The position numbers and the translations under genes are program-made. The notes beneath the pieces were generated by a model that had not been told where the DNA came from, did no database searches, and worked only from the letters and a program-made list of their open reading frames with translations. This document shows, piece after piece, positions 1-64,000 of a DNA stretch of 64,000 nt. The DNA comes from Carya illinoinensis. Taxonomy: Eukaryota > Streptophyta > Magnoliopsida > Fagales > Juglandaceae. Within the stretch, counting starts at the first letter, position 1; every line of letters begins with the position of its first letter. The DNA lies in assembly GCF_018687715.1 (NCBI RefSeq), contig NC_056754.1, positions 21,881,001 through 21,945,000 on the forward strand. The letters run 5' to 3'.

Positions 1-1293
1 AGCTCTCCAAGGAGCATTCTGCCTTGCTGAAAGTGACACGGATAGCGATGGGGTGACGAAGTATGGCCTGGCCATTAATTGAGAGTCTTCCATAGGGCTG
101 ATCTTTACTCCTTGAGTCAGAAGTGGGATGTGGCTGCGGTATAGGTAGTGGATTTCTGATTCAGTGGTTAAGTCAAATTGAAAAGATTAACTTTTATTGG
201 TGGGGTAATGAATGAAGCTTGATCACTGTAGTTAAACTGTTCCTTCAAAGCTTCAGCGGACGAGTTCATGCTTTTCACGCCGATTTTGATGGCACTTGAG
301 GAAGATGGAAAGAAGTTGATCAGTTATGGAATTAAATCAATCGGAACTTCTTCTTCATCACAAGCGTAAGATTGAAGGCTTTGCTTTTAAGATGATACTG
401 TTTGACTTTGTCTTGCTTGAAAGCTCTCTTCCTCATGATTTTTCCAGGCTTCAATTTCCGTGTCTGTTCTTGGCTTGTTGTAATGTTTGTTCAAGTGATC
501 CTCCATTTCCATATGCCCAAAATCGCTTTCAAGCCTCTCCTCTGTTTGATGAAAGGCTGAGAGGTGCCTTGAGGGGGCCTGTATTCCGCTCTTATAGATG
601 GACCAAATTTGATCTTGGTTGGAGTTAACTGGGGTTATCCACAAAAGATTTGAGAGTGGCTGAGCCTTCCACAAGCATAACAGAAGTCTGCTAATTTCTC
701 ATATTTGAATGTTATCCAAACAACTTTGTTCCCGAATCTAGGCAATGGAAAACCTTTTTTTAGTGGTTTTGTGACATCTACCTCAACCTTTATACGAATA
801 AATTTGCAGAAGGCTAGACCGTAGATTGGATCTTCTTCTACTCTGATAAGGTTGCTAATTGCTTTTCCGATGTCCACTGCATTTTTCATGTTGAAATGGT
901 CTAAAGGTAAACCATGCAATTGTACGTTGAAAGTGGCACGGTTTAAGTTGATTTCCTCTATGGTTGCACCAGGGGCCTATTGTTTTAAAATCATCAGATC
1001 TCATTTGAAATTCCAAGGTCCCCTTGGTTTAGCACCCTAAGTTTGTCTTATGAATTTCTAAATGTGGATATGAATTTATTGACATCCATATCATCTATTA
1101 AGAAATTTTGGATGAATTTCCATGAGGCTTTGATGCAAAGGTGGATAGCAAATTTGTTAAGGGGTCTGTCTGCTACTAACCTTCCGATTAGTATTTTTTC
1201 TGATGTCGATTTTGCGGCCTCTGGGGTTGTCTGCAAGCTGAGCTCTTGCCATGATAGTGCTTCCGTTTGTGAGATTAGGGACTCCGAATCCAT
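1..1293 (-). pseudogene. LINE (L1-type) ORF1 remnant
   Basis: This is a decayed non-LTR retrotransposon ORF1 (RNA-binding gag-like protein). On the minus strand, 1293-1048 reads as the N-terminal DUF4283-like region. The segment 919-635 ends in a zinc knuckle with the pattern C-x2-C-x4-H-x4-C (FCYACGRLSHSQIFC), and 674-387 carries the low-complexity tail. The three pieces lie in different frames, so the ORF is broken by indels. Bases 1-386 hold no readable ORF and are probably more of the same element, which runs off the left edge. Positions 1294-1545 look like its 5' leader. Family assignment is good; exact limits are inferred. Confidence 0.75.
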
Positions 1294-1549
1294 TGTGTGA
1301 TAGTTGTGAGATTCGCTTTCTTCAGTAACAGAGTTCCTCTGCCAGACTAAATGTGCGGTGAAATTCTGAATTTGTTGCTGCAGAATGTGCAGTTGAAACT
1401 TAAGGAAGCAGGTAGAGTTCGGATGCTGTATGCCTTGATAAACCAGACAACTGCTTCAAAGCAGCAGATTGTGCAGTGAGAAATTAGAAAACGCCGCCTA
1501 GAAAGAGAAGCTCTGACTTCTCTCTAGCCAGCTTTTGTTCTCAATTCAA

Positions 1550-2393
1550 TAGATCAAGTAGTTTATCTAATTTCAATAATATGATCTTTTGAGTACTGGA
1601 GTAGGAGGAGTTCAAGTCCTCATTCCAGAATTAAGTTTTTATATCATCCAACATGTTAAGATTCATTGATCAATAGCTGTGAAAAGCCGTAGGAATGAAA
1701 GCATAATAATTAGACATTTAAACTCATCCTATGATAATTTGTTTTTGGCATATCTTGATTTAGTTGAATCACTGGGAAAATATATACCACTTTACGTTTG
1801 ATAGATGATCTTGATAAATCCATATACATGACCTCACCTGTATAATTTAGTAAGTACTTGCTAAGAGAGTTGCCTTTATTTATTTATTTTGATTGTTAGA
1901 CTCATCGAATATTGTAATGCTACATTTAGTATCAGAGTGGGCGAGAGAAGTATTGTAGAAGTAAGTTAACATGATAGAAGAACATAAATGTCAACTCCTA
2001 TGTACACGCATTGGTTTCTTACAATGTGGAATTGAATTTTATAATGACTTTAATGAGCTCCAATTATAATTTTGATTAGTCATTTTGAAATGTAAATCTA
2101 GATTCAATTTATTCTTTCTGTGTGTCGTTTCAAATGATATTAGAGTCGAGTTTGAAGTCTAATATGACATTGGACACTTGTGCAATGTGAACCCTATTAA
2201 AAACGTCCATCTAGATTTGAGTTGTGTCTTCATAGGTCATTGTGTATGCTATACATTAATGATACAATCTTCACTATTAGCAAGTGGAACCAAAGATGAT
2301 TGACTCTCTCTTATGAGATTCCACGAGTTCTTAGGCCTCTTGTTGACATGGATGATGTAGAACTTTGAACTTTTGTATCTAGTTGACTAAGAT
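1550..2393. other. Intergenic repeat debris with PBS-like motif
   Basis: No gene is visible here. Around 1925-1943 the sequence TTAGTATCAGAGTGGGC resembles the initiator-Met tRNA primer-binding site of plant LTR retrotransposons (TGGTATCAGAGC), so this may be an old LTR/leader junction. No coding remnant follows it. Confidence 0.35.
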
Positions 2394-3013
2394 TGTTAAG
2401 AGGTGGCTTAATTCTTGTTGAAAAAGCACATTTCTAGATTATTCGCTCGAGCAAAGCTTTAGACAAATTGTTAGATCGACAGTCAGCTTGAGCGGGACCC
2501 TTACAGATTGTTCACTCAACTATCGCTAGACAGTCAGCTCAAGCGAGATCCTGATAGAGAGTTCACTCAACACTTGCTCAATACTCAATTTGAGCGAGTA
2601 CTAGACCTAATGTTCCCTTGACACTCTGTTCGAACGAATGCTCATAATTAGGTTTTTTGCACCATTTTAGTATAAATACATGCTTGATTTCAATGTATTG
2701 TACTTTTGAGCAGCTATAATACACGCGCACACACACACACACACAGAGACATAGAGTAAAGCCCTTTTGTGAGATTTTTGAGAGTTCATTGGGTGTATTG
2801 AGACTCTGGGATTGAGTATTTTGTGAGATCTCTTGTAATCCACCTTTGTTTTGATAGCGAGTTCATTGACACCAACCCTACCAGTGGATGTAGGCTTAAT
2901 CTGAGTTGAACTACTTAAAACTTGGTATTCTGTGTGTGATTGTCATTATTTTCTTTTGTTTGCTTCTACTTTTATACTTTAAATTAGCCGCTAATAACTG
3001 GTTAATCCTAACA
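2394..3013 (+). mobile_element. Probable solo LTR (620 bp)
   Basis: The segment begins TGTTAAG and ends CCTAACA, which are complementary LTR ends. It is flanked by near-matching 5-mers, aagat (2389-2393) and aaggt (3014-3018). A TATA box (TATAAATA) lies near 2671. The 2430-2650 stretch just upstream holds repeated variants of GCTCGAGC/GCTTGAGC, a candidate U3 regulatory block. A short CA repeat sits at about 2730-2744. The 3' part resembles Copia-type R/U5 sequence. No internal coding region adjoins it, hence solo LTR. Confidence 0.55.
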
Positions 3014-3842
3014 AAGGTAGACGACAACTAGGCTGGTTACACAATTTTGTCATGTTGCGGCTGTTGCCACCATTTCCTACATGGCCACTGACAGTATTTT
3101 GAAAGGTATGGCTATAAAACCTTAAGCCTTGCCTATAGACAAAGCTCCCCATACCCAAAAAGAAGGTTGCATACAATGTTGTATCACCATTTTTTTAAGC
3201 AATGCCATATCGCCTTATAGATGGTACTTTCACCATCTCCAATATTTATCAAGTAGGCCAGTACGTAAGACCACCAACACCATTTACCACCACTGCTCCA
3301 CCATAATCATTCGGACTCCATCACCATGCCATCAGCATCACTACTGATCTTGCTGCTCCCTTTCAGAATCCAAAACCAAGTTGTCCACTAGCTTAGCATC
3401 AGCAACATACAAATGATCCCATGAAGTAAAAGATTAATGTTTCAGTGGAAAAAATATTTATGACATCTCACTTAAAAGTTAGATACTAAATGCATTCACA
3501 AACACTTTCTCAAAGTTCCTATCATCATTAATGAAAGAGGGTGAACGTTACAGCATCAAAGATGGGACAGACTGTGATGTGTGATGAACATCATATTTGA
3601 CCATTGCACCCTGAAGACTTGACTTACTAGCATACATCAAGATTTCAAATTGAAGGGGACGAAAGATTCAAAGTGAATTTAATAAGAATTTCATAATCCT
3701 TTGAGAAAATGACAAAACAATAAAAAATCCTCTTTTAATTACGGTTGATAACTCCTGAAGAAGTACACATTAGCTTGCAAGCATGGTTCCGAAACAATAA
3801 TCTTGGTAGAATCCATGGTGTCCCATACCAATAAAAAAAAGA

Positions 3843-3873
<31 letters not shown>

Positions 3874-4070
3874 AAAAAAAAAGGAATCCATGGTGTCCCA
3901 AAATCATTGATAACGTCTTTAAAAACATGGCTTAACTGGTTTAAACAAGGTATGATGTGGGATTTGAGACCAACCTTTCAACTATGTAATCACTGGTAGT
4001 GAAGCAGCCTTCTTATCTACTCAGAGATCTCAGAAGACCATTCACAAGAAGATTGCAAAGAATACAGGGA
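3014..4070. other. 3' flank of ADT1; no gene seen
   Basis: This lies downstream of the ADT1 stop codon and probably contains its 3' UTR. An A-rich tract with AAAAG units spans about 3832-3882. I see no further coding signal. Confidence 0.5.
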
Positions 4071-7000
4071 CTACAAAGTGGTATCCATGGGATAGCAACC
4101 AAGTATGCGAAGGAATGTTGCAAATTCCTGCAAAGTAATAAATTTGTCATGCAAAACTCAGAAGGTTGGTACAAGAACATCAGTATGTTTGCTTTGTCTA
4201 GTAGTAATGTATATCATCAGTGTGAAGTATCATTACAAAATAATTATCAACATCAACATAAAAGAATGACGTCATATGCCGATAACACTCAGCAACACAA
4301 AGTATAGGGCTTAAGCATGAGTTGGTGATATTATGGGAGATAGTGTAGAATTTTAGCATTGGCACAGAGAAACTTGACTGCTTCAGCCATAAAGAAAAGG
4401 AACAATGGAGCGATAGCTTCTCTAAAATTTGATGGAGACCACATATTCATGGAGAGCAAAAACATAATGAATTGGTAAAAGATGAGAACATTCTCTTTGG
4501 ACACGGCTGTAAAACCATGTTTCCTTTCTGTTAGCTCCCAAGAACAGATAAATTTGAGATTCTCTATTGGCATTAATCTTGACCTCAAAAAATAAGATAA
4601 AGAACTAAGGATGGCATTTTTTTTATTCTAGCTGAAGTCAGAAGTAGGTTAGAATGTGCAGGTTCAAGAAGCACTGCTTTGCATTATAAAAGTGACAGAC
4701 AGTAAACTGGAGCTCAAGCCTATGTTGGTTGGCAGTTGAAATGTTTGTTGGCATCTATTAGGCATCAAACACACTAATACATATATTCATATGTATATAT
4801 TTATATATCATGTATGTATGTTGAAGTGGAAATTTGATTAGAGGTTTTGCGGGACATATTGGCCTTGGTTCAAATAATTATGCTGAAGGGATGGGGCTCC
4901 TTTTTGGATTACTGATTGTGAAAAGCCTGAATCTAGTTAATGTTGATATTGAGCTTGATTTTATGATTGTTGTCCAGTGGGTGCAGAAAGCTTATTGTGG
5001 TTTATGGTATTTTGAAGATTTTTGGGAAGAAATTCTTGGTACATTGAATTATTCTATATCTCATGTGTATAGACAAGGTAATGCTCCTGCAGACTTTTTG
5101 GCTTGGATGGGTTCCAAAGGTAATAGTAGGATTTGGGAGGATTTTTCTTTACTTCCACATTTACTAAAAGGAATGTTGAAGATGGACAAAGTGGGTCTTC
5201 CTCATATTAGATTTGGTTAATTTTGCTTATTTTAATTCAACTTTATAATTTTTTTGCTGCTTTTGTTGGTTTTGGTTAGAGTATAAGGTTTTTTTAACAC
5301 TTGTGTTTTGGGTGTTCTTTTATTCCTATCTTGTAACCTCCCAAGTGTGTGTTATTATCACGGAATTCCTCAGCCATAAGTGAAGGTTTATCAATAAAAT
5401 TGGGGAAGGGTCACTCTTGGACATGTGACCCCAACTCTTTGTTTTTTTTAAAAAAAAAAAAAAAAAGTTGTGGGGATACAGTGTTTGGGGCTCTTCAACC
5501 ATAAAAGCCATGATTGCAAATTTGAGATGCATTCTGCTTCAAAATTTCATTATCTAACAAAACCAAAATTTTGAGTACCATATAAAAAAAAAAAAAAAAA
5601 AAAAAATCCTACCGTTAGAATGCATAATTCGCACAGTTGAGAGTGACAAAAGACAAACCTGCAGATGTCCTAAAGCATTTTGTGCACGGGGCTCTGCCAT
5701 AGAAGCCTCAAAATCAATATAGAAAAGGTAGTCAAAATATCTGCAACCACAAATGACTTTTTTTCATTCTCAACTCGGATGTAAAAGATTTCCCAATTTG
5801 TACAATTAAGATAAGCAAGAGTATGATTTTCAACAGGGTCAACGATACACTCAAACTGAATATTGACATTTTGAATGAACCGTACCAGAGACAAGGATTA
5901 AGAACAATAATTTGAAAGGTAGGATGCAACTTCAACATAATTGGTAGAAAGGCAATGCAAAGTGATGTTGATTGTAAGGAGAAGTGACCACAAGCTAATT
6001 TAAAAAAGAAAAGAAAGAAAGAAACAACATTTAGATGAAGGATTGACACTGGAGCAACCCATTAGTTTTTCACTTGTTAGAGGTTATTTATTTTTGGAAC
6101 AAGGGATCATAATAGGAAAAATGAATCTGGGACGTCTGGTACTATAGATATAATATGAGAAAATATGCCAAGGTATTTAAAAAAAAAAAAAAAAAACTCC
6201 AAAATAAAAACAAAAAACTGACATTAAATTAAAATACCAAGTGCACAGCATATTAATACGATCGGGTTGCCTTTAGACACACTGGAAGTTGTGTATTGCT
6301 GCATTTACCTCCTAGTTGTTTAAACTTAAATGCCTGAGCACGTCTGAAGTGCAATAATTATGCATACAATGGAACATAATTTTGACAAAAATAACTCCAA
6401 TATACTTTGATATCAATCTGATCCTAACAAGTCTAAATACAACACTCCAATAATTATGCATTAAATACATTGTCTAATAGAGCACTTTGATATAGATCTG
6501 GTCCTAACAAGTCATGAAAATAAAGACTCACTTGGCACTTCCCGTGTTAGAGTCATCAACTACTCTTAATGGCCGCTTTCTCTGTGGTCGACTTTCAATC
6601 TACAATTGCATGGAGATCAAAGTCCATAGCTAAAGCTTTTATACAAAGTTCATGGACAGTAACTAAAACAAACACATTTTCCAAGATACCTTTGTCAAAT
6701 TTATGCCCCTCAGAGCAAATACTGCTAAGGCTTTAAATAAAACTCCAGGGCCTTCATCCAAGGTAAATACAATGCTTGTCTGAAATGAGGGAAATTCAAC
6801 ACTAAAAAACTCTGGAAAATATATAACAACGTCCAAATGCGTATATAAATCTCTTACTTTAAACTGCTTATTAGTTCTTGGAATTATTGGATCCCTTGCA
6901 AGTACCAGAAAACGAGTAATGTTATCAGAGTCATCCTGTATAGGCCATGGAATTGAATCAAAATATGTAGCATTACTAAATATCCTAATAAATATGCTTC

Positions 7001-9296
7001 AGTGGAATTAATTCTTTAATGACACGATTTTAATCAAAATATCTGTCACCTCAAATAAAAACAAATGCCTTAAGAGTAAATGGTCCAAACAAACTACACA
7101 AATTTAAGGTAGCTTAGGCATTCAGGAAAACATTGCAGGGCTCTCAAATCATATATGTATACTGCAGTGATGTGAGTCAGCCACAAAAAGCTTTTGCACC
7201 TCTGTGAATAAATCAATTGAATGAAAGGTCATGATCATCATGATACTGGAATCTCTCGAAAAGAGGTAGTTTATCAACTAAACTCATGGGAAGCAAATAG
7301 TACTCTGAAGAGATGAGCTAGCGCTTGTTTGCATCAAAGGAAAACTAAAATATACAACATAGCATTTAATGTTCATAAAATTTACATTCTTTGGTTTCAA
7401 AGAAGCAAATTGTTATCAAAACTTACATAAATTACATGTTAACAGCAGTTGCGCAGTTTTAATCAAAAATGGAAAAAAAGGCAAAGTACATTTTTGGTCC
7501 TCTAAAGTTGAGGATTTATCAATAGGTCATATTGCTCCAATACGCAGCCAAATTTTTTTCTAATTGTAGCAGTGCTGCTATCCAACTTTTATTGTTTTGA
7601 TTTTGTCCTTCCCTTTAATTCAGTAAATATATGTAATGAAATCTGTCACATATGATGGAAACAGTAGATGCGTATTAGTTTACATGGCAATGGCATATGC
7701 CACAACAACAGAAAATAGTTCTAAATTCTATATTTTTAAAATATTAGAAAAAACCACTCACTGCATTTTTTGGGCAAGTAAATTCTTCTAGTTGTCCATC
7801 GAAAATTTTCACAATCCTGATGCATACAGGTGAACAACACGCAGAGGTAATTTTTTGCACATTCTCTAGAGGGATCATCAGGGCATAAGGTTTTTTATTT
7901 ATTTATAAGTAAACGGTTAAATTATATTAATACGAATACAAATAGACCAAGCAGGCAATAGCAGTCTGTTCTCGTCTTGCCTCCATATGTGTGCCTATAA
8001 ATTTTTCCCACAAGTTCATTTACTAAATATGATAAATAAGAGAGTCATATTAGAAATTTTAATATTTAGCTAACTCTGTTCGTTCGGTTTAAAATTAAAT
8101 GGAGTTGGTCAAACTGAGAAAATTGGAACAATATTGACATTGGAGGATAACATTGCTGCAGTTAGAAGAATGAGGATGAAATTGGAACATAAACTAGAAA
8201 TTGAGGACCAAAAGAATAATTTATCAAAAAGTTTTTGTTCCACGTGCCCTATAAGCTTCAAATATCACCAATCAAACATCACCAAAATGGACTAGAAGAT
8301 GAAAGTGAATATGATCTACATGATTTCCAAGTGTCCAATCTTTTGGTAACGGAGGATCCACAGGATTGCCACATATGGTCAAACTGTTTCCCCTGCAGTA
8401 GAATTTTTAGCACCACAAATACCACAAGCAGCAACATCACTCCTACACAGCTTTAAAATCTGTACATACTATACTATCACACTAACCTATAGCACTATAA
8501 CCTAATTTATTTCACTATAAACAATTTCTTGGAGGCGTTGATGCTCAGTTGAGCAATAACTCTTTAACATGTATGAGTATTTTGTTCTGTAAGCTACCAA
8601 CCAGTAATGAAAAAGAGTAAGACTCTGATCTTTCTTCTTATCCAATTCCTACACAACTTTAAACTCTCTACATACTATACTATCACAGTAACCTATAGCA
8701 TATAACCTAATTTATTTCACTATAAACAATTTCTTGGAGGAGTTGATGCTTAGTTGAGCAATAACTCTTAACATGTATGAGTATTTTGTTCTGTAAGCTA
8801 CCAACCAATAATGAAAAAGAGTAAGACCTCTGATCTTTCTTCTTATCCAATTTCTTGACGACCAAGTGGTGGTTAAAAGAGACATAAATTACCTGGATTC
8901 CATCTGCTAGTATGTTAAGCCCATAGATTTCTGCAGCTCGAGCACTTGCGACAACACCAGCATCCCTTAGGCCATTTGAGGCTACATACTAAAGCAAAAT
9001 TAAGTTGAAATAAAATCGTTGTGGCATGATATAGAAGAAATCTCTTTACAGGTAAGACATCTATCACTCACCTGAGCAGCCACAGCTGTATCATCAACGT
9101 TTTCCCTGGAAACACCTAACTTACTCAGGAGACTATCACTTAACGAAAGTGCCTGCAAACCAGAAATTTCCAGATTTTAAATGAGGAAAAGACGTTTGGA
9201 CAATATAGATTGGTTAACAAGTGAAGTCAATTTAACAAGCTTTATTACAGAAAACATCCTTCCTCTCCTGCTTCCAGAAAAAAGAGAGAAACATAA

Positions 9297-9365
<69 letters not shown>

Positions 9366-11149
9366 GAAAGATTGACCTGTGGATGGCTTATAACACGTTT
9401 CAAGTGCTCTGATCTGACGCCTGGCAGGGCTAGAAGGCAAAAATTAACAGCCAACTGCACCTCACCTACAATATGAAGCCTATGACGAAGTAGTAAATCA
9501 TAATTGCGGTGGATACTTCCACTTGAAGAGTTCTCAATTGGAAGGACTGCTTTATCAGTCAGCCATAGTTCAACAGCCTACAGATAAAACACGAAAACAA
9601 ATGAATCAATGATTCGTATTAACTCATGCTATCAGTTGTTTACATCATCTTCATCTCTATCATACATTTCCATTAAAATTTTATCTCCTTGGATTTGAGT
9701 AGATGTTGCTCCACATGTTATGGTATTACATTAGTGTTTTCAAAAGTTGTATAAGAATGGAGGACTGCATTTCTTTTGGATGTCCTAATTCCAGCCTACA
9801 GATTTTTAGATTAATTCATACTAAACCTTAAAAGCGTCTTCAAACTCATTACAAGGAACGGTTTCACATTTAGGGTAGGCTTTGAATGCGGCATCCTCAG
9901 TGTATGAACCTGGACACCCCTGCACGATATTTTCAACCAAATAAGGAAAGTGGACTAAATCTTCAGCAGCAAGCAATATTGATCTAATTGTTGGCATTAG
10001 AAACTAGCAACCACTAAGTATATACCCTACCTTGAATGATATTCGTACCTTCGAACCATCATCAGCAGTACTAGAAAGATCAGATACAGATAATGGTTCT
10101 GTGTTTGTCAAATATTGAATATGAAGTAGAACAAAAGTCAGATGCATCCAAGTAAAACTAGTCAAAGATGAGAAACTTTACAAAAAGTACAGTATGCTAA
10201 TTCCCCGCCTACAACGAACATTAATTAAGCATAGAGCAGTAATATCTGGTCCTTATCAGACCAAATATCTTTATCTGATGGAAACCTCTTTTGACTCCTA
10301 CTATTTTCCCTTCCCGTAAAAGATTTCCCATCCTTTGAAGCACAAACCTACTTTTTACAGCCGGGCTTTAGTCCCCTCACCTAGCTTTCAAACTTCTCCT
10401 GTGCAAGTGCAAGTCATCAAATCCTCTTTGGTAGAAAACATTTCATCATCACGTGGCTTTTGAAGACTGGAACTTTCTTTTTCCTTATTGACTTATAAAG
10501 TTTAAATCTTTGAGATCAATCATAATTTCCGTAAATTCTAGTCTATAAATAAAAAATGAACCCAATCCTTACACTTTTTTCGATAATTCACCGACTTAAA
10601 TTTACTTGCGGTTCATATGTTCTCCACAATCACGCGGCATGAATTCCTCATGAATGCTCAATTAGAGAAAGTCCAGAAACTACTATTCTTTCGAGGATGG
10701 TCCGCTATTTGTCCCACTTCACTTAATGAGAATATGTGTATTCAAACTTTAATTAAACAGCCCACTGGAAACCACCCCAAATCTGTTCGTAATACTGGAA
10801 TATATATCAATTCAAAACTTAACAAAATCCATAAATCATATAAACTGCTATAAGATAACCCACTTGGAAAGGAGCTCGAATCCTTTTGCAATCTCTTGGA
10901 AACCTCGCTCTTCGTCTCATCAATTACTCTTTGCAACTTCGTGCTCCGCTTGGACGAGTTGCCGTCTTCCACGTTCCGTATGGCCCGACAAGCTAAGAAA
11001 CCCGAAAAGCCACCAAAACTTATCGATTTGCACACTTTCTCCGGTCCATTTATCCAATTCAATGGAAACCCAGATGGCTTAGACCCCGAATCATTCCAAC
11101 CAAAATGAGGATTTGTGCTCTCCAACACAATCACAGACTTCAAAGCCAT
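4071..11149 (-). CDS. ADT1: Arogenate/prephenate dehydratase, ADT1 type (11 exons)
   Basis: Plastid enzyme that decarboxylates and dehydrates arogenate (or prephenate) in phenylalanine synthesis. Coding exons, minus strand order: 11149-10864, 10098-10031, 9919-9827, 9577-9377, 9152-9072, 8988-8893, 6935-6858, 6779-6690, 6599-6532, 5740-5659, 4127-4071. All introns are GT-AG and the phases agree, giving 1200 nt and 399 aa with no break; family members are about 390-420 aa. The ATG at 11149 gives MALKS..., as in relatives. Residues 1-95 are a likely transit peptide. The dehydratase domain (about 113-290) has [10 protein letters not shown] (172-181) and the catalytic TRF (282-284). The ACT domain (about 302-385) has [14 protein letters not shown] and IESRP (332-336). 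Several usually conserved residues in the catalytic half differ (see findings). Confidence 0.93.
4825..5466 (+). mobile_element. 5'-truncated LINE 3' end in ADT1 intron 10
   Basis: An ORF at 4834-5220 encodes an RNase H-like (RVT_3) domain. It has the usual run of a substrate-side helix ([19 protein letters not shown]), a D-containing strand and the closing motif [17 protein letters not shown]. This is the C terminus of a plant L1 ORF2. A 3' UTR and a poly(A) tract at about 5449-5466 follow. The insertion is antisense to ADT1 and lies wholly within its last intron (4128-5658). No clear target-site duplication was found. Confidence 0.8.
8450..8862. repeat. 206-bp tandem duplication in ADT1 intron 6
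   Basis: Two adjacent, nearly identical copies share TACATACTATACTATCAC at 8463 and 8669, a period of 206 bp. They differ by a few substitutions and small indels. They lie in the 1957-bp intron 6936-8892 and leave the exons untouched. Confidence 0.9.
9298..9360. repeat. Compound (TG)n(AG)n microsatellite in ADT1 intron 4
   Basis: About 11 TG units are followed by about 20 AG units. On the gene strand this is (CT)n(CA)n within intron 9153-9376, about 16 bp downstream of the splice donor. Short ORFs reading through it are artefacts. Confidence 0.95.
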
Positions 11150-13050
11150 CAAAAGCTTCAAAACCAATATGTTTCCCCGCGATGTTTGCTATACTCCGGA
11201 ACCATCAGAAACGGCTTTGAAAACCAGGAATGTGTTGCGAAAAGCAATAGAATTAAAACAATGACGACTTTCGTCGAACAGGTGAACGTGAAAATTAGGT
11301 GAAGAAAGCTTTACTTCCAACGACACGCACACGCTTCAGTTATGAGACCAGTTCAAGCGGATAACTGTCTGCATCGGATACAGTCGTACAGACGTTGAGA
11401 CTTTGGAGGAGCGACCGCCCAAAATGGACAACATCAAATAAATATATAAAATAAACCAAATTTGCACGAGTGGGCTCTACATCCACCGACTCGGATCCAA
11501 AATTGGTCCGGACAAGTGTAAAATTCCTCAATTTTTTATTTTTGATTTATTTTCCTGTATTTTTATAATATTTTAAATTATTTAAAAAATAAAATAAAAT
11601 TCACAACATCAATAAAAAAATATTTAAATAATTACTAAATAAAAAAATAAAAAAAGTATAGAAAAGATACTCAAAGCTATTATCAGGATTTCAAACATTT
11701 CTCTTTACACATTCACAGATCTAACAGCTGAATTTTATACTTCAAACGTGCGAATAGTGTTCATTTTGATTATTATCTCTATTTTATTTTTTTGAACTTG
11801 ATATTAAATAATAATAAAAACTCGTTTTACTTGTATATTAATTAGGTTGATGAAAGAATAATAATTAATAATGTTAGGTATAAAATGAGAAAAATTTTAT
11901 TTCTCATATTCATTATTTTTAAACTATATATCTATCTATATTTTATATTTTTTTTATTAATAAATATGTGATATAAATTTGTTGAGTAAGAAACTTATAT
12001 AAATAATTGGGTCCTCAAAGCTCATGTTGCATTAAAAGCCCGACGTACAATGATGTAAGAGAGAATCTGAGGTGGGATTACACTTAAAAGCAAGACACTT
12101 GACTCGAAAAGGAAGGGAGAGGCAACAAGAGGACACTTCTATTTCTGCTTGTTAGCATTGATATTGCTCTTATCAAAGCTATGTCTAAAATTTAATTAAA
12201 AGTATATATTTTATATAAAATGAAAACCATTCAAATTATAATTTTACATTAAATTTTTTAAAATAATAATATAATATTATTAATAATAATATTTTTAATT
12301 TTCTTATATCATATTTTATAATTATACTAATTATATGTTAATTAATAATTTACTTTTTATTTAAATTATTATTTTCTAATTAAATTTTTTCCTCAACTTA
12401 TTTGCAGCCTAAAATTCATGTGGCCAAAATCATTTGCAGCCTTAGAATTCAAGTGCCACCTAGAATGCAGAGTAGATTATAGGACCAGAAATGTAAATAA
12501 AACAAAAAAAAAAAAAAAACAGCAGAATGTATTAACATCGCTTTTGGAATACGATATCACTGCACTTGGTCTGATATTTTGAAATAAAATTTCACTTTTG
12601 AAAATAAACAATTCATATTTTAATACGAAGATAGACTTAGAAATATTGTAACTCAAACATGAAATTCTTACTATTTGACTACTCTAATGCAGATCATTTT
12701 ATCTATATATTTTTTTTAAATTTTGAAGATGCACTAACATTTAGCTAAACTAATACAAGTGCTCTTAGAAGATTCGTTGATTTTATAAAGCATAATTTTT
12801 GTCGCATATCTTGTACTGTGATGTTGAAAGATCCCATAGATTGAGACACACCAATTGTAACAATACTGTGTAAATGCATAAATGAAATACATCTCTCACC
12901 CTCACGATCAAGTGTGAGAAAATTCACAAAGCATGTATTGCTCTGTTCATGAGTGGGTCGAAGAATTACTACTTAACACTTAGAATCTTATTTCAACCAT
13001 ACAGTCATAGACTCCAAATTTTCAATGACACATAGGATTCTTTGTTTTGA
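11150..13050. other. ADT1 upstream region with a MITE-like insertion
   Basis: This is the upstream region of ADT1. Positions about 11460-11710 resemble the segment at 20240-20460 (shared order: GGCTCTA, CCACCAACTCGG-like, GACAAGTGTAAAA, AT-rich core, then ATTATCAGGAT). It is therefore a dispersed repeat about 310 bp upstream of the ADT1 start codon. 11520-12400 is very AT-rich, with an A tract at 12503-12520. No other gene is visible. Confidence 0.5.
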
Positions 13051-13059
13051 ATCTTTCGT

Positions 13060-14030
13060 TGCGATGGGAGTTAGGGTAAGTATTCGGGTCGCTGTGAGGT
13101 CAGTCCCGCTCTTTGCCGCAGGGAAAGTATGGTGGCCTTTGGCCCAACCCATTTCCTTGATCCACAAGGAGGTAACATGTTCGGGTAGTTTGAGTCTAGA
13201 CCCACTCCTGCTCGTTGACATCATAGGAAAAGGTAAAATTTGGGTCAAGTTAGAGCTGAGCCCACTCTTCGTTCGTAGCGGAGGTTGGGGTAAGTATTTG
13301 GGTCGCCCGATGGGCTGGACCCGCTCTCATTCAAGGGAGGGATGAGGTAGCCTCTGGCATACAGGATTCAAGGGGAGGTAAGTTTCTGAGCAGTTTTGTT
13401 ATTGAACCCGCTCCCGCCTATTGATGTTGACAAGAAGGGTAACTTCAATTTCTCTTTCGGATAGTTGAAGACTGACCCGCATTTCACTGCGGGAGGGTTA
13501 AAAGCAGTTTTTGGTATTACACCCATCCCTATGGTATCCCGCAGGAAGGTAAGTTAGGATAGTGATGTAGCTAATTGCTCTTCGCCATGATGGGAGTTGG
13601 GGTAAGTTGTTCGGGCCATTAGGGGGTCATGACCCGCTCTCCTTCATGGGAGGGGTAGAGCAGCCTTCAGGCTTACTCTTCCATTGGCCCTACGGGAGGT
13701 ATGCTATTCGGGCAGTTTGCGACTAGTCTCATTCCTGCCTTTTGACATCGCAGGAAAGGTACGTGTAGGGCCAAGCTAGTGCTGGACCCACTCTTTATTG
13801 TGGTGGAGGTTGGTTAAGTTGTTTGGGCTGCTGGGTGGGCAGGACCAGCTCTCTACCGTGGAAGGGGTAGGGTGGCCTTCAGCCTAACTCTCCCCTTTAG
13901 CCTCGTGGAAAGATATGTTGTTTGAACAATTTGTGACTAGACCTGCTCACACCTATTGACCCATACAAGGAAGGTAGTCTTTGTCTTCGGGTGGCTAAGG
14001 GCCCACCCGCACTCCATAGCGGGAAATGAT
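13060..14030 (+). repeat. GC-rich degenerate array with GGTAAGT motifs (left part)
   Basis: This is a block far richer in GC than its surroundings, built from degenerate units. Recurring modules are GGTAAGT(TG)TTCGGGC, ACCCGCTCTC, GGCCTTCGGCCCAACTC and GACATC(A/G)(T/C)AGGAAAGGTA. GGGGTAAG-type starts occur near 13074, 13288, 13598 and 13812, with further GGTAAGT-like motifs every 50-110 bp between. The ORF at 13025-13345 has no recognisable domain and is probably not a gene. The array resumes at about 16287 after an insertion. Confidence 0.7.
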
Positions 14031-14038
14031 TGATTAAG

Positions 14039-16278
14039 CTGAAATATTACATATTTCTTACATTTAGAATCAATACATTTTAATTAATTCATGATATTAT
14101 TATTAGTTTTAGATAGAAAAATAGTTAATAAACATAAATAGAAGTTGTGATTTTTAATTGATTAATATCATGTTTATGCTTAATTTTATAACTTGTGATT
14201 GAATTTGACAATATTTCCTTACATGTACAATATATTTTTTATATGCAAATCTTCCTTTTAATTTATTTTTGATTTTCTACTTTATCATTTCTTTTCTTGA
14301 TTTTGTTTTTATTTTTGTATTTTGGAGATAGCATGGGAGCAAGTGGCACTTGACACACGCAACATTTTCTACATAAAATTGCACTTTGGTTCTAAGAAAA
14401 TGAAACGAAAAGAGAAGTTTGCTCTTTTAAGCTTCTACAGGGGAGCTTTTCTCGGACAGGGGCACACGAAACATAGTTTGGGAAAGAAAAAAAACTTTGG
14501 GCTAGCTGGTTTTGAGAAAAATGCAAGGAAAAGAGTATTTTTTGGTTACGGATGGAAGAAGGTAGCAGAAATTGAAATGAAAAAAGAAAAAAGAAAAGGC
14601 TAAAAAGACTGAGCGTTTTGGAGCCCTTTTTCAGTTTTGGGGCATGTGGCACTTCAAAAATAAAGGAGCTTCAGCTAAAAAAGAAAGGAAGAAAGTTTTC
14701 ACAGAACGGGAGCTTTTGGCCTGACAGAATGAAAAACATGGGGCATTTTTTACTGAACAGGGAGGCTGGCGTGAAGAGAAGGGAGACGGTACTGACCTAC
14801 AGAGGGAGGCCTGGGTAGTTTTTTTTGGTTGACAGTGGGGGTCTCTATTTTGAGAGGAAAAAACAGGGCAACAGGTTTTGGGGTGAAGGGAATACTCTGA
14901 GTAGGAAGGGAGGAGTTTTTCAGCTCGGTTTTCCTTTTCTCCTAGACAGTGGGGTGGAAATGAGGGATTTTGAGAGAGAGTTTTAGTGGGGACTTTGGCT
15001 GGGCGTTTAACAAGCGAGAGAAGAGAAATGAGCATTTGAGTAATACGCCAGGAGATTAAAGGTTTATGGAGACACAAAAAGAAGAAGATAAGGTTTTTTT
15101 TTTTTTTTTTTTTGAGCTAGGATGGAAACAGGGACTGATGGGGAGTGAAAATGGAGAGAGGATTTTATTTTCTGGCTGGGGACTTGAAGGTAGTGGGTGG
15201 TTGGACTGGACGAATGTAGAGACAAGAAGGATAATTTATTTATTTTTGGGTAGACTTCGACTGACTGGGAGCTTTATTTATTTATTTATTTTTTGGTTGA
15301 ACGATACACTGCAAGGCAGCGTATGAGGGAGGGGAGGAAGAGAGAGAGCCTTGGTTCTTTGTTTCTTGGCCTAGGTTTCTCATATAGATCCAGCAACTGA
15401 GATATTGATTTCGTGGTTAGTTCATGGAAAAAGATCTTTGCTGATTGAGCTGAGAAGTTTTCAACGGAATGGAAGGAATTTATATAGCTAGGGTTTTATT
15501 TTTTGTTCGGGAGAAAGCGCTAGCTTCTCTCCACTTTTGCACTATGGTCTAGGTTGTTTTTCTAGTATTGATTTGTGTGTTTTATTTTAGTTTTCTGATG
15601 AGAATATTCTTATGATTTCTATGGCTCTTGTGATAACATGGTTGGCTAAATTATCGTATTAAGGTTATAGGTGAAGTTTAATGATTTAGATATTATTTTC
15701 GGATCAAAATTAAAATTTATATTGTGAGTTTGATCAATTAAATGGTTTTATTATTGGATATTTTGATTATCTATATATTTATTTTGATTCATTGTGATTT
15801 TTGAATACAATGAATGCTTGAAAAAAATTCCTGTGATATTCAAATGAGTTTGTAAATATTTTAACCATTAATCGTTCATGCTTAATCATTAGTGACTATT
15901 TTTCTTGACCTTAAATGATAAATCTTTCAATTAAACGAAATCATTATTCTAGTTTAAATGAAATAAATTGATTGAAAATAATATTTTAAATTATTAGATG
16001 GATCCTCGAAACCTTAGTCGTTCTCCACATCATTTTATTTTATCATTTTGATTTTATTCTATTACTTTAAAAATCTTCAATTCGATAATTTTCTCTTCTA
16101 TTTGACTACACGTTTCTTTTAGTAATTTATTTTCATTATTTGAGTTTATTTGCTTTATTACATAAGTCAATCCCTGTGGATTCGAGTCTGCTAGGAATTA
16201 TAACACCTGTATACTTGCAGGTAAAACTGCACTAAATTTTTGATTCACTAGTTTGAGTCAAAGCTTAGGCTTAAATAG
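14039..16278 (+). mobile_element. 2.2 kb LTR-like insertion splitting the GC-rich array
   Basis: The array breaks off after gattaag (14032-14038) and resumes after a second gattaag (16279-16285), so this AT-rich block was inserted. Near its right end it has ATCCCTGTGGATTCGAGTCT... and CACCTGTATACTTGCAGG, the type of sequence found near the 3' end of plant Gypsy (Athila/Tat-like) LTRs. The ends are not a clean TG...CA, so the exact termini and the class are uncertain. The ORFs inside (for example 14322-14603) show no domain. Confidence 0.55.
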
Positions 16279-16286
16279 GATTAAGT

Positions 16287-16560
16287 AGCCGTTGGCATTG
16301 CACCCATCCTTTTGGTATTCCGTGGGGGGTAACTTCTTCAGACAACAATGCTACTGGTCCGCTCTTTGCTGCGATAGGTGTCGGGGTAAGTTATTCGGGC
16401 TGGCAGGGGGCTTGTCCTACTCTCTACTACAGGAGGGGCGGAGTGGCCTTCGGCCCAACTCTCATCTTTTTCTCCGCAAAGAGGTAAGTTGTTTGGGCAA
16501 TTTGCAAGTAGACCCGCTCTCGCCCGCTAGCATCATAGGGAAGGTAATTGTTGGGCAATG
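16287..16560 (+). repeat. GC-rich GGTAAGT array (right part)
   Basis: This continues the array interrupted at 14038. GGGGGTAAC (16326), GGGGTAAGTTATTCGGGC (16381), GAGGTAAGTTGTTTGGGC (16480) and GGGAAGGTAATTG (16540) alternate with ACCCGCTCTC and GGCCTTCGGCCCAACTC. The module order is the same as on the left side. Confidence 0.7.
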
Positions 16561-17340
16561 AAGTTGTCACTAGTTGCTCACATTATAAAGAGATCATCTT
16601 GTTTTTCTGAGCCATTGTTAATGTCATATTTCATACGCCTTTGGGTCGAGTTCAAGGGACTCAGGTCTTTTGTAAAAGACGAAAAAGATGGAGTTTGAGG
16701 AGGATGAGCTTGAGGTTTAGGAGCCTCTGATGCTTAAGTCAATAAAGGTTTCTTGGATGTTTGTAAATAAACACTGAGAGAGAAAAGTAGAGAGAGCCAA
16801 AGAGCTTTCCTTGTGCTTGGGGGTGGCTATTTATACTGGTGCATAAGGCAAGGTGGGGTGGGGCAGGGCGGGGCGGGGGGGAGGGACAGATGCTCTCTAC
16901 TCCCGTGGGACCCTTGTCCTCCTCATTATTATTTGCTGTCACTCTTTCTAATGCGGCGTGGTTCCTCGTTTGACCTTGTCCTATTAGCTATTCATGTGGC
17001 TCGTCGATAAAGCTATGTCAGATAATTAAAAATTTCTCCTTACTTCTTGCTAGCTCACGTAGACAGGTACTCGAAGGTTGGGCATTGCTCGAGGAGCTAC
17101 CTGGTTGGCATGTCCCTTCCCTGGGTATTGCCAGTGGGTCCGGGCTTAAGGGACCCATTTCTGCAGAGCCATGAGCCCGCTTCTTGCCCCTTGGTTGGCC
17201 CATGCCAGGGCCTAAGGGTAGGAGGGGAAAAATTATTTTTAATGAGATGTCATTTTTCTCACTATGTTGGAGTTTGTCTAACTCTTTGATTCCCTTAAAA
17301 TTCCACACACACACACACATATACACATGCTACTGGGACT
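16561..17340 (+). mobile_element. Retroelement LTR-like segment (family copy near 34.4-36.5 kb)
   Basis: The sequence has a TATA-like stretch (GGCTATTTATACTGG, about 16825), a G-rich run at 16852-16885 and a tail with TAATGCGGCGTGG...CTCG. The same motifs (AATGCGGCATGGCTCC, CAAGGGTTGGG) recur at 34.80-34.97 kb. This suggests two copies of one uncharacterised LTR family. No coding sequence is present. Confidence 0.4.
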
Positions 17341-17809
17341 TGTTAGTTAAGTAAACCCAATATCTATACAAACCCAAACCATGATTTCCAAAAGTTAAAG
17401 GTTACTGGCCGAGTTGCTTTTCCAGGACTTCATTTGCTTCTTGTGAACTTGATTAAAAAAAAAAAAAAAAAAAAAAAAAACAGTACTAGCAAAGGGGAAG
17501 AGCTGCATTTGCAACAAGAAAAGAGTTGGCCAGTGTTGGCACCTTGGTGTTGACTACTGAATAGTGTATACAGCAACAGGACCAAGTGCACTTTCGTACG
17601 TCGCACTGCTGTTTCTTTCTGCCTTTTTCAAATAAAAAGCCGATTGAAAAAAGCCCACAAAAAACAGAAAAATAGAAGGGAATGAAGTCCAAAATGCTTG
17701 GTCCCCCGGCACATAACCCATGGCCTCAAGCAACTTGGGCAGAATGAGCTCAAAGCCCGATATTAGGGTCCTAATCCAAAGAATGGAGTAGCTATTTCCT
17801 AAGAGGGTA

Positions 17810-17874
<65 letters not shown>

Positions 17875-19049
17875 TTACATATATTACTTTTAAATTAGTG
17901 TGGATCTTGACACAACGGCGCATCTTACATGTCAAATTGTTTAAATCCGAAGTTTAATACCTTTCACTCAATTTTTATCATGTCAGTAGTGTAAATGATG
18001 TGTTCTCACTGTCAAAATGCGAACATAAATATTTTATTTATCATAAAATATACACAGCAACCTCACACTTTTTCATACTATTGAAAAATGTGATTTTATT
18101 ATTTTACCATTTTTTATTTTACATTTCAAAAATAATGATGTATTGGATGTGAGACTGTTGTGTAGTATGCCTCTTTATTTGTTACAAGTGGTCCACGACA
18201 ATACATCATACGAGATTGTTATCGAAGTCCAAATATGATGCATCCAAATATGGAGTGGGCTAATGATGGAGGCCTCTCCAAAGATAAATTGTATATTATG
18301 CCAGTTGGTCCAAAACAAAAAAATCGACCGGATCGACCCATTTGAATCAGACTAAACTCTAGACAGGTTGGTCTCGATCTTAAAAAATGTGAACAGAATA
18401 GTATTCGGTCTAGTTTCAGAGTCTATAAGTTTTGGATTGGACTAGACTAAAAATTTCAATCCATCACCCAATCGAATCGGACCAATTTACACTCCTTATT
18501 AACATCTCCCATAAAATTCCTCAGGTCTTCATCCCTTTTTCTTTTTTCTTTTCTTTTCAATTTAGTCTAAGCAAAAGAAAAAATAGAGGAGTTTTGAAAT
18601 GAGCAGAGAAATTACGATGAAATACTTGGTACTGATTTCACCTTTCAAACACTTCTAATCTTCACCTTATCCCTCAATCTTCACCTTATCCCTCTCTTTC
18701 CTCTTCACTTCTCTGTTGCGCCGCCATCTTCACTTGTACAGATCTCTACAGTCACCTAGTATAAGAAACTACTTTGTAGAGCTAGATTAAAAAAATTCTG
18801 CAAAATGTTTTAAAGGCCACTTCATAATATTACAAGAGTTACATAGCTTGGTCACCTTTTCTTTTCTGGGTGAATGAAGTCATTCATGGTGTTGTTGTAT
18901 TTGATAATTTATTTATATCTTAGGAACCAATCAATCCCTCTTTCAAAAGGTGAATGGTTGCCCCACAAGTGAACTTTCTAGCAAATAAGAAATATGGAGT
19001 GAGATTGGAGTGAATTTGGCACCATTCGGTTTGGTGTTCAAATTCATAG
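17341..19049. other. Intergenic; (TTA)n microsatellite, no gene seen
   Basis: An A-rich tract lies at about 17455-17480. A (TTA)n microsatellite of about 20 units spans 17812-17872. Positions 18300-18490 contain decayed CCGGATCGACCC/CGGTCTAG-type sequence typical of hAT-like non-autonomous elements. No coding signal was found. Confidence 0.5.
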
Positions 19050-20370
19050 TCAATAGTGCTACATACCCCCAGGGTGTAACCCCGCTGCGGCCTCTTTGCC
19101 GACATCAGCTGGTAATTTAAAAAAAAAAAATGAAAACGGACGAAAGCTGAAAGGTAACGCGGGAGGGAGGGGGAAAGCCATTTTCACCTGATTTTGAAGA
19201 GAAAACTCGAAGGAGCCCAAAACCGGAACCTCCCACCTCGCCGACGAGCTGTAACAGATGACCATTTACCAGCTTCTTTCATCTGCATCTGTGGGTAAGA
19301 GACGGGTCGATTCTGGTGAACAAGGAGGAGACGCAGGATCCATAAACCGGAACCTCCCAACGTCGCCGACGAGCTGTAACAGGTGACCTTTTACCAGCTT
19401 CTATCATCTGCATCTGTGGGTAAGAGATGCGTGTGATTTTGAAGAACAAGGACGAGAACTGTGCAAGAGCCGAAACTGGGTTTAACTACGCAAGAGAGGT
19501 CGCCGAGGCTTTAACTGGGATGGAATGAGAGAGCTCGCCGAGGCTTTAACTGGGTTTTTTTTTTACAAATTCATCTGCATTTGTGGGTAAGAGAACGATT
19601 TTGGCACTGAGTTTTTCTTTGAACATTTGATTTGTGTTGTTGCTTTGTGAATGTCGTTTGCTGTCTTTATTTTCATTAAATATTTTGTGGTTGTTTTTAT
19701 TTGTATTTCCTATTGCTTAGTACTCCTATTGATAAGGCAAGACAGCGGGAAATTTATTCATTTAGGCAGAAGATCGGCTAGTTCATTAGCATGCACAATC
19801 TGATCTTTAGTCAAAGAAAGCATCAAAAGATTAGTAGAGAGAATCCAACTGATTGTGAAGTTATCATGTTGTGCTTTCTCTAATGTTATTTTTGGACATA
19901 CCACATTTGTTTTTCAGCTAAACCCAAATATTTTTATCAAGATTCCAGCGGTACATGCAAGGGAAACATTTTATTTGTTTATTTTTGGTTGAATCCAAGG
20001 GAAACACAGCTCTGAAAGTATGCCTTTACCTTCTAGAAATTCATTTTTTTTTTATTGGAAAACTCACCTGTTTTGTAAACTAGGAAATAAAGAAAATAAC
20101 AAATTAAATTATAGAGAATCTAGTACCGATGCATGTTGTGTTGGATGCTTTGTTTAGAGTTTAATTTCATTGTCTCCCAAGTTTCAATATGTATTAGAAT
20201 TTAATTTGTAAGTTCTGGTTTTTGTTAACATTTTAAGAGTGGCTCTATAGGCTACAGCCACCAACTCGGGCGACAAGTGTAAAAAAGTTTTTATTTTTCT
20301 TTGTTTTTCATGTATGTTTAAAATACTCTTAAATATTTTTTTTTTAAAATTCACAATATTAATAAAAAAT
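19050..20370 (+). repeat. Left inverted arm (TIR) of the MULE
   Basis: This is the reverse complement of 27411-28721 throughout, with scattered substitutions and indels. The outer half is GC-richer. It contains a roughly 140-bp direct duplication (19220-19440), each copy with GCCGACGAGCTGTAACAG and CATCTGCATCTGTGGGTAAG, plus a third short CATCTGCATTTGTGGGTAAG near 19570. The inner part (20240-20370) contains the dispersed repeat also seen at 11460-11710. Confidence 0.85.
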
Positions 20371-20652
20371 ACTTAATCACTAGGTGTATATATATATGTA
20401 AAATCATATGTCGATAGAAATGCTCGGGACCATTATCAGGATCCCAATCATTTCTCTTGTTCTTATTATTGGTGCACTCAAATGAAGATCTTCAACTCAC
20501 TAGAAAATGAAAATAACAACTAAATAGAAAAAGGAAAAATAACAATAAAAGAAAAAAAGTGTTTCTAAGTTTGGATTTAGAGATGAGATTGTCAGTTATT
20601 ATACTTATGTTGAATTACTTAATTGGTGCCAGTTCTATTATATTTTCCCAGC
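20371..20652 (+). promoter_or_regulatory. 5' flank of the FAR1-like transposase gene
   Basis: This is the short unique segment between the left arm and the first ATG. It holds an (AT)n stretch (20382-20397) and ATTATCAGGATCC. It must carry at least part of the promoter or 5' UTR unless transcription starts in the arm. No definite TATA box was assigned. Confidence 0.3.
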
Positions 20653-23600
20653 ATGGAAAACGAGAAAAATCAGCCAACTCTGCAGTCGTTATCTACCTCA
20701 AATCCCCCATCCGAGGTATGTATGTTATATAATTGAAAAAATCGATTACATTGGTACTCTTGGTATTTTTTTCCCAAAATACATCAATAACATTTATCTA
20801 ATAACATGTTAGGCCATACCATCAAGTAGTCAAAACATTCCAAATTATATGCCTAGTTACTTTGGAGCAATGCCTACGTGGTCACCAACCTTACTACCAT
20901 ATCCGGCTGGTAACCAATATCCAATCAACATACAGGTAGTGATAACTGATTGATCTGGATTTATTCATAATAAGTTGGCTTCTTTGCAACTATCAAAAGA
21001 ATAAGATACTTGTTGCAACATTTTTATATGATATCCTTTTATAATTTGTTGCAGAATGCTGGTTACTCATTTCAACAGTTCATGGAACAGCCGACTCCTT
21101 TTAGCAATGCAAGCTCTGCCACGAGCAAAATAATTGGTTCAGAGCTGGATAATAAAACTGATGGTGGGGAATCTGAAGCGCCATGTGGATCTCCTATAGT
21201 TGATCCATGCACTGAGGATAGACCAAATCTTACGGAATGTAATAATGCCAGTGGCGAGACATCTTAGAATGTCGAAGTGGTTGATGATGAGGCGATTGAG
21301 GAGCCAAAGTCGGGAATGGAGTTTAATTTCCTTGAAGAGCTACTGAGTTATTATAAGGAGTATGATAAAAAATGCGGATTTGGGGTGATGACAAAACAGA
21401 CTGATAGGGATGAAGATGACTCTGTTAGATACATCACTCTTTGTTGTGCTCGTGGTGGGAAAGCCCGGAATCGCACGTTGAATGTTGCCAACCCACGTCC
21501 GACAGGAAAGACGGAATGTAAGGCAAAGATTAATGCCTTAAGGAAAAATGGAGTGCTTCGGTTGACGACAGTACACAATATCCATAACCATGGCCTCAGT
21601 CCGAAGAAATCCTGGTTCTTTCGATGTAATAGAAAAGTTAGTGATGCCGTAAAAAGGGTTCTAGATACAAATGATATGGCTGGCATTCGAGCGAATAAGC
21701 GTTACGAATCTCTCGTTGTTGGTGCGAGTGGGTTCGAGAATCTCCCATTTTTGGAAAAGGACTGTCTTATTATATTGACAAATCAAGACATCTACGACTT
21801 GGCGCAGGTGGTGCCGGAGCATTCCGACAGTATTTTTTAAGGATGCAATACAAAAATCTTGGGTTCTTTTATATGATGGATATAGATGATGATGGGAGGT
21901 TAAAGAACGTCTTTTGGGCAGACCCCCGTAGTAGAGCAGCGTACCAATATTTTGGTGATGTGGTCACATTTGACACCACATACCTAAATGAATCGATATG
22001 AGATGTCCTTTGCACCATTTGTTGGTGTAAACCACTATGGACAATTAATTTTGTTGGGAGTAGGGTTGATTTCTAGCGAGGATATTGAGACGTTTGTGTG
22101 GTTATTCGAGACATGGTTGCAATGCATGGATGGTAACGCTCCAAAAGCTATTATCACTGATTAAGATAGGGAGATGAAAAATGCAATCGCAATTGTCTTT
22201 CCAAATACCCAGCACAGATTTTGTCTTTGGCATATACTGAAGAAAGTTCCAGAGAAGCTTGGTTCATATGGTTCCTACAAAACTGGGATGAAAAATGCAT
22301 TGATGAAATGTGTATATGACAGCCAGCATGTTTATGAGTTTGAGAAATGTTGGGATGAGTTGCTTACTACTTACAATTTGCATGAGAATGCGTGGTTGCA
22401 TAGCCTATACGTTGAGCGTGAACATTGGGTGCCGACATTTTTGAAGGAGTGGTTTTGGGCTGGAATGAGTACCACGCAGTGAAGCGAGAGCATGAATGCA
22501 TTTTTTGACGGTTATGTACATTCTAGAACAAACTTAAAGGAGTTTGTAGACCAATTTGATAACGCGTTGAAAAAAAAGATTGAGAATGAAAATCTCGCGG
22601 ACTTCCATTCATTTAATGTCACAATCCCCTGCATTTCTAGATCTCCAATTGAAAAGAGGTTCCAAGAGTTGTACACGATTGCTAAGTTCAAGGAAGTCAG
22701 CAGCAAGTGAACGGTATCATTGACTTGAATCCAAAGTTACATAATTCTGTTGGTGCCATAAAGACATATCTGGTTGACGATGAAGTTTGTTTGGAAGAGT
22801 TTACTAAGTTGGTTAAATATTTTGTGGAGTTTAGTGAGATTGATGCAGTTGCAAAGTACTCATGTGGATTATTTGAGATGAGGGGAATATTGTGTCGGCA
22901 CATTTTGGCCGTATTCAGGTGTAACGATATCAAATATTTGCCCGAAGTGTACATTTTAGATCGATGGAGGAAGGATATTAAAAGGCGATACACTTTAATT
23001 AAAAGTAGCTACGATGAAGGGGAACAACGACCAGATTCTAATACATATTCAAGTCTCTTAAGTATATGTTATCAGATGATTACCCATGCAGCGGGTTCGA
23101 GTAAGCATACTGAGGATGCAAGGACTAAATTAGAAGCAATGATTGAGCTTTATCGTGCCAATGAAGAACCACCATCGATGACTCAAATTGGTTCCAATGT
23201 TGATAGTACGGCAAATGCTAGGGAAGTACACAGCCCACGTGTGGTTAAAGGAAAAGGCAAACCTTCAGCTCTGAGGAGAGCATCCAGGATGGAGATAGAC
23301 ATGCGGAAAGCGAAAGTAAAGATGAAGAAAGCACCAGCAAAGGGGAAGCGTAAAGAGGTGCATATATATATATGTATATTAACTTGAATTAGAATTTATT
23401 TTATAAATGAATTAAAAGATGTAATGTATTTTTATTTGTTTTGGCATTTTTATCGAGAAGGAGTACACACCCGAGTCACGGAAAGAGAAGATACGCCTGT
23501 TGTGGAAGTATGGAGGAATTTATTTGGCCCTTTTGAGCTTGATGTGTCTAACATGGTATGTTAATTAGTATAAGTATATCGAGGATACCAATTATTTTGC

Positions 23601-23828
23601 AATATTGATGAGTTTGTGTGTCAACAGCCAATGCCAGAAAGAGAAAGCACGGCTTCAGCTGTTTTTGGAACCCAGCCATAAGAAATAGTGATGCAGAGTC
23701 AAGAAAGCGTAAGTGGTCCTGCCTCATTTTCGAGTTTGTGAAGTATTCTCTATTACATAAATAAAATATTTTTTGTTTAATATTTACAAATGCAAGTTGG
23801 GTTGGATGGATCACAACCTTTGCAATAA
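20653..23828 (+). pseudogene. FAR1/FHY3-like MULE transposase, inactivated
   Basis: Exons: 20653-20715, 20813-20935, 21055 to about 23357, then short 3' exons to about 23828, with GT-AG junctions at the first two introns. Domains in order: FAR1-type DNA-binding domain (21310-21720; paired cysteines, HNIHNH); MULE DDE domain with FDTTYL (first Asp), AIITD (second Asp) and SESMNAFF (Glu); SWIM zinc finger (YSCGLFEMRGILCRHIL, about 22855-22910); basic C terminus. It is broken by in-frame stops at 21265 (TAG), 22162 (TAA), 22480 (TGA) and 23680 (TAA), and by frameshifts near 21780, 22000 and 22697. It would have been the element's transposase; related proteins include the light-signalling factors FAR1/FHY3. 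Confidence 0.88.
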
Positions 23829-23929
23829 TGGGTTCTCAATTAAATCTGATTTGGAAACATTTATCATGGATTGGAGCGAATTTATCATCGATTGGAAAGA
23901 ATTTAAGTGTATTTGAGCATTTCATTTTG

Positions 23930-24420
23930 TGAAGTATTGTTGGAAAAAAGCATGTATGTGAGCAACTATTTGAGCAAGTTAATTAGTATTAAAAGATATT
24001 GTTGGAAAATAGGCATGTATTTGAGATGAATTTATTTTGGGATGAAGTGTTCATGCCCAGAAAATATTTAGTTTGCAATGAAGTTGGAAATTCTGTTGGT
24101 GTATTTGAGCATTTGGGTTTGTGAAATACTTGTTAGAAAATAGGCATGTATTTGAGATGAATTTATTTTGGGATGAAGTGTTCATGCCCAGAAAATATTT
24201 AGTTTGCAATGAAGTTGGAAATTCTGTTGGTGTATTTGAGCATTTGGGTTTGTGAAATATTTGTTGGAAAATAGGCATGTATTTGAGATGAATTTATTCT
24301 GGGATTAAGTGTTCGTGCCCAGAAATTATTTGGGATATTGTGAATATGTACATTCTATCTTTATTTCGGTTTGTGAAGTATTTGTTGGAAAGTATGCAGG
24401 TATTTGAGCAGAACGTTATT
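23930..24420. repeat. 131-bp tandem repeats between the convergent MULE genes
   Basis: AGGCATGTATTTGAG recurs at 24011, 24142 and 24273 (period 131), with degenerate copies before and after (about 23950 and 24395). The full unit also holds GATGAAGTGTTCATGCCCAG and GCATTTGGGTTTGTGAA. It lies between the 3' ends of the transposase and GRF genes. Confidence 0.9.
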
Positions 24421-24945
24421 TTGGGATGAAGTGTTCATGCCCAGAGATTTAGTGATTCAGATTGTGAAGTTGGGAACAATTTATCAGGTGTATATAATTG
24501 ACAGTTATGTATCCAGCTGGATTGGTGCATTAGAAGTTATCTTTTGGGTTCAGCGGGTTGTAATTGTGCAAATAAATTTATACGCATCCATGTAAGGCAA
24601 AGATTTTTGACATATACTGGCATAGTGGTTACGTAATGGATGCCTGCCAAAGCGTCCCTGAAGCAAATAAAACTGGGTTCTAAATGTCATTTTGCCTTCA
24701 GAAAATAATACCTGAAAAAAAGAAGGATTAAAATCCTACTTCTGAAACCATCTATTACTCATGCCAACAAATACCCAATATGCAGAACATCAGTTTCTTG
24801 TGAAGCGTTGGTGCTTCCAATTCCACCAAATAACTACAAACATAGCACTAGTAACTAAAATCCCAAATTGAGCCAATACCAGAAAATAATACAATTGTAC
24901 AACACTATTTGAGCTAACAATGAACTAAGAACTACAAATCCCAAA

Positions 24946-25533
24946 TTACTTATATAATACTAGGTAACATGCATGTACAAAGGCTAAACAACAATAAATC
25001 CAAAGTAGGGAAGCCAAACGCCTTATTTTAGCTTCTTGTGCTGCATGCACCAACTCCTTTTGCATATCCTCGTCGATTTTTTTGGTTAGTACGATCTCCA
25101 CTCTCTCGAGGCGATCCACTATCTTACGTAGCTCCATCTCTCTCTTCTCGAGATGCTCGAGTATTTTCTCAACCTCTTTCTCTTTCTTTAACAATTCGTT
25201 GGCCCTTTCTCGAAATTGTAGCTCAGTCACTTCATTACCATCCAACCACTTGAAAAACTTACAATATGGTAAGCCCTAATGATTTCAGAAAAATCATTAG
25301 AAATAATTGAACTGTACTGGAAATTAAAAATTATATATTAAAAGATGGCCGTGGCATCTAATTAGTGTGGTTACCTGGGTATTGTATTTTGAACACCCCA
25401 AAAACGGTCGTCTGGGATTTTTTGCAGTTGTAGACCATTTCAAAGTGGCTTCAAGCTCGCAAAAGCACAATGTTTGACCCAAAATACGTTTGGGAAAAGA
25501 TGAAGAAGATATTAATGAGGATGATGATGACAT
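24946..25533 (-). CDS. GRF-type zinc-finger, coiled-coil, membrane-anchored protein (2 exons)
   Basis: Exons 25533-25375 and 25275-24946 (intron 99 bp, GT-AG, phase 0) encode 162 aa without interruption. A Ser-rich start is followed by a GRF zinc finger split by the intron: C-x-C (LCFCELEA), then NPRRPFLGCSKYNT in exon 1 and LPYCKFFKWLDG in exon 2. A Lys/Glu-rich coiled coil follows (about 75-130), then a C-terminal hydrophobic segment (about 137-160). Short GRF-coil-TM proteins are common but uncharacterised in plants; GRF fingers bind nucleic acid in other proteins. Here the gene lies inside a transposon, convergent with the transposase. The GRF signature itself is altered (RRPF instead of GRxF). 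The start at 25533 was chosen because relatives begin with Met-Ser-rich sequence; 25551 is an alternative. Confidence 0.82.
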
Positions 25534-27410
25534 TCTAAGATGAACCCCCATAAAACAATTGAATGACTTCTTGGATAATAACAATGCCAAACCACCCTCA
25601 AACAAAACCCAGAAAAGATAATAACAAACTCCCAACCAATCATAAACACAAGCATTCATCAGCAACCTAACCAATCCAATATGATAATAACAACCTCACA
25701 ACAGAGGCCCACAATCAATAACCCAACCATAATTATATAGCTCAAATAAGAATAAAACTCTAAACAAATCTCAATTGGGAGAAAGTGTAGAGATGCATAA
25801 AACAATCAAACGTCGATCTAAATATGAAAACAATCTCACAACATCTCAATTGTTTCAACATTCTAAGCATGTCTAGCTAGTGTATCTGCCATTTCATTAC
25901 CTAGCCTATTAACAACTAAAATCAGCAACTTCATATCTTCAGAAAACAGAACACCAATTTTGAAGATGATACTGCGGAATGTTGAAGGTCTTCTATTAAT
26001 AGCAAACAATCACACTTTCAACAATAATCCTCTTTATTCCCATATATTTATGTTGTAACGATATTCAATTTTTATAAAAAAACCAAGATCAATTCAACAA
26101 TCCAAAATGATATAAAATAATGTCATAGTCAATCCCAGCAACCAAAAACATTAATCAAAGTAAACACAGTTCGTTGGGACAATGCCAAACCACCCTAAAA
26201 CAAAACCCAGAAAAGATAATACAACCCCCCAACCAATCATAAACACACAAGAAGCAAACAATAACCCAACCATAATCCAACCCACGAAATATAACCCAAC
26301 AGAAACCCACAAACAATAACCCAACCAGAATCATGAAATCCAAACCCACGGCATATAACCCAACAGAAACCAACAAACAATAACCCAACCAGAATCATGA
26401 AATCCAAACCCACGGCATATAACCCAACAGAAACCCACAAACAATAACCCAACCAAAATCATGAAATCGAAACCCAAGGCATATAACCCAACAGAAACCA
26501 ACAATTAATAACCCAACCAGAATAATGAAATCAAAACCCACTTATATAACCCAACAGTAGCCCACAAACAGTAACCCAACCATAATCATGAAATCGAAAC
26601 CCACGGCATATAACCCAACAGAAACCCACGCACAGGCTTAAAATTGTAACCCAAAAATTGTAATGAATCGAAGAAAACCTACTTAAAAGAACCTCACAAG
26701 CTTAACTGAGGGAGATAAGAGAGAGATTCACTACCTTGTTAGTCTTCGACGGGTCGAAAACGGAAACTGCAATAGGCAAGAACAGAGGTGACGACGTCAA
26801 AAATGGAGGTTCGAGGGAGAGGGAGGACGATGGAGATATTAGGGTTAGGGTTTTACGAAATGTTAGGGTTAGGGTTTGAGAAATGTGGAGAAGATAGGTT
26901 ACGGATGATAGGGTTGAGAGAAGAGCGAGAGCAAAGAGATAGATGAGAGATTGTATTATCGAGCGAATGAGAGGGTTGGAGTAAATCTAGATTTGGGTTA
27001 GGTTTGGGCGATTAGGTTACGGGAGAAGAGAGGGAGATTTGGCAGATTAGGTTACGGGGGAGAAGAGAGGGAGATTGGGCCATTAGGGTTTGGGCGATTA
27101 GGTTACGGGAGAAGAGAGGGAGATTTGGCCGATTAGGGTTACGGGAGAAGAGATGGGGAGAAGAGAGGGAGATTTGGCCGATTAGGGTTAGGGGACTCGA
27201 GGGAGGCAGATGATAGAAAAGAGAGATGAGGGAAGACGGGGATGATGCCAACATTGAATGCGAGAGAGGAGAGAGATTGATTATGCCAACGTTGAATGCG
27301 AGAGAGGAGAGAGATTTAGCCAAAATCAAAACGACACCGTTTTGATCATTATGCCACGTAGGCCACGAGGCCGCGGCGGGGTCACTTCCCGGGGGCATAC
27401 AGACTTTTCC
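25534..27410 (-). promoter_or_regulatory. Upstream region of the GRF gene: 64-bp repeats and telo-box-like motifs
   Basis: This holds three things. At 26270-26640, five to six copies of a 63-65 bp unit contain CATATAACCCAACAGAAACC. At 26838-26880 there are two TTAGGGTTAGGGTTT stretches (telo-box-like). At 27000-27200 GATTAGGTTACGGGAGAAGAGAGGG is repeated. A possible 5' UTR splice donor (AACAAG|GTAGTG on the minus strand) lies near 26737. ORFs reading through the repeats are low-complexity artefacts. Confidence 0.45.
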
Positions 27411-28721
27411 ATTTTTTATTAATATTGTGAATTAAAAAAAAAATTAAGAGTATTTTAAAAATACATGAAAAACAAAGAAAAATAAAAACTTTTTTACACT
27501 TGTCGCCCGAGTTGGTGGCTGTAGCCTGTAGAGCCACTCTTAAAATATTAACAAAAACCAGAACTTACAAATTAAATTCTAATACATATTGAAACTTGGG
27601 AGACAATGAAATTAAACTCTAAAAAAAGCATCCAACACAACATGCATTGGTACTAGATTCTCTATAATTTAATTTGTTATTTTCTTTATTCCCTAGTTTA
27701 CAAAACAGGTGAGTTTTCCAATAAAAAAGATGAATTTCTAGAAGGTAAAGGCATGCTTTCAGAGCTGTGTTTCCCTTGGATTTAGCCAAAAAAAAAAAAA
27801 AATGTTTCCCTTGCATGTACCGCTGGAATCTTGATAAAAACATTCGGGTTTAGCCGAAAAACAAATGTGGTCTGTCCAAAAATAACATTAGAGAAAGCAC
27901 AACATGATAACTTCACAATCAATTGGATTCTCTCTACTAATCTTTTGATGCTTTCTTTGACTAAAGATCAGATTGTGCATGCTAATGAACTAGCCAATCT
28001 TTTGCCTAAATGAATAAATTTCACGTTGTCTTGATTTTCAATAGGAGTACTAAGCAATAGGAAATACAAACAAAAACAACCACAAAATATTTAATGAAAA
28101 TAAAGACAGCAAACGACCTTCACAAAGCAACAACACAAATCAAATGTTCAAAGAAAAACTCAATGCCAAAATCGTTCTCTTACCCACACATGCAGATGAA
28201 TGTGTAAAAAAAAAAAAAACCCAATTAAAGCCTCAGCGAGCTCTCTCGTTCTGTCCTAGTTAAAGCCTCGGCGACCTCTCTTGCGTAGTTAAACCCAGTT
28301 TCGGCTCTTGTGCAGTTCTCGTCCTTGTTCTTCAAAATCACATGCATCTCTTACCCACATATGCAGATGATAGAAGCTGGTAAAAGGTCACCTGTTATAG
28401 CTCGTCGGCGATGTTGGGAGGTTCCAGTTTATGGATCCTGCGTCTCCTCCTTGTTCACCAGAATCGACCCGTCTCTTACCCACAGATGCAGATGAAAGAA
28501 GCTGGTAAATGGTCACTTGTTACAGCTCGTCGGCGAGGTGGGAGGTTCCGGTTTTGGGCTCCTTCAAGTTTTCTCTTCAAAATCAAGTGAAAATGGCTTC
28601 CCCCTCCCTCCCGCGTTACCTTTCAGCTTTCTTCCGTTTTCATTTTTTTTTTAAATTACCGGCTGACGTTAGCCCCAAGGCCGCAGCGGGGTTACACCCT
28701 AGGGGTATGTAGCACTATTGA
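27411..28721 (-). repeat. Right inverted arm (TIR) of the MULE
   Basis: This mirrors 19050-20370, with the same internal duplication of the GTCGGCGA / CATCTGCATCTGTGGG block. It ends GGGGTTACACCCTAGGGGTATGTAGCACTATTGA (positions 28688-28721). The inner border at 27411 directly abuts a terminus-like motif. Confidence 0.85.
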
Positions 28722-28931
28722 AGAAATAAGGATAAGTGGGACCTTGTGAGGGTGTGCGGTGTAAGGGCGGACGAATAGCATAACTCTACTAAAATAGTAG
28801 ATTGTAGTGATCTTTTCTTAGTTGTAGTTTTAAGTTGAATTCGAAGAGTGCAAAAATTCGACTATATGCAAACTACTTAGGCTTTCTATCTATATATTCA
28901 AAACTACTTGGGCTACCCTACAAGGACACAG

Positions 28932-28975
<44 letters not shown>

Positions 28976-29280
28976 GAGTGATCATATGATCTAGATGTCC
29001 TAAGGAAACTGCTATATGTTAGTTTGAGACTACAAGGAGCTAAATTGATTATTTCATCTAGAAAATTGGAGAAGAAATGGAAACTTTGGTAATCAATTCA
29101 TGTCAAACTTTGGTAATCAATTCATGTCTAATTCAAGTCTTGGATAAAGGATATTGGTTAGCTTTCGACAACATGAACCCTTCAATTTTATGGATATGGA
29201 TACATACCACCTAAACTTTTAACTTAGTTAAAAATAGTGAAACCTAATTAAATACTTAGCATTGCCTCCAAGTTAATAAA
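28722..29280. other. Intergenic; (CT)n microsatellite
   Basis: A (CT)n run of about 20 units spans 28934-28973. No gene is visible between the MULE and the Copia element. Confidence 0.6.
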
Positions 29281-29285
29281 TGTTC

Positions 29286-29539
29286 TGTTGAGAACTTGAT
29301 AAAAGAAAGATAGGAAAATAGAAAGCTGGAAAACAGAGAGAAAGAGGATGAAGAACTATCGTATCTTGTATTGAAAATGAATTGAATTGAAATGATACAA
29401 GTGTTTTACATGTACTTATATAGAATGAAACTAGTAACAGAAAATAACTGTCAACTTGTCAAGGCTCATTCTCTATTTTACCCTTTTTATATTTTGACTT
29501 TAATTCCATATATTCTATTTTTGAGGCTATACTCCAACA
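29286..29539 (-). repeat. 3' LTR of the Copia element
   Basis: 254 bp, TGTTGAG...CCAACA. Compared with the other LTR I count seven substitutions and one 1-bp indel by eye. Confidence 0.95.
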
Positions 29540-29736
29540 CCCCTCTCAAGATGAACATGAATATTAAGGATGTTCATCTTGCATAGAGTATGATGAAAGG
29601 GTAAAGAATTAAGTGGTTTTGTAAAGATGTCTGCCAACTGTAGTCTAGATGGAATATAAAATAGTTTGATGAGGTTTTGCTGCAGCTTTTCATGAACCAA
29701 GTGGCAGTCAATTTGAATATATTTGGTTCTTTCATG

Positions 29737-32700
29737 CTAAACTGGATTTGAGGCTATGGACATTGCAGACTTGCTATCAGTGTACATTAAAGTTGGCTGA
29801 GAATTGGTGATTTGTAAATCTTGCAGTGCATAAATCAACCATTGGACTTCACATGTTATAGCTGCAAGGGCTCTATATTCTGCTTCAGTAGATGATCGAC
29901 TTATAGTTACTTGCTTTTTGGACTTCCATGAGATCAATGAGTCTCCCAAAAATATAGCAAACCCTGTGACACTTCTCCTTGTATCAATGCACCCTGCACA
30001 ATCACTATCTGAAAAAGCTTTTAGTTACAATTTTGATGATGCTGAGAAGAATAATCCTTGACCTGGAGTGGCTTTCAAGTACCTTAATACTCTAACTACT
30101 GCTAGATAATGACTCACAACAAGCTTAGCAAGGAATTGGCTGAGGACTTGAACTGAATATGCAAGGTCTGGTCGTATAAGTGTTAAGTATAGGAGTCTCC
30201 CAATAAGTCTTCTGTAAGCTGATGGATCTTCATAAAAAGTAGAATAGTAGCTGTGAGTTTTAAATTGGTCTCAATTAGAAATGCAATAGGCTTTATACCA
30301 ATTGTTCCCATGTCTTGAAGAATATCTAGTGCATATTTCCTTTGGCAAAGAGAGATACTTGCTTTTGATCTTGCTATTTCTAAACCAAAAAAATATTTTA
30401 GTGGCCCCAAGTCCTTTATAGTAAATTTATCATGCAGAAATTCTTTTAGGAGTTGAATTTCCTATAAGCTATCACTAGCTAGCAACACATCATCAACATA
30501 TACCAGCAATGCCATGAAGGATGTTGTGGATTTCTTTATAAAAAGAGAGCAATCAGAAATTCCTTGACTGAAGCCATAGCTAATGAGGGCAGTGGATAGT
30601 TTTTCAAACCATTTTCTAGATGCTTGCTTGAGGCCATAAAGGCTTTTCAAAAGATGACAAATCTTATTTTCTAGATTAGGCATTCCAGGGGGCAGTTCCA
30701 TATACACTTCTTCTTGTAAATAACCATGTAAGGATGCGTTGTTGACATCCAATTGATGAAGATGGTTCCATATACACTTCTTCTTGTAAATAACCATGTA
30801 AGGATGCATTGTTGACACCCAATTGATGAAGATGCCAGTTCTTAATTGCAGCTACAACAAGTAATAGTCTAATAGAAGTCATCTTTGCCATAGGAGAAAA
30901 AGTATCAAAGAAATCCAAACCCTCTTGTTGATTATAGCCCTTTGCCACTAATATAGCCTTGTGGCTTTCTATGCTTTCATCAGTTTTATATTTTACTTTG
31001 AATACCCATTTACAACCAATAGTCTGTTTATTTTTAGGTAGAGTAACAAGGTTCCAAGTTTTGTTTAACTCCAAAGCATCAATTTCATTTTTCATAGCTT
31101 GTTGCCATTCAGAAAATTGTGCAGCTTGTTTATAGCTTTTAGGTTCTGGACAGTTTGATATTGAAGCAAGAAAAGCTCTATGAGAATTAGATATTCTACT
31201 AGCATATAAGAAAGATGAGATAGGGTATGGATTACCTTTAGAACCATTTGTAGAAGAAGTGAGGTGTTGCATTTAAAGAAACATTGCTGCAATAGTAGTC
31301 TTGCAAAAAACTAGGTTTCTGTCTAACTCGAGAAGATGTTTTTTTTTGTTTGGACTATTGTTAGGTTGATAATGAGTTGTGGAGATATTTGGATCAATGT
31401 TTGGTATAGGCTCATTGATAGACAAAGTTAAATCACTCTGGTTAGGAATAACAGTTGGAATTTTAGAGTAATGGTCTGCACTATATGAATTTTTTGAGAT
31501 AGGAAACAAAAAGGAATGAGTATGAGAATCTATAGGGACTTCTTTAAATGGGAAAATATTTTCATGGAATGTAATATTCCTTGAAATGAAAATTTTATTG
31601 CTATTGAGATCCATGACTTTATAACCTTTGATATCAGATATCCAAGGAAGACACATTTTGTAGCTCTTGGGTTGAATTTTTGTCTATGATGTTGCAATGT
31701 AGATGCAAAACAAAGGTAACCAAAAACCTTTAAATGAGAAAATTTTGGTATTTTGTTAAACAACATTTCATAAGGTGTTTTATTATTGAGAAGTGTGGTG
31801 AGAATTCTATTTATTATATGAGTAGCAGCTAGTACACAATCACTCCAAAAGGACAAGGGGATATTAGCTTGAAACATTAAGGCTCTAGCTGTGCTAATTA
31901 TGTGTTGATGTTTCCTTTCAACCACTCCATTTTGTTGTGAATTTTCTACATAACTTCTTTGGTGTAAAATTCCATTTTCATGATAAAAATCATTGATAAA
32001 AAATTCTGGTCCATTATCAAACCTTATTATTTTGACAGATGTGTTAAACTGAGTTTTAATCATGTTGCAAAAATTCTAGAGTGTAAAAGAAACTTTAGAC
32101 TTGGTTTTAAGCATATAAACCCAAATACATCTTGAAAAATCATCAACAATTGTTAAGAAAATTTTAAAACCTGAGTAAGAAATTGTTGCAAATGGACCCC
32201 AAATATCACAATGTATCAAATCAAAACTTTTATTAGAATTGGTATGAGATACAGCAAAGGGTAACTTTCTTTATTTTGCTAATGGACATACATCACAGAC
32301 ATTTTGACAATTGATAGAGATTGAAGGATCTAATTGCTTAAGGAGAAGCAATCTAGAAGAGGACGCATGGCCAAATCTGCAATGCCAGATATCTAGAGAA
32401 TTTTGTGAAATAATAGAAGCAAGAGGGGTTGAGTTAGACTTAAATGTGTTGCAGGGCGAAGCCTTAGGATCAGCTTGTTGTAAAATATAGAGCCCATGTT
32501 TCTCAAATGCAATCCCAATCATTTTCTTCAGGGATTGGTCCTGTAAAAGGCAATGAGAATGAGAAAAGGATAAGTAAAGATTAGAACATTTGGTAAGCTT
32601 AGAAACAAATAACAAACTAAGAGAAAAAGAAGGCACACATAATACATTTGATAAGAATATTTGATTGGAGAGACAGATTGTGCCAACATGAGTGGCTGGA

Positions 32701-32813
32701 ACTTTTTGACTATTAGGTAGGTTTATTGAAGTATCAATATTTTTGGGAGGAAAGCAGTATAATAGTGGTGAAAAGATCATATGATCTGTTGCACCAGTGT
32801 CGAGAATCCATTG
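29737..32813 (-). pseudogene. Copia pol (protease, integrase, RT, RNase H), broken
   Basis: Minus-strand order: protease motif ILDTGATDHM (about 32809-32780) just after an in-frame TAG; GAG-pre-integrase zinc region (WHCRFGHAS...CDVCPLAK, to 32271); integrase core with RFDNGPEF and VVERKHQ (32063-31530); RT starting near [13 protein letters not shown] (about 31120), with FGYLCFAS-type linker upstream and the catalytic YVDD near 30490; RNase H with SRSSTEAEYRALA and YTDSKSA (29949-29737). The pieces lie in different frames, separated by stops and a 70-bp duplication at 30696-30835, so no functional polyprotein is made. Confidence 0.9.
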
Positions 32814-33060
32814 CTAATTGGATTTTTGAGTAAATGAAGATGCAAAAGAAGTAGGATTATAAGAGGCATTACTAGAGAAATTTGAAGATGTAACAAGATT
32901 ACAAGTTGAAGGGATATTCTGAACATTTGTAGAAGACTGAGAAGGATTGGCAAGAGCTATGAGTTTATTAATCTCTTCAGCAGTTAAAGAAAATCTTGGT
33001 TCCTCATTGTTGGTTTGATTGCAGACCTCAGTTGAAATGGTATTATGAGCAGAGTAAATT

Positions 33061-33963
33061 CATTTCCCTTTTGGTCCAGCCCACCTAAGGGGATAACCAT
33101 GAAGCTGAAAGCATTTTTCAATAGTATGTCCATTGTATCCACAATGTGTGAAATGGAGTGAAGTTTTCTTGGATTTTTCTTTTGAGAACCGATATGAAGA
33201 AGTTGTTGGATTCAATTACTTTACCATCAGTGCATGTGTTTAAGTAGGAACTGAATTGCTAAGCTGTCTTTGACTCTCTTCTTGAAGTAACAGAGAAAAC
33301 ACTTTGGCTATAGTTGGTAATGGGACAACAAGAAGTAGTTCGCATCTAACAGAAGCATAGGAGTCATTCAAGCCAACAAGAAACTTCAAAATATAATCAA
33401 ATTGTTTGCATCAAGAAAGTAAAAAGATTACATGTGCAAGATGACATTTTCCCACCTGTACAAGTAGGAAATGGGCGATAGCTTACATATTCATCCCAAA
33501 GTGTTTGAAGGCACTGAAATATTCAGTGATTGAAGAAGAACCTTGATTTATGCAACTCAAGGGTTTCTCAAGGTGAAACACTCTTGGCCCATCACTCCTC
33601 AAATACCGAGTCTTCAATTCATTCCAAAGATTCAAAAGTGACATACAACAAATTGTTTCTGATCTCCTTAGAAATTGAGTTAATCAACCAAGAAAGCACT
33701 AAGTTGTTTGCACGTAACCAAGCTGTGTGTGCAACAGTTTGAGTTGTAGAAGGTGAAGTAATCGAACCATCAAGAAATACAACTTTATTCTTAACTATCA
33801 AAACTATAACAATTGAACGACTCCAAGCAATATAGTTGTTTCCATTGAAAATCTCTGAGACTAGAAGAGCACCTGGGTTATCACTGGGATGAAGGTAATA
33901 AGGGCTAGAAGAATCATCTGATGAATTGATGATTGGAGGAACTGTAGAACTTTTAGAGGACAT
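33061..33963 (-). pseudogene. Copia gag, broken
   Basis: 33963-33619 encodes the typical Copia gag N terminus (PYYLHPSDNPGALLVSEIF, WSRSIVIVL). A zinc knuckle remnant (THCGYNGHTIEKC) lies near 33120-33160; its first Cys is replaced by Phe. Frameshifts separate the two. Confidence 0.85.
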
Positions 33964-34103
33964 TTCAAGAATTGCAAAGAAAACACAGATTTTACAAAAC
34001 TATGTAAAGAATTGTAAAGATTTTACAAGATCTTGAAAGAAGATTGTGTAGTGCTGAAAGATCAAGCTCCAGAAATGTTTGCAGAATTTCTAAGCTGATA
34101 CCA

Positions 34104-34356
34104 TGTTGAGAACTTGATAAAAGAAAGATAGGAAAATAGAAGCTGGAAAATAGAGGGAAAGAGGATGAAGAACTATCGTATCTTGTATTGAAAATGAATT
34201 AAATTGAAATGATACAAGTGCTTTACTTGTACTTATATAGAATGAAACTAGTAACAGAAAATAACTGTCAACTTGTCAAGGCTCATTCTCTATTTTACCC
34301 TTTTCATATTTTGACTTTAATTCCATATCTTCTATTTTTGAGGCTATACTCCAACA
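34104..34356 (-). repeat. 5' LTR of the Copia element
   Basis: 253 bp with the same termini as 29286-29539. The primer-binding site abuts its inner edge on the minus strand. Confidence 0.95.
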
Positions 34357-34361
34357 TGTTC

Positions 34362-34976
34362 AATAAGTACCATATATATTAAAGGTCCGTTTATTTCTCT
34401 CATACTTTAAACCTTAAATTTCAAATAAAAATTTTGAATGATCTTAATCCTACTTTTATAAAGAGACTCTATTGTAGATGTTAACATAATGTTTCGTACA
34501 CTTTTGAGTTGGGTTCTAGTAACTCAGATCTTGGGTCTTTTATCTGCACACTAAATAAAATACAGAGACTAGGGGACCTTGGTAGAGGCCAGAGGGTTTC
34601 CAATGTTTAAGTCAGTATCTTCTAATTTGTAGTTTGTGTGAGAGTTTAGAGGAATCAAATAGAGTTCTTCATAGCTAGAGGTTGGCTTTTATACTAGGTT
34701 TCTGGATGGAGACAGCCCATACTTGGCTTCAAGGAGTTCATGTCACTTCAACTGTTCACTTAATCAGAATCTTTTAATGTAGTGTAGCTCCCTTGGGGTA
34801 ATGTCATTAATGCGGTGTAAAGTCTGAGGAGTGGCGTTATTAATGCGGCATGGCTCCTTGACTCACTTTACCATGTAGACATTCCTTGTCAACCCTCTTC
34901 AAGATCGAGGGTTCCCCATATCTTCCATCCACCTTCCTGCACAGGTTCTCAAGGGTTGGGTGTTAATGAGGGGTGT
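34362..34976. mobile_element. LTR-like segment, left of the solo LTR
   Basis: This is non-coding. GGCTTTTATACTAGG (about 34686) is TATA-like. AATGCGGCATGGCTCC and CAAGGGTTGGGTG match motifs at 16.9-17.1 kb. Together with 36298-36540 it appears to be one older retroelement copy into which the 1.3 kb LTR was inserted. Confidence 0.4.
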
Positions 34977-36292
34977 TGACCGGTGCAAAACTGCAAGTGC
35001 ACAGTATCGTAGTTTTATAGTAAAGTAATAAGAAGAGTATCGTCCTCAGGGATTGGTGTCTTACTTTTATCAAATACCAAAATTATACTAAACTTGATTT
35101 TATCTAGAGGAATCACTAAGATTTTTGTAGTTGCAAATTAAACTAAAATTAACTCAAAGAGAAATATGCAAAGGAAAAAAAACTAACGTTCGAAGATCAA
35201 CTTAATGGGGAAGAAAACTTCTAGGAAATCGATTTCACCTAATTCTTCACTATGTTTTTCTCATCCAGCTAACTTAATTTAATTCTCTTTTATCTAGTAG
35301 CAAATCTCTAATTCATCCAAAAGCCTCTTTCGATAGTCAATTGGAAACGACTCTTGTTTATCAATTCACACAAGAATATGCAAATTTAATAATCAAGAAA
35401 GTAATAAGATCAATGATTTAATTACTACATAGGTTCATACAAGTCTTTCAATCTCTATACTTACCTATGCTGAAATATTCAAGATCTACCCTATGATTCC
35501 TCTTTCGATAGAAAATCATAAGATTACTTATCATCTAATCAATGGCCAGTTAATTAGAAGCAATAAACTCAGAATAAATCAGATAAACAAAGAGAAAATT
35601 GCATTAAATTAGCGTAGACAATCACGCATAGTTCGAAAATAGGTTACATCGTTTTCCTAGAATGAAGAAAATTTAGCTCATGCTAGAAATGGAATTCAAC
35701 ATAAACGAATTCACCATAATTGTTCTGAGAAGATTGGAAGAAAATAAACACTGAAAAATCCTCCTTGTAGCCGCAACTCGTGTTCAAAAGTTCACGGGAA
35801 CGATTCAACGTTTTTCTCCCGTCCGTGCTCGTGTATGATTCCAACGTACGTGCAATAATTGGAATTCCCTCTCCAAAACAGATGATTTGAATCTCTCTAG
35901 CTATGTTTTTCTGTCCCAAAAAGTGTTCTCCAGTCCAAAGTCGCGGCCCTAGAGTGAAAAATTCCTTTTATATGGTGTGAAGGCAGAAAACCTTAAATCT
36001 GTCAAAATACGATGTTCGCTCGAGCGGGGTGTCGAGCGCACATCGAGCGTTCGACTCTGCCTGATTTCGCTCGAGCATCCTATCAAGCGCACGTCGAGCG
36101 TTCGACTCTGCCTGATTTCGCTCGAGCGGTCAATGTCTCCGCTCGAGCGATCTTTGTTTTTCAGCAACCCGCTCGAGCTCCCTGTCGAGCGGCAGTTGAG
36201 CGTTTGAATCTGCCTGAATTCGCTCGAGCGGCCAAAAGCCTCCGCTCGAACAAACTTGTAAAATCTGCAATATAAAATTTTACAAGTCATCA
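34977..36292 (-). mobile_element. Solo LTR, 1316 bp, perfect TSD
   Basis: It starts TGACCGG and ends AGTCATCA (TG...CA), flanked by ggtgt at 34972-34976 and 36293-36297. On the minus strand U3 (36292 downwards) carries eight or more GCTCGAGCG/GCTCGACG modules (36260-36010). A TATA box (CATATAAAAGG, about 35977-35967) follows, then R/U5, with AATCCCTGAGGACGATACTC near the end. That last motif is typical of Gypsy Athila/Tat-like LTRs. There is no internal region, so it arose by LTR-LTR recombination. Short ORFs across the CTCGAGC repeats are not genes. Confidence 0.85.
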
Positions 36293-36297
36293 GGTGT

Positions 36298-38900
36298 CAT
36301 GGTGGTGAGTCTCATAGTCCTTTGCTGCCTGCTTTTCTCACTTGTGAGTTGCTTCATGGGCAGGTTTTGCTCATGGGATGAGTGTTTGATCTGCTGAAGC
36401 TCATAGACTCCTTTCAGAGAAAGGTCGTTGGACCTTAATCAAACTTTTGACTCACTTTCCATGGGTCCCTCATCATGAGCTTGCCATAAGGGTCAAGAGA
36501 GAGAAAAATCCCCTCACAATAGACATATTCATTAAAGAGTAATGTTACGTATAGTTATAGTGTGTGTAAATATTGTACAATTATTTTAAAAAATAATAGA
36601 ATCTATAATTAAAAAATTAATTTTTTTTCATATACATCTTATATTAATTTATTTTTTTAAAAAAATTATATGATAATTATACAATCATAATTATAAATAT
36701 CATCTAAACTCTTTGATAAACGGTAGGGTGAGATACATCATCGTGTCGTGTGCGGACTAAACAACATTATTTTATGGCTCGTGCTCCCGTCTATTTCTAT
36801 TTGAATCTCACCTTGAAGTTTGAGCATGAATGATAATCTAAATTGGATGTGAGAGTTAACCCAATCCTATCAGTTTTCCTTTTCTTAATATTGAAGTTTC
36901 AAAAAGAAATTAAATAAAAGTCTACCATGCATTAATGACGCTGTTTGTAGATAAGGAGCCACACATGGTTGTCCCAATTGGGATTGACAGGGATTGTAAG
37001 AAATATATATATTTTTTATTTTTTTATATATATTTTTTAATACTATTAAATATTTTAAAAAATCCATAACGTTTTTACAAAATAAGTTTTTAATCATTAA
37101 ATTAAAAAAATAATCACTATCAGAATCAACAGTCATGAGCCACTATGTATGACTTTAGCATTTCTGTATAAGGAACAGGACATTCAAGAAACAGGGCCGT
37201 ACGCACAAAGTGGTCTACAAATTAGTTAAGAATAATGTACACACTCTATATGGTATTACATCTATATACTATATACGTTATGAAGTATAATGTTCATCCT
37301 CAATTAAGCCACGTCATTTATTTATTTTTAATATATATGTAAATTAAAATAAACTGTAGGAGTAAAATAACCGTATTTAGTTATTGGAATGATCGAGTTC
37401 AATTCATCTCAAACTAATCATAAATAGAACCCATTATTTTTCTAATTTTGTATAAAAAAATTATACTCATCTCAATTTATTTCATATATTCAAATATATA
37501 TATCAACCTATTTATATTTAAGCACATCAACCTATTTACATTTAAGTACATCTTAATAAAACTAATAAAATATTATTATTCACAAATCAACTTAAATCAT
37601 TTGAGATTACTTTAGCATCCAGATGTAGCGCTAGATTATACTAGAACCGGCCTCTATCTTCTTGTAAATATTAATGAAGTACCCTTTGTTATTTCTTTAT
37701 TTTATTTTATTTTTTTCTTTTATACTTTTGCACTTAATTATGAATAATGATACCCACATAATACATTTTACTATATATTTCACAACACATGTTTTAAAGT
37801 GAGGGCAGTTTTATAAAGTGATGTTACTTTTATAAGTTATTTTACAAAAATACCATCATTAATTTAAAAAATGGTTGTGTAATATGTTGTAAAAAGTAAC
37901 TTTTGTTTATCATTTTTCCTTAATTATTCTCTTCAGTTGCCGCTTCACTTATTATTAGTAATTCCACTCTTTGTTACTATTTTGTTGCGAGAAATGATAG
38001 AGTTACAAATATGTAATAAAATTATATTATTTTGATTCTTATCTTTGATTTGATGAGTTTAAGTTTAAAAAAATATAATTATATTTAAAATTGTATATAA
38101 ATTATGAATATATTGTAAGCCGGCATGCATATTAATAGAGATAAAAGTTTAAACCGAAAAATCGGGCCGAACCATGTTTACTCATTATTACTTCCACATT
38201 TATTACTTATTTACTATCCGTCTCATGCACTTCTCATCATGAGTTACCACTTTATTCATTATTAATTATATGTGCCCATTATTACGGCAATTTAATTAAT
38301 TTATTGCTCGTCTAGTGCACTTCCCGTCAGTTACTATTATGTTCCTGATCATCCTTTTGCCCTCTTTTATTCATATACATTTCATTAAAACTAGTAAACC
38401 AAAAGGATTATGTTCATGAAACAATTACTTAATTCACACAACCAAGTTATGAATACAATTGAAAATCTAATAGAATTAAGAACTTTACATCGCATGTCCC
38501 GCACATCGCGCGAGTATATATGCAACTATATATATATATATAGATTTATAATTAGATTGAGGGAGGGAGGTAACTGGTACGTACATGAAATTTTATATAC
38601 AAGATTTCGGTGAAGACAAATATTAATTAATCAATTGTTTCCACCAATATAATATTCAATTAGGGTTTGCTTAGTGAAGGTTTAAAATCGAATCCAATTA
38701 ATTAATAGATTTTCCAAGCGTTGACTTTATTGCCTGTTCATCATATTCCAAGATAAAGGATCACTTTGTGATCAAATCCTATACAATATTATTATATAGC
38801 TATAGCTTGTTTAAATTTGAGTTTATAATTTGTCCTGTAATTAGATTTTATTAATGGCCATGATCATGACTTTTTACATTAAAAATAAAGTTATAACGTT
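36298..38900. other. Intergenic AT-rich DNA with MITE candidates
   Basis: 36298-36520 continues the retroelement segment seen before 34976. 36535-36715 is palindromic and starts AGAGTAATGTTACGTATAG, a MITE candidate. 37380-37620 resembles the ATCTCAA-type MITEs at 41.5-42.2 kb. No coding sequence was found. Confidence 0.45.
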
Positions 38901-38903
38901 TTT

Positions 38904-39237
38904 TAAGAGTTCTGTTATATACAGTTATTTTTATATATGTATTCTTTGGGTACTCCGTTAATGTGATTGGCTAAAACAGTTATTTTATATTTAAAAAAAC
39001 GTAATGTAGCCGATCGCATTAGTGAAATGTGTAAAGAGTACAAAAAAAAGAACTGCATATAGAGTTTTTGTATAGGAGAAGAGTTTTGTTATATACAGTT
39101 ATTTTTGTGCACTCCTTAGATATTTCACTTATGTGATTGGTCAAAACAATTATTTTATATTAAAAAAAGTGACGTAACCAATTATATTAATAAAGTGTAT
39201 AAATAATACACAAAAATGCTACATAGTGTAAGTCTTG
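38904..39237. repeat. Two adjacent MITE copies
   Basis: Copy A (38904-39072) and copy B (39078-39237) both start AAGAGTT(C/T)TGTTATATACAG. Each contains a palindromic pair, for example AATGTGATTGGCTA against TAGCCGATCGCATT in copy A. They stand head to tail and are diverged from one another. Confidence 0.65.
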
Positions 39238-39430
39238 TGCAAACTTTTTAAAAAAAGTTATACCCATTTTTAAGAAATATGTTTTTTAATTTTTTTTTTT
39301 TTCAAATAACTCGTTAATTTGAAGCTTGCATATCCTAAACTATTTTTCTTGTTATTTATATAAATAATGTTATATATAATCTTAAAAGTATTGCAGGCTT
39401 ATTGCCCTGCAAGCACTTGTTTAGTTTAAG

Positions 39431-39645
39431 AGAAATACTTTTTGCAGTCGGTAAATGCAATCGGCGTGCAGTCGTGGAGAAAAAAGTGAATTAATACGGA
39501 ACTTATATGAAAAAAAAAATTATTTTTTTAATTTTTTTTATTCATGTAGGTCTCCCTGAATATAAAAAATTTTTTTTATAATTTTTTTTATTCATTCCGT
39601 ACAGCCGATTGTATGCCGACTGTATTTGCCGACTGTATCTAGCAA
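39431..39645. repeat. MITE with about 33-bp terminal inverted repeats
   Basis: The left end has TGCAGTCGGTAAATGCAATC. The right end, reverse-complemented, has TACAGTCGGCAAATACAGTC. An AT-rich core lies between them. Superfamily not assigned. Confidence 0.7.
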
Positions 39646-42600
39646 ACCCGTTAGTTTAATTACTCTCCTTTTGTACATATATATTTTTGAAGAATATTTT
39701 AATTTTGGCCTGCTTGTTACTGGAGAATTTTAGTAGAAGAATATATATATATGTACAATATTATAAACTCAACTCATATATATAGACGTAGGACCACGTA
39801 CGTACGTACAGTCTCGAAATTAAAGTGCAAGCTAGCTCATGCTTGCATCTGCCTTGTGTAAGCTGCTGCCATCGTCTTCATTTGTCATCTCCATCGATCC
39901 TACGATAAGCCATACAAGTCATGTGAAAAAAAAGGATTTAAACCTTTTCACACATCGGCCTTGCAGCAGAAGTCATGGGATTACACCCACTCACCTAACC
40001 TTAGAAATTATTTCTTTTCGTACTGATCCTTGCCCAAGCGATCTAGGTTGGACTTGCTTGGCTATAATGGACCCCAAGTCACTATAAATGCTGTTTGGTG
40101 GAGTCAACAAAGATCTCTTTCAATATATATCACGTTTGTATATATTGTTTGTCGATCGAATAATATTCTCATGATGAATAACTGAATATAAAAATTTTTA
40201 TATTGGCTCGCATGCAATACCTAGCTAATTCGATCAATGATCTGCTGATCAAGATCATATCTTAATTAGAATGCATAATAGAGTAATTAAGGCGATATAT
40301 CGATCCTTGACCAGCTTGTTAATTAATCGATCAATAATCTTACAACTATTTTACAATCCATATTTTTATAGTTCTCTTTAAAATGGATGCTATTTTCATA
40401 AGATAACGATATTCTTATAACTTATATGTTACATGTTCTTGAAATATCCTCCAATAAAAATAGAGTTGTAAAAATGGCGTGGGTAATATATATTTCTATC
40501 ATTAGTACTCAATGCTAAGTTTTTTGTTATTTGAATTTCGAATTTTACATAAGTACTACTCTTTTTTTTAAAAAAAAAATAGATTTGTAAAATAAAGATT
40601 ATTTAAAGGATTGTAAGTGTATCGATCACTACTCAAAATTTAAGGAATAATGATTTTAATCTAGTTTAACCGATTGCGAAATTAATTAATGTATTCATTT
40701 TTTGGGTAGTTGGTCAAATATGTACATAAGTTAATTATGCTTCCTGAACTTATCATGACCAAGTGCTTAGACGTGTATAAAAAATAAAAAAATCGGTTCA
40801 ACTGGATAGGACCAGTTCGGTCCGATTTGTAACAGGCCGTTAGTTGAGGTGCTAGTCCTTATGAACTGAAAGTTTTCATATTTGAAAAACCAATTTAAAT
40901 CGAACCAAACCGGTATATATATTTTTAATTTTTTATATTATATATATTATATACTAAATTGCTAATTAATATAACATGAAATTCTAATTTTATTATTCAA
41001 GTCTATTAATCTTATAAAATAAAATTGATATAACATTTGATATAAGTTAGACACTATTTATACTAGTATAATTAGACACTAGTTATAGACACTAATTATA
41101 TAAACTATTTTAATCTTATTATTCAAGTTTATTAATCTCATTATTAAGTTAGACACCACTTATACTATATTAGTATATATAATTGATCATTAAAGAATTA
41201 GTAATTGTTAATAATAAATACTATTAAGTTTAGTATGAAAAAATTATAATATTAAACTTTTATAGTGCCACATGTGTAAATGGTAAACCGGAAAATAGGA
41301 CTGGACTAGACCAAAATTAGAAAAATCAAAAGTTTCAGTTTTGGTGATAAATAGGTCCATATTGATTCTTAAATTTCTTAAATTGGTAATACCGGTTCAA
41401 TTCTAAAATCTGTCTAAACCAGACCGAATCAGATTGATTACATGACCTCGTGCTTATATGGAAGTGTAGCAACGAAAACCAAATGTTATTTTGGGAATAA
41501 AGACATATCATTAATTTGTTAACATTTGATCATTCCCTTATTCAGGAGTAAGTTCGGTTTGGTCTATCAAAATTATCATCTCAAACTCAAAATTCTCATC
41601 TCATCATTATAACTTGTCTAAATCTCCATATAAAATATAATAAATAATTCAATTTTTTTTAACTTTTTCAAATTTCAAAATAATAATAATATTAAAATAT
41701 AATATTTTAATATTTTATCTTAAAACTCAAAATTCTCATCTTACTACCAAACCATACATTTATGTGCAGTTAGCAACTAAGCTTTTAAAGCCATAAGTCC
41801 AAAATTTATTTTTTAAAGCCTTTAGTTTATAAGCTAAATTTAACTATGGTATGTTTTGATAATCAAATGAGATAAGAATTTTATGAATAATAGTGAAATG
41901 GTTTGTAAATAGTAGTAAAATGGTTTGAGTTAAGATGCTTGTTTTGGGAAAGCAAAGATAAAAGTTGAATAAAAATATTATAAAATTAAAATTTTATTAG
42001 GATATAATTTTTGTTTTGGAATTTGAAAAAAATGTATTATTTTTTATATTTTATTTAGAAGTTTAGAAAAATTGTAAGAATTAAGTAATCATGATTAGAT
42101 AAAATAGTTAAAAATTTAAAACTAAGATGTGTTTATATTTTAGTGTTGTTTAGAAATTAAGAAAATTATCATATTCTGTTTTGAACCTAGTTATGCCCCT
42201 ACTTATATTAATAGAGTTATGTTAAGGGAATGATCAAATGTTAATACAAGTTAGGAGACCTTCCACCACCATCATCCATACATCACACATTTAGTAAGGG
42301 AAAAAAAGAATAAAAAAATCAAGTGTGATTTGTGGTATAGGGATGATGAGTAAATTTTTTCATATATATATATATACATACTAGGGCGCCTGGTGCATTA
42401 GCCCCAGGGTGCACCTGACATAATGATTTAAATTAAAAAAGTGAAAAGGTCAGTAACTTATTTTTCTGAGAAAAGAAAATATAAGATTACAGAAAAGCAA
42501 AAAATTAAGAAAAAATCTAAATTTCAACAAAGTATGAGCATTGGTTTGTATTCATATTAGATTATCTATATATTTTCTATATAATAATAAAATATTATTA

Positions 42601-44100
42601 ATTTAATAATTTTTTAATTTTTATTTTTATCACATTTTATAGTTCTGCTAATTAAAATATTAATAGTAATTATATTCTAATTAAATTAATAATTAATATT
42701 ATATATTGAGTGTTTTAAGTATTTTATTTGTTCAATTTACTTAAAGTTGAATTTTTCAAAGAGAATGCTCTAAAACGAGTCTGTTCTAAAGAGTAAAATC
42801 ATTTTAATTTTTTTATTTAAAAAAATTAAAACAAAAAGAAAGGAAAATGAGTACACTGTCGGAACAAAAATGACATGAAAAAGAGATATCAATTCATGTG
42901 CGCCGTGGGGCTATTAAAGGCCTTTTGGTAAAACATAATCCTTCATTAAATTCTATAATGAAGTTACACATCAAATAGTCAAGAGTTTTAAAGGATTTTT
43001 GGTAAAACAAGACTTAATAGACTTAACAGAAACACAAGAAAAGTTAAAGAAAAAATAACAAAAATTACTATTCACAGTTATATAACTTATTATAATAAAT
43101 TTTTATTTAACTGCTATAGTAACTTTCTTGTTTTTCTATTAACTTTTATTTTCCCATTAATTTTCTACTTATTAGTGGCCTTAATTATTTTATTTGTAAA
43201 ATTGTAATACCTCAATGTTGTTTGTTGCATTTGGAGAAGGGAAAGATGGTCGATGCATGCACATGGTTAAAGTTGAAAAATATATCTCTTCAATCGAAGC
43301 CTTTCTATTTGATGGCCAATGGATAATAAAAAATAATAAAATAATCTCTAGAGATCTCATGAAGACATTCTTCTATACGCAGGGTCTGCATACTTTGTGG
43401 ATAGATAAGTCTTTATTTTTAATCACCATTTTCTTTAATTAAATATACTACTACTCTTTCAAGATTATAATTTTCAGATGAAGACATTTGTTGGATAAGT
43501 AGGTCGTAGGTGTATTGTTTGCAGTTTTTTCTTTCAAAGTTAATAAACTTGAATGTTGAATGCATGATGTAGAAGAGAGACAGGAAATAAAATGGATAAG
43601 AGTGAAAGCTGACGTAGTCTCTATATACTACTCATCAATAATACTCATGAACCTAACAATAACTTATCTCATAAGTAAGCAAACACTTCAACTAATTAAA
43701 GAATTAATTTGAATAAAAAATTTATTAAAGAATTAATCACATTTTTTATGTCCGTAATAACTTTTTTGTAAAAATCATATTATTTTTATTAAAAATCTTG
43801 TCTTACCCAACTGGACAAATGTGATTTGCATGTTACTCTTACAAAGTACACACACAGAGATATATATATATATATATATGTCCAGATACATGTAAAACCC
43901 CTCTCAAATATATATATATATATTATTCAAGTACCGAAATATTTCAATTGATTAAGGAGTAGGGCTCGAATTTTTTAAAAAGATTAAGTTCAATTAATAC
44001 TCAAAAATATATATTTTAAATGGTGATATATATTGAAATAATCAATTAGGGAGAGTTATGAAATTAATTTTTGACATTTTGGGACTACTTCAAAAAAAAA

Positions 44101-44137
<37 letters not shown>

Positions 44138-44770
44138 TTGTGTGTGAAAAATTGAGAATATAAATTTTAATGACTAAAACTATAAAAAAGAGTTCTCAAC
44201 TAGCCTATATATATTTTTAGTGGGTGCATTAATATTAATAATTATTTTATAATTTAAAATTTCACGTATTATATATTAGAAATTAGTGTGGATGCAATTG
44301 CACCTACTTGGAATTAACAAAGCGGTTCCAACATTAACAAGAAGATAAAAGAATTGTTAAGTATATACAAGAGATAAAGAGTAGTTGAAAATTAGAAGAT
44401 CAATAACAAGACCAAGAGAAATTAATGGATTTTATAAAGTCTGTCAAATTCATCCAAAAGGAAGAAAAATAAAATTAAATAAAAATCAGAGTCAAACAAG
44501 TTCACAGCCACATATATGTAAGTGAGATCGAGAAATAGGAATAGCGTAGGCCATTGATTCCATCAAACGGGCCGCCTTCGTGGCGTCCTCCAAACAGACT
44601 AGACAAATTGTCATACGTATATAGATGCACATAAAAGTTTGCATCCTGGTGCGGTTTCTTTTGCCTTGCTCCCCATTTAGCTAGGCAGCAAATGACGTAT
44701 GAGGCCGAAAGGTCAGCCGCAAGGGCGCATGAGATCCTCCCGAGAGAGGCAATTCCCCAGGCCTAAGGGT
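39646..44770. other. Intergenic AT-rich DNA; hAT-like and ATCTCAA MITEs
   Basis: 40780-41450 carries inverted CCGGTTCAA / ACCAGTTCGGTCCGA-type ends, as in hAT-like non-autonomous elements. 41560-41760 and 41850-42180 are opposite-orientation members of one MITE family (AACTCAAAATTCTCATCT / GATAAGAATTTTATG). Microsatellites: (AT)n at 43860-43880, (ATT)n at 44100-44138. The short ORFs here show no domain or coding signature. Confidence 0.45.
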
Positions 44771-44794
44771 TTTTAACTTTCTATTTAAAGTGTG

Positions 44795-44831
<37 letters not shown>

Positions 44832-44996
44832 AATCCTTTTGAGAAGAAAAAGGTCCGACGGCCCACCTCTTAATTTGATATGAGCAATCCCTATTCCCCT
44901 CTCTCTCTCTCTTTCTAGCCAGAGAGGTACGCAGCCTGAGCATTTCAGAGCTTTTTCTGGGATAAGATGATCATCTCGAAGCAAAGGTTCAGGTCC
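44771..44996 (+). promoter_or_regulatory. Likely MIR171 proximal promoter / leader
   Basis: A (TG)n/(AT)n stretch with TATATATATATAAATCC (44812-44833) could serve as TATA box about 170 bp before the hairpin. A CT-rich tract (44898-44914), typical of plant leaders, follows. The transcription start is inferred only. Confidence 0.35.
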
Positions 44997-45140
44997 AGAG
45001 ATGGTAAGGTGTTCAATATTGAAACGAAGGTATTGATGTGGCTCAATTTGAAGAGATGGCTAAAATTAGAGAAATTAGCCATGCGATTCGGATTGAGCCG
45101 CGTCAATATCTCCTTTTGCACCCTTCTCCATCCCTCGATC
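44997..45140 (+). ncRNA. MIR171: MIR171 precursor hairpin
   Basis: The 3' arm (45093-45113) carries a 21-nt sequence beginning TTGAGCCGCGTCAATATC, a known miR171-family form (register-shifted from TGATTGAGCC...). The 5' arm (45028-45048) reads AGGTATTGATGTGGCTCAAT, the expected miR171*. The duplex pairs almost fully, using G:U pairs at the GATGTGG/CCGCGTC step, with 2-nt 3' overhangs. The stem continues inward (GATGGCTAA against TTAGCCAT) to a short loop at about 45067-45073. miR171 directs cleavage of GRAS SCL6/HAM mRNAs, affecting meristem and shoot branching. Mature arm and strand fit plus-strand transcription. Hairpin limits are approximate. Confidence 0.92.
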
Positions 45141-48100
45141 TACCTGCAACATATATAATTCCTTTTCTTGGTAAGCAATTCGTTCTCTCTCTTCTTTAAT
45201 TTTCACTCTTCGATCATCATCTCTGTCCAATATATATACATGATATGTTATTCCTTTTTTCTCTGTGTCATAAGCTTGTAAGGGCAGTACTAGTACTTTT
45301 TGTTGTTGTTGTACATCTTTCGTTTCCATTTTTGTTATGGTGAATAGCCATATATATCAAGATTTCCATATGCATGCATCTATAGGCATAAACTTGAAGA
45401 TCAGAAGTGCTTCGGATCTCTATGGAAAACTCTAAGCCAACAATGCATGTATACATAGATCCTGCACCTTTACATGTCCGGCCAAAATGAAAAAGCTTAA
45501 TTATCAATATATATGGGAAACCATGATCAATCGGAGAAGCTAGCTAGCTAGCGCAGCCTGCAGGTTAATTCGAACCTGAAAACCCCTGCAAGCTAGGGAT
45601 TTGAAGCCTTCTCAAGATCGAATATTGGTCCTGGCCAGGTTTCGATCATCCTACCCAACAGTGCATCATCGTCTCCAATAAATTACATCTTATTATATAT
45701 AGATGAACCCCACAATTAATTAAGAATTACGTGGTTGATTCCAGGTTTAATTTGTTACAGTTTAAACTGGAGAGATAGAAACTAGAGCTAGAGTGAGAGG
45801 TAGGGGCCGGGCCGGTGGGTATGTAGGGTCGTAGCTAGGGGCCAGGAGGAGAGAGGCGGAGATCATCATCAGGGCATTATTTTGGAATATTGGAAGAAAT
45901 AATCACTAGCCCCAGCCCGGACCTCCCCTAAAAAGGGAAAAAAAAAGTGAGAAAGCATGATATGCAAAGAGTAGGTAAGAAGGGCGTATCAGGTCGGCCA
46001 TAAGCTCTTCTCAGTTGCCACTCATAACATTATTCTATTGTCCAAGATACAGACACAGATCAAATAGAACAACAACAAAAAAAAAAAATAAATAAATAAA
46101 TAAAAATGAACGAATAAAGATAGATATAAAGAAAGAGAGAAAGAAAGAAGAAACTAGATGAAGAAAAGAATAGAGGTGTGCAGCTTTCGTAATTGCACCA
46201 AAAAACCATTCATCATCAAGTTCAACACAAAACCCACTTTCAAAAGCGAATAATTCTGGTTTGAGAAGAAGTTGAGTACCGCATGCATGATTGTTTTCTG
46301 ACGTACAACTTATATAGATATATACTTGTGCATATATGTTGATCATATGAGAATTTTAAATGATATTTTGCAGCTTTCATTAGCATGCATGTCCAAATCA
46401 ACAGACCAGCATGAGTTCATAGAAAAAAAAAATATATATACATATATAAATTTGCATCAATTATATATATATATATATATAAATATATATCATTGACTTT
46501 ATAATTAATATAAAGTATATAATGGTATATATGCATAATAAAGAACAGGAAAAACAAAAACGGGAATAATAAAAATGATAAAGATCTTGAGGGCCGGGGC
46601 AAGGGCCAGAGAGTTAATGAAAGGGTTAATCTTGCACTGTCCACAGCTTCAGAAGGTAGCTAGCCGGGTGGACCGGAAACCATAACTGCGACGTGAATAT
46701 TGGGGCCTACTAACGTTTGGTTTCAGTTGGGTTTGCATTCTATGTTCTTATATAGAAATTATAGAAATATCCATTTCTCTAGCTCAAATAAGAGGTAAGT
46801 TCTTATAAAGTTTAGGATGGGTTTGTTTTTTAGTTACCTAGGACTTCTCAATACGTCCTTTCATGTGTGGGTCAGTATTTTCGATATCATAATAATTATA
46901 AATAAGTCGTGGGAGTTCATCATTAGTCATAAATTAACTTGCTCTAATACTAAATAGAAATACTTATTTCTATTTTTAAAAGATTTAATAAGAAGAGTAT
47001 GATAACTTTTTATAAAATTTAAGATGAATTTATTCCTAAATCATGTTGAACTTCTCAATAACAACCTCGCGATGTTCAGCCTCGCGATGTTCCGCCAACC
47101 CAGTCCCTTGAACATTGGCTAAAAAACAATTTTCTTTTACCATGGTTTTCCATACCACTAACATTTTATGAGTCATGTCGTACCATCTTCATGTTGACCG
47201 CAGACGTGCTCTATAATCTCTGTGTCAGAGAGAGAGAGAGAGAGAGGATATGTTTTATGTGCCACTTGTATATCAGAGGGAGATGGCCCTAGGTTAAACG
47301 ATCGAGCATATATACGATCGATCAAGTACGTAGTACCGTTTCAGAACTGTTTCTTCTTCTTCGTCGTCGTGCGGTGAAAGCCTAAAGTATTTGTTTCTTC
47401 GTTCTATAACAGTTATAATTATGAGGAGTAAATTAATGAATTTTTACATAGAGTAAATTTTTGTCACATTCAAGCAGTGATGTCAAAGAAGCATCACGAG
47501 TTCATCATCACCGTACCATTATTATTAATACTCGTAACATTTAAAGATACCCTGTTGTCTCTGTCCTGTCTCGCTTTTCTTTTTCCTTTCTTTTTGTGTG
47601 GGAATTATGTAGAGCAGCGAAGAGGCCAGAGGTGTTGTTGGGTACGTAGGGTTTTATGTGGGTGTTGACGAAGAATCATCTTGTCCTCTGTTGATTTGAT
47701 TAAATCCTACTGTTTTCTGGCTCTTTTGTCTTGGCTCTAGATACGATCAAAATCAGGGGTCCCACATATTAGATTCGTTTTGATTTGGGAAAATTATGGG
47801 CATCTTTGATTTTGTTTGCAATTCTTTTTTTGCCTTTCATTTTTAGAGTTTTTTTTAATTTGGTGTAGTAGTGTCCAACTAAAACCTAACTTATCTTCTC
47901 TGCCCTCCAAAAGCTAACTTTCCTAACAACCCTTTTGTTTCCATCATCTTGTTTGCTCCACCACCATCTCCCTACTTTTAAGTAATGTGATAGCTGCAAC
48001 TGCTAGGATTGTTTGTGTTTGGTTTGAACTCCCAAGGAAATGACGTCCATGCATTATCCGAATTAACTCTATCTTATCAGACTGCATCAGGGACAAATTA

Positions 48101-48500
48101 ATCTACACGGGCCCCCACGCAAAATTGGTGAAAAAAACAGTACTTTGTATTAATCCATCTTTAATCCTCCTAGTTTTTTTTTTTTTTTTCCCTAAATATA
48201 TAACACCACGTACCCAAAGGATTAAGAGTTAGTTCTTGTCCCTTAAAATCATATTTCAACAGTATTGATATAAACTCCAAAGGTTCTATAACATATAAAA
48301 CTCATTTGTTCAAACCAAACATATGCATTCCTCAATGAAGACATCAATGAACTGCTCCAATATAATTAAACAAAAACTCCACAAAGCCTCAATAAAAGCA
48401 TCAATCTCCCAAATACCAAATCAAAAGAAAGTTAACAAATTTCCTAAACAAGATTGCCCAATAATCTCCTATACCCTATGGCACTTATATAACAATTTGT
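45141..48500. other. Intergenic downstream of MIR171; no gene seen
   Basis: This contains AT microsatellites (46464-46482) and short GA runs (47227-47246), plus CT-rich stretches near 47350. The scattered ORFs (for example 46035-46346, 47477-47668) have no domains and low-complexity content. Part of it may belong to the MIR171 primary transcript. Confidence 0.4.
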
Positions 48501-48547
48501 CAATCCAATTTTGGTTACTTATCCCACTACGGTCAATTAATCATGCT

Positions 48548-50037
48548 CATGTTTCATGCTTATGTTCTTGGTCTTCATCTGAAAAATCAAAATCATCTAA
48601 AAATTATTAAAAGTAATTGAATGAGTTATCAAAAACTTAGTAAATAGTAAATATATACTAGTGTATAAATATGAACCAGTTACATAATATAGAACAAAAC
48701 AGATTATCAAAATATCAGAACATTAGCTTAGAAATATTTATTTATAATAATAAGATATACTGAAGTCTTTTGGCATAACCATAACTAAACAACGTTATAA
48801 CATAACAGATCCCATATTTAACCCCTGTGGTAGGGTTGTGGTATTCCCAGTAGCCAAATAGGGAAGCAACAGAAGTAAAATCTCTCATTTTAAACTTTGC
48901 TCACCGAGTGTGCACATATGAAAGACCACATAAAAAAACTATTATTTCCAAAATGAGCGCACTTAGAAACAGAAATGTTGGTACCAACATAAAGAATAAA
49001 GGCCACAATTTTACACTCATGATAAGGTTTGGGATAGAAGCATAAACAAAATGTCATACCAAAAGGTTTTTAAGATGTAACATTATATCATAACAGAGTA
49101 CCAAACATATACAAATCATATTCATAGAATCATCGATAAAACTTTAGAACAATGTACAAAAAATGCTCATGTCTACACCAATCATAACATAAAAATATCT
49201 CATTTTATTATTTGGATAAAAAGAGTAGTACAGATAATGACCAAGGCTGTTTTCATATCAAACTATGCAAATTTTCCATGAAATAAACATTGGTAAATTT
49301 TTATGTAAAATCTAGTATAGGAACATTGCTTACCTGACTCTTGTAGTATATAATCTAAGTTCTAGCAATATCACAACCTAAACTAGAAAATATTTACTAA
49401 CATGTTTGTAACCCGAACAAGTACCAAACTAATCTACCTAATGAAAATCCATAACCCAAACTATAGCTTAGTCCGAGCCCAAAACTAAAACCATTCCATC
49501 ATAGTGCCTTGGTTTTATGATAGCCTAGGCACAACACCCAAAACTCAATTCTACACAAATAGATGAGCCAAACTTCTCCATATTCATTTCACCATACACC
49601 ACATGCACATTACTGTTTTACAACATGTAAAAAACAACCAACATTTTCAAGTCAAGCCCTTCCTCCGTCCATGACATTACAATCAAGAGACCCTGTAGAC
49701 ACCAACGAACAATGAAAACACAAAATCTACAATTTCTATCATATAAACAGACACAACAAAACTTCTAATAGGCACCAAGCATTCAAGTCAGGAAAATAGC
49801 AGTGCAAATACTAGACTATCGATCTTGTTGCATTAGCCTGTCAGATTTCGAGAGTGAGGTGTCGCTATGTAGGAATGCTTTAGATGCCTGTGAAATGAAT
49901 AAACAAAGTTAAAAACCTAGTTCGAATGGTTTGGTAATACACAACGGAAGGGACTAAAATTAGACAATGTAGAAGAGAAAAATCGAGGTATACCTTGGCA
50001 TGTTGACTTTGGTGGCCTCTATCAGTTGTGGCCCAAA

Positions 50038-50101
<64 letters not shown>

Positions 50102-50279
50102 CTTGAGACATAAAGAAAATGAGGCTAAATAGAGAACAAATAGAGACTTACCAAAGTCGGTGATGGAACCAGGGAACTAGGGACAAAGGTGTTGGCAATG
50201 TAAACCACAAGAAGAGGCATCAGTGCACTAGTTGTGTAGAGAAAAAAAATTACAACTCTCGAGTTAAAGGGAGGGAGTC

Positions 50280-50290
<11 letters not shown>
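48548..50290 (-). other. Possible short spliced transcript, unidentified
   Basis: On the minus strand, splice-like borders frame short open segments: 50290-50153 (ATG then ...SPTL|GTAAGTC), about 50035-49995 (...GHQSQHAK|GTATACC) and 49888-49827 (TTTCACAG|GCATCT..., ending DRLMQQDR and stop). An alternative acidic end (DDFDFSDEDQEHKHET, stop) lies near 48595-48548 after a TTTTTAG acceptor. I do not recognise a protein family. It may be a small gene, a lncRNA, or chance. Confidence 0.2.
50041..50099. repeat. (GA)n microsatellite
   Basis: About 29 uninterrupted GA units. A second (GA)n of similar length lies 183 bp further on. Confidence 0.97.

Positions 50291-50344
<54 letters not shown>
50283..50344. 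repeat. (GA)n microsatellite
   Basis: About 31 uninterrupted GA units, ending 11 bp before the Gypsy 5' LTR. Confidence 0.97.
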
Positions 50345-50348
<4 letters not shown>

Positions 50349-50355
50349 TGAATAG

Positions 50356-50762
50356 TGTTATGGGCCTAGCCCTGTTGTAGGTCCAATTGTGTGTTGAGTT
50401 TCTTTTTATTGTTGGTTAATTGGGATTTAGAGAGACTAGTATATAGTTTAGATCCAACTACTTTATGTTTAAATAACTAAGTTCCTAGTTTATTGGTTTG
50501 ATGACCTATTCTCCAATAACGTTCTTGTTGGTTGCGAAGTCTTAGGTCCTAGTTGGAGTTGACTTATTTTAGTGGAGTTTGTAGTGGTTCTTCAAAATTG
50601 TCATTGTCATGGAAAATATTATTATCTAGTGTCTTTAAGTATATACTCAATTAATGAATAATTTATGAGAAGTTGCAATTAAGTTGTTATCCTGGAGATT
50701 GATTTCCTCCAATTAATCACTTACCATTTGTTTGGATTTGCTACTTTAGAATACTCCTAACA
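50356..50762 (+). repeat. 5' LTR of the degenerate Gypsy element
   Basis: 407 bp with complementary TGTTA...TAACA ends, placed by the PBS-like motif just inside. Confidence 0.65.
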
Positions 50763-51006
50763 ATGGTATATAGAGCTGGTCGATTCTATGGCAAACAACA
50801 ACTTTACCACATGGTATTCCCATTTTTCTGAATTTTTGAACGTAGTCAAACAAATATAGAAGGCACAATAAAAAAACTTAGAGTCATTATAGTAGGTGGT
50901 GGACAACTTAGCACAACAATTTCAAGTGGTTGCTACCAATGTTGATACATAGATTTTTCAAGTAGAAAAGAAGAATGAGGAACATACTCAAGGTTCTGTG
51001 ACATGA

Positions 51007-51845
51007 TTGAGCAACCCCCTTTTTGAAGAAGCTGGTGGCATACAACCAAGGTCAGTTCGTTCAGATTTTTCCAAATTTAATGGGCAAGACGCAAATGGAT
51101 GGCATTATCACCCCGATCAATTTTTCTGCTTTCATCAAACTAACCCTTACCATTGTATCTTGTTGGCTTCATTTCACATAGAAGGAAAGGTGTTAGCATG
51201 GTTTTAGAATTTGGAGACTTCTGAAGGAATTACTAGCTGGGATAATGTCATGAGAGCCTTACTTATATGTTTTGGCCCAACTACTCATGATGATCCTATG
51301 GAAGCATTGACAAAGTTGCAGCAAACTACTACCTTGGAAGCTTATAAATGTAAGTTCGAGTTTCTTTCAAACCAAGTTTGTGGTTTGGCTGATGCTTACA
51401 AGCTTAGTTGTTTTCTTGGAGGACAATAGGATGACATCTACTATATGGTTTGAATGTTGCAACTTCAGACATTTTTAAGTGCATTTGACATAGATAAAAT
51501 GCAAGAGAAGAATGTAGCTATCCTTAGGAGAGTTGTAAGGTTGGGTCCCAATTCTTCTAAGGTATCACTAGCACTTCCAGTAGTTGAACCATACGCTACA
51601 TTGTACCGATACAAAAACTCTCACCCACTCAAATGAAGGAATGATGCAACAAGGGATTGTGCCACAATTGCGATGACAAGTGGGCCCTAAGACATAAGTG
51701 TCATGCAGCAAAATTATTTATTATGCAGTGTGAAGATTTGGGTGATGAAGAAGAGGTCAAAGCAGCTGTTGTGGTGGCAGAAGCAGCCCAAGTGATAGAA
51801 CTTGAAATTTCTATTAATGCTATCACAAGTTCCCATAACCTTTAG
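51007..51845 (+). pseudogene. Gypsy gag with zinc knuckle, broken
   Basis: The retrotransposon gag domain runs through FSKFNGQDANGWHY, FHIEGKVLAWF and WDNVMRALLICFG to YKCKFEFLSNQV. The knuckle is GLCHNCDDKWALRHKC (51651-51698). Stops occur at 51205, 51427 and 51634, plus a frameshift before the knuckle. Confidence 0.85.
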
Positions 51846-51876
51846 ATAATGTGATTGTTGGGAGGAATTCAAAGAG

Positions 51877-52390
51877 TTGGAGGTAGTAACCTTGGTGGAT
51901 ACGGGTAGTATCCACAATTTTTTGAATCCCTCTATCATAGCTATGGCTCAGTTGCCTGTTTATCACACAACTGGTCTTTTAGTTAATGTGGCTAATGGTG
52001 AAGCTCTACATAGTGATAGGATTACTAAGAAATTTTTGTGTCACATGCAAGGTATCAATTTTCATACAAATTTTTATGTGCTAATCTTGGGTGGCTATGA
52101 TGTGATATTAGGTTTTCAATGGTTAAAAACCTTGGAACCAATTTATAGGACTTCTCACAGCTTTCAATTGTTTTTTCATTTAAGGGCAGCAACATCACTC
52201 TTCAAGGTCTCACACCTATTGCATTATCACTAATGGAGGGTAAGGAATTTGGGCGTGCCTCAAAAACTGAAAAAATGGGACTGGTGATCCAATTACTTGA
52301 AGGTTAAGATTCTCTAAACTCTTCCATTGATTCTCGTCCTCAATTACAAGCATTATTAGATCAATATCATTCTTTTTTCAACACTCATTG
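51877..52390 (+). pseudogene. Gypsy aspartic protease and pre-RT linker, broken
   Basis: Active-site-like VTLVDTGSIHNFL and the flap/terminal motif YDVILGFQWLKTLEPI are visible. The linker ends in LQALLDQYHSFFNT (about 52340-52384), the position where RT normally begins after about 90 residues. Here the sequence switches to unrelated DNA. Confidence 0.85.
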
Positions 52391-53354
52391 TTTTAACTAA
52401 AGTTTTGAATACCGTTTTAGTGATTGTTTCGGTCAAGGTATTGAAATGAAATATTTCGATACCAGTATTGTTTCTTGTGCCGTTTTGGAATCGTTTATAA
52501 ATGGATAAATTATATATATACATATAAACTATATTCTAAAATAACAACAAAATAAATTATGAACTCAATAATATTTCTCAATACAAGTCTTAAGTTTTAA
52601 CAATACACATATTTGTAAAATTAAATAATATTTCTACATTTTCAATTTATCTATTAAAATAAAATCACTCATCTTCATCAATAAAATAATAAAAATCAAA
52701 TGCTTTCATACTGAAATGATATTATATATATTGAAGCTTTAGTTGAGAAAAGGCCAAAAACATTACAATTCATATGCATATATATACATATATACTAGGT
52801 GAAAACAATGTGTAAAACATGTTTACCTAATTTAATTATACGATTATTTTTAAGAATTAATATTATTTTTATTAAGAAAAAATGTTGATTAATCATGTAA
52901 TGCTTTTAGAAAAAAAAATTATAATTTCTAACATCAAAAATTTGAGAGTTAATCATAATTAAATAGATGATAAATAATTACACTCTTTTATTTTTTGTTT
53001 TGTTTAAGTAGATGATAATTAAGTAGATGAGAATTACAAGATAAGTAGTTGTTTTATCTTGGTTTCTCCATGCCATTTATTTACTACAAATTAAAACCAG
53101 AATAGTTACAAAATATAATCCTTAAAATTATTTAGAGTATATGTTTCAACATGAAAAGAGTAGATGAAATTAAAATAATGCCATAGAAAATCTGATTATC
53201 ACAATAATGGCATGTGAGAAGTGAGGGAAAGGAGATATATAAAAGATGAAAGTGAAAATAAAAGTCATTCCTATCTTTACAAGGCCCTCACCTCTCCTTC
53301 ACTTTCTTGCCCAACGCTAAAACACTATTAAACATAACTTTCAATAGCATGTAG

Positions 53355-53440
53355 GTCACTTCTTAGGTTCCTTTCTCTGCTGCTTTTGAAGGCCAATAAC
53401 ATCAGGTGTCTCAACACCAGTAGGAGTGTTGAAAAAAACA
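53355..53440 (-). pseudogene. SF3B2-like (SF3b 145 kDa) exon fragment
   Basis: The minus strand reads TPTGVETPDVIGLQKQQRKE followed by PKK and a stop. This resembles the conserved SF3B2 segment with ETPDVI and a K-Q-R-K-E-P stretch. It is truncated before the PSP domain. Only about 25 residues are visible, so the identification is moderate. Confidence 0.55.
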
Positions 53441-54727
53441 CATATAAGTAATGGAAAATGCAGTATACAAAACAAGATCAGGTAATGATCTACAATAAAC
53501 TATTTAAGCACATAGCATGAAACATGAAAAGACCATGATCACAATAGTTGAAGAAAATGAAGTTGAATTTGGAATGATAATTCTGATATGATCGCAAGGG
53601 ACAATTATTTCATCTATTTTGTTTTTGTTTCTTTTACCTTTTTTTTTGTAAGTAATCAAAATCCATTCCATCTTTACGTGTAATGAGCCAGAAATTTCAA
53701 TTCTCAGGAGTTATATTAGGTGATTTGATTAAAATCTTTAGTTAACCATAAGAAAGTAGATAAGGGTACAATTAGTGGTTGTACCTGAAGGCATACACTG
53801 AAATAGATTGGCACAAAAAGTGGCCTTCAAATCCCTATATATCGATACAAGATTATCCATGAAAGGAGCGATTATTAAGTCTGTCAACCATAAGAAGATA
53901 GATAAATCATTTGTATCAACAAAGAGACAAAGAATAGCTAAGAATGATTCTCTTACTGACCATTAAAAGATACTAATTAGAAAAGGTAAAAAATAGAGAT
54001 CTATGATGCCTATGCTTGGTTTTGTATGTAGAATATCTTAATTCCCATGTGGTTTTCATATATTTTTTTTGTCATGTGTTTAGAGGTACAACCATCTTTT
54101 TACAAATTGAAGTAGAAAAAGGAAAATTAGAAAATGTCACAATTTAGCATAAGATATTCACATGACCAAAAAAAAAAAAAAATGGAAATTCACCTAACTA
54201 AAACATTTCCTTGTCAACTTAATCATTAAAAGGAGGATTTGTCTACCAAGAGTGGTAGTAGTATGTGCAATAGACTCCTCTCCTTTCTTTTTTTTTTTTT
54301 TTTTCTTTTTGGAACTATATGCAGTTGATAATGAAATCAGGAATAACAGGAGTAGGAAAACCCTAGAAAATGCAAAAAAATTAGTTTTCTCTTCATCAAG
54401 CTTGTATCAAGGTTTTCATCTTGTACACTCCTTGTGTACTTGATTTTTGCCTAATTACTGGAATAAAATTTCTTATTACCTATATAAAAAAAATATTGGC
54501 TAATGCTCAACTTTCATGAGCAAAACCATAAACTCAGTACCAAAAAATAAGCAAGAAATCACCTTGACAACGTGTTCATATTCTCTTGAAAGTCCAAAAC
54601 TCTAAGAATAAAACTGAATCAACAAAACAAAAAGCTCTATTCCTTAAAAATATTACCACAAACCCATTACGGGTGAGAGCATGGAAAAAGCATATTGAGA
54701 TATTATAGGCCTAAACATATCCCATAC

Positions 54728-55410
54728 CTATATCTTTGCTATGGTCTTTGCATCAACAAACTTCTGTCCAGCAGGCCAAAGCATCTTGTTGAAAAGGACC
54801 AGCATTGACAATGTACATTTGATGCAATGTCTATGGATTTATTGAAATAGTTATATATATATATATATATATAAGCAATACAATATTTGAAAACCAAATA
54901 TAATTGGGAAAACTCCAATACCTCAGGACAGTAACTATTGTCAATTTTTGTCATGGCAGCCAAGAGATTTGCAACAGTCTGGATAGAACAAAACGTAATT
55001 ATCAATTGGCGGCTAAAATTCTAGAAAGAAGTACTTGCAAGTTACACAAAGAACCAAACATTAGTAGAAGAAAAATATTTTTAAGTTTTATCCATAACAT
55101 AATTAGTATTTTATTCTTGTCTAGGCCTATTAACAGTGTGATTTAGAGTATCCCAGCATGATGACAGTGTATAGAGCAGTAATGCTAAATCTAGATCAGA
55201 TTCAACTCTAAAACGTATTGAACAACATAAACCAGTGGTAATTTCCACTTGCCCCCCTAAAAAAAAAAAAAAACAGCAAAGTTGGCAAAACTTTACTGAG
55301 ATTCTCTCATGACCGACCCAATTTAGTTTGACAAAGACTTTCTAGCAGAAAATTCAACTTACCAGGCCCTGCACATCCAATATTGTTGTTGGAACCATCC
55401 AATTCCTTTT
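54728..55410 (-). pseudogene. Sec14-like lipid-transfer (CRAL-TRIO) gene fragment, 3 exons
   Basis: Three exon pieces with splice-like borders: 55410-55363 (PTTILDVQGL, then GTAAGT), 54978-54922 (TVANLLAAMTKIDNSYCPE) and 54830-54728 (TLHQMYIVNAGP, frameshift, then KMLWPAGQKFVDAKTIAKI). They match the central CRAL-TRIO lipid-binding fold of plant Sec14/SFH proteins. A 2-nt deletion shifts the frame after NAGP, and the exon's last codon is TAG where Gln is expected. N- and C-terminal exons are missing. Retained introns mean the fragment was copied as DNA, not from mRNA. Confidence 0.8.
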
Positions 55411-56565
55411 ATATATATTGGTATGCCTTGATTGTGATGTATAATTACTAATCAAAGTTAAAAAAAAATACAATTTATTTAATATCAAAACTCCATAAAC
55501 ATTTGTCCCTCAACAAGACCAAAATTAGGGGAAAAAATCTAAGAAGACTTCCCCAATCCCAAACTAAACATAGCAATAAAAAAGAAAAAAATAAATAGAA
55601 ACAAAAGTTCAGAAAACAACTTCTCTATTCTAGAAGCCCAATATCCACGAGAACCGAAATACGTACAAACCCATCAAAAGCTTGCATATTTGAACACATA
55701 AACATCTAGAAAATGAACGACAAACAAAAATTAAACAAAACGCATAGAAATTGAACGAAAAAAACCCTAAATGCAAAACTATTTACACATACCCAAATGC
55801 ACGAAACAAAGGTCCAGCAAACCCGCAAAAATCCAAATTCGAAGTACAAGATGCCAAAAACATTAACACAAAATTTGGCTAGCAAATTTCCATTAAGCAA
55901 GCTTTTGTTGATTGTGATTTTCGTCAAGCCCTAGGAATCCATACAAAAGCCTATAAAAACATAAAAAAAAAAAAAAAGAAAAATTAATCTTAATACAAGA
56001 AAATATAACTTCAAAACCACAAAAAACCTAAAAAACAATTAAAAAGAATGAGAAATACTGGGCAGATTTAACTTTTTAGAAGCAATGTTTCGGAAAGTGT
56101 AAGATGGGTGTTATGGTTAGTAGTGGTAAAGGAGGAATGGAGGCGTGAGAGGGCTTTGGATGCTAAAGGAGGGATTTGAACACTCCGAGAGAGATTTTGG
56201 GGGTTGGCATAAGCCATTGACGAGGCACATCGGGAGCCCTCATGTGAAAGACGAAGCAAGATCGATAAATACGAAGAGGCGCTTGATGCTGGAAGCACTA
56301 GTTTCCTTTCTCATAAATATTTTTTTATAGCAACAAATGAGACAAGAGAAGTTCGATAGCCCAGACGGATTTAATGGAAAATAATTAAAATTATTGTAGC
56401 TCCGTTAAAACAAAAAATTTTCGTTTGAGAGGCTCTTTATATATATAAATATATATAATTTTTTTTATATTTATAATATTCGTTTTGCGGTTTAGAATTA
56501 ACTATGATTTATGATGTATTAAGTATGATTAGAGGGCTCTTTATAAAAAGACTATAAAAGTCAAA

Positions 56566-57520
56566 TTTCCCATTCTGGTAGTTGATGAATTATTGGATGA
56601 ATTACACTAAGTCATTGTTTTTTCTAAACTCGATCTTAGATTTGGTTATTATCAAATTAGAGTTTGTCTTAGTGATGTTTCCAAAACAACTTTTTGTACT
56701 CATGATGGTCACTATGAATTTGGTAATGTCATTTAGCCTTACTAATGTTCCGGCAACCTTCCAAAGTTTGATGAATTATTGGATGAATTACACTAAGTCA
56801 TTGTTTTTTCTAAACTCAATCTTAGATTTGGTTATTATCAAATTAGAGTTTGTCTTAGTGATGTTTCCAAAACAGTTTTTTGTACTCATGATGGTCACTA
56901 TGAATTTTTGGTAATGCCATTTAGCCTTACTAATGTTCCGGCAACCTTCCAAAGTTTGATGAATGATTTATGATATCTTCCCTCCTTGTTTGCTCAAATT
57001 CCACCTGTTTTCTTTGATAACATACTTGTATATAGTAAAACTATGGAGAGTATGTGCACTACCTTAAATTGGATTTAGAAACACTTCAACAACATCAATT
57101 ATTTGCTAAATGTACTAAATGTAGTTTTTGGGTGGTCTGAAATTAATTATCTTGGACATTTAATTTCAAAAGATGGTGTCTGAGAAGATCCTTACAAGAT
57201 TGAGTCAATGATTAATTGGCGCTTTCCCACTAATTCTAAATCTCTTTGTGGCCGGGTTCATAGGTCTCATGTGTTACTATAGGAAATTCATCAAACATTT
57301 TGGTCTAGTTGCTGCCCCACTTATAGCCCTACTCAAAAAAAGACCATTTCATGGGGCTGAAATAGCAACCGAAGCACTCCAAGCCCTCAAGAAAGTAGTC
57401 ACTTTCCCACTATTTTTGACAATTCCTAATTTTATTAAACCTTTTACAATTCAATGTGATGTATCAAGTTTTGGACTGGAGCAGTGTTGTTGTAGCTTGG
57501 AAGGCCTATCGCATTTATGA
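56566..57520 (+). pseudogene. Gypsy reverse transcriptase with 186-bp duplication
   Basis: The sequence resumes with KFPILVVDELLDELH and IVFSKLDL, then [26 protein letters not shown] (where YVDD/YIDD would be) and NYLGHLISKDG. A 186-bp segment (56583-56768) is repeated in tandem. Stops and shifts are frequent. RNase H starts near 57446 (FTIQCDVSSFGLEQ). Confidence 0.85.
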
Positions 57521-59215
57521 ATCACACTTTAAAGGGAAGGGCATTGCATTTCTCAACATATGAAATGAGTTATTGGCATTGGTACTTGTTGTAAGGAAAT
57601 TGTGTCCCTATGTTCTAGGGTAGAAGTTTATTGTCTAAACTAATCAACAGTCTCAAAAATCTGTTGGATCAGCGTGTATGCACTCCTACACAACAAAGGT
57701 GGCTAACCAAATTGTTAGGATATGATTTCGAGGTACATTATGAAAAAGGAAAAGAAAACTGTGTAGCCAATGCATTATCTAGACAACTTGAAAGGGAACT
57801 TGTTGCTATAACAACACTGGTTACTTGGCTTCAACAACTGAAATCTAACTATACTACTTATGAGCTAATTTCTTTGCTGCAACAGTTTTACAGAGGACAA
57901 CTAGAATCCAGCAAATATACCATGAGGGCATCTTTTTTACTAAGGGAGAATTTACATATATGTTGATACTTCTCTTAAGACACAGCTCATGCAATTATTG
58001 CATTCTGGGTTCCACGTACAAGACACTCCACATAGCCAGATTTGAAATGTTTTGGAAAGGTACGACAAGGATATTGGGACTTTCATTAGAGAATGCGAAA
58101 ATTGTAAAAAAAAAACAAGAGTGAAAACATCCTCACTCCTAGGCTTTTGCAGCCACTTCCAATTTCAAACAAAATTGGCATGAAATCCCAATGAACTTTA
58201 TTAAGGATTTACCTTTATCTCAAGGTTGCAATGTTATTTTGGTATTGGTAGATCGTCTCATTACATATGGACACTTTATCTCCTTACTCACCCATATACA
58301 ACTTCTAAAATTGCCCATATTTTTATGGATAATGTCTTCAAGTTGCAAGGGATGTCATCATCAATTGTCACATATTGTGATCCCACATTCATAAGTATAT
58401 TTTGGAAGGAATTGTGCATATTACAAGGGACCTCTCTAATTTAGTTATGCCTACCATCCATAATTAGATGGTCAAACTGAAATTGTGAACAAATGCATGG
58501 AGCAATACCTTTAGAGTTTCACAGTGGGCAAGCATTGTGATTGGGAAAAATGGCTTTCTTTGACTGAGTGGTAGTACAATACCAATCTTCACCCTTCCAC
58601 CAAACTAATCCCATTTGATTCCCTCTATGGCTACCCGCCCCCATGATTGCTACCCTCTTTCCTAAGAATGACACAAGTTGAAGCTATGTATGAGACCCAA
58701 TAACTACAAGAGAAACAGATTTTTGCAACTAAAATTTTGCAACCAAAATGACTATTTTCAAGGAAAACGTGTATGATTTCATTAGAAATAGTCATTTTGG
58801 TTGCAAAAATTCATTTCTCTTGTAGTATATATATAATTATATACAGACTAGGGATAAGTTGACATTTTTGTCAGAAATAGTCATTTAGGTTGTAAAATTT
58901 TGGTCGCAAAAACCTATTTCTCTTGCAGTGTATATAATTATATACGAACTAGGGATAAGTTGGGTCACTTCAACAAAATTTACAGTTTGCATAAGCAAGA
59001 ATTAAGAAATTTGTAGATTTACAAAGAACAGAGCAAGAGTTCAAAATTAGGGATTTTGTTTGCATGAGGTTAGAGCCTTATCGACAACAATCCATCATTA
59101 TGTGGTAAAGTTTGAAGCTTTCCACAAGTTTTTATTGGCCTTAAAAATTTTGGGAATGAATTGGTATGGTGGCTAAGAAATTAAAGCTTCCAGTAGAGGC
59201 TAGGTTTCAAACCTA
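57521..59215 (+). pseudogene. Gypsy RNase H and integrase, broken
   Basis: The RNase H end is clear: RWLTKLLGYDFEVHYEKGKE and CVANALSRQ (57698-57786). The integrase zinc region (LLHSGFHVQDTPHSQ, CENCKK) and core (MNFIKDLPLSQG, VLVDRL, TYCDPTF) follow to about 58680. The C-terminal part with KLKLPVEARFQTY is near 59170-59212. A MITE interrupts it at 58702. Confidence 0.8.
58702..58827. repeat. CACTA-type MITE plus adjacent partial copy
   Basis: The ends read ACTACAAGAGAAA and TTTCTCTTGTAGT, flanked by ata on both sides; terminal C/G may have mutated to A. It was inserted into the Gypsy integrase region. A partial second copy ending CTCTTGCAGTG (to about 58929) follows, and the flank TATAATTATATAC...ACTAGGGATAAGTTG is present twice. 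This indicates a local duplication of MITE plus flank. Confidence 0.7.
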
Positions 59216-59218
59216 CAC

Positions 59219-59937
59219 GATAAAGGGTTAGAATTGCATAATTAAGTTGCTTAAATGAGTGATTTATTTTATCAAATGAGAATTGCGCACTTATTTATAC
59301 ATCAAATTCTAATATTAAATGTCAAATTAATTGATGCCAATATTTTGCACACATAAAGTTCTATATTTTTCTTTAAAAGAAATACACTTTTAATATACTA
59401 CAGGATATTAATGAAAATACTAGAAAAAAATAGAATTGGCTGGACGTGGAGCAGGACAACAGAAGAAATCACGCACAGAAAAGGAGCACGATGCAGAGCC
59501 ACTGGACGCAGGACCTCAACGCCAGAGGACTTCACACGCATGAGGCAAGGGCAATGCAGGCAGTCGGCTCTAGACACAGACCTGAGGGGCATTCTACATT
59601 TTATTTTTACTTTTTCTTTCTTGTTTTTAGTTAGGTGTCGGCGTGAGGCTTTACCTTTTGGGTTTTGAGTTATTGTTTTATTATTATTATTTTTTTCTTT
59701 GTCTTGTACACAGACTTAGGGAGGGCTTGTTTTTACTTTATGTTGGGTTTTTATTTTTATTTTTATTTTTCATGGAGACGGCGTAGGGACGTAACTCTCC
59801 CTCACTCTCTCATTCATTTTTTTTTTTTTTATACTTTTTTTGTTTCTAAGCTTACTTTTCATTTTGAGTAGTTTCAGTAGTAGTTCTTAGTTTTTATCTT
59901 TTTGTTTCTTCAGAGACTTGAGGCGGCGGCAGAGATG

Positions 59938-59990
<53 letters not shown>

Positions 59991-61059
59991 TAGAGTCATT
60001 TTTATTTTTTTTCTTGATTAGTGTTGTTCAGACGTCTTTTTGAGTTTTTCCAGACCTTACGGGCTGGTCGACTGGTTTTGATATTAGTCATTTTCTTTTT
60101 CGTTTCACGGATCTACTTCTTATTTCTTTGTGGTTTTGGCAGTTGGTTATTTTATTTCTCTCGCTTTACGTTTTGGTTTCACAGCTTGTTATTTTCATTT
60201 TAATTATTGTTCAACTTGCTATTTTTATTTTTCTGTATTTATTTCATAAAACACCTTGGAATGTTAGGGTTCATCATTTCTGAACATTTTACTAATTTAG
60301 ATATGATAGGCTAGATTTTGGACTTGGAATTCAGTGAGTAACCTATGATTGATTTGGGATGGATTTTCTTCAATATTATATGATTTCAATGATTAACTTA
60401 TTGGATAATATTTCAGTTTACATCTAGAAAAGATTAAAGTTCTCTGTTCTTAGTTTAGATTAGTTGTAGACGTAAAGGAACAATTAATATTTAACAAGTA
60501 ACAAGACTTTGATGACTTTCTTCCAATATTTTATAATTGTTATATAATCTGTCAAGTGGTTTTATTAGGCTAATAATTGGGGTTCATTGTTATATTATCC
60601 GACCATGATTTCTAAGAATGGGAGCATAGTTGAGAGAAGATGAAAAGAGAAGTAAATTCATCTCCAAATTAGTGGGTGAAAATTGTATCCCAAGTATTTG
60701 TTTTATTGTTTCTTACAAGTTTAATTCATTTGCTACACACTTTCTCTAAGTCTCTTAGTTTTGATAATTTTAGAATCATAAATTTATTTTTATTTTCAAT
60801 TTAATTCGAGCTTGAACTTCCAACACAATCACTAATCATACTCTTAATTCAGTCCACACTTCCTTCATAAATAATCCACATTTTAGTTCAAGACTTTATT
60901 CTTTTCAAAATTTCTTGTCACCATGAACGTCAATATTTTATCTTGTGATTATAAAAGGTTTGCTTAATTCTCATTGTCCTTATGAATTCGATCTTGAGAT
61001 TTACCCTCGTATTATTTTGATAGTTTCTAAGCTTGGAAGACAAAATTATAAATTGATCA
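59219..61059 (+). repeat. 5' LTR of the Athila/Tat-like element
   Basis: It ends TTGATCA just before the primer-binding site. The start at about 59219 is inferred from the end of the preceding Gypsy coding remnant. It contains a (CT)n run at 59940-59987 and T-rich stretches. ORFs in it are artefacts. Confidence 0.6.
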
Positions 61060-61065
61060 AGTTTT

Positions 61066-61083
61066 TGGCGCCATTGCGAGGAC
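61066..61083 (+). promoter_or_regulatory. tRNA-Asp-type primer-binding site
   Basis: It begins TGGCGCC and matches the 3' end complement of plant tRNA-Asp (TGGCGCCGTTGCCGGGGA) at most positions, with about five mismatches. It lies 6 bp after the LTR end. Confidence 0.8.
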
Positions 61084-61217
61084 AACTGGTGTTTTTCAAA
61101 GCATTCTCTTTTTCCTGAGAGGACGTTTGTGGAGCTATGAACCTCTTCACAGCCTGGGTGATATCTTTACCTCTCATTTTATTTGTTTACTTTTATCTTG
61201 TTTTGTGCTGAACTTGC

Positions 61218-62272
61218 ATGTCTGGTTGGGCTAGAGATAACACATATAGACTTGCTAGGACTGAATCATCAACCTTATCATCGAATGCATCATCTGTTTA
61301 TCTTAATCTAGCATTTGAATCATCATTTGACACTCATAGTAACATGGTTGAAGAAGAAGGACACAATGATAGGGAAATGGTAAATCCCAATAGGACACTT
61401 AGAGAATATTTGCATCATGTTAGGACCACCACTCCATCATGCATCATTACACATTTGAATACTCATAATTTCAATTTTAAACCTGAAATGATACCATTAA
61501 TTCCACATTTTCATGGCATGGAATCTGAAAACCCTTATTTGCATATCAAAGGGTTTGAAGAGGTTTGTTCTACATTCATAGACTGGACCTGCACTGAGGA
61601 GGTCATTAGACTAAGGTTGTTTTCATTTTCCTTGAAAGATAAAGCTAAAACATGGTTGAATTCATTAAGACCCAGAACCATAGGCACTTGGCAGGAGATG
61701 CGAACAAGATTTTTGAAAAAAATTCTTCCCAATACATAGGACAAATGCTTTGAAAAGACAAATATTGAATTATTCTCAAAAGGATTCTGAAACTTTTTAT
61801 CAATATTGGGAAAGGTTCAAAGATCTATTAGATTCATGCCCACACCATGGTTATGAATATTGGCGTGTGATTAGTTTTTTTTTATGAAAGTTTGACACCT
61901 AAAATGTGCCAATTTGTACAAACCATGTTTAATGGAGAATTTTTTGACAAAGAGCCTGAGGAGGCATTTGAATATTTTGATTATCTTGCTGAAAATGCCC
62001 AATCTTGGGACACAACTGATGTGCATGATAGGTCTAGGCAAGTTGAGTCTAGTCATGGGAAATATACTGTAAATGAAGATAATGATTTGCGTGCTAAATT
62101 AACCTTACTGTCTAGAAAAGTGGAAGCCATGAAATTGAAGAAAGTAAATGAAGTGCATGCTGTCCCTAAATTTTTTGAGAAGTGTGGCATATGTGAGGAT
62201 CGTGGGCATTCAACTAATGAATGTCCCACGATCCCTACTTTCAAATTAAGAAATATTATTGGACCAATCTAA
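61218..62272 (+). pseudogene. Gypsy (Athila/Tat-like) gag, broken
   Basis: The first ORF (61218-61739) has TLREYLHHVRTTTPSCI, FHGMESENPYLHIKGFEEV and LKDKAKTWLNSL, a standard retrotransposon gag domain. After TAG at 61737 and shifts, 61892-62272 continues with FDKEPEEAFEYFDYLAENAQ and a zinc knuckle CGICEDRGHSTNEC (62184-62225). Confidence 0.9.
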
Positions 62273-62432
62273 TGTTGTAAATATGATACATAAACCATAT
62301 TCTGGTCCTTGCTTTAATTCTTATAATTCAGGATGGATGAGTCACCCAAATTTCAGTTGGAGGGGTGACCAGCATGTAGCTCCAGCAACCTTGGCTCCGG
62401 CGCCCTCTCAACTCGCAATTTAAGCACCTCCA

Positions 62433-63695
62433 ATGCAAAAGAAGAGACTTGAAGATACGGTTCAGCAGCTGAGTGTGACACTTCAACAATTCATACAAGG
62501 TCAAGCAACACTCAATAACCAAAATTCATTGGCAATTAATGACATAAGGAGTTCCCTTACAAGGCTGACTACATCTTTAAGTACCCAAGAGAATGGTAAA
62601 TTTCCTGCACAGTCACAACCAAATCCACAAGGGCAGCCTCATCAAGTGCAAGCAATAAGTGAGGATCCTAACTTAAAGGTCAAAGCGGTGATTACTTTAA
62701 GAAGCAGTAAGGTGGTAGACATTCTAGCACATGAGCCATACAATTCTAGTAAGGTTTCTAACCCTTCTAATAAAGATGGAGAGCACGTGTTTGATGAGCA
62801 TGAGAAAATTCATTGTCCTATACCTGCTCATTTTCCTCAAAGATTAGATCCGTTGCATAAAGATAAGCATCTCGCTGAAATTCTTGAGGTTTTTAGGCAA
62901 GTTAGGATTAACATCCCTTTGTTAGATGCTATTCAGCAAATTCCTACCTATGCAAAATTTTTAAAGGATTTATGCACTGTGAAAAGAAAATTAAATGTGC
63001 ATAAGAAAGCTTTCCTTATTGAGCAGGTTAGTGCTATCATTCAGAGTAATACACCACCTAAATACAAGTACCCTGGAGCACCTACAATTGCTTGCGTGAT
63101 AGGAAATTCAAAAATTGGTCACGCTTTGTTCGATCTTGGTTCAAGTGTCAATTTATTGCCTTACACTGTGTATGAACAACTTGGTTTAGGTGAATTGAAG
63201 TCCACACTTATCATTTTGCAACTTGCTGATAGATCTATAAAAATGCCTAGGGGTATAGTTGAGAATGTTTTGGTTCAAGTTGATAAATTTTACTATACTG
63301 TGGATTTTGTGGTGCTTGATATGAACTTGTCAATTCCATCTACTTTCCAAGCTCCTGTAATTTTTGGTAGGCGATTTCTTGCTACATCTAACGCATTAAT
63401 TAATTGTAGAAGTGGAATTTTTAAATTGAGTTTTGGAAACATGACATTGGAGCTGAATATGTTTAATACTTACAGGCAACCTCAGGATTTAGAAGGAGTT
63501 CAGGAAGTTAATTTGCTGGAAAATATCCTTGATGATGATTTTCACTTGAATTTTTCTTCCACTGATTTACAATTGTCATTAGAAAGTGTTCTAATAGATG
63601 TAAATATACTTGATAATACTTCTAATGTTTCTTTTGCAAGAACCGAGCATGGGCGCTTTGGCAACCAATGTTTGATGAGTCGCCACCTTGGGTAG
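62433..63695 (+). CDS. Gypsy gag C-terminus and aspartic protease (420 aa open frame)
   Basis: This is a long open segment of the former gag-pol. The N-terminal part is Gln-rich linker (QQLSVTLQQFIQGQATLNNQ). Residues about 225-345 are a retropepsin-like protease with HALFDLGSSVNLLP (DLG rather than DTG, as is usual in this clade), ADRSIKMPRGIVENVLVQVD and VIFGRRFLA. The frame then shifts near 63640, where the typical pre-RT segment (WQPMFDE...PPWVAPI) appears in another frame. There is no RT downstream. The upstream TAA at 62422 separates it from gag, so it is best seen as a remnant and not a working gene. Confidence 0.8.
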   Translation: MQKKRLEDTVQQLSVTLQQFIQGQATLNNQNSLAINDIRSSLTRLTTSLSTQENGKFPAQSQPNPQGQPHQVQAISEDPNLKVKAVITLRSSKVVDILAHEPYNSSKVSNPSNKDGEHVFDEHEKIHCPIPAHFPQRLDPLHKDKHLAEILEVFRQVRINIPLLDAIQQIPTYAKFLKDLCTVKRKLNVHKKAFLIEQVSAIIQSNTPPKYKYPGAPTIACVIGNSKIGHALFDLGSSVNLLPYTVYEQLGLGELKSTLIILQLADRSIKMPRGIVENVLVQVDKFYYTVDFVVLDMNLSIPSTFQAPVIFGRRFLATSNALINCRSGIFKLSFGNMTLELNMFNTYRQPQDLEGVQEVNLLENILDDDFHLNFSSTDLQLSLESVLIDVNILDNTSNVSFARTEHGRFGNQCLMSRHLG

Positions 63696-63865
63696 CACCC
63701 ATAAAGCCATCTTCAGATGACAAACACCATCTCATTGGATCATTCAGGACATTCAAAAGTTCTAATCTGAGGTTAAACCATTTTTTTTATGATAACCTTT
63801 ACTTGTTTAAATATTGTTCTGATAAAATGTTTTGAAGATGTATACCCAACAAACACCTCCAAAGT

Positions 63866-64000
63866 AAGATTTTTTATCCTAGTAAGTTAAGGTTTCGGTG
63901 GAGTGGGTCTTATTTGGTCAAAACAGTTTTCCCTCATGGTGCTATTGAGGTTGTCAATCCTCAAAATGGAAATGCTTTTAAGGTTAATAGTCAAAGGCTC
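63866..64000 (+). pseudogene. Integrase C-terminal fragment after internal deletion
   Basis: It reads SKLRFRWSGSYLVKTVFPHG, then AIEVVNPQNGNAFKVNSQRL, the well-known end of plant Athila/Tat-group integrases (RSRWSGPF, VFPHGAVE, FKVNGQRLK). It continues past the window edge. Confidence 0.88.

What the first reader, a model, noticed from the sequence alone, without database searches (positions are those of the whole stretch)
19050..28721. MuDR-like architecture: FAR1 transposase and GRF zinc-finger gene convergent between 1.3-kb inverted arms
Seen: two long inverted arms, a FAR1/MULE transposase on plus, a GRF zinc-finger + coiled-coil + membrane-segment gene on minus, tail to tail, with tandem repeats between their 3' ends. 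Established: maize MuDR also has long TIRs around two convergent genes (mudrA transposase, mudrB helper). Inference: the GRF gene is the accessory (mudrB-like) gene of a FAR1-type MULE family, which would give a context for the many short uncharacterised GRF-coil-TM proteins of plants.
Basis: partly seen in the sequence, partly recalled or inferred. Interest (0 to 1): 0.85.

Follow-up and report, generated by a model that had tools for sequence, protein, structure and literature searches.

The report
Jumping gene with zinc-finger partner
A pecan DNA stretch is a dead copy of a large family of jumping genes in which a transposase gene is paired tail to tail with a small, probably membrane-anchored zinc-finger gene, which suggests that some unexplained plant genes of this type are transposon helpers.

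Summary
The gene pair is real and recurrent; the reading of the 1.3-kb arms as the element's TIRs is not borne out. In this genome (674 Mb, several contig lengths equal to pecan's) 24 of 24 GRF genes examined have a FAR1/MULE transposase convergent on their 3' side. Conversely, 30 of 53 transposase hits have a listed GRF hit about 1.4-2.3 kb beyond their 3' end, against 0.045 expected. Where ends could be fixed (7 loci), the units have inverted termini; four have exact 9-bp target duplications, two imperfect ones, one none. So the GRF-helix-membrane gene is the regular second gene of a FAR1-type MULE family. Consecutive walnut locus tags suggest the same pair there. It evolves under purifying selection and seems to have been swapped between transposase lineages. 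The window's own element is 19051-27410: its closest relative is collinear up to 27409. The right arm, 27411-28720, is an extra inverted copy of the left end, not seen at the other four loci with a near-full arm. This transposase is a pseudogene; this GRF frame is open. What the GRF protein does is inferred, not shown.

The parts
19051..27410 (+). The element proper: a two-gene FAR1-type MULE, 8,360 bp, left end CAATAGTGCTACATAC..., right end ...GCATACAGACTTTTCC (on the other strand GGAAAAGTCTGTATGC)
   Evidence: Collinear with L039 (window 19041-27409, 90.0% over 8618 columns, one block); L040 matches 19050-24127, 24681-26629 and 26832-27411 in pieces and ends at the same place; ends resemble the asymmetric left and right ends of relatives
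19051..20370 (+). Left arm = 5' end of the element: left terminus and leader of the transposase gene
   Evidence: Near-full copies at C14, C4, C13 and C8; at C13 and C8 the FAR1 hit follows on the same strand 632 and 684 bp after the arm
20653..23384 (+). FAR1/MULE/SWIM transposase gene, pseudogene (coding blocks from 20653, 20813 and 21055; in-frame stops at 21265, 22162 and 22480 and frameshifts near 21760, 21990 and 22705); a short last exon of relatives was not mapped
   Evidence: Pfam matches; frames; relatives in Carya and Juglans
23999..24445 (.). 131-bp tandem repeat between the two 3' ends (3.5 copies)
25375..25551 (-). GRF gene, exon 1 (start codon to the middle of the zinc finger)
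   Evidence: Pfam GRF 22.5 bits on the spliced protein, below cut-off
24946..25275 (-). GRF gene, exon 2 (rest of the zinc finger, helical stretch, C-terminal hydrophobic segment, stop)
   Evidence: helix seen in the model of the relative P0001
26274..26629 (.). 64-bp tandem repeat upstream of the GRF coding exons; matches in L040 spread over a larger stretch
27361..27410 (-). True right terminus of the element
   Evidence: 34 of 50 identical to the outer end; homology to L039 and L040 ends here
27411..28720 (-). Extra, inverted copy of a left end, abutting the right terminus; origin unresolved
   Evidence: Its outer end carries the left-type terminus; 95.6% to the window's left arm, 94.7% to L039's; no match beyond the right end of L039 and L040
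19042..19050 (+). Left flank (ATTCATAGT); not repeated after 27410 (ATTTTTTAT) or 28720 (AAGAAATAA)
   Evidence: the related site L041 matches the window up to exactly 19050 and then differs

Best explanation
The locus is a degenerate copy of a two-gene FAR1-type Mutator-like DNA transposon (19051-27410). Shown: gene A (left, plus) is a FAR1/MULE/SWIM transposase and gene B (right, minus) a small GRF zinc-finger protein with a C-terminal hydrophobic segment; the pair recurs, convergent, and where ends were determined it lies in units with inverted termini and mostly 9-bp target duplications; gene B is under purifying selection in the 11 copies compared. Inferred: the transposase binds the termini and moves the element by cut and paste, and the GRF protein is an element-encoded helper. 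My preferred mechanism, not tested, is that it is a tail-anchored protein which oligomerises through its helix, binds single-stranded or nicked DNA with its GRF finger, and promotes capture, reinsertion or gap repair at a membrane such as the nuclear envelope. The right arm is an extra left end next to the element, a rearrangement private to this locus as far as tested.
For: GRF to FAR1: 20 of 20 profile hits fetched (alternate ranks 1-39) and 4 of 4 hand-picked further ones have a transposase convergent on the 3' side. FAR1 to GRF: 30 of 53, against mean 0.045 and maximum 2 in 1000 random placements. All five loci with a near-full left arm have a GRF hit on the opposite strand 5.6-6.0 kb from the arm's start. 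Exact 9-bp duplications in L011, L016, L020 and L021, 8 of 9 in L039, 7 of 9 in L040. L011 and L013, on different contigs with different flanks, are 99.8% identical over 7.3 kb. GRF omega 0.21-0.56 in 41 of 42 pairs printed. FAR1 and GRF distances correlate. L039 ends at 27409/27410, not at 28720.
Against: No target duplication at the window's own ends, by either pairing, and the sequence beyond the related site L041 matches nothing in the window. L013 has none either. Ends were determined for only 7 of the 26 fetched GRF loci; a self-comparison showed an inverted repeat around both genes in 1 of the first 20 (L025), partly because the stretches were cut. 23 of 53 transposases had no listed GRF, although the GRF lists were capped at 150 scored of 843 and of 1270 candidates. 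Deep FAR1 and GRF clades disagree; Mantel r is only 0.42. No expression, localisation or transposition data; the fold match to a solved GRF structure is weak (E 1.6).
Confidence: 0.86

Rival explanations
1. One reading: the unit is 19050-28721 with 1.3-kb long TIRs, as in long-TIR MULEs, and the terminus at 27410 is an internal relic.
For: Arms 94.5% identical and both outer ends carry a family-like terminus. MULEs with an extra TIR are known (PMC3310237, sections read).
Against: L039 and L040 end at the equivalent of 27410, with 8 of 9 and 7 of 9 bp duplications, and show no right arm. Among five loci with a near-full arm only the window has an inverted partner listed (40 of 336 candidates scored). 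No duplication outside 19051/28720. The outer right end has the left-type terminus.
Confidence: 0.05
2. The GRF protein is an anti-silencing factor, like VANC of VANDAL elements, rather than a transposition helper.
For: VANDAL elements encode such a second protein (PMC6446971, passages); a high-copy family must escape silencing (inference).
Against: GRF fingers are known from DNA-repair enzymes (recalled; the top fold match, weak, is NEIL3), and a membrane anchor is odd for a chromatin factor (inference). Nothing here tests it.
Confidence: 0.2
3. The GRF gene is a passenger, a captured host gene carried as in Pack-MULEs.
For: MULEs often capture host genes (PMC6446971, passage).
Against: Paired with a transposase in 24 of 24 GRF loci and found beside at least 30 of 53 transposases; purifying selection; two divergent versions keep the finger and a C-terminal hydrophobic segment; the apparent swaps replace one GRF version by another instead of losing it.
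Confidence: 0.05

Closest known systems
MuDR (maize), mudrA + mudrB
   Same: Two genes, transposase plus a second protein (PMC6446971, passage), convergent between inverted termini (as stated in the finding; recalled), 9-10 bp target duplications in its group (table).
   Different: Transposase is of the FAR1 type, the second gene encodes a GRF finger with a hydrophobic C-terminus, and the termini are short and imperfect. No MURB comparison was run.
Jittery group of plant MULEs (group 36 of PMC6446971, Table 1, passages)
   Same: FAR1 at the N-terminus and SWIM finger of the transposase.
   Different: The table lists one ORF for this group; here a second gene, GRF, is regular. I did not place this transposase in a tree with Jittery.
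MULEs with an antisense PMD gene (MUDR, MUDRAVI2 and others, same table)
   Same: A second gene in antisense to the transposase.
   Different: GRF-helix-membrane protein instead of a plant mobile domain.
MULEs with multiple TIRs (Ferguson and Jiang 2012, PMC3310237; abstract and sections 3.1 and 4 read)
   Same: One additional terminus; their tomato type 6 also has a transposase region with many stops.
   Different: All their 61 tomato elements had a target duplication; this one has none, and the extra terminus is an inverted left end outside the right end.
Kochia FHY3/FAR1 mobile element (PMC6808082; passages and the section on the resistant EPSPS locus read)
   Same: A mobile element with a FAR1 gene and further genes.
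   Different: Its other genes are reported as ubiquitin-like, endonuclease/exonuclease/phosphatase-like and unknown; 'GRF' does not occur in the text.

Membership tests
Mutator-like element (MULE) | MULE-type transposase domain | tested here: met
   PF10551 31.8 bits in a window piece and 123.9 bits in the relative P0016
Mutator-like element (MULE) | 9-bp target site duplication, in the family | tested here: met
   Exact in L011, L016, L020 and L021; 8/9 in L039, 7/9 in L040; absent in L013
Mutator-like element (MULE) | 9-bp target site duplication, in the window copy | tested here: not met
   ATTCATAGT against ATTTTTTAT or AAGAAATAA
Mutator-like element (MULE) | Terminal inverted repeats | tested here: met
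   Imperfect inverted termini of about 50 bp with differing outermost 15 bp; 142-bp inverted repeat, 95%, in L025
Jittery/FAR1-type MULE | FAR1 N-terminal domain and SWIM finger | tested here: met
   PF03101 53.2 bits and PF04434 26.2 bits
Jittery/FAR1-type MULE | One ORF (as tabulated in PMC6446971) | tested here: not met
   Convergent GRF gene in 24 of 24 GRF-sampled loci and beside 30 of 53 transposases
MuDR sensu stricto | mudrB-type second gene | not tested
   No MURB sequence was compared; the second protein's best Pfam match is GRF
GRF zinc-finger family (PF06839) | Conserved cysteines and aromatic positions of the finger | tested here: met
   C29, C31, C53, C64, F66, F67 and W69 invariant in 10 aligned sequences
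GRF zinc-finger family (PF06839) | Pfam cut-off reached by the window protein itself | tested here: not met
   22.5 bits against 25.9; relatives P0009 29.7 and P0135 29.9 pass
MULE with multiple TIRs | Additional terminus within the mobile, duplication-flanked unit | tested here: inconclusive
   Additional terminus present, but no target duplication and no second copy with it found

The most novel reading that the evidence does not exclude
FAR1-type MULEs of plants depend on a dedicated, element-encoded, tail-anchored GRF protein: a membrane-bound DNA-binding helper that brings transposition intermediates to the nuclear envelope or ER, and a module exchanged between transposase lineages. Many of the 'uncharacterized GRF-type' plant genes would then be transposon genes, and host FAR1/FHY3 transcription factors would descend from transposases that once had such a partner.
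Probability: 0.25. Interest if true: 0.85.

Novelty: new variant of a known kind. Interest (0 to 1): 0.62.

Why it matters
FAR1-type MULEs are very numerous here (3102 first-look candidates), and such transposases gave rise to the FHY3/FAR1 light-signalling regulators (abstracts), yet the MULE survey read here lists one ORF for the FAR1/Jittery group. A recurrent, selected second gene gives these transposons a testable helper, gives a context to plant proteins annotated only as 'GRF-type', and warns that such genes, annotated as hypothetical host genes, can be transposon genes. A membrane-anchored helper would be unusual for a cut-and-paste element.

Tried and rejected
Rejected: nested insertion of the element into a second copy of its own family (apart from a 69.7% match at 11511-11705, no piece of L039 or L040 matches the window outside 19000-28800, and there is no target duplication). 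Rejected: the right arm as a recent local copy of the left arm; left, right and L039 arms are almost equally distant (95.6, 95.0 and 94.7%), though left and right share slightly more sites (6 against 3 and 2). Rejected: chance proximity of the two genes (no other FAR1 or GRF hit at 1e-6 in the rest of the window). Led nowhere: paper searches for GRF with FAR1, MULE or transposon (nothing listed on the pair); PDB by sequence (eight matches at E 0.09-0.77, none named a GRF protein); fold search (weak NEIL3 match). The empty-site search was run only for the window and gave one related site for the left flank alone. A GRF search with P0141, meant to shrink the 23 unmatched transposases, did not complete.

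Limits: the 20 GRF loci are alternate entries of the best 39 profile hits and favour well-conserved fingers; the four extra loci were picked by hand among partial-domain hits; L001-L008 (3 kb each) were not used. In one search, 11 of the 20 loci were used (near-identical or truncated copies left out). For L020 and L021 the automatic right end was wrong and was corrected.
Full report
Observation. The arms, the two convergent genes and the repeats are in the sequence. The arms align over 1325 columns at 94.5%. The plus-strand gene has FAR1, MULE and SWIM matches in separate frames and is a pseudogene with in-frame stops and frameshifts. The minus-strand gene has two exons and an open frame of 168 codons. 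A third terminus-like sequence lies at 27410, exactly at the inner edge of the right arm; it matches the outer end in 34 of 50 bases, while its best match in five base shuffles of the window was 23-25.

Where it comes from. The best protein relatives are from Carya illinoinensis and Juglans. The window lies at 21,881,001-21,945,000 of contig C3 of a 674-Mb, 17-contig assembly; several contig lengths equal those listed for pecan proteins, so I take it to be pecan.

Do the two genes travel together? The GRF profile search gave 843 candidates, 150 scored and 148 matches. I fetched 10 kb around 20 of them (alternate ranks 1-39): 20 of 20 have a FAR1/MULE transposase on the opposite strand beyond the GRF 3' end. 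Four hand-picked hits covering only part of the finger, as expected if an intron splits it as in the window, gave 4 of 4. In the other direction, the transposase search had 3102 candidates, 53 scored; 30 of the 53 main hits have a listed convergent GRF hit 1,396-2,289 bp from the hit's 3' end, against a mean of 0.045 and a maximum of 2 in 1000 random placements. The 30 is a lower bound, because the GRF lists were capped; the 23 unmatched ones remain untested. No FAR1 or GRF hit lies elsewhere in the window.

Is the pair mobile? Comparing copies on different contigs fixes the ends. L011 and L013 are 99.8% identical over 7.3 kb with different flanks. Ends were determined for seven loci: L011, L016, L020 and L021 have exact 9-bp duplications; L039 has 8 of 9, L040 7 of 9 and L013 none. 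L025 has a 142-bp, 95% inverted repeat around both genes and a candidate exact 9-bp duplication 15 bp outside it, found by a tolerant scan. For the other fetched loci the ends were not determined. The left ends are of the types CAGTAGTTCTATA.GC and CAATA.TGCTACATAC and the right ends, on the other strand, of the types GAAAAATGCTGAGTGC, G.AAAAGTCTAAGTGC and .GAAAAGTCT.T.TGC: the outermost 15 bp or so differ between the two ends, while the following 35 or so are imperfect inverted repeats. Alignment scores do not tie the window's ends to those of L011-L021; that link rests on the short outermost motif and on L039 and L040.

What is the right arm? The left arm was searched in the whole genome: 53 matches from 40 scored of 336 candidates; six rows are near full length, at five loci. 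Only the window has two, inverted. All five loci have a GRF hit on the opposite strand 5.6-6.0 kb from the arm's start. L039 (C14) is collinear with window 19041-27409 in one block at 90.0% and stops there; L040 (C8) ends at the same place. The window's element is therefore 19051-27410, and 27411-28720 is an additional inverted left end, as its terminus also shows. Left arm, right arm and L039 arm are nearly equidistant, so the extra end is about as old as the separation of these copies. A related site (L041) matches the window from 18882 to exactly 19050 at 82% and then differs; its continuation matches nothing in the window. The left junction thus looks like an exact insertion point, while the right side has been rearranged, or the related site has. 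An alternative transposition using ends of two elements could give such a structure, but this is a guess.

The GRF protein. Two divergent versions exist: one with the finger split (window, L035-L040) and one with an unbroken frame (L009-L028). Both keep the finger pattern and a C-terminal hydrophobic segment: the best 19-residue Kyte-Doolittle mean is 1.7-3.0 in the 31 proteins printed, and lies near the C-terminus except in L012, whose frame is extended. Three of the 20 loci have frames cut before that segment (L009, L018, L026) and L028 is cut within it. The AlphaFold model of P0001 has two strands and one helix from 72 to 167, with high confidence only in the helix (pTM 0.37); Foldseek's first hit is the NEIL3 GRF pair, at E 1.6. 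Pairwise dN/dS for 11 loci was printed for 42 of 55 pairs (dS under 1.5): 0.21-0.56 in 41, and 1.89 in one near-identical pair; the finger is often but not always more constrained than the rest. Pairs are not independent and the sample favours conserved fingers.

Modules. FAR1 and GRF distances correlate (r 0.42; 0 of 2000 permutations reach it; 27 loci). In the trees many shallow groups agree (window with L039 and L040; L036 with L038; L010, L018, L019 and L025; L020, L021 and L024), but L022, L023 and L026 do not, nor do the deep groups: L011-L016, L020, L021, L024 and L028 have transposases grouped with the window's (89/100 support) but GRF genes of the other version, and L026 combines a transposase near L022/L023 with a GRF gene near L020/L021 (L026's GRF row is short). 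Exchange of halves between elements explains this; misplaced long branches are possible for L009, L022, L023, L025, L035 and L037, which the tree program flags.

Mechanism. Shown: a recurrent, mobile, two-gene, convergent FAR1-type MULE family and constraint on the second gene. Inferred: cut-and-paste movement by the transposase and a helper role for the GRF protein. GRF fingers bind single-stranded DNA in repair enzymes (recalled, not from a call), so I think capture, reinsertion or gap repair is the likeliest step. Anti-silencing, as for VANC (PMC6446971, passages), is the main rival.

Known work. PMC6446971 (passages, first part of the section with Table 1) gives one ORF for the Jittery group with FAR1, and antisense PMD genes in several other groups. 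PMC3310237 (abstract, sections 3.1 and 4) describes extra TIRs. PMC8599713 was searched inside for GRF, zinc finger, TIR and three other terms with no hit. PMC6808082 (passages and one section) describes a mobile element with a FAR1 gene and three others.

Noticed in passing
window 29286-34356: 254-bp direct repeats (29286-29539 and 34104-34356, 96.9%) around frames that look like a copia polyprotein (30462-31272; recalled): probably an LTR retrotransposon next to the element, with a 70-bp tandem duplication at 30695-30834.
   Followed up: no
L011 6306-6989, L012 3493-4049, L013 3222-3694, L014 5950-6602 and the like in L015, L016 and L028: A further weak FAR1-like match on the GRF 5' side of these units, possibly a second transposase fragment or shared leader.
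   Followed up: no
L026: Mosaic unit: transposase groups with L022/L023, GRF gene with L020/L021.
   Followed up: partly
L020, right flank after the element: The bases just outside the right end look like another right terminus of the same family (by eye), so this unit may sit in the end of a second element.
   Followed up: no
window 20235-20370 and 11511-11705: The inner about 130 bp of the arm matches other places on its own, and the arm's inner end has a 69% similar stretch at 11511-11705: an older small repeat inside the arm.
   Followed up: no
L040 7072-8061 against window 26274-26629: The 64-bp tandem repeat upstream of the GRF coding exons seems to differ in copy number between copies.
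   Followed up: no
G000:C3:21560040-21560188 (L041): Related site for the window's left flank, about 340 kb away and inverted, without the element.
   Followed up: partly
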